From positions 1 through 27,926 of IMG/VR virus record IMGVR_UViG_3300017713_000062: 27,926 nucleotides of DNA. One strand, given 5' to 3'. Positions 1 through 27,926 of this stretch are shown piece by piece. Numbering within the stretch: the stretch's first letter is position 1; each line of letters opens with the position of its first letter. The position numbers and the translations under genes are program-made. Below the pieces are notes generated by a model. The model worked only from the letters and a program-made list of their open reading frames with translations, searched no databases and had not been told where the DNA came from. The DNA is from a virus.

Positions 1-73
1 ACAACAAAACTAAGTGCAAAATATTGGAGTCATAAAGTTAAATGGTAAAGAGGGTAATAGAGAGGATAAATAA

Positions 74-541
74 GTGGACCCCATTAGTACAGGATTGGCA
101 GGTATTGCATTAGTACAAAAGTCTGTTGACTTTATTAAATCTAATATACAAACTGCAAATGATATTAAAGATATTGCTGGGGCTATTGACGGATTGTTTC
201 AAGGTGAGAAACAAATTCAAAAAGATAGGTTTGGTGATAAATCTATCATAGGTCAAACTAAAGATGTAGCAACAAGCGTTATTGATGCAAAGTTAGCTCA
301 AGAAAGTATGGATGAAATGAGACAGCTTGTTGATGCTAGATTTGGATTTGGAACATGGCAAGAGATTATTAATGAAAGAGCCAAACGTATCCAAGAAGAA
401 AAAGAAGCTGAAAAAGAAAGAGCTAGGATAGCAAGACAGAAACGTCAGGAAACAGTAGATAACTTTCAAACAGCTGGTATAGCTGCTGCTATTATAGGTG
501 TTGTTATATTAACAATATTAATATACTTTAAACTAGGATAA
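74..541 (+). CDS. Coiled-coil protein with C-terminal membrane anchor (unknown function)
   Basis: A 155-aa protein starting with GTG; an AGAGAGGA ribosome site lies a few bases upstream and no better in-frame ATG exists near the N-terminus. The middle (about residues 97-130) is strongly charged and helical, rich in Glu/Lys/Arg, and looks like a coiled coil. Residues 132-152 form one hydrophobic segment (AGIAAAIIGVVILTILIYF), with a short KLG tail. There is no signal peptide or enzyme motif. Similar small proteins occur beside head-tail genes of marine phages, as far as I recall, without a known role. It is followed after 2 nt by a 31-aa gene and then the gp4-like adaptor, so it is probably co-transcribed with late virion genes. 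A lysis-accessory or virion-membrane role is possible but not shown. Confidence 0.85.
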   Translation: MDPISTGLAGIALVQKSVDFIKSNIQTANDIKDIAGAIDGLFQGEKQIQKDRFGDKSIIGQTKDVATSVIDAKLAQESMDEMRQLVDARFGFGTWQEIINERAKRIQEEKEAEKERARIARQKRQETVDNFQTAGIAAAIIGVVILTILIYFKLG

Positions 542-543
542 TT

Positions 544-639
544 ATGGTTGTATCAAGAAGCTCTATATCACAACAAATAAAACGTCCTCCTTCTAAAAAG
601 AAAAAGAAGAGGAATAAAAAGAAAGCAAGGAGGCCATAA
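544..639 (+). CDS. 31-aa Lys/Arg-rich microprotein
   Basis: The ATG at 544 opens a 31-codon frame, and its stop (637-639) abuts the ATG of the next gene at 640. The C-terminal half is almost entirely basic (PPSKKKKKRNKKKARRP), with a short Ser/Gln-rich N-terminus. The ribosome site of the next gene (AAGGAGG, about 627-633) lies inside its last codons, which suggests coupled translation. The frame fills the gap between two genes exactly, which supports it as a real gene. The lysine run reflects an A-rich stretch, so chance cannot be excluded. If made, such a peptide would bind nucleic acid or other acidic surfaces. Its function is unknown and its own ribosome site is weak. Confidence 0.5.
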   Translation: MVVSRSSISQQIKRPPSKKKKKRNKKKARRP

Positions 640-1311
640 ATGGCAACATCAGGTACATATAGTTTTTCAATGGACATTGATGAAGTAATCCAAGAAGCTA
701 TGGAAATGATAGGAGGCGAAGCTACACTTGGCGAAGAACCTCGTTCTGCTCGTAGGTCTATTAATTTGCTTTTACAAGATTGGCAAAATCGTGGTATCCA
801 ACTATGGACAATTGGTACTACTGCTGTAACTGTAACAACAAGTACTACAAGCTATGACCTTGGCGTAGAAAATATTGATGTGCTTGAAGCTGTGGTAAAT
901 AGAAGTAATATTGATTTACAGCTTGAACGTATTAGTATGGAAGAGTATTTAAAAGTTCCTCGTAAAGGACAAACAGGCAGACCAACACAGTTTGCTGTTA
1001 GAAGGGAACGTGATAAATCTGTTGTGTTCTTATGGCCTGTCCCTGAAAACAGCACTGATGTTATTAAGTTTGAGACTGTAAAATATATACAAGATGTTAC
1101 ACGCTCTAATCAAAATGCAGATGTATCTCGTAGATTCTTACCTTGTCTTACTGCTGGTACAGCTTACTTTATGTCTATGAAACGTCCGGGTGTAGAAGCA
1201 GGACGTATTCAAATGATAAAACAAGAATATGAAGAAAGGCTAATGAGGGCGCAAGAAGAAGATAAAGAACGTGCAAGTATGTATATCACACCTCGTCTGA
1301 ACTATGTATAA
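640..1311 (+). CDS. P22 gp4-like head-to-tail adaptor / tail accessory protein
   Basis: A 223-aa protein with a strong ribosome site (AAGGAGG about 6 nt before the ATG). The N-terminal helical part has the pattern of the P22 gp4 family: DEVIQEAMEMIGG, then a helix ending LLLQDWQNRGIQLWTI, then beta-rich sequence with the TSYDLG turn. The phrase GRPTQFAVRRERDKSVVFLWPVPE is typical of these adaptors in marine phages. In P22, gp4 joins the portal ring to the tail hub gp10 after DNA packaging. A gp10-like protein is encoded at 9242-11398 in this window, which supports the call. It is longer than P22 gp4 (about 166 aa), mainly through a charged C-terminal helix. Its stop overlaps the next ATG (TAATG). 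Confidence 0.75.
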   Translation: MATSGTYSFSMDIDEVIQEAMEMIGGEATLGEEPRSARRSINLLLQDWQNRGIQLWTIGTTAVTVTTSTTSYDLGVENIDVLEAVVNRSNIDLQLERISMEEYLKVPRKGQTGRPTQFAVRRERDKSVVFLWPVPENSTDVIKFETVKYIQDVTRSNQNADVSRRFLPCLTAGTAYFMSMKRPGVEAGRIQMIKQEYEERLMRAQEEDKERASMYITPRLNYV

Positions 1312-1556
1312 TGGCAAGGAAAACATTAGGCATCTGTGATATTTGTGGTTTTCGCTATGAGCTACGTGAGCTAAAAAAGAATAGTTATGGAATGATGGTT
1401 TGTCCTGCAGATTATGAAGGCAAATATGATTTAAACAATCATCCTCAAAATAGAATAGCTTCTGTTAAAGATGATGAAAATATAAAGGATGCTAGACCAC
1501 AAAGACCTGCTTTAGTTTCAGCTGTTCCAGTATCTGCGTGGCTACCAAGTATTTAA
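1311..1556 (+). CDS. Small zinc-binding protein, copy 1
   Basis: An 81-aa protein. Cys9-x2-Cys12, Cys31 in VCP and His44 in NHPQN give a C-x2-C-x18-C-x12-H layout that looks like a treble-clef or ribbon zinc site. It begins MARKTLGICDICGFRYELRE, with no signal peptide or membrane segment. The start overlaps the stop of the gp4-like gene (TAATG), so translation is likely coupled. The following gene (1557) is a clear paralogue with the same Cys/His spacing. Placement next to a head-tail adaptor suggests a small virion or assembly protein. DNA binding is an alternative. The family function is not known to me. Metal binding is inferred from the residues only. Confidence 0.8.
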   Translation: MARKTLGICDICGFRYELRELKKNSYGMMVCPADYEGKYDLNNHPQNRIASVKDDENIKDARPQRPALVSAVPVSAWLPSI

Positions 1557-1856
1557 ATGGCTCGTGGTAAATATACAAAAGCAGAATGTGATATTTGTGG
1601 ATTTTCTTTTCCAAGAAGTAGATTACGCAAAAATAGTTTTGACTTGTGGGTTTGTCCTAATGATTGGGATGGAGCTTATGATAGAGTAATACATCCTCAA
1701 AACAAATCTCCTGACTTACGTGATAATAGTCAGTATGTAATGAATGCAAGACCAGAGCCTAATTTTGACCGCAATGTAAATTGGGAAGATGCAGACCAAA
1801 TTCATACAATTATTTATCAGTATGAGTTATTAGATAAGTATTGGAACGCAGTATAA
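1557..1856 (+). CDS. Small zinc-binding protein, copy 2
   Basis: A 99-aa protein whose ATG directly follows the stop of its paralogue. It keeps Cys11-x2-Cys14, Cys33 and His46, with the same intervals (18 and 12 residues) as copy 1. The surrounding words are also shared: ECDICGF, KNS, VCPNDWDG, HPQNK. The C-terminal tail (about 60-99), with NWEDADQIHTIIYQYELLDKY, differs from copy 1 and may carry the specialised contact. Its last codon abuts the next ATG at 1857. The tandem pair probably arose by duplication followed by divergence of the tails. Function is unknown. A virion or assembly role is suggested only by position. Confidence 0.8.
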   Translation: MARGKYTKAECDICGFSFPRSRLRKNSFDLWVCPNDWDGAYDRVIHPQNKSPDLRDNSQYVMNARPEPNFDRNVNWEDADQIHTIIYQYELLDKYWNAV

Positions 1857-3077
1857 ATGACAGATTTAACAGGTAAAAAAATTGCAAATACCTATAAGGA
1901 TTTGTTACAAATTAATTCTAGTGCTTCTAATAGTGGTATAGATGAAACACTTCGCCGTGTTCAAGACGGGGCTGGTACTAATTCTTCATTAAAACTTTCT
2001 CAAACTTCTGCTGCATTTACTGGAAATGTAAGTGTTGCTGGTAGTTTAAAAGTTACTGGTACATTTCAACCAACTAATTTACAAACTACAAATATTGTAG
2101 CTACTAGTATTACAACTGATTCTTTAACTGCTGGTACACTTGTATTTCAAGATGTAAGCGTAAGCAGTCTTAGAACTGGAAATTTATTTGCTACAACTGT
2201 TAGTGCTGGCACGATAAGTGCAACAACAGTAGATGCTACAAATATACTGGTTGGTGGTGAACCTGCTGCTACATCTTCTACAGTTGCTGCACTTTCTGCT
2301 ACATTAGAAACACGCATTGCAGGAGTATCTTCTACATTTGCTGCTACTTCGGCAGCACTTAATACACGCATCGATGCTGTATCTGTTCTCACTAAAACTA
2401 ACTTAGATGCTATATCATCCGTTAATACAATTGCATTAGCGGCTGCAAGTGCTGGTACATCAGCTACATTAGAAACACGTATAGCTGCGGTTAGCTCTAC
2501 TATGGCTACTAGTATTGCTACAGTTTCTGCAGCATTAGAATCAAGAATAGCTACAGTATCCTCTACATTTGCGTCTACATCAGCAACTTTAAATACAAGA
2601 ATAGATGCAGTATCAGTATTAACTAAAACTAACCTAGATGCTATTGCATCAGTAAATACTATAGCAGTAGCAGCTGCAAGTGCTGGCACATCTGCTACAC
2701 TAGAAACTAGAGTTGCTGCAGTATCTGCATTAGTACCTGCACTATCTGCTACTATGGCAACTAGTATTAATAATTCTAATACAGCTATTGCTGCAGTATC
2801 AGTATTGACAAAAACTAATTTAGATGCTATAGCGTCTGTTAATACTATTGCTCTTGCAGCAGCTAGTGCAACAACATCAGCTACGCTTGAAACTAGAATA
2901 GCTGCAGTATCTGCTTTAGTTCCGGCTTTGTCAGCTACGATGGCTACAAGTATTAATAATAGTAACACACAGATAGCTACAGTATCTGCTTTAGTTCCTT
3001 CACTATCAGCTACAATGGCTACATCTATATCTAATGCAAACGCTGCAGCTGTGGCATTTGCCATTGCATTAGGATAA
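1857..3077 (+). CDS. Repeat-rich fibre-like virion protein
   Basis: A 406-aa protein that is extremely rich in Ala, Ser and Thr. The N-terminus (MTDLTGKKIANTYKDLLQI, then ETLRRVQDGAGTNSSLKLS) resembles the start of many marine phage fibre proteins and is probably the virion-attachment part. Residues about 55-140 are beta-rich (NVSVAGSLKVTGTF). From residue 147 there are four repeat units, each starting SATLETR (147, 202, 279, 341). The units share AVSVLTKTNLDAIASVNTIA and ALVPALSATMATSINNSNT blocks. The heptad-like pattern suggests a long trimeric helical shaft. No receptor-binding or enzymatic tip is present, so it may be a shaft carrying another protein. A whisker or decoration protein is an alternative. 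Confidence 0.75.
   Translation: MTDLTGKKIANTYKDLLQINSSASNSGIDETLRRVQDGAGTNSSLKLSQTSAAFTGNVSVAGSLKVTGTFQPTNLQTTNIVATSITTDSLTAGTLVFQDVSVSSLRTGNLFATTVSAGTISATTVDATNILVGGEPAATSSTVAALSATLETRIAGVSSTFAATSAALNTRIDAVSVLTKTNLDAISSVNTIALAAASAGTSATLETRIAAVSSTMATSIATVSAALESRIATVSSTFASTSATLNTRIDAVSVLTKTNLDAIASVNTIAVAAASAGTSATLETRVAAVSALVPALSATMATSINNSNTAIAAVSVLTKTNLDAIASVNTIALAAASATTSATLETRIAAVSALVPALSATMATSINNSNTQIATVSALVPSLSATMATSISNANAAAVAFAIALG
2295..3074 (+). repeat. Four in-frame degenerate repeats inside the fibre-like gene
   Basis: Units start at residues 147, 202, 279 and 341 of the 406-aa protein and are about 55, 77, 62 and 66 residues long. Each starts SATLETR. The first three contain SVLTKTNLDAIxSVNTIA, and the last two share ALVPALSATMATSINNSNT. 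Codons differ between copies although the protein words are kept, so the duplication is not very recent or is under selection. Confidence 0.8.
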
Positions 3078-3097
3078 CTTTTGGAGTATAATAAGCT

Positions 3098-3427
3098 ATG
3101 GCTAATTCATTTAAAATAAAAACAGACACAGCTGTTGGAACAAGTCCAGCTACTATTTATACTTGTCCTAGTTCAACTGAAACAACTATTATTGGTTTGT
3201 CTATTGCAAACATTGTTGCTTCACAAATTACTGCTGATGTACAATTGGAAAATAATGATGGCGATAATATTTATTTAATTAAAGCTGCTCCTATTCCTGT
3301 AGGCAGTACATTAGTTGTCGTAGGTGGCGACCAGAAGGTTGTCATGGAAGCATCAGACGTATTGAAGGTAACAACAAACACAGCATCTTCTGGTGATGTT
3401 GCGTTGTCTATATTGGAGATTACCTAA
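3098..3427 (+). CDS. Small beta-rich virion protein (conserved in marine phages)
   Basis: A 109-aa protein preceded by TTGGAG about 11 nt before the ATG. It has alternating hydrophobic beta-strand sequence throughout (IYTCPSSTETTIIGLSIANI, then ADVQLENNDGDNIYLIK, then SDVLKVTTNTASSGDVALSI). This is typical of small jelly-roll or immunoglobulin-like structural proteins found beside tail-fibre genes in marine phages. There is no signal, membrane or enzyme motif. The stop overlaps the ATG of the first DDYEEG-type fibre gene (TAATG), so it is probably made together with that fibre. It may be an adaptor, decoration or fibre-base protein; the evidence does not decide. Confidence 0.75.
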   Translation: MANSFKIKTDTAVGTSPATIYTCPSSTETTIIGLSIANIVASQITADVQLENNDGDNIYLIKAAPIPVGSTLVVVGGDQKVVMEASDVLKVTTNTASSGDVALSILEIT

Positions 3428-4545
3428 TGGCGTATGTTGGCGATGGTCCAAAACCAGAATTAGAAATTGGAGACATCTCTACAAAAGATGTAACAGCCAC
3501 TGGTGATTTAACTGTCGATACTAACACACTATTTGTTGATGCATCTGAAAATAAAGTAGGCATTGGAACAACAACAGTAACAGATGGGGGTGTAACAATA
3601 ACACCAAGCGTTACTCGTGCAGGTGATTGGGATGCAAAAATTGCACTTCAGTCTACTGCTGGTAATGACTTTCCTGCTCTTTTATTTTCTGGTTCAAATA
3701 CCACACAATATGGTGGAATGGTAGGGACAACAGATACATCAGGTAATGTTGCCAATAACCGAACTGCTCAAATTACATTTCTTCAAAGTTCAGCTACAGC
3801 AGGAAATATTACTTTTAGTACCAACGGAGATGTAGGTACAACAAATGTTGCTGAAAGGATGCGTATTGACAGTGCGGGTCACGTTGGTCTTGGCACAACT
3901 TCGCCACAGGGTGATGGAATACATATAGTAGCACCTGATTCTGGTACAGCACTTGTTTTGTCTGGCACAACTGCAACAGCAGGTACAGAGGTGAAACTTT
4001 CTGCATTAAACGAGGCGACAACAGCTTGGCATAATTTAAATGTAGGTGGTAACAACATTATTTTCAGAGCCGCAGGTACTGAACGTGCTAGAATTACTAC
4101 AAGTGGACTTACATTTAACGGCGACACTGCGGCGGCTAATGCTCTTGATGATTATGAAGAGGGAAGTTGGACACCTGTTGTAGCGGCAGGGTGGACAAGT
4201 GTTACGTTTCCAAATTCATATCAAATCGGAAATTATCAAAAAGTTGGAAATGTTGTAGAGGCTTTCTTCTTTTTACAATTTAGCGGTACAAATGCAGGAG
4301 CGCATGTGCAAATTAATGGGTTGCCTTATGTAGCGGTAAATGAAACAGCAGGAGCTTTAAGAGGTGGTGCGCTAACGTATTTTACCATACCAGTAGATTC
4401 AACAGGAATGGTAATGCCTTATGTGTTTCAAAACGCTACTAACTTTAGGCTTTATGCAGGTAATGATGGCGGCGCGAGCACTTTATCAAATGGCAATGCA
4501 AGTAATGCCTTTTTGATTGGGTCAGTAAGATATAGGGTAAGTTAA
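3427..4545 (+). CDS. Tail fibre protein A (DDYEEG type)
   Basis: A 372-aa protein. It has an N-terminal segment with TGDLTVDTNTLFVDASENKVGIGTT, a repeated fibre word (HVGLGTTSP) around residue 155, and a junction motif LDDYEEGSWTP at 240-249. After the junction comes a beta-rich C-terminal domain (about 250-372) that is likely the receptor-binding tip. The VGIGTTSP and DDYEEGxWTP motifs are found in many tail fibres of aquatic phages. It is the first of three such paralogues here (also 4888 and 5997), with different tips after the shared junction. Its start overlaps the previous stop. It is followed by two small hairpins at 4549-4590. Confidence 0.8.
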   Translation: MAYVGDGPKPELEIGDISTKDVTATGDLTVDTNTLFVDASENKVGIGTTTVTDGGVTITPSVTRAGDWDAKIALQSTAGNDFPALLFSGSNTTQYGGMVGTTDTSGNVANNRTAQITFLQSSATAGNITFSTNGDVGTTNVAERMRIDSAGHVGLGTTSPQGDGIHIVAPDSGTALVLSGTTATAGTEVKLSALNEATTAWHNLNVGGNNIIFRAAGTERARITTSGLTFNGDTAAANALDDYEEGSWTPVVAAGWTSVTFPNSYQIGNYQKVGNVVEAFFFLQFSGTNAGAHVQINGLPYVAVNETAGALRGGALTYFTIPVDSTGMVMPYVFQNATNFRLYAGNDGGASTLSNGNASNAFLIGSVRYRVS

Positions 4546-4548
4546 TTA

Positions 4549-4590
4549 ACCCGTCTGGAAGTCGGGTCAGACAGGTGGCAATCCCGCCAC
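4549..4590 (+). other. Two adjacent short inverted repeats (RNA hairpins) after fibre A
   Basis: The 64-nt gap between fibre A and the next gene holds ACCCG (4549-4553) with CGGGT (4563-4567), and GTGGC (4575-4579) with GCCAC (4586-4590). An alternative pairing, GTCTG (4553-4557) with CAGAC (4568-4572), competes with the first hairpin. No T-run follows, so this is not a standard intrinsic terminator. A normal ribosome site (AGGAG, 4599-4603) comes next. It may slow or process the message, or mark the edge of an acquired fibre cassette. Confidence 0.5.
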
Positions 4591-4609
4591 GATAACATAG
4601 GAGACTAAA

Positions 4610-4888
4610 ATGGCTTTAACAAAAGAATTTGAATATGACTGCGAGGTTAGGGGCGAACATAAGAATGTCCAAGTTCGTAAGGCAACAATCGTGAAAGATG
4701 ATGGTGCAGAGATTAGCCGCACCTATCACAGACACGTTTTGCATTGTCGCACTAAGACAGGAGACACTTGGGGTGACACAGACATTTCAGGTGAAGACGC
4801 ATCAGTACAGGCGGTATGTAACGCCGTGTGGACGAGTGACGTAAAATCAGCCTATGAAACATTTGCGGATAATCAAGAGACACTTTAA
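4610..4888 (+). CDS. Small conserved phage protein between fibre genes
   Basis: A 92-aa protein with a good ribosome site (AGGAG, 7 nt before ATG). It begins MALTKEFEYDCEVRGEHKNV and contains a two-strand-like region (VQVRKATIVKDDGAEISRTYHRHVL) and an acidic helical C-terminus (VQAVCNAVWTSDVKSAYETF). There is no signal peptide, membrane segment or catalytic motif. I recognise the type as a small hypothetical protein common near marine phage tail-fibre genes; its role is unknown. A fibre chaperone or fibre-base role fits the position, because its stop overlaps the start of fibre B (TAATG). Its codons look more GC-rich than those of the early virion genes upstream. Confidence 0.75.
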   Translation: MALTKEFEYDCEVRGEHKNVQVRKATIVKDDGAEISRTYHRHVLHCRTKTGDTWGDTDISGEDASVQAVCNAVWTSDVKSAYETFADNQETL

Positions 4889-5982
4889 TGACTAGACCAA
4901 GAGACATAGCCGATAGCATTAACCGCATCAACAGCAGTGCGGCTGACACTACGGCTGTGACTATTGATAGTAGTGAACAGGTTGGCATTGGCACGACTTC
5001 ACCAGCAGAAATGCTTCATGTATTTAACGCTTCTGCAAATATAAATGCAATAATAGAATCAGGCGATGCAAATGCGTATTTAGCATTTAAGGATAATTCA
5101 ACAAGCTCAAACGCTCATGTATTCTTAGGTGCTAGTGGTGACAATATGACTTTCTTTTCAGGGGGTTCTACAGAACGTATGCGACTAATGAGCGATGGGA
5201 CACTTCTCATTGCTCAAACGGCTGATGATAGCGGAGTAGCTGGACATATATTTAATACTAATGGTTCTGTTTTTCATGTCCGTGATGGTGGGCTTCCCTT
5301 TGTTTTAAATAGGCTCACTGACAATGGTGCGCTTGCGGCTTTTAGAAAAGACGGCACAACTGTCGGCTCACTTGGAATTGACTCTGGTGGTTTTTATATT
5401 GATGGTGAAGCAAATCATACTGGATTAAGGTTTAAGGGTGGCGCAGTCACACCAAGATTAAATGCGGCGCAAGCTGACAATACTGTTGCTTTAGGAAATG
5501 CAACAGAAAGATTTAGCAACCTCTATCTTGGCGGCAGTGTATATCTTGGCGGCACAGGTTCGGCTAATGCCCTTGATGACTATGAGGAAGGAGATTGGAC
5601 ACCCGGTATAACTGGTATGACTTTTAGTTCTTCTGATGGAGTATATACTAAAATTGGTCGAAGAGTTCAATGCTCTGGTATACTTACAGATTGCACAAGT
5701 GGAACAGCATCAGCGGTAGGGGCTAAAATAAGCGGTCTACCCTTTACTGTTGCTGACCATTTAAGCGGCACTTCATTGGAAGATGGTGGTCTTTTTTATT
5801 ATTTTCAAAATTTAGGAGTTACAACAAGCACAATAACTGTTGCTCCTGATGACGGTACAACAGAAGCATTTTTATATCGTGTAGTTGGAGGTGGTAGTAC
5901 AACAGTCACCACACTGCTAAGAACTGCTGTAGATGCAAGTGATTTTACTTGTAGATTTTCTTTTACTTACAACTCAACTTAA
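4888..5982 (+). CDS. Tail fibre protein B (DDYEEG type)
   Basis: A 364-aa protein. It has an N-terminal attachment region (MTRPRDIADSINRINSSAAD), the fibre word QVGIGTTSPAEMLHV at about 31-45, and a middle block AGHIFNTNGSVFHVRDGG followed by FVLNRLTDNGALAAFRKDGT. The junction LDDYEEGDWTP lies at 229-239, and a beta-rich tip of about 125 residues follows. The middle block and junction are shared with fibre C, and the junction also with fibre A, while the tips differ. This is the layout expected of a host-recognition protein that evolves by cassette exchange. Translation is coupled to the small 4610 gene by a TAATG overlap. No enzyme motif was seen. Confidence 0.8.
   Translation: MTRPRDIADSINRINSSAADTTAVTIDSSEQVGIGTTSPAEMLHVFNASANINAIIESGDANAYLAFKDNSTSSNAHVFLGASGDNMTFFSGGSTERMRLMSDGTLLIAQTADDSGVAGHIFNTNGSVFHVRDGGLPFVLNRLTDNGALAAFRKDGTTVGSLGIDSGGFYIDGEANHTGLRFKGGAVTPRLNAAQADNTVALGNATERFSNLYLGGSVYLGGTGSANALDDYEEGDWTPGITGMTFSSSDGVYTKIGRRVQCSGILTDCTSGTASAVGAKISGLPFTVADHLSGTSLEDGGLFYYFQNLGVTTSTITVAPDDGTTEAFLYRVVGGGSTTVTTLLRTAVDASDFTCRFSFTYNST
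5239..5361 (+). repeat. Fibre module shared with 6358-6480 (copy in fibre B)
   Basis: This block encodes AGHIF through KDGTT. It matches 6358-6480 in fibre C along its full length without gaps, including exact shared runs such as ttgcggcttttagaaaaga and tttgttttaaataggct. The match is at DNA level, so duplication or recombination between the two fibre genes is likely. Confidence 0.75.
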
Positions 5983-5996
5983 CAGGAAAATAATTA

Positions 5997-7136
5997 ATGG
6001 CATACATTGGTAGAACAACAGATGGTTTTGGAGTTCGTAGTAGATTTATCTACACTGCTACGGGTGGACAAACTACATTTAATACTGATGACAGTGGCAA
6101 TGCATTATCATATTCAGATGGTGCTTATGTAGATGTTTACCTTAATGGTGTGCTTCTTGACCCTGCTGACTACACGGACACAAGTCTTACAAGTATTGTT
6201 TTAGGTTCTGGGGCAACGGCAAGTGATATACTAGAGGTTATTGTCTATGATGTATTCTCAGTATTTAGCGGCACGTTTACCAATGGAATTACAGCCAGCA
6301 CTGCAACTATTACTGACGATATGCTTATTGCTAAATCAACTGTTGATAGTAATTTGTCTGGACATATATTTTCTAACAACGGCTCTGCTATTCACACTCG
6401 TGATAGTGGGCTTGTTTTTGTTTTAAATAGGCTTACTGATGATGGTGCTGTTGCGGCTTTTAGAAAAGATGGCACAACAGATGGACAGATAAACGTAAAA
6501 TCTGGTGATATGGCTATCGGGACAGGCGACACAGGTGTGCGGTTCAATGATAACTTAAACGCAATACAGCCATTTAATACGTCTACTAATGCCGCTATCA
6601 ATAACACGGTAGACTTAGGGTCATCAGCCGCAACTTTTAATGAGGCGTATATTCAAGGTGGCGTATATATAGGTGGCACTGGTTCAGTTAACTTACTTGA
6701 TGATTATGAAGAAGGTACATGGACACCTACTTATGGATTTACAACGAGTGGAGCTACAATTACTTACGACAAAGCAACTGGTGAGTACGTTAAGATAGGC
6801 AGACAGGTTATCGCAAGGTTTCAAATAAGGACAGATGCGTTTAGTGGAGGTTCGGGTAATGCTGTGATAGGTAATTTTCCTTTTACTGCTTCGACAAATG
6901 CGTCAGGTATAGGAACAGCACAAAGAGCAGGTAGTTTGCTTGTTACCTTTTCTCAAAACTTTACCACTGAAGCTCCACAAACGGGCTACGTTAATGACGG
7001 AAATGACTATGCAATTTTAATAACCAACTCAAGCTCAGATGCAAGAGATGACCTTAACAATGGTTTAGGTCCAACTAACTTTACCAATAGCGGAAACTCA
7101 AACTTTTTAATGGGAACAGTTTTCTTTACTGTTTAA
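5997..7136 (+). CDS. Tail fibre protein C (DDYEEG type)
   Basis: A 379-aa protein. The N-terminal domain (about 1-95), MAYIGRTTDGFGVRSRF through YVDVYLNGVLLDPADYT, is a common attachment/beta domain of marine phage fibres and differs from fibre B. Residues about 120-160 carry SGHIFSNNGSAIHTRDSG and FVLNRLTDDGAVAAFRKDGT, nearly the same as in fibre B, including many silent codon positions. The junction LDDYEEGTWTP is at 234-244, followed by a tip of about 135 residues ending SNFLMGTVFFTV. The gene starts 14 nt after fibre B, with an AGGAAAAT ribosome site. A role in receptor binding is inferred from family features and neighbours. Confidence 0.8.
   Translation: MAYIGRTTDGFGVRSRFIYTATGGQTTFNTDDSGNALSYSDGAYVDVYLNGVLLDPADYTDTSLTSIVLGSGATASDILEVIVYDVFSVFSGTFTNGITASTATITDDMLIAKSTVDSNLSGHIFSNNGSAIHTRDSGLVFVLNRLTDDGAVAAFRKDGTTDGQINVKSGDMAIGTGDTGVRFNDNLNAIQPFNTSTNAAINNTVDLGSSAATFNEAYIQGGVYIGGTGSVNLLDDYEEGTWTPTYGFTTSGATITYDKATGEYVKIGRQVIARFQIRTDAFSGGSGNAVIGNFPFTASTNASGIGTAQRAGSLLVTFSQNFTTEAPQTGYVNDGNDYAILITNSSSDARDDLNNGLGPTNFTNSGNSNFLMGTVFFTV
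6358..6480 (+). repeat. Fibre module shared with 5239-5361 (copy in fibre C)
   Basis: This is the second copy of the block described for fibre B, in the same orientation and reading frame. The sequences on both sides diverge, most clearly in the N-terminal domain. This gives the pattern of a mobile internal cassette. Confidence 0.75.
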
Positions 7137-7179
7137 CAACATACTTGGTGAGTTCTCAATATCAGAAAAGGCAATAGCA

Positions 7180-7203
7180 TTGCAAAACAACTGACTATAT
7201 GAT
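7180..7203 (+). promoter_or_regulatory. Weak promoter-like sequence before the small membrane gene
   Basis: The 84-nt gap after fibre C contains TTGCAA (7180-7185) and TATGAT (7198-7203) with a 12-nt spacer, which is too short for a standard sigma70 promoter. TATGATAAAAT may serve as a -10 element with help from another factor. This is recorded because it is the only candidate in the gap; it is weakly supported. Confidence 0.15.
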
Positions 7204-7220
7204 AAAATAAAGGAACTATT

Positions 7221-7397
7221 ATGATAACAGAAGAAGTAAAACAAGTAACTGATGTAGCAGCTGGTGGAGTAACTATTAGTGCATTTATGGCATGGATACC
7301 AGAAGCTACAGCCCTTTTGTCATTAGTTTGGGTTTGTATTCGCATCTATGAAACAGACACAGTTAAATTTTTTATAGGAAAAAAAGATAATGAGTAG
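7221..7397 (+). CDS. Small membrane protein (holin-like candidate)
   Basis: A 58-aa protein; its ATG follows an AAAGGAA ribosome site. Sequence MITEEVKQVTDVAAGG is followed by two short hydrophobic stretches (about 15-26 and 29-43, ALLSLVWVCIRIYET) and a charged tail KKDNE. The stop lies inside the next gene (8-nt overlap with 7390), typical of coupled phage genes. Small proteins with a VWVxIRIYET segment recur in marine phage genomes and are often labelled putative holins. That label rests on size and hydrophobicity. A second, better holin candidate lies beside the lysozyme (19769), so this one may instead help virion assembly or infection at the membrane. Confidence 0.75.
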   Translation: MITEEVKQVTDVAAGGVTISAFMAWIPEATALLSLVWVCIRIYETDTVKFFIGKKDNE

Positions 7398-8385
7398 TAC
7401 ATATACAGCAAGCACAAGATTAGAAAAACAAGGTGATGGTGAGAACGCTAACACTTGGGGGTTAAGGTTAAATGAAAGAACCATTGATATGGTTGATGAT
7501 GCTGTTGCTGGTTATATAACAGTTGCTCTAACAACTGCAACAGAAAAAACTTTATCAACTGCCAACGGGACAGTAGATGAAGCAAGAAACTTTGGTTTAA
7601 AATTTACAGGTTCTTTTGATTCTCCAGTAAATGTTGTTATCCCTGCACAACAAAAAATTTATTTTGTTCATAATGCAAATAGTGGAGAAGGCTCTGTTAC
7701 TATGCAACCTGCAGGAGGTACTGCAACAACTGTTGCTGGTCCAAGTAATAGTGCTGTAATAGGAACTGATGGTTCTACTATTAATGTTTTAGAAACAGTT
7801 ACTTCTGTGGCTAATGCTACAGATGCTGTAAATGCTAGTAAAGTATTAGTTACTACTGTAAGCAATAGTGCAAATTATAGATTAGTACTTAAAGGTGCAA
7901 ACGATACTACAGGTAATTCTTCTCTTTTTCAAGATGATGGTGGTAATCTTAGCTATGACCCAGCTAATAATAGATTAACTGTTCCTAATATAAGAAGTAG
8001 CGGTATGGTTAGTGCAGCTGATATTAACGCTACTGGTACACTTGTTGTTGATGGCACTAGCACTTTAAAAAATGTTAACTGTAGTGTTGTTGTAGCTACA
8101 GGAGATGTTACAGCTTTTTCTGATGAAAGACTTAAATCTAAAATTAAAACATTGGATGGAACTAGAGCATTTGAAATGCGTGGTGTATCTTATGAGAAAG
8201 ATGGTCAACAAGGTTCAGGCGTTATTGCTCAAGAGATAGAAAAAATTGCTCCAGAACTTATTAATAACAACGGAGAGTATAAAGCTGTTGCATATGGTAA
8301 CATTGTAGGATATTTAATTGAAGCAGTTAAACATCTTAAAGAAGAAGTAGAAGAATTAAAAGGTAAGGTAGATGGCTCTTCCTAG
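7390..8385 (+). CDS. Tail fibre with C-terminal S74 self-cleaving chaperone
   Basis: A 331-aa protein. The N-terminal part (about 1-115: TYTASTRLEKQGDGENANTW, then FTGSFDSPVNVVIPAQQKI) is a common virion-attachment domain of phage fibres. Residues about 150-240 are beta-rich shaft. The C-terminal part, from Ser244, is a peptidase S74 intramolecular chaperone: SDERLKSKIKTL, then GVIAQEIEKIAPEL, then an amphipathic helix HLKEEVEELKGKV. In this family the Ser and Lys (Ser244, Lys249) release the chaperone after the trimer has folded. The mature fibre would therefore end near residue 243. The start overlaps the small membrane gene and the end overlaps the next gene by 14 nt. Confidence 0.88.
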   Translation: MSSTYTASTRLEKQGDGENANTWGLRLNERTIDMVDDAVAGYITVALTTATEKTLSTANGTVDEARNFGLKFTGSFDSPVNVVIPAQQKIYFVHNANSGEGSVTMQPAGGTATTVAGPSNSAVIGTDGSTINVLETVTSVANATDAVNASKVLVTTVSNSANYRLVLKGANDTTGNSSLFQDDGGNLSYDPANNRLTVPNIRSSGMVSAADINATGTLVVDGTSTLKNVNCSVVVATGDVTAFSDERLKSKIKTLDGTRAFEMRGVSYEKDGQQGSGVIAQEIEKIAPELINNNGEYKAVAYGNIVGYLIEAVKHLKEEVEELKGKVDGSS

Positions 8386-9229
8386 TTCAGGGACATTAAA
8401 GATTTCAGATATTGTAGGTGAGTTTGGTGGCTCTACACCACACGCACTAAGTGAATATTATCGTGGTGGTTCGCTTGTTCCAGATGTTACCCAAAATGCA
8501 TCTGTTCCTACTAGCGGTACAATAAAGATAACAGATTTTTATGGTGCGGTAAATTATGTTCCTTTATCTATATTAGGTAGTGATAATTGGGTTCAGAGTA
8601 GTACTTCTAGTTCATCTTCTGCTCAAAGTGTAACCCTACCTTCGGGTACAAAATCTGTTATTATGTTAGGTAATATTTCAACTAATGGAAGTAGAAGAAG
8701 TGTTCATACAACAGCTACTCTAGGAAGTGTTAGTTTAACTGAAGTACTTTCTCAGAATAATACTCCATCTGAGTATACCTTTGATTCAATTATATATGCA
8801 GCAAATGTTGGAGATTTAACAGGAAGTCAGACAGCTACATTTAACTATAGTAATTCACAACAAGTTTATGGTTCTGGGCATGTAATTATTTATCTTAGTA
8901 AAACATTTAATAATCTTGGAGCTTCAGATAGTGACAGCACTTCAACAACATCAAGTCCTGCAACTCTTACATTAAATAAATTTGGAGAGGGAATACAGGT
9001 AGGTGCAGCTACAGTTAGAAATTCAGGTGTTGCAATGACTAATATGGATACTGTAGTAAACTTGGCTTCACCATCATCTAGTAGAAATTATTTATTTGGT
9101 TTTGGTATAAGTTCAGGTTCTTATAATGTATCTAGTAGTTTGTCTACAGCAGCCACTAAAATGCAAAATGATTTTGGTGAAACATTTGCTGCAGTAACAT
9201 TCGGACCAACGAAATTTGATGAAAACTAA
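8372..9229 (+). CDS. Fibre/receptor-region virion protein
   Basis: A 285-aa protein whose start lies in the last codons of the S74 fibre gene (14-nt overlap, different frame; the ribosome site AGGTAAGG is inside that gene). The N-terminus carries two copies of a phage fibre word: LPSSGTLKISDIVGEFGG at 3-20 and VPTSGTIKITDFYGA at about 45-59. This SGTIKIxD motif is common in marine phage tail proteins and may be the attachment part. The rest (about 75-285) is a Ser/Thr-rich beta domain with no enzyme motif. Its neighbours suggest a tail appendage or receptor-binding protein. Confidence 0.7.
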   Translation: MALPSSGTLKISDIVGEFGGSTPHALSEYYRGGSLVPDVTQNASVPTSGTIKITDFYGAVNYVPLSILGSDNWVQSSTSSSSSAQSVTLPSGTKSVIMLGNISTNGSRRSVHTTATLGSVSLTEVLSQNNTPSEYTFDSIIYAANVGDLTGSQTATFNYSNSQQVYGSGHVIIYLSKTFNNLGASDSDSTSTTSSPATLTLNKFGEGIQVGAATVRNSGVAMTNMDTVVNLASPSSSRNYLFGFGISSGSYNVSSSLSTAATKMQNDFGETFAAVTFGPTKFDEN

Positions 9230-9241
9230 AAGGTATTTTCT

Positions 9242-11398
9242 ATGACATCACAATTAGTAAAATTAGATTTTGCTCCTGGATTTCACAGGGAGTCTACTCA
9301 ATACTCTGAAGAGGGTAAGTGGTATGATGGAAATCGTGTTCGATTTAGAGAAGGTAAACCAGAAAATTTAAGAGGCTATCAAAAATTTAGTGATACAGAT
9401 ATTAATGGATTAGCTCGTGATATTATTACATGGACAGATAATAACTCAAGACCTTATATAGCTTTAGGAACAAATCAACAACTATATGTAATTCAAAATC
9501 AAACATTTTATGATAGTACTCCTGTTACATTTTCTGTAAGTGTTAGTGGTAATTTTGAAACATTTACAGCCACTGGTCAAGCTGCTACAGTTGAAGTTAG
9601 TATAAATGGTATGCCAACTGTAGAGGTGGGTCAAAGAGTAGAATTTTTAGGTGTCGATGCATTTTCTGGTGTTACTGTTAGCGGAACAAGAACTATTGTA
9701 GCTGTATCAGGAACTTCACACTTTACTGTATCTACAACAAATAATGTTTCTGCTACTGCTGCTGCTTCTAATCAAGGGTCAGCAGGAAGTATAAATATTT
9801 TAATACCTCCACAATCTACAGATGATATTCAAGGTTTAGGTTGGGGAGCAGGAACATATCAAACGGGAGAAATAGGCTCAACTACAGTTAGTATAGGTGA
9901 TTTGTTAGTTAATACTGTTACTAAAGCAACTAATCAAATTCGTATTGCTGTCGTTACGGCAACAAGAGATTTAGTTGCTACAAGTGTAACTGGTATACTT
10001 ATAAATTCAACAGATGACACAAATATTAATGGTCCATATACTGTAGCTCAAGTATCTTCTCATACAGTAAGTTTATCAGGAAGTGACATTGATGTTATAC
10101 GTTTTACGGTATCTACAACAGAAGATGTAGGTTCAGCGGTTGTTGGTGCAGGTGGAACAATGACTCTTTTAAATGGTCAAAGTACAGATAGAGCTTGGAA
10201 TGAACCTGCAACTGAATCAGCTATTACCTTTTTAGCTAATCAATGGTCGTTAGATACTTGGGGAGAAGATTTAATGGCATTAAGGCGTGGTGACAGAATA
10301 GTGTATATGGATAATGATACATCTGTTATTCCAACAAGAGCAGTTGAAATATCGGCAGCACCTTTAGCTAATACATTTCTTGTATCACCAAATGATAGAC
10401 ATGTTATATGCTATGGAAGTGAACCTTTTTCCGTATCCGGCATTGATAACATGACTGTAAGATGGTCAAGTCAAGAAGACTTTGAACAATGGAGTCCTAT
10501 TCCTGTAAGTTCAAACTCAGGTGAAGTTATTTTAACAGAAGGTTCTCGTATTATAGGGGCAACTCGTTCAAGAAACGCTATTAATATATGGACAGATAAA
10601 GCTATGTATACCCAACAATTTATTGGTCCTCCTTTTACATTTAGCTTTACACAAGTTGGTTCTAATTGTGGGTTAATAGGACCACATGCATCTATTGACT
10701 ATGATGGCATTTCTTATTGGATGGGACAAAACAATTTCTTTGCCTTTGACGGGCGTGTTCAAACAATGCCATGTACTATAAGAAGAAAACTATTTGAAGA
10801 TTTTAACACAACAAACCAAGAGAAAGTTTATGCAGGTATTAATTCAGAATTTAAAGAAATCATTTGGCTCTATCCCTTGGCAGCTAGTCCAGAGCCTAAT
10901 GCGTATGTAATTTATAACACACAAGAACGTACATGGGTTTATGGTAAACTGTTTGAAGATGGTATTGTAACAACATTTCAAGATAGGAATGTATATAACA
11001 ATACACTAATGACAGGAAGAACCTCTGAAACTGGTGATGTTTATATTTGGGATAATGAACCAGAAAATATTTATAGAGGTGATGGCGTACAGTTAACATC
11101 TTTTCTAGAATCAGCTGAGTTTGATTTAGATACAGGTAAACAGCTTATGTTTATAGATAAACTTATCCCAGATTATTCTTTTGATTCTGGGGAGCAAGTA
11201 AACTTTTTTGTAAATGTAAAAGATTATCCTAATGGCACAGTACAAGAAAAAGGTCCATTTGTATTTAATCAAAATATAACTAAGGTTAATTTAAGAGCTA
11301 GAGGACGGTCTGCTACTGTAAAAGTATCTGGAACTAATGACGGAAGCTGGCGTTGGGGTAGTGTTAGAATGTCTATGCAACCTGACGGAGAAAGATAG
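9242..11398 (+). CDS. P22 gp10-like tail hub / packaged-DNA stabilisation protein
   Basis: A 718-aa protein. The N-terminus LDFAPGFHRESTQYSEEGKW followed by DGNRVRFREGKPENLRGY is the signature of the gp10-like hub family. The middle and end carry family-like blocks such as WSSQEDFEQWSP, GSRIIGATRSRNAINIWTDK, SYWMGQNNFFAFDG and MTGRTSETGDVYIWD. In P22, gp10 closes the DNA channel below gp4 and carries the tailspikes and needle. It is much longer than P22 gp10 (about 472 aa). Residues about 95-312 form an inserted beta region with two related halves, each ending FTVSTT (161-166 and 288-293). The stop directly abuts the next ATG. Confidence 0.8.
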   Translation: MTSQLVKLDFAPGFHRESTQYSEEGKWYDGNRVRFREGKPENLRGYQKFSDTDINGLARDIITWTDNNSRPYIALGTNQQLYVIQNQTFYDSTPVTFSVSVSGNFETFTATGQAATVEVSINGMPTVEVGQRVEFLGVDAFSGVTVSGTRTIVAVSGTSHFTVSTTNNVSATAAASNQGSAGSINILIPPQSTDDIQGLGWGAGTYQTGEIGSTTVSIGDLLVNTVTKATNQIRIAVVTATRDLVATSVTGILINSTDDTNINGPYTVAQVSSHTVSLSGSDIDVIRFTVSTTEDVGSAVVGAGGTMTLLNGQSTDRAWNEPATESAITFLANQWSLDTWGEDLMALRRGDRIVYMDNDTSVIPTRAVEISAAPLANTFLVSPNDRHVICYGSEPFSVSGIDNMTVRWSSQEDFEQWSPIPVSSNSGEVILTEGSRIIGATRSRNAINIWTDKAMYTQQFIGPPFTFSFTQVGSNCGLIGPHASIDYDGISYWMGQNNFFAFDGRVQTMPCTIRRKLFEDFNTTNQEKVYAGINSEFKEIIWLYPLAASPEPNAYVIYNTQERTWVYGKLFEDGIVTTFQDRNVYNNTLMTGRTSETGDVYIWDNEPENIYRGDGVQLTSFLESAEFDLDTGKQLMFIDKLIPDYSFDSGEQVNFFVNVKDYPNGTVQEKGPFVFNQNITKVNLRARGRSATVKVSGTNDGSWRWGSVRMSMQPDGER

Positions 11399-11665
11399 AT
11401 GGCTAATTATCCTAGATTTTCTGGATACCTTTCTCCTCAAACAGTAATAGAACTTTACGAAAGTTTAAAAAGCTGGAGCAATGAGTTTGGTCGTGAGTTA
11501 GATTTTAGAGACTCTCAAGTAGATGGAAGACCAGCTACTAAAATTTTAACAGCAGTAACTGTTACTGATATTCCTAATCCTAAGAATGGAGATGTAGTTT
11601 TTGCTGTTAGTGCTAAAAAGTATAGAGGTTACGTAGAAGGAACAGGCTGGGTAAACTTTCATTAG
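11399..11665 (+). CDS. Small conserved virion-region protein
   Basis: An 88-aa protein starting at the base after the tail-hub stop, with ribosome site GACGGAGAAAG in the hub's last codons. It begins MANYPRFSGYLSPQTVIELY and ends KKYRGYVEGTGWVNFH. The first half is helical (YESLKSWSNEFGRELDFRDS) and the second is beta-rich (ATKILTAVTVTDIPNPKNGD). This kind of small protein often follows the hub gene in marine podoviruses. A cap, needle-base or adaptor role is possible. No motif allows a firm function. Confidence 0.75.
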   Translation: MANYPRFSGYLSPQTVIELYESLKSWSNEFGRELDFRDSQVDGRPATKILTAVTVTDIPNPKNGDVVFAVSAKKYRGYVEGTGWVNFH

Positions 11666-11692
11666 AGGCTGGTATATTTCAATAATATATTG

Positions 11693-11698
11693 TATAAT
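11693..11698 (+). promoter_or_regulatory. TATAAT element before the internal virion genes (weak promoter candidate)
   Basis: A perfect TATAAT lies in an AT-rich 58-nt gap, 26 nt before the ATG at 11724 and just ahead of its ribosome site AAGGA (11711-11715). No good -35 box is seen at 16-18 nt upstream. It could be a phage late promoter needing a special factor, or chance in AT-rich DNA. Confidence 0.25.
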
Positions 11699-11723
11699 AA
11701 GATAATCAACAAGGAAAAATAGT

Positions 11724-12884
11724 ATGGCTTATGGACAAAATATGAACGCACCGATGTCAGGTCTGATGGGACTTGCTGCTATGAAAGGACGTATGGGTGA
11801 TAATACGTTAGTGCATGTTAATCCTATGGAACTTAAAACATTGGATGCACTAGCAGGACCGGGCGGTTTAACACAGAATCCTAGTACTGGTTTGCCAGAA
11901 GCTTTTAAAATTAAAGACTTACTTCCTGCTCTTCTTGCTGTTGCTGCTCCATATGCTATTCCGCTTATAGCAAGTGGCGGTGCTACTGCAGGTGCATTGA
12001 CAGGTTTAAAAGCTGCGGCTGCTTCTGCTGCTGGTGCTGGTGTAGGCACGGCTTTAACTGGTGGTAATAGAGAAGAAATATTAGGCTCTGCTTTAGTTAC
12101 TGGTTTAACTGCTGGTATTGCAGGAGGACCAAACGCAGCGACACAAGCTGGTAAAACAGCTGGTAGTTTTGCTGCTGATGCTGGCTCTAGTGGTCTTGCT
12201 GGTCAAGCTGCGACAGGTTTTGGTACAGATTTAGCGGCGAACACTTTGACACAAGCTGGTGGTGAAGGAGTATTAAGTCAAGCTGGTTCAGATTTAATTA
12301 AGAAACAACTTGTTAAACAAGGAGTGGGCGCAGGATTAGGTGCGATAGGAACAACACCGGGTCTTTATGAAATTGATGAAACTAAAACTAAAGAATATCA
12401 ACTGCCAGATACACTTCCATATACAAAAAGAGAACAGGTAGCTTCAAAAGAAGATATAGATGAATTTATTAGAAAAGGTGGGGCGACTCCTCGTTTCTTT
12501 AATTATTCAACTGAACAAATTCCTACTCAAATGGTTAGAGAAGGAGGAGACTTAGGAGAAGCACCAGTAACTTATATGGCAACAGGTGGTGATACAGGGA
12601 ATGCAGGAATGTTTACAGGGATGGTGGAAGCACCTCAAGGTGATGGTATGTCTGATAATGTATCCTTTGAAGTTACAGGTGACCCACAAATTAAACAAGC
12701 AATGTTAAGTCCTGACGAATATGTTATGGATGCGTTTACAGTAGCAGCATTAGGCAATGGTTCTTCTGATGCTGGCGCAGAAAAATTAGATGAATTTAGA
12801 TTAGCTTTGAGAGAGAAAGTATATGGTAAGGAGGCACAGCCCAAACAGGTTGATGGGGCTAAAGAACTTAGCCGACTTACTTAA
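11724..12884 (+). CDS. Gly/Ala-rich internal virion protein (putative ejection protein)
   Basis: A 386-aa protein. It contains a word typical of marine phage inner virion proteins, HVNPMELKTLDAL (about 32-44). An Ala/Gly-rich stretch at about 65-200 contains hydrophobic segments (LLPALLAVAAPYAIPLIASG). The C-terminal block LSPDEYVMDAFTVAALGNGS followed by SDAGAEKLDEFRLALREKVY is another recurring family block. The hydrophobic Ala/Gly core would suit a protein that enters or crosses the host membrane during DNA ejection. It heads a run of genes (12884, 13311, 15437) laid out like the T7 internal core proteins. The exact function is inferred. The stop overlaps the next ATG (TAATG). Confidence 0.7.
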   Translation: MAYGQNMNAPMSGLMGLAAMKGRMGDNTLVHVNPMELKTLDALAGPGGLTQNPSTGLPEAFKIKDLLPALLAVAAPYAIPLIASGGATAGALTGLKAAAASAAGAGVGTALTGGNREEILGSALVTGLTAGIAGGPNAATQAGKTAGSFAADAGSSGLAGQAATGFGTDLAANTLTQAGGEGVLSQAGSDLIKKQLVKQGVGAGLGAIGTTPGLYEIDETKTKEYQLPDTLPYTKREQVASKEDIDEFIRKGGATPRFFNYSTEQIPTQMVREGGDLGEAPVTYMATGGDTGNAGMFTGMVEAPQGDGMSDNVSFEVTGDPQIKQAMLSPDEYVMDAFTVAALGNGSSDAGAEKLDEFRLALREKVYGKEAQPKQVDGAKELSRLT

Positions 12885-13306
12885 TGGCAAAAGAATATTT
12901 TCAAGTACCACATACTGATATAGATAAGCATTGGGAACTCTTTGCTTTACTAGTTCAGAAAGCTATAGACAAATCAGATAATAATGACTATAGCATATTT
13001 GGAACATACCATAGATTAAAATTAAATCAATGGCAACTATTTTGTGTATTAGAAAATAATGAATTAAATTCTATTTTTATTACAAGTGTTACACCTTTTG
13101 ATTTAAATTGTTATTTACATGTATGTGTAACAACAGCGATGGAAGGTAAAAAACTAGACTATCAGTATATGTTAGATTGTTATAAACAAATTGCTGAAAA
13201 ATTTAACTGTAATAAAATTAGTGCTATGGGTAGAAAAGGCTGGAAGAGAATAATGCCTGAGTATGGATGTAAAGAACAAACACTATTTACTATAACAATG
13301 GAATAA
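12884..13306 (+). CDS. GNAT-like internal virion protein (T7 gp13-like by size and place)
   Basis: A 140-aa protein with a GNAT-fold-like pattern: an early helix (HWELFALLVQKAIDK), central strands (QWQLFCVLENNELNSIFITS), and a final GRKGWKRIMPEYGCKE block at 116-131. This last block recurs in acetyltransferase-like proteins of phage virion regions. The usual acetyl-CoA loop (Q/R-x-x-G-x-G/A) is not clear, so catalysis is doubtful. T7 gp13 has about the same length and sits at the same place, in front of the gp14-16 ejection proteins. Translation is coupled to the previous gene (TAATG), and the next gene starts 4 nt after the stop. It is probably an assembly or ejection helper. Confidence 0.65.
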   Translation: MAKEYFQVPHTDIDKHWELFALLVQKAIDKSDNNDYSIFGTYHRLKLNQWQLFCVLENNELNSIFITSVTPFDLNCYLHVCVTTAMEGKKLDYQYMLDCYKQIAEKFNCNKISAMGRKGWKRIMPEYGCKEQTLFTITME

Positions 13307-13310
13307 AATT

Positions 13311-15437
13311 ATGATTATAGAAAAAAATAAAAATATTTTTGAAGATTTGTTAGGTTTAGAAATAGAAACACAAGATAAGTTTCTTAATAAAAAACTTAAC
13401 TCTCATCTTTGTTATTTCGGTGGCAGTGGCGGCGGTCAAAAACAACAGGATATTGCCCCTACTTTAAAACCTTTTGTAACTGATGTTCTTCAAAGAGCAA
13501 AGGGAGAATTTACATCAGATGAGCCGTTAGCTCAGTATGTAGGCGACCGTGTTGTAGATTTTACAGATGATGAGTTAGCTGCTCAACAAGGAATTTTAGG
13601 TTTAGTTGACAGAGGTATTAGTTCGGATAAAAGACTATCTTCAGCTGATACATACTATGACCCTGCTCTTGGTTTATTAAATCGGTCTGGACAATATACT
13701 GACAAAGGTGCTTCAGAAATAACAGGAGATGAAATACAGAGCCGTATGAATCCTTATACGCAAGCTGTTTTAAATATTGCTAAAAGAAAAGCTGCTGATG
13801 AGGCGCAGTTATATGACCAACAGTTAAGCGCACAAGCTATTAAAACAGGTGGCTTTGGGGGTTCTCGTCAGGCTATTCTTGAGGCGAGAGCAGCATCAGA
13901 CCTTGGCTCAAGACTTTCTGAAATACAAACAAAAGGAATGGAAGCTGCATATAATGATGCTATTCGTGCAGCAGAAGCACAGCGTGGTAGACAGTTTCAA
14001 GCAGCTACAGGTTTGGGCGCACTGTCTGGTCAGTTTGGAAATCTAGGGCAACAAGCTCTTGGTCAAGCTTATCGTGAACAAGGCTATCGTTCTGGTGTAG
14101 GTGAAGCTGAACGAGGATTGCAGCAACAACGAGCAGATATAGGCTATCAAAATTTTGTTGAACAAAGGGACTATCCTGCTAGACAACTTGAAAGATATGC
14201 GGGTATTGCATTTGGTGTTCCACAAGGTTATCTTCAACAGCCCGGCCCAGCTAGTCCTTCTGCTTTCCAACAGTTTGCTGGTGGTGCTGCTACTGTAGGT
14301 GGTCTTGGTCGTGGTCTTGGTTTTTTTAATCAAGGTGGTAATATAGGAAGCGGCGGATTATCTACTGTATACAGAAACACTGCTGGTAAAGTAAGACCGG
14401 GTACAACAGATTTTTCACAAGGTGAGCTTGCTAATTTATATAGAGCATATGAAGTTGAAAAAGACCCTCGAAAAAAAGAAGCAATAAGAACGGAGTTAAT
14501 ATCAAAAGGTCGGCTAGAACTAGATAAAAGGTCAGGATTAGATAGTTTCTTTAATCCTGATGTGTTTAGTGCATCACAACTAAGTACTTTAGAAAATGCT
14601 CCATCACCTGAAGATACTGGTTTGGATAGAATAAAAAAAGGTCTTAGTAGATTTGGAACTACAATTACTTCTACTCCAGCAGCTTTAGCTAAAACTATTG
14701 TAGGTGGAGCTAGAGATGCAGGAGAATATTTAACTACTCCTTTAGACGAATTAGAAAAAAAAGATGCTGTAAAAGAAGAGCAATATAAAGCTTTTGAAGA
14801 GTCACTAGCCAATGATAAAAACGCACAGGAAAATCCAGAAATTGTAGGTAGCGACCTTGCTTCACTAATATCACGATTTCAAGATTTAAGTGATAGGTCA
14901 AAGTCTTTAGAAGAATTAAAAAAACTTACTCAAGAAGCTTTTAAATTTGATAAAGATAAAAGAGCAAAAACTATTAAAGCTCAACAAGGTTTTGATATAG
15001 CTGCTTTAGGTATGCAACTAATGAGCAAACCTCTTTCAGAGATTGACCCAAAATATGTTAGCCAACTTGGTGTATCTAGGAAAGAACTTGATAATCTTGA
15101 CCAAGAAGAAGCAATGTCTCTATACAAAGCTAAAGTAGCAGAGCTTGGTCTGGAGAAAACTATGACTGAGATAGAGAAAGACAGAGTAGGTTTTACAGCT
15201 GAACTTGGAGATTTTACAAAATTAAGTGATAGACTTGAAGGTTTACTTCCAACTCAAACAGCTGCGCAAGAAGCATCAAGAATTTTAAAAGGAACTAGCG
15301 GAATGTCTGATGCTCAAGCACAAAGATATATATTAAGTGAGTTAGAAGAAATATCTAAAAATCCTGAAGCTTATTTAAAAAAATCAGGTACTCAAACAAG
15401 TGAGAAACTAAAAGAAGCAGAAAAAAGATTTAACTAA
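13311..15437 (+). CDS. Large internal virion / ejection protein
   Basis: A 708-aa protein. Residues about 33-320 match a phage inner-virion family recognisable by CYFGGSGGG, SRMNPYTQAVLNIAKRKAAD, QAIKTGGFGGSRQAILEARA and a long Gln/Ala/Arg-rich helix region. Residues about 320-345 are Gly-rich. The C-terminal half is charged and helical (EELKKLTQEAFKFDKDKRAK, then LGLEKTMTEIEKDRVGF). Many homologues begin with Met at the CYFGG position. Here a 32-residue lead (MIIEKNKNIFEDLLGLEIET and on) precedes it, and no start codon exists at the Cys, so the lead is genuinely encoded. A role in DNA ejection is inferred from the neighbourhood. Confidence 0.7.
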   Translation: MIIEKNKNIFEDLLGLEIETQDKFLNKKLNSHLCYFGGSGGGQKQQDIAPTLKPFVTDVLQRAKGEFTSDEPLAQYVGDRVVDFTDDELAAQQGILGLVDRGISSDKRLSSADTYYDPALGLLNRSGQYTDKGASEITGDEIQSRMNPYTQAVLNIAKRKAADEAQLYDQQLSAQAIKTGGFGGSRQAILEARAASDLGSRLSEIQTKGMEAAYNDAIRAAEAQRGRQFQAATGLGALSGQFGNLGQQALGQAYREQGYRSGVGEAERGLQQQRADIGYQNFVEQRDYPARQLERYAGIAFGVPQGYLQQPGPASPSAFQQFAGGAATVGGLGRGLGFFNQGGNIGSGGLSTVYRNTAGKVRPGTTDFSQGELANLYRAYEVEKDPRKKEAIRTELISKGRLELDKRSGLDSFFNPDVFSASQLSTLENAPSPEDTGLDRIKKGLSRFGTTITSTPAALAKTIVGGARDAGEYLTTPLDELEKKDAVKEEQYKAFEESLANDKNAQENPEIVGSDLASLISRFQDLSDRSKSLEELKKLTQEAFKFDKDKRAKTIKAQQGFDIAALGMQLMSKPLSEIDPKYVSQLGVSRKELDNLDQEEAMSLYKAKVAELGLEKTMTEIEKDRVGFTAELGDFTKLSDRLEGLLPTQTAAQEASRILKGTSGMSDAQAQRYILSELEEISKNPEAYLKKSGTQTSEKLKEAEKRFN

Positions 15438-18400
15438 TGGTTTTAAGTATACGTTCACAAACATTTCACGATGCTATACGTGACTATGATTCTCTCCGTA
15501 ATGAGGGAAAGCTTAATACTGACGAAGAAAAAGAACTATTTTTTAAATCAAAAGGCACTACACTAGAAGATGCTAAAAAAGCTAACGATGATTATATTAA
15601 AGCATTAGATGAAGGTGAAACAGATTTTAGAGCAAGAACTAATTTTGCTAATGTTCTACCGGGTAGACAAGTTGGAAGAGCTATTGGTGATATTGTAGGA
15701 GGTGTTGTAAGTTTTGCAGATGCTATAACACCGGGAGAACTAACAGACTTTCTTAATGATTCTTTAGATGATATACCATTACCAGAGTCTTTTAAAATGT
15801 TTGCAAGTGAAGCATTTGACCCTTATCATGGTGAAGGTTTAGTTGCTGGTGGAGAAAAAATTGTAGGAACAATAGGTTCTTATTTTGTACCATCAACATT
15901 AGCACTAAAATCATTAGGGTTAGTTGGAAAAACTTCTAAGTTATTAACTCCTGCTGCACGGACTAATATTGCTAGGGCAGCTAATAAACTAGATAAAACA
16001 AAAAGAAGACAATTTTTAGATGAAGAAATAGATAAGGCTACCAGAGGAGCTAGAGTTAAACGTGCTGCTCAACAGGGTACTACTATTGCTGGAGTAACAA
16101 CGATTGTAGAAAATCCTGATGAAAATATTGTTAATACATTAGTAGAAGTATTTCCTGAGTCTTCGCAATATATGGAAAGACTTGCGGTTAATCCTGATGA
16201 CTCTGAAGCAGAAAAATATATTCAATCTTTTATAAATAATTTAGGTTTTGGTGCTTTGTTTTCTCCTTTTGTTGTAGCTAATGCTTACAAAAAACCTTTA
16301 TTAGAATCTACTTCTTTAGCTTTGAAACCAGTAGGCGATGCAATTAAAAGCGTTACGCCTGATATTAAAGGACCGATTCCTTCTTTCTTTAACAGTATGT
16401 TGGGGTCAAGAAGGGGGACAGATAACTCTACCCTTGAAATGATACTTGCTAGAGAGTCAGCTGCAGAGTCTGCTGAGATAGCAACAAGAGGTTCTATAAG
16501 TGATTATAATATATCTGTTAAAAAATATGCTAATGATTTTGTAGATAATGCAAATAATAAAAAAGATTTTCATAAAACTTCTGCTGGTCAAAAACAAGTT
16601 GAGAAAAAATATAACGAAATACAAGACCAAGTTAACGTAGCTTTTAAAGATACTGAAGCTGTGTACGAAAAAAAATATAGAGAGTATGTAAATAAAAATG
16701 CTAAAGGAGAAATGACTCCAGAAATACAAAAGAAAGCTGCGGCATATGCTAATCAACAAGCTAAAGAAATAAATGCTAAAGGTTTAAAAAGTCTTCCTAA
16801 AAATTTACAAAATGAAATATCTTTAATGGTAAAAGATGTAACTAATTTATCTAGTAATCTTTCTAAAAATTTAAAAGGTGATTTTAAAACAAAAGTAGAT
16901 GGAAGACTTGGTATTCATCTAACAAGAAGCTATAAGTTTTTTGATGACCCTAAATTTAAAAAAGATTTACTGAAAAAGTACAACAAGTTTAAGAAAAATC
17001 CTAACGAAGATAACGACCCTGATGGTGTGTTTACTGCTGCTGTTGGCTCTCTTAGAGATATGGTTAAGCCTAATAAAGAAATGATTAGTCTGCATGGAGA
17101 AGAGCAAGCGAAAACTATACTAGCTCACAATACTCTTGATAAATTATTAAAAAAAGAATCACGAGAAAAAGCAAATAAAGTTTTAAGAGGTTTGGTTCAG
17201 AACAAAGAAAAAAGAACTAATGTAAGAAAGGGAACAACATCTGCTATTAGTGGTCTTGATAGAAAAAATATTCCTGAAAATATTCAAACTCTTTTAGGAA
17301 GAGAAGATGACTTTGCACAAAACTATAGAAATACTATGATTAATATTTCTCGCATGAACGCAGAGTTAAAAGCTATGGACGACCTTGCTGAACATGTAAA
17401 CGTAAATAATATAGCTGTTGATAAAGGAACAGAGGGAGCAGTTAATCTAGGTAAAATTTCTAATGAAAGATTAAAACAAGTATTTGGTAAAAAGGTAGTA
17501 AAAGAAGAGCAAGTAGAAAATGCTTTAGAAAATGTATATGTTACAAAAGAATATGCTGACTTATATCGTGATGGTTTAAATGAAATGACACGAGAAGATG
17601 GTCCTTTGTTTGGTGCGTTCTTAAAAGCAAAAGGTTTATCTCAAGCTTCAAAAACTATATATAGCCCTGTTACACATGGTCGTAACATAATGGGTAACGT
17701 ATTTCTTATGATGGCTAATGGTATGGTTGGTCCTAAAGAATATAAATCAGCGGCTAAGATAGCTTATAAAAACTTTAGAACAGGTGAAAAAGGATTAGAT
17801 AGAGCAGGAAGTAAATATCTTGCAAAACTCAAAGAGCTTGGTGTTGTAGGTCAGAATGTTGACTTAGGTGTTATTAGGAGAAACCTTGGTGGTTTTTCTA
17901 AAGACCCTCAAAAATATATGGATGACGTTTTAGACTACGAACTTAAAGGTAAATCTGTAAGAAAAGGTCATAAGAAAGTAGCTGCTGTTTATCAAGCTGA
18001 AGATGATGTGTTTAAGATAGCACACTTTCAGAAAATGCGTTCTCAGTTAGCTAAAAGTAAAAAATATAGTGGACTGTCTGCTGATGAGCTAGATAAATTA
18101 GCGGCAACTTATACTAGAGATTTAATGCCTAACTATGCTCTTGTTCCTAAAGCTATTAAAGGTTTAAGATATAGTGCATTAGGAGATTTTTTATCTTTTC
18201 CTGCAGAGATGGTTCGTGTTTCTAAAAATTTAGCAATGTATTCTCTTAGAGATATTGCTAGTGGCGACCCTGTATTAGCTGCTATGGGTGCAAAGCGTTT
18301 AGCAGGTATGACTGTTGTTGGTATGGGTACAGACATGCTGTCAGATTTTTCAAGAAACTTATCAGGTATTGATGATAAACAAGAGATGGCTATTAACAAT

Positions 18401-19342
18401 ACCTTTGCTCCTTCTTGGGAAAGAAACACAGACAGAATATATCTTTCAGAAATTTATGAAGACGACAACGGACATACTGGTGTTGACTATATGAACTTAG
18501 GATACATAGACCCCTTTACGTACATAAAGAAAATAGCTAGGGGTACTAATGAACTAGTAATGAATGGTATATTTGATGAGGACATTGGTAATAAAAATTT
18601 AAACAGAATTGGTTTGGGTACATTACAAGAAGCTGTCTCTCCTTTCCTTGCACCTTCTATGTTAACAGATGCTCTTATTGATGTGTATAATGGTGCGAAA
18701 AGAGGGGATGGCTTATCAGATGTTATTGCTCCTGCTATTGATGTGTTTACACCCGGCATTATTACAACCGCACAAAAATCTGCTAATTATTATAGACAGC
18801 TAGGCAAACTTGAAGGAACAGGATTACAGCCAAATAAAAAAGGAGGCTTTACAACTCTTGAAGGAGAGGTTGATGTACCTGCTGCTATTGGATTAAAAAG
18901 ACAGCGTATGGATTTTACAGCGGCAACACGTTTTAAATTAAATCCAACACTAAATAATTTAAATAGTATTAATAGTGATTATAATAAATATCTTTCAGAC
19001 CCTAACATATTTTCTCCTGAAGAAACATATGATAGATATGCTGATGCTCAGAAAGAACAACTAAAAGAGTTACAAGATTTAAGAAGTGTTGTCTTAGATT
19101 ATAAAGATATGTTTGGTGATTCTTATATGTATCAAATACAAAGAGGAATGACCTTAGATGGAGCTTTTGATTTTGATAGTAATAAACAACAATATATACA
19201 GTCTGCAGATAGAAACATGTTTTTACCTTACATGTTTAAACCATCAGCACCAACTAGATTATTAAGTACAGCCCCGATAGATGCTGATGAGCTAATGAAA
19301 ATGTACTATGATTTAGCAGGTACAAAAATACTAGAGGATTAA
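15437..19342 (+). CDS. Giant internal virion protein (T7 gp16-like by position)
   Basis: A 1301-aa protein, the largest in the window. The N-terminus is soluble and acidic (FHDAIRDYDSLRNEGKLNTD). Hydrophobic stretches at about 75-90 and 125-165 could be membrane-active. A Lys-rich helical region covers about 340-520. Around 740-765 is the phrase YSPVTHGRNIMGNVFLMMAN, and about 920-960 DFLSFPAEMVRVSKNLAMYS, both recurring in very large phage virion proteins. No transglycosylase or RNA polymerase motif was recognised. By size and place, last in the inner-protein cluster and just before the lysozyme, it is a likely channel-forming ejection protein. The start overlaps the previous stop (TAATG). 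Confidence 0.7.
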   Translation: MVLSIRSQTFHDAIRDYDSLRNEGKLNTDEEKELFFKSKGTTLEDAKKANDDYIKALDEGETDFRARTNFANVLPGRQVGRAIGDIVGGVVSFADAITPGELTDFLNDSLDDIPLPESFKMFASEAFDPYHGEGLVAGGEKIVGTIGSYFVPSTLALKSLGLVGKTSKLLTPAARTNIARAANKLDKTKRRQFLDEEIDKATRGARVKRAAQQGTTIAGVTTIVENPDENIVNTLVEVFPESSQYMERLAVNPDDSEAEKYIQSFINNLGFGALFSPFVVANAYKKPLLESTSLALKPVGDAIKSVTPDIKGPIPSFFNSMLGSRRGTDNSTLEMILARESAAESAEIATRGSISDYNISVKKYANDFVDNANNKKDFHKTSAGQKQVEKKYNEIQDQVNVAFKDTEAVYEKKYREYVNKNAKGEMTPEIQKKAAAYANQQAKEINAKGLKSLPKNLQNEISLMVKDVTNLSSNLSKNLKGDFKTKVDGRLGIHLTRSYKFFDDPKFKKDLLKKYNKFKKNPNEDNDPDGVFTAAVGSLRDMVKPNKEMISLHGEEQAKTILAHNTLDKLLKKESREKANKVLRGLVQNKEKRTNVRKGTTSAISGLDRKNIPENIQTLLGREDDFAQNYRNTMINISRMNAELKAMDDLAEHVNVNNIAVDKGTEGAVNLGKISNERLKQVFGKKVVKEEQVENALENVYVTKEYADLYRDGLNEMTREDGPLFGAFLKAKGLSQASKTIYSPVTHGRNIMGNVFLMMANGMVGPKEYKSAAKIAYKNFRTGEKGLDRAGSKYLAKLKELGVVGQNVDLGVIRRNLGGFSKDPQKYMDDVLDYELKGKSVRKGHKKVAAVYQAEDDVFKIAHFQKMRSQLAKSKKYSGLSADELDKLAATYTRDLMPNYALVPKAIKGLRYSALGDFLSFPAEMVRVSKNLAMYSLRDIASGDPVLAAMGAKRLAGMTVVGMGTDMLSDFSRNLSGIDDKQEMAINNTFAPSWERNTDRIYLSEIYEDDNGHTGVDYMNLGYIDPFTYIKKIARGTNELVMNGIFDEDIGNKNLNRIGLGTLQEAVSPFLAPSMLTDALIDVYNGAKRGDGLSDVIAPAIDVFTPGIITTAQKSANYYRQLGKLEGTGLQPNKKGGFTTLEGEVDVPAAIGLKRQRMDFTAATRFKLNPTLNNLNSINSDYNKYLSDPNIFSPEETYDRYADAQKEQLKELQDLRSVVLDYKDMFGDSYMYQIQRGMTLDGAFDFDSNKQQYIQSADRNMFLPYMFKPSAPTRLLSTAPIDADELMKMYYDLAGTKILED

Positions 19343-19343
19343 T

Positions 19344-19769
19344 ATGGAATATAACAAGGAGAAACTAATTGACCTTATCATCTATCACGAAGGGTTGGAA
19401 CTTAAACCTTACAGATGTACGGCTGGGCATCTCACGATTGGAATTGGGCGTAATCTTGATGACCGTGGTATTACTGAAGACGAAGCCCGTTTTCTATGTG
19501 AGAACGATATTGAGATTGTTGAGCGGGAGCTTGTTAGAAAGTTTCCTTTTGTTGTGGGGCTTAGTGAGGTACGCAGTAGGGTTCTTCTTGATATGGCTTT
19601 TAATCTTGGGATACCTCGTCTATCTGCCTTTTCAAATATGTGGGGAGCTTTGGAAGACGGAGACTACAAAAAAGCAGCGATGGAAATGCTCGACTCAAGA
19701 TGGGCAAGTCAAGTCAAACGAAGAGCCTACAAGCTTGCACAAATGATGGAGACAGGAGAAGACGAATAA
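19344..19769 (+). CDS. Endolysin, T4-type lysozyme (GH24)
   Basis: A 141-aa protein of the usual length for phage GH24 lysozymes, which cut peptidoglycan at the host cell end. The N-terminal active-site region YHEGLELKPYRCTAGHLTIG aligns with T4 lysozyme: Glu16 matches catalytic Glu11 and Thr31 matches Thr26. The place of Asp20 is taken by Cys25. The E-8aa-D/C-5aa-T pattern is known in phage lysozymes, so this is expected to be active. The C-terminal block SRVLLDMAFNLGIPRLSAF fits the family. There is no signal peptide, so export needs a holin, encoded in the next gene (TAATG overlap). Confidence 0.93.
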   Translation: MEYNKEKLIDLIIYHEGLELKPYRCTAGHLTIGIGRNLDDRGITEDEARFLCENDIEIVERELVRKFPFVVGLSEVRSRVLLDMAFNLGIPRLSAFSNMWGALEDGDYKKAAMEMLDSRWASQVKRRAYKLAQMMETGEDE

Positions 19770-20137
19770 TGTTACAAGGATTACTAGGACCAATCGCAGG
19801 ACTAGCTGGTACATGGCTGAAAGGTAAACAAAAGAAAGCCCAAGCAAAACAAAAGCTAGAACTTGCAAAGCTAGAAGGTGCAGCTAAACGTGCAGCCAGT
19901 GACTCAGCTTGGGAAGAGAAAGCTATGACTGCTTCACAGGACTCATGGAAAGACGAGTTGTGGACTGTGTTCTTTGTTGGTATGTTGTGTGCATGTTTCT
20001 ATCCACCAGCACAGCCATATATAGCAGAAGGTTTTAGATTTTTAAGAGAGGATTGTCCAGAGTGGTTAAGCTGGGGAATCCTTGTATCGATAGGCGCAAG
20101 CTTTGGTGTTAAGTCAATAGGCGCATTTAAAAGGTAG
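19769..20137 (+). CDS. Holin of the three-segment GTA type
   Basis: A 122-aa protein. The frame is open further upstream inside the lysozyme gene, but the ATG at 19769 overlaps the lysozyme stop, has the GGAGAAG ribosome site and begins the recognisable protein (MLQGLLGPIAGLAGTW). A charged helix follows (about 18-60), then SWKDELWTVFFVGMLCACFY with a membrane segment at about 64-79, and SWGILVSIGASFGVKSIGAF with a second at 99-118. The N-terminal hydrophobic stretch may be a third. This matches the 3TM holin family known from gene transfer agents. Beside the lysozyme, it would open the inner membrane for it. Confidence 0.82.
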   Translation: MLQGLLGPIAGLAGTWLKGKQKKAQAKQKLELAKLEGAAKRAASDSAWEEKAMTASQDSWKDELWTVFFVGMLCACFYPPAQPYIAEGFRFLREDCPEWLSWGILVSIGASFGVKSIGAFKR

Positions 20138-20146
20138 GATAACAAA

Positions 20147-20566
20147 ATGGGACAAGGAATAATACCTCAATCAACAATGCAAGCAGCACAAATGGCTGCT
20201 CCTCAACAACCAATGAATACTACGCCTGATGTTGCAGGTGTTCTTTCTGGTAATTATAATAACTTACCACAAGACTTTCAACAAAGAATGGATGATTCAG
20301 CTAGTAATCGACTAGCAACTTTACAGGAAGGTATTACTGGTATTGCTCCTCCTCCTGCTCCATTTATGGGTGCTGCTCCTATACCAAACGCTTTTCCACC
20401 TGCTCAACCTATTAGTAACTTTGGAGATTTTCTACAGGCAAGAAACACAGCAATGGGAAGGCCGCCTGTTACTGAAAGATTTGGAGGACAATCTCCTCAA
20501 GGATTTGCAGGAGAAGGGATGCAAGGACTAGCAGGATTAGTTAATCCACGGATGTTTAACTTTTAA
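20147..20566 (+). CDS. Pro/Ala/Gln-rich protein of unknown function
   Basis: A 139-aa protein, rich in Pro, Ala, Gln, Met and Gly (MQAAQMAAPQQPMNTTPDVA, then GIAPPPAPFMGAAPIPNAF). It looks largely disordered, with a short helical centre (FQQRMDDSASNRLATLQEG). There is no membrane segment or enzyme motif. It begins 9 nt after the holin, with ribosome site TAGGATAAC, and is the last plus-strand gene. Its stop shares bases TTAA (20563-20566) with the stop of the minus-strand gmd gene. The low-complexity composition resembles phage virion linkers, and it may be a minor virion protein. I do not recognise the family. Confidence 0.7.
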   Translation: MGQGIIPQSTMQAAQMAAPQQPMNTTPDVAGVLSGNYNNLPQDFQQRMDDSASNRLATLQEGITGIAPPPAPFMGAAPIPNAFPPAQPISNFGDFLQARNTAMGRPPVTERFGGQSPQGFAGEGMQGLAGLVNPRMFNF

Positions 20567-21585
20567 AGAGCAGCCTCAATCATTTCTTGAATCATAGTCT
20601 CAAAACTATATTGTGGTTTCCAACCAAGAACTTCTCTTGCTTTTGTTGAATCCCCTACAAGTTGGTCAACTTCTGAAGGCCGATAGAAGTCAGGATTGAT
20701 GTCAACAATAATATTGTCGTAGTCATCATAACCTTTTTCATTAACACCTTCTCCTTTCCATCTAATGTTTATAAAATCAACAACCTTGAAACAGTATTCG
20801 ACCAGTTCTCTAACTGTATGCATTTCTCCCGTAGCTAAAACATAGTCATCCCCGTGGTCATGTTGTACCATGCGATACATTCCCTCGACATAATCTTTAG
20901 CGTGACCCCAATCACGTTTAGCTTCTAGGTTTCCAAGGCTAATCTTATCTCTTTTATTAGCTACTACATCTACCACACCCTTAACAATCTTCTGTGTAAC
21001 AAACTCATCGCCACGCCAAGGGGATTCATGGTTAAATAATATACCATTAGAACCATGTAGGCCATATGCTTCACGATAATTTCTAACTGTCCAGTAAGAG
21101 AACAACTTAGCAACACCATAAGGTGAGCGAGGGTAGAAGGGTGTTGTTTCTGTTTGTGGTATTTCCTGAACTTTGCCATAGAGTTCAGAGGTAGACGCTT
21201 GATAGAAGCGTGTTGTCTCTAACATGCCTAGTGTACGTATACATTCTAGCAGCCTGAGAGTACCTAAACCATCAACATCGGCTGTGTATTCTGGTATATC
21301 AAAGGATACACGGACATGAGACTGCGCTCCTAGATTGTACACCTCATCAAATTGATAGGTTGCGAACAGCTTCATAAGACATCCTGTATCTGTTAAGTCT
21401 CCATAATGTAGATAAAGGCTGGGATGATTTAGAATATGCTCTATACGCCTCATATTTGACCCAGCAGAGCGTCTTCGTAATGCATGTACATCATATCCCA
21501 TATCAAGCAAAAGCTCTGCTAGGTAGCCCCCATCCTGTCCTGTGATGCCTGTTATAAATGCAGTCTTATTTGTCTTTGTCTTCAT
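20563..21585 (-). CDS. gmd: GDP-mannose 4,6-dehydratase
   Basis: A 340-aa enzyme converting GDP-mannose to GDP-4-keto-6-deoxymannose, the precursor of GDP-fucose, GDP-rhamnose and similar sugars. The NADP-binding loop GITGQDGG is at 13-20. The catalytic set, by alignment to E. coli Gmd, is Thr132, Glu134 (ASTSELYGK), Tyr156 and Lys160 (RSPYGVAK). The block FNHESPWRGDEFVTQKI has Trp190 where the family usually has Arg. The chosen start gives the normal N-terminus MKTKTNKTAFITGITG; the frame is open 14 codons further (to 21627), but that part overlaps a small gene and is not family-like. It ends the glycan/packaging operon and faces the late genes. Confidence 0.93.
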   Translation of the reverse strand: MKTKTNKTAFITGITGQDGGYLAELLLDMGYDVHALRRRSAGSNMRRIEHILNHPSLYLHYGDLTDTGCLMKLFATYQFDEVYNLGAQSHVRVSFDIPEYTADVDGLGTLRLLECIRTLGMLETTRFYQASTSELYGKVQEIPQTETTPFYPRSPYGVAKLFSYWTVRNYREAYGLHGSNGILFNHESPWRGDEFVTQKIVKGVVDVVANKRDKISLGNLEAKRDWGHAKDYVEGMYRMVQHDHGDDYVLATGEMHTVRELVEYCFKVVDFINIRWKGEGVNEKGYDDYDNIIVDINPDFYRPSEVDQLVGDSTKAREVLGWKPQYSFETMIQEMIEAAL

Positions 21586-21685
21586 TAATCCACGCCTGTA
21601 TTTGTTTTCTGAATGAACGTACATCATGTAACAGCCAACACAGAGGTACGAGACATAAAGCTAGTAGTATAATTTCAATCTTCAT
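21566..21685 (-). CDS. 39-aa single-pass membrane microprotein
   Basis: The ATG at 21685 follows a GACGAGGAA ribosome site about 8 nt upstream, which lies inside the terminase small subunit gene. The peptide starts MKIEIILLALCLVPLCWLLH, a clear membrane segment at about 3-19, followed by a basic/polar tail (DVRSFRKQIQAWINEDKDK). It overlaps the terminase gene by 11 nt and the start of gmd by 20 nt, filling the gap between them. The tight overlaps and good ribosome site make it credible, and they would couple gmd translation to it. Its function is unknown; it could be a small membrane regulator, a lysis accessory or a sugar-enzyme anchor. Confidence 0.6.
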   Translation of the reverse strand: MKIEIILLALCLVPLCWLLHDVRSFRKQIQAWINEDKDK

Positions 21686-22121
21686 CTTCTAATTCCTCGT
21701 CTTGAAAATCTTCTGGAAAGGTTTCCATAAGTAATTCATAAATCTTTTCTTTCCCAATAACTTGCATCGCTCCTCGTATCTCTCCCTCAAGAGAATCAAT
21801 GTCATCTGAGCTTTCATCTTCGGCGTTATTACCCCTAACTCTTGATAATAGTTCAAGTGCCTTAAGCGCAGTCTGCCCGTGTCCCTGAGACTTGGCTGCC
21901 TCATATTGTTTCTCCAGTTCTTCAATGACATCAACGTCCGTAGTAAATTCACCTTCTAACTCCTTAATTCTTTCCTTAACATCCTCACGTTGCAGTAAGT
22001 TGTATCCTTGGTTATAAGCAGAGCGTTCACTATATCCTGCTGTCTCTGCTGATTTAGTAGCATTACGACTAACGACATAATGCTGACAAAACTTTTCCTG
22101 TTTCTCTTTTAGTTCTGGCAT
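21675..22121 (-). CDS. terS: Terminase small subunit
   Basis: A 148-aa DNA-packaging protein that recognises phage DNA for the large terminase motor. The N-terminus MPELKEKQEKFCQHYVVSRN, then ATKSAETAGYSERSAYNQGY, is the typical helix-turn-helix of the Terminase_2 type. An oligomerisation helix (FTTDVDVIEELEKQYEAAKS) follows, then a very acidic tail ending DEELEDED. The start at 22121 has ribosome site GGAAAGAC and gives the usual N-terminus; the longer open frame to 22172 would add an unrelated 17 residues. It overlaps the upstream three-domain gene by 13 nt. It lies in the minus-strand sugar operon, away from the large terminase, which is not in this window. Confidence 0.88.
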   Translation of the reverse strand: MPELKEKQEKFCQHYVVSRNATKSAETAGYSERSAYNQGYNLLQREDVKERIKELEGEFTTDVDVIEELEKQYEAAKSQGHGQTALKALELLSRVRGNNAEDESSDDIDSLEGEIRGAMQVIGKEKIYELLMETFPEDFQDEELEDED

Positions 22122-24400
22122 TGTCTTTCCATAAAGGTTGTATATTCGTTTGTATAAAAAGATTGTTCCCATATCTGCGCTACTAGACTGTCTTTGCCAT
22201 AGTATTTAATATTTAATTGAAGGTCTTTTTCTTCCCACATTCTTTCTAAGTCTTGGGCAAGAGCAAGAAGTTCTCCTGTTGTATAAAACTTTTTACCGCC
22301 TGTTTCAACGTGTATGTACTTTGGATTACCTGCTTCATCCTTTTCTTCTTTTTGTTCTTCTGTAACTTCAGGAATACTACAATCAAAACCAAACAGGTGC
22401 ATGTTACGATACCCTAACGTATCTAATAGTCCCATAGTTCTTGTGGCAGCCGCAGTGCCGCCAGATATTAGAACTGAACCTTCCTCTATACCTACCTCTT
22501 TATCAATAACAACTCTGTCTTTAATAGACGCATCACGAACTCCATCTGTGAAGGCATGAAAACCAAAGATGGTATCTGTCTTGCTCATAATGTGACGAGT
22601 TACAGAAGGGTCGGTCATTGATGCAATATAAAATGTTGTTTCCTTTGGTATAGTTTCAAACAACTCAGTTCTTTTTATACCATGTGTACTTATACCATCA
22701 ATGGGGCGAGGGTCTAGAACAAGACAAGCATCAGGAATAATTTCTTCTTTTATTAGTTTAGGTAAGGCGTGTTTAACGCACCATATCTTTGCATTGTATT
22801 TTTTCTTTATACGTTTTAAGTTTTTAAAGTCTATTATACCCCCAGAGACAATAGCTACATGGTCATCAGTTGGTTTATATTTTTTTACCCAATCGTATTC
22901 TTTAATAAGATTTAAGTTTTCTTTAATGTTTTTACGTATGTAATCAACAGGCATACAATCTTTAGGCTTAACAACTATTGGAGTTCTAGTTAGTTCTTTT
23001 GGTAATTCTTTTACTTCTTTTTTAAGCAGCACTGCTAGATGAACATGAGAACCAAAGGCTGTCATATCACCAGAGGGTAACACGTATTTGTTTCTTTCTG
23101 TAACTTCCTTAAATGTTTTAATAATACCTGAGTGTTCCTCTGGAACTTCTTTATCTTTCTCTTGAAAGCTATAGTAATCATCAAAGACAACCACAGGTAC
23201 TTGTCTAAGATACTTGTAATCACTGGACACTGTATCATAGGAATGACCGCCATCAATATACGCAAGGTCTACATCATTAAAATGGTGGGAGTCCATAGTG
23301 CTTTTTGTATCGCCTTTATATAGAGTAAATGTAAACCCCTTACCATTCTCTTTCATCTTCTGAGAAAATTCTCTTAGCCTATTGCTAACTGCATTGTATG
23401 TGTTATGTTGTTTAATGTTTAACTCAATTTTATCTGTCTCTTCTGTAGCATCTTCAAACAAATCAAAGCCACGATAATGCACTGTATCTACATTATCGAA
23501 AGCAGCTAACGCCATCTCAATAGCTCTGCCACCATTCCAAGTTCCTGTCTCAACGACAGAGAAAGAAGATAATCCATCACTATAATTACGAACTATATCT
23601 GCTAGTTGTTTATATCTCTTTGGTCCTTGAATATCTTTAGACACAGTATCTAACTTAGGCTTATCGTATTTTAGATTTCCTTTGTTATGTATAAAATACT
23701 CTTTTAGAGAGGAGTTTTCAAAGACTGCTAGTCCACGGACACCTTCTGATAAGTTATGTGTTTTAGTTCCATGTGCTTTATAAATGTTTAACAAGCGTTC
23801 AAAAATAAAAGAGTCTGTCCATTCACGATAGGCCAGTACTTCATTAGTATCATATGCGCCTCTAATATCTACAAGCATGGACACTGCATTATGCATACCC
23901 ATGTTCCAACCAACGAACCCTGTTTCACTATAATCAATATCAATCCGTCCAAGATGAACTATGTCGCTGTCATCTGGTAGTATTTTAGCAGCATCTTCTG
24001 CTGTAAACTTTGTAGTTGTAACTGTGTCTGCGTCTAGCCAAACCAACCACCCTGTATTTTCTTGGTCTATAAGTTCGTAGGCTAAGTCTGTGTAAGCATA
24101 TACTTTGTGGCAGAACCTTATGGCATCCATTCGATAGTTGTAGGGTGCTTCTGCATAGCGTCCGTTCTTATCTTTGTTACGACTTATAAAGTCTTGTCTA
24201 GCTTTTAGTTTATCTAAGTCCCTATACTCGATAAAGCTTGCCTCTGGTGCGTCTGGTTTTTCAGAACCAAAGCCATCATAGTATACAACTAATCTAAAGT
24301 CATCTGGATTCCAGTTATCTACAACTGACTCTAGCATTTGCTTTGCGTACAAATCAAAATGCTCTTTGTTAAAAGCTGTTACAAAAGTATATTTACTCAT
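22109..24400 (-). CDS. Three-domain glycosyltransferase / methyltransferase-like / MptE-like fusion
   Basis: A 763-aa protein with three recognisable parts. (1) About 1-250 is a GT-A-like glycosyltransferase with metal site DAD at 123-125 (LVWLDADTVT) and GFVGWNMGMH at 161-170. (2) About 255-460 is a class I methyltransferase-like (Methyltransf_24 type) domain, with motif I VVETGTWNGG at 282-291, DLAYIDGGHSYD at 378-389 and VVVFDDYYS at 403-411. (3) About 475-763 is a DUF115/MptE-like domain (related to MAF flagellin glycosyltransferases), with HVAIVSGG at 514-521, KIWCVKHALP, CLVLDPRP, SGGTAAATRTMGLLDTLGYR and HLFGFDC. The gene overlaps the upstream glycosyltransferase by 4 nt (ATGA). It probably helps build or modify a sugar structure; substrates are unknown. 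Confidence 0.82.
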   Translation of the reverse strand: MSKYTFVTAFNKEHFDLYAKQMLESVVDNWNPDDFRLVVYYDGFGSEKPDAPEASFIEYRDLDKLKARQDFISRNKDKNGRYAEAPYNYRMDAIRFCHKVYAYTDLAYELIDQENTGWLVWLDADTVTTTKFTAEDAAKILPDDSDIVHLGRIDIDYSETGFVGWNMGMHNAVSMLVDIRGAYDTNEVLAYREWTDSFIFERLLNIYKAHGTKTHNLSEGVRGLAVFENSSLKEYFIHNKGNLKYDKPKLDTVSKDIQGPKRYKQLADIVRNYSDGLSSFSVVETGTWNGGRAIEMALAAFDNVDTVHYRGFDLFEDATEETDKIELNIKQHNTYNAVSNRLREFSQKMKENGKGFTFTLYKGDTKSTMDSHHFNDVDLAYIDGGHSYDTVSSDYKYLRQVPVVVFDDYYSFQEKDKEVPEEHSGIIKTFKEVTERNKYVLPSGDMTAFGSHVHLAVLLKKEVKELPKELTRTPIVVKPKDCMPVDYIRKNIKENLNLIKEYDWVKKYKPTDDHVAIVSGGIIDFKNLKRIKKKYNAKIWCVKHALPKLIKEEIIPDACLVLDPRPIDGISTHGIKRTELFETIPKETTFYIASMTDPSVTRHIMSKTDTIFGFHAFTDGVRDASIKDRVVIDKEVGIEEGSVLISGGTAAATRTMGLLDTLGYRNMHLFGFDCSIPEVTEEQKEEKDEAGNPKYIHVETGGKKFYTTGELLALAQDLERMWEEKDLQLNIKYYGKDSLVAQIWEQSFYTNEYTTFMERQCQN

Positions 24401-25167
24401 CCAAGTGACTCCATTAATTTTTCTGTATATATTTTATCTTGGAATAGTTTCCATTCAAAGGAATACTCCTCGTCTATTTTTCTTTTAGCTTCCCATTTAT
24501 CAAACCAAGGACCACCTGTGGTGAAGTGTACGTTCTTTGCTTCTATGCTTGCAGGGCTGTGTCCATCCAGCCAGTTCCATTCCTCATGTATAGAACCTAT
24601 CTCATCGTCATCTAGCCAAGCCAGCCTGTGCAGCCAACCCCCTGTCTTTAAATTTATGTCATCAACTGTAAGTTGTTTTGTCTTCTCATGGTCACAGTTA
24701 AAGAGCATAAAGCTAGACCAGTTCTTTCTATGGTATTGTGTTTGAACAACTCCGTCCATCTTCTTTCCTATATCAGGACTATACTTGTGCTTAACACAAG
24801 AGACTGCGTATTTACTGTTGTTGCCGTACTGGTCAAAGATTTGTTCGATGTCTGCACGTACAAACATGTCGGAGTCCATAAATAAAGCAAGCCCTGTATA
24901 CTGATTCAAAGCGGGTACTAAAAATCTTGTGAATGTAAAGTCAGTGCTGAAGGGCTTCCTGTCAAAGTAGTCTATCTTCTGTCGAGGGTTAGACTCATCA
25001 ACAAAAACAGTTCTACGGAATAGTCCTGCACGGCGTAGCGCAGGTTCAATCAAAGGTACAATAGGAAACTTATCACAATATTTTCTGATTGAACACATTA
25101 AAACCTCGTAAGCCTGATGGTCACGAGGGTCGTATCCTATATAGATTGTAGGTTTTTTGTTAAACAT
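24397..25167 (-). CDS. Glycosyltransferase (GT-A fold, DxD)
   Basis: A 256-aa protein. The N-terminus is PTIYIGYDPRDHQAYEVLMC, and the metal/nucleotide-sugar site is DSD at 98-100 within ALFMDSDMFVRADI. Later blocks LFNCDH, NWLDGHSP and VHFTTGGPWFDKW are typical of phage GT8-like transferases. It transfers a sugar from a nucleotide donor; the acceptor is unknown. No signal or membrane segment is seen, so it acts in the host cytoplasm. It starts inside the end of the 56-aa gene (8-nt overlap) and overlaps the three-domain gene by 4 nt. With gmd in the same operon, a deoxy-hexose donor is a reasonable guess. Confidence 0.88.
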   Translation of the reverse strand: MFNKKPTIYIGYDPRDHQAYEVLMCSIRKYCDKFPIVPLIEPALRRAGLFRRTVFVDESNPRQKIDYFDRKPFSTDFTFTRFLVPALNQYTGLALFMDSDMFVRADIEQIFDQYGNNSKYAVSCVKHKYSPDIGKKMDGVVQTQYHRKNWSSFMLFNCDHEKTKQLTVDDINLKTGGWLHRLAWLDDDEIGSIHEEWNWLDGHSPASIEAKNVHFTTGGPWFDKWEAKRKIDEEYSFEWKLFQDKIYTEKLMESLG

Positions 25168-25330
25168 CGTCTGGTAAACCTATAGATTCTAATTCTTTAG
25201 GTGTTGTTGTCTGCGCTATAGACTGTATTTTTTTAATAACATCAATAGATACTTTAGCAGGTAACTCTCCAAGACCTGCCATAATAATATTAAGTTCTTC
25301 TGTACTAAACGATAGTGTCCAAGACTTCAT
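25160..25330 (-). CDS. 56-aa conserved small phage protein
   Basis: The ATG at 25330 has a strong ribosome site (AGGAGA, 5 nt away). The 56-aa product reads MKSWTLSFSTEELNIIMAGL followed by GELPAKVSIDVIKKIQSIAQ. This EL-x-x-IM-x-GLGELPAKVSI-x-VI-x-KIQ pattern is a common small phage protein, probably a compact helical bundle; its function is unknown. It is the first gene after the consensus promoter and hairpin leader at 25342-25433, so its translation may depend on that leader. It overlaps the next gene by 8 nt. A small regulatory or adaptor protein is likely. Confidence 0.82.
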   Translation of the reverse strand: MKSWTLSFSTEELNIIMAGLGELPAKVSIDVIKKIQSIAQTTTPKELESIGLPDDV

Positions 25331-25341
25331 TACGTTCTCCT

Positions 25342-25398
25342 AAAAAATAAAGCGGTAGCTGACCTAGAGAGAGAGGAAAGGAGGCACAGCCAGCTACC
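25342..25398 (-). terminator. 5'-terminal hairpin plus U-tract leader (attenuator or small RNA)
   Basis: Read on the minus strand, GGTAGCTG (25398-25391) pairs perfectly with CAGCTACC (25361-25354). The 29-nt pyrimidine-rich loop includes CCTCCTTTCC (25384-25375). The stem is followed by GC and then TTTATTTTTT (25351-25342), and directly by the ribosome site AGGAGA (25341-25336). The stem begins at the predicted first transcribed base. An intrinsic terminator placed right behind its own promoter would give an RNA of about 57 nt with read-through to the operon. A simple 5' stabilising hairpin is the alternative. Confidence 0.6.
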
Positions 25399-25404
25399 AC
25401 AATA

Positions 25405-25433
25405 ATTATACTAAATTAAATTTATTATGTCAA
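25405..25433 (-). promoter_or_regulatory. Perfect sigma70-type promoter
   Basis: On the minus strand, TTGACA (25433-25428) and TATAAT (25410-25405) are separated by exactly 17 nt. Both boxes are perfect consensus and the spacer is optimal. The -35 box is made from the last two sense codons (Leu-Thr) of the 25425-25619 gene. The expected start of transcription, 7 nt past the -10 box, is G at 25398, which is the first base of a hairpin. It would drive the 56-aa gene through gmd, using the host polymerase. Confidence 0.85.
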
Positions 25434-25619
25434 CCAAAAATTTTCTATCGTTTTTATTTTTTCATCTGCAGACGCAATCTTTTCAATCTCTCCTTCGATA
25501 GCCCCTATAATATCAGGGTGTTCGCCTATACCTACAGATTGTTTTAAGTACACTCCCACGTTTGCTCTAGCAACGGCAATGTCTCCTTCTAGTTTCTTTG
25601 TAAGTGCTTCTAGTAACAT
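25425..25619 (-). CDS. 64-aa conserved small phage protein
   Basis: A 64-aa protein with ribosome site AAGGAGAT just upstream, overlapping the stop of the ribonucleotide reductase gene. It reads MLLEALTKKLEGDIAVARAN, then VGVYLKQSVGIGEHPDIIGA, and then a helical acidic tail (IEGEIEKIASADEKIKTIEN). The GIGEHPDI word recurs in small hypothetical phage proteins; its function is unknown. It is predicted to be all helical with no membrane segment. Its last two sense codons double as the -35 box of the next operon's promoter, so the end of the gene is constrained for two purposes. Confidence 0.85.
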   Translation of the reverse strand: MLLEALTKKLEGDIAVARANVGVYLKQSVGIGEHPDIIGAIEGEIEKIASADEKIKTIENFWLT

Positions 25620-25628
25620 TTAATCTCC

Positions 25629-27542
25629 TTAACCATTAATATCTACAACCTCACAGGAGTCTCCAGAACAAGCTAAAGTCTGTGAACCTGCAGTGTTATC
25701 TTCTAATTCGTAAGAGGCAAGCTGTGTCCAGTCAATAGACAAGGGCATCTTAGACAGTGCCTCAAGGTATGTCTTCTCATCACAGTCCTGATAAGGTGCT
25801 TGTGCATAGACATAATCTGTGTGGGGTAAGAAGGATACACCTGAACATATATCAAAGTTATCGTATACCCACGCCCCTACTTTAAGCCACTCCTCATCAT
25901 GTACAGTAATTGTAACGGATGGCTTATGCTCACACCAATGTAATGCGTATGTCTTCCACAGTTCAAGCTGTTCTATAGCTGTCATGTTATTACGAGTGAC
26001 AGCACCATCAGGGGCTTTGATAGGGAAGCTGAAGACAGTTGTGTTATCTGGCTTCATTACACACGCCTCTGATGGAACGCCTACGTCTGTTAAGAATTTC
26101 GAGAGAGGGTCTTTGTTATCACCCCGTACAGTGCGGATATAGTAGTCACTATGACGAGCATGGATGCCAGAGGCACTATCAACAAGCTGCGATACAGTGC
26201 CACTAGGCTTGACGCAGGTGATGGACGCAGATGGATTAATTCCAAGTTGCTCAGAAGTTTTGCTGTTTGTCTGTACAGCAGTATCACGAAGCTTCTCCAG
26301 TAAGTTTTCAGATGGTCTAGATGTAAGTTCATTATCCATAATACCTGTCAGGCTTACACCCAACAGCCTTTCTTCTTCAGTATTCTTACGCCATACAGGA
26401 CGTAAGTAAGGTAAATGTGTATAGGTAGATTGAATTGTACCTAGTATTGTAGCTAGTCTAATCTTATTAGCTAGTGTCTTCTCTGTATCAGTGGGACGAA
26501 CCACGACTTCTGTTAGATTGCAGAACTGATTAGGACGCAGGATGATTTCACTACAAGGGTTAGTCCCCCAAGCCATACCAGTTTTACGTCTACCATTACG
26601 AGCTACATGTTTGTCTGCCGCATCACGGCTAAAGATACCACGCTCGCCAGACTTAGATTCCACAAGAGCAGTCCACTCACGCAAGAAAGTTTCCATATTA
26701 GGCTTCTCAGTATATGCAACAGAGTTATTAGACAAGGCACGTTGTCCTTCGTTCTTCCACCACTGACCAGATTTAGCGTGACGCATTCGGTCATCAGATA
26801 GATTTGATAAACTAATCATCGCACTGCGGCGCACACCACCAACAACTACCACCTCACCAATCTTACACATGATGTCGTGACACTCTACGCTGTTGAGATT
26901 ACGTCCAGCCGCACCTTTAAACTTACCGATAACAAAGTTAAACAAATCATTAAGAGGCTCTGGTCCACTGGCTCTTCCGCCAAATGTCTTTAGCCTTGCA
27001 CCCGCAGGACGTATTTTAGTTAAGTCCCACTTAGGTATTTCCCCTGTATAGAGTAGAGAGATAAGCTTACGCAAACCCCTCGCCCATCCTTCTTTACTAT
27101 CCTGCACTACAATAGTATCTTCTACATCCTGTAAGTCTTTAGGAACAGTAGGAAGCTTTTGAATGGACTGTCTTTCGACAGAGAAGCCAACGCCTGTGCC
27201 ACACAGAAGGATGAACATAGCCTCATCAAAGGCACGAGGATGGTCTACAGGTAGATAGCTACAGTTATATACACATGTGTTATCTCTTTCAGAAGCTGCC
27301 CCTGCGGTCATCAATGCTCTCATACTAGGCATCACCTGTAAAGAAAGAATTGCTTCGTGTATATCACGCTTGTCCTTCGTGTCGATGTCTACATCATTAA
27401 CTATATTATCCATAAATCTTTGAACTGTTTCGTCCCAACTCTCCCTACGTCCTTCGTCTTCTATCCATCGGGCATAACGTGAAGTCGCTATAAAAGTTTG
27501 GTAGTCTGTTGGTAATGCGGTATTCATCTTTGTTTCTTCCAT
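25629..27542 (-). CDS. nrdJ: Adenosylcobalamin-dependent (class II) ribonucleotide reductase
   Basis: A 637-aa enzyme that makes deoxynucleotides for phage DNA using vitamin B12 coenzyme. Key residues match the monomeric Lactobacillus-type class II enzyme: Cys94 (NCSYLPVD), then NPCSEI with Cys330 (radical Cys) and Glu332, and Cys341 exactly 11 residues later. The C-terminal reducing pair Cys625/Cys630 (ACSGDSC) also matches. Other family blocks are CGTGVGFSVE, KPSGTVSQLVDSASGIH and GVRRSAM. It is shorter than the 739-aa Lactobacillus protein. The start at 27542 has ribosome site AGAGGAAAG and overlaps the DUF3310 gene by 19 nt; Met6 (27527) is an alternative. A B12-supplied host is implied. 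Confidence 0.93.
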   Translation of the reverse strand: MEETKMNTALPTDYQTFIATSRYARWIEDEGRRESWDETVQRFMDNIVNDVDIDTKDKRDIHEAILSLQVMPSMRALMTAGAASERDNTCVYNCSYLPVDHPRAFDEAMFILLCGTGVGFSVERQSIQKLPTVPKDLQDVEDTIVVQDSKEGWARGLRKLISLLYTGEIPKWDLTKIRPAGARLKTFGGRASGPEPLNDLFNFVIGKFKGAAGRNLNSVECHDIMCKIGEVVVVGGVRRSAMISLSNLSDDRMRHAKSGQWWKNEGQRALSNNSVAYTEKPNMETFLREWTALVESKSGERGIFSRDAADKHVARNGRRKTGMAWGTNPCSEIILRPNQFCNLTEVVVRPTDTEKTLANKIRLATILGTIQSTYTHLPYLRPVWRKNTEEERLLGVSLTGIMDNELTSRPSENLLEKLRDTAVQTNSKTSEQLGINPSASITCVKPSGTVSQLVDSASGIHARHSDYYIRTVRGDNKDPLSKFLTDVGVPSEACVMKPDNTTVFSFPIKAPDGAVTRNNMTAIEQLELWKTYALHWCEHKPSVTITVHDEEWLKVGAWVYDNFDICSGVSFLPHTDYVYAQAPYQDCDEKTYLEALSKMPLSIDWTQLASYELEDNTAGSQTLACSGDSCEVVDING

Positions 27543-27859
27543 AGTGGTATCTTTCCTCTCACAATATCTACATAATCTTTGTCGTCTATTGACGAAACAG
27601 AACTCGAATTATAGCATGGCTCTTCTACAGAAGCAATAAGCTTTTTCAAATACCACTCAGCTTTTTTCAAGTCTTCCACAGGTTTACCTTTGTAGTCGTA
27701 ACGCCACATATATTTCATCACGTTACCCTTTAGGTATCCTTTAAACTCGTCCTTAGACATAGACGCTTCGATAGCATCTATACACTCTACACCCTTTGCG
27801 TTGTAGTGCGTTGGATTATTTACCATGTCCAAGGACTGCGTTGATTCTCTTTCTGACAT
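27524..27859 (-). CDS. DUF3310 family protein
   Basis: A 111-aa protein. The core, NNPTHYNAKGVECIDAIEAS at 14-33, then YLKGNVMKYMWRYDYKGKPV and EDLKKAEWYLKKLI, is the DUF3310 domain. This domain is widespread in phages, is sometimes called a nucleotide kinase-like protein, and has no proven activity that I can cite. The start at 27859 has a strong ribosome site (AGGAGAGG, 6-7 nt away); the alternative Met12 lacks one. It overlaps the ribonucleotide reductase gene by 19 nt, so a part in nucleotide supply is a fair guess. The C-terminal 35 residues lie outside the core and look flexible. Confidence 0.87.
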   Translation of the reverse strand: MSERESTQSLDMVNNPTHYNAKGVECIDAIEASMSKDEFKGYLKGNVMKYMWRYDYKGKPVEDLKKAEWYLKKLIASVEEPCYNSSSVSSIDDKDYVDIVRGKIPLWKKQR

Positions 27860-27926
27860 ATTCTACCTCTCCTGATTTCAATACTTTGTAAGCAAAGTCT
27901 CTCATGTATTCGGGGTCTACCCCTGC
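27816..27926 (-). CDS. C-terminal end of an unknown gene (cut by window edge)
   Basis: The frame is open from the window edge for 36 codons to a TAA at 27818-27816. It reads AGVDPEYMRDFAYKVLKSGE then VEYVRKRINAVLGHGK. The sequence is helical and protein-like, and it holds the ribosome site of the DUF3310 gene. The overlap with that gene is 44 nt, longer than other overlaps here, which lowers confidence. No start is visible, so family and length cannot be told. Confidence 0.4.
   Translation of the reverse strand, partial: AGVDPEYMRDFAYKVLKSGEVEYVRKRINAVLGHGK

Follow-up and report, generated by a model that had tools for sequence, protein, structure and literature searches.

Comparative sequence evidence for a conserved 5'-leader hairpin at the promoter of a phage glycosyltransferase/terminase operon

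Introduction

Why should a phage place a consensus promoter so that its transcript would begin at once with a hairpin? The locus that raises this question lies in a 27.9-kb virus record (the window, meaning the whole stretch of DNA analysed), whose relatives in the same phage group reach 53-57 kb. The RNR gene of the window shares 65-68% nucleotide identity with marine phages, among them CRP-4 and HMO-2011, and in G001, one of the relatives, the portal-like protein has about 40% identity to its counterparts in HTVC023P and CRP-902; judging from such related isolates, the host is likely an alphaproteobacterium. The initial annotation had read the locus, from this one sequence, as a promoter firing into a hairpin with an anti-Shine-Dalgarno-like loop and a U-tract, which might give a short free RNA or an attenuator.

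Results

A consensus promoter leading into a hairpin

The element sits between the RNR and PHROG 1811 genes and an operon made up of a 56-aa ORF, a glycosyltransferase-like gene (GT), a gene for a 763-aa methyltransferase/MptE-like protein, the small terminase gene and a GDP-mannose dehydratase gene. It is present in 13 related contigs, here called clade A, and its parts and neighbours in the window are as follows.

25425..25619, minus strand: PHROG 1811 gene lying upstream, with its end overlapping the -35 box
25433-25428 (-35) and 25410-25405 (-10), minus strand: sigma70-type promoter TTGACA-17-TATAAT, exact consensus
25411..25431, minus strand: AT-rich operator-like palindrome in the promoter spacer, read from alignments
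25352..25400, minus strand: putative 5'-leader hairpin with arms 25400-25388 and 25364-25352, based on the predicted fold, invariance in clade A and compensatory changes
25365..25387, minus strand: pyrimidine-rich loop with CCUCCUUUCC, 87% pyrimidine
25342..25351, minus strand: U-tract TTTATTTTTT (UUUAUUUUUU), of variable length in clade A and absent from two farther lineages, L285 and clade B
25336..25341, minus strand: Shine-Dalgarno sequence AGGAGA, its GGAG 13 nt past CAGCTACC
25163..25330, minus strand: 56-aa ORF, first gene of the operon, with homologues in 114 viral stretches and no PHROG or Pfam match
24397..25167, minus strand: glycosyltransferase-like gene, PHROG 28018, whose phage homologues are annotated as glycosyltransferase

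The minus-strand promoter described in the initial annotation was confirmed and proved to be the sole exact consensus promoter in the window, where 0.01 would be expected from shuffled sequences. Transcription is predicted to start at about 25398-25400. Reading along the minus strand, the order is hairpin, U-tract and AGGAG, 23 nt ahead of the start of the 56-aa ORF (ATG 25330); the loop sequence CCTCCTTTCC (25384-25375, minus strand), the tract TTTATTTTTT, AGGAGA and the start codon all agree with the earlier description. The stem had been given as 8 bp beginning at 25398. That pairing, of GGTAGCTG from 25398 with CAGCTACC (25361-25354, minus strand), stands, while its extent has to be revised, as the predicted fold runs to 13 pairs including U-G pairs and encloses a 23-nt loop (-21.2 kcal/mol). 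The 69-nt segment from 25398 is, however, unexceptional in stability against dinucleotide shuffles (z -1.15; 21 of 200 shuffles folded as well), so that folding energy alone is no proof of the hairpin. The case for it is comparative and rests on invariant alignment columns and compensatory changes.

Several observations were made on the surroundings. The spacer palindrome is a 21-bp sequence of the form ATACTAAATT-N-AATTTAGTAT, imperfect in the window and perfect in three relatives (L007, L008 and L011), and it lies between the -35 and -10 boxes, a placement as for a repressor operator. The 763-aa protein (22109-24400, minus strand), encoded just upstream of the small terminase, carries Methyltransf_24 and MptE-like domains, and its N-terminal part matched no family. 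Farther away, a 406-aa protein (1857-3077) has internal repeats (2284-3023, plus strand), parts of which align at several positions within its counterparts in relatives.

Conservation in close relatives

Across seven distinct clade A sequences, none of the 57 columns from TATAAT to CAGCTACC is variable, compared with 155 of 410 surrounding columns, which include coding sequence (P about 1.6e-11). The loop is thus invariant within the clade, while the promoter spacer and the length of the U-tract do vary. A 17-mer from the loop was confined to this clade in a scan of viral_contigs, which was not exhaustive, since it missed the L007 contig that carries the sequence; the scans of viral sequence in general may overlook members.

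Other close relatives (L098-L101) carry a 94% identical PHROG 1811 gene followed by another downstream module; the element is absent from them, and a short-loop, terminator-like hairpin, GAGGGGCCATGGTTAGCCCCTCTTTTTTTT, occupies its place at the junction. This suggests module exchange at the junction between PHROG 1811 and the downstream genes.

The hairpin in farther lineages

Distant leaders were located through homologues of the GT gene, which gave three more lineages with the following hairpins.

L285: stem GTGGTAGTAGGC/GCCTACTACCAT, loop with ACCUCCUUUCUUCUC
Clade B: stem GCGGTGGGCAGA/TCTGTCCACCGC, loop with CAGUCCUUUCUCUC
L310: stem GTGATGGCAGGT/GCTTGCCATCAC, loop with CAUUUCUCUCUCU

The promoter-hairpin module is syntenic, ahead of the 56-aa ORF and the GT gene, in L285, L288 and L310, and where the 56-aa ORF is missing it directly precedes GT. 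In clade B the cassette is intact despite differing upstream genes; downstream it is followed in some cases by the 56-aa ORF and in others by GT. This synteny indicates that the hairpins of L285, clade B and L310 are the same element as that of clade A. All hairpin-bearing relatives retain the -35 and -10 boxes with at most one mismatch, and in every lineage the hairpin is single and spans roughly 45-54 nt.

The suggested check on relatives for compensating stem changes bore out the pairing: 7 of the 12 stem pairs have changed on both sides across lineages. The alignment comprised seven sequences from the four lineages, with the stems registered by hand and a common filler loop, because a MAFFT alignment of the full hairpins is not structure-aware. 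In it, 96.4% of the cells are paired, and the covariation score was 0.679 against 0.296 in shuffles, a value reached by none of 500; with so few sequences and registration by hand on the stems, these statistics lean towards structure. When the registers of the stem alignment were slid, no double change was left. The cleanest comparison is that of L285 with clade A, as the two hardly differ in the -10 region and the outer stem. Both-sided changes with pairing retained imply an RNA structure under selection, and by this sequence comparison the hairpin is such a structure, kept at the level of sequence within clades and at the level of pairing between them. In still more distant relatives the promoter is kept and the hairpin is absent, indicating that the hairpin is not required for the operon in general.

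Controls on other promoters gave no comparable structure. The 3.1 Mb scanned contained 1,649 other promoter-like sites, and not one of them had a hairpin of at least 8 bp with a pyrimidine-rich loop; unrelated TTGACT-17-TATAATATAAG promoters lacked it as well. Other hairpins sharing the outer stem proved unrelated to the element. The partial-genome stretches examined of the isolates HMO-2011, CRP-4, CRP-902, HTVC023P and HTVC027P contained no such leader, and a search of about 85,000 prokaryote genomes for a host origin gave no match to GCTGGCTGTGCCTCCTTTCC or GGGCAGAGTTCTTCAGTCC. A conserved promoter region of G001 near 31454 was considered as a second leader RNA and rejected, as it seems to mark where a small protein begins. 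At this locus (L196, with equivalents in G002, G003 and G004) a near-consensus promoter overlaps a CAGTAT-N5-ATACTG dyad, closely followed by a small ORF reading MxGVWLNxLINLYNF.

Loop, U-tract and spacing

Three parts of the leader differ in how far they are kept. The loop is 76-90% pyrimidine in all lineages, and CCUCC, which the initial annotation had regarded as its defining feature, is retained in clade A and L285 only, being replaced by GUCCUUUC in clade B and by AUUUCUCUC in L310. Its longest match to the alphaproteobacterial 16S rRNA 3' tail, in the sequence that we take that tail to have, is 9, 11, 8 and 5 nt in clade A, L285, clade B and L310, respectively, which beats composition shuffles in the first three. 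Pairing of the loop with the leader's own Shine-Dalgarno sequence found no such support: its duplex energies did not surpass the level given by shuffled loops in any of the four lineages, and contiguous complementarity drops to 3-4 nt in clade B. A U-tract directly follows the stem in clade A and L310 and is lacking in L285 and clade B, so that termination is probably not a shared function, and the relatives do not support the reading in which the role kept across lineages is that of an intrinsic terminator or attenuator.

The spacing is what all lineages have in common, with GGAG 10-17 nt and ATG 20-27 nt past the stem. On the promoter side, the first stem base lies 3-9 nt past the -10 box in clade A, L285 and clade B, which is about 0-4 nt from the predicted start; at the upper end of this range, clade B (9 nt) perhaps leaves 2-4 unpaired nt before the stem. 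In L310 the stem begins about 2 nt past the -10 box in the longest pairing.

Complementarity to a late gene

The 5' half of the loop has a 14-nt perfect complement at 12828-12841 of the window, in a late structural gene; the site also occurs in G001 and G003, and in G002 with one wobble-compatible change. Shuffled loops did as well in 4-26 of 1000 cases in the four genomes with the target region, a complement of 14 nt in the genome of origin is also seen for about 5-6% of 30-mers drawn at random from the window, G001 and G002, and no complement beyond chance (10 nt) exists for the loops of L285 or clade B. Since the match stands out little from random 30-mers and has no counterpart in the other lineages, the site was set aside as a trans target and is kept as a lead, not as a finding. 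The structural gene itself (11724-12884, plus strand) contains AAGGAGGCACAGCC, complementary to the loop, in its 3' end (12710-12890); its last ~180 nt are near-invariant among relatives, synonymous sites included, and the part upstream is highly divergent.

Discussion

Relation to known systems

No description of the element was found in the open-access literature. Rfam gave nothing at gathering score in the window, and the element itself drew only chance-level matches to MicF and Alpha_RBS. Nearest in likely behaviour are the 5'-terminal mRNA-stabilising stem-loops, which are well documented, for example in E. coli ompA and papA (PMC3997798, PMC7509114). As there, a strong stem would lie at or near the 5' end of the messenger, here a predicted one, upstream of the Shine-Dalgarno sequence; unlike there, the stem carries a long, pyrimidine-rich loop that is conserved from one lineage to the next, and stabilisation is something we infer for the phage leader. 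Nearest in loop design are the alpha-r14 (NfeR1) sRNAs, an alphaproteobacterial group connected with the 'cuckoo RNA' family; they have anti-Shine-Dalgarno loops on stems differing in sequence (PMC10746234), in conflict with the earlier view that no named family has this design. The phage loop likewise carries an anti-Shine-Dalgarno motif while its stem sequence differs. NfeR1, however, is a free sRNA of three hairpins with ultraconserved CCUCCUCCC in unpaired regions (PMC10746234), an arrangement of CCUCCUCCC in three hairpins that the element does not have; it is one hairpin, with CCUCCUUUC in clade A and L285 only, seated in an operon leader.

Proposed function and its alternatives

The distance from stem to start codon is constant whatever gene follows, and this is the main argument for a leader acting in cis. 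We give moderate preference to the reading that the element is such a leader, a module of promoter and 5'-leader RNA on the glycosyltransferase/terminase operon, and it looks like an undescribed mRNA control element rather than a free small RNA. Host-type RNA polymerase would start at about 25398-25400, and the transcript would fold immediately into a 5'-terminal hairpin and then run on into the operon. With the extreme 5' end held in a duplex, 5'-end-dependent decay would be expected to be slower; the purine-poor loop and the free spacer before the Shine-Dalgarno sequence may aid ribosome loading, for instance through S1 on the pyrimidine loop, or the hairpin may instead be a binding site for a host or phage factor. 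The loop is conserved though a pure 5' protector needs none, and a loop partner is thus the piece that the leader explanation lacks; a search for a phage S21 or cold-shock protein as that partner found none. More speculatively, and in our estimate unlikely, the pyrimidine loop, in some lineages a copy of 8-11 nt of the 16S 3' tail, would be the bait of a leader family, catching S1, RNase E, Rho, a phage protein or the Shine-Dalgarno sites of other mRNAs and so coupling the operon to the translation or decay state of the host.

A free sRNA of ~57 nt, ending at the U-tract, pairing through its loop with Shine-Dalgarno or purine-rich sites in trans and leaving the operon to read-through, is as doubtful as that bait, although a free regulatory RNA is possible in the window's own clade. 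The invariant loop of clade A, the 8-11 nt identity with the presumed 16S tail in three lineages, the U-tract directly past the stem in clade A and L310 and the 14-nt complement shared with G001 and G003 would all suit it. It has to contend with the missing U-tract of L285 and clade B, the loss of CCUCC from clade B and L310, random 30-mers that match as well in about 5-6% of cases and the chance-level loops of L285 and clade B, and a free sRNA has no need of constant spacing to a start codon.

We think it improbable that the leader acts on RNA polymerase as HK022 put does, making the enzyme resistant to termination along the operon. HK022 putL is likewise structured RNA just past a phage promoter (PMC9378689), and the module stays with its promoter while the surrounding genes change; but put has two stem-loops spanning about 70 nt (PMC9378689), compared with the single hairpin here, and the operon yielded no terminator that is known to be overcome. 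Still less probable is that the hairpin matters as DNA or merely as an intrinsic terminator or attenuator. In the window a 13-bp stem is indeed followed by UUUAUUUUUU, yet a 23-nt loop is unusually long for a terminator and two of four lineages have not kept the U-tract; if the site acted as DNA, its letters should have been conserved, but it is they that have changed across lineages and the pairing that has stayed. Least probable, in our judgement, is a translational switch worked by pairing of the loop with the leader's own Shine-Dalgarno sequence, forming a pseudoknot like that of the S4-regulated alpha operon leader (Rfam RF00140, Alpha_RBS). The two share UCCU in a hairpin loop followed by AGGAG and a start codon, in clade A and L285 the loop's CUCCU is able to pair with AGGAG, and there is a sub-threshold Rfam match (11.1 bits, cut-off 38, E 1.3); that score is nevertheless far under the cut-off, and the shuffled-level energies in every lineage, together with the short complementarity in clade B, leave loop-Shine-Dalgarno pairing unsupported.

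Comparison of relatives thus corrects the terminator and anti-Shine-Dalgarno reading drawn from one sequence. The element is short and defined, and is amenable to reporter tests of mRNA stability, translation and loop partners. To judge from its compensatory changes, it offers a clear case of a conserved regulatory RNA seated on a phage promoter in uncultivated marine phages.
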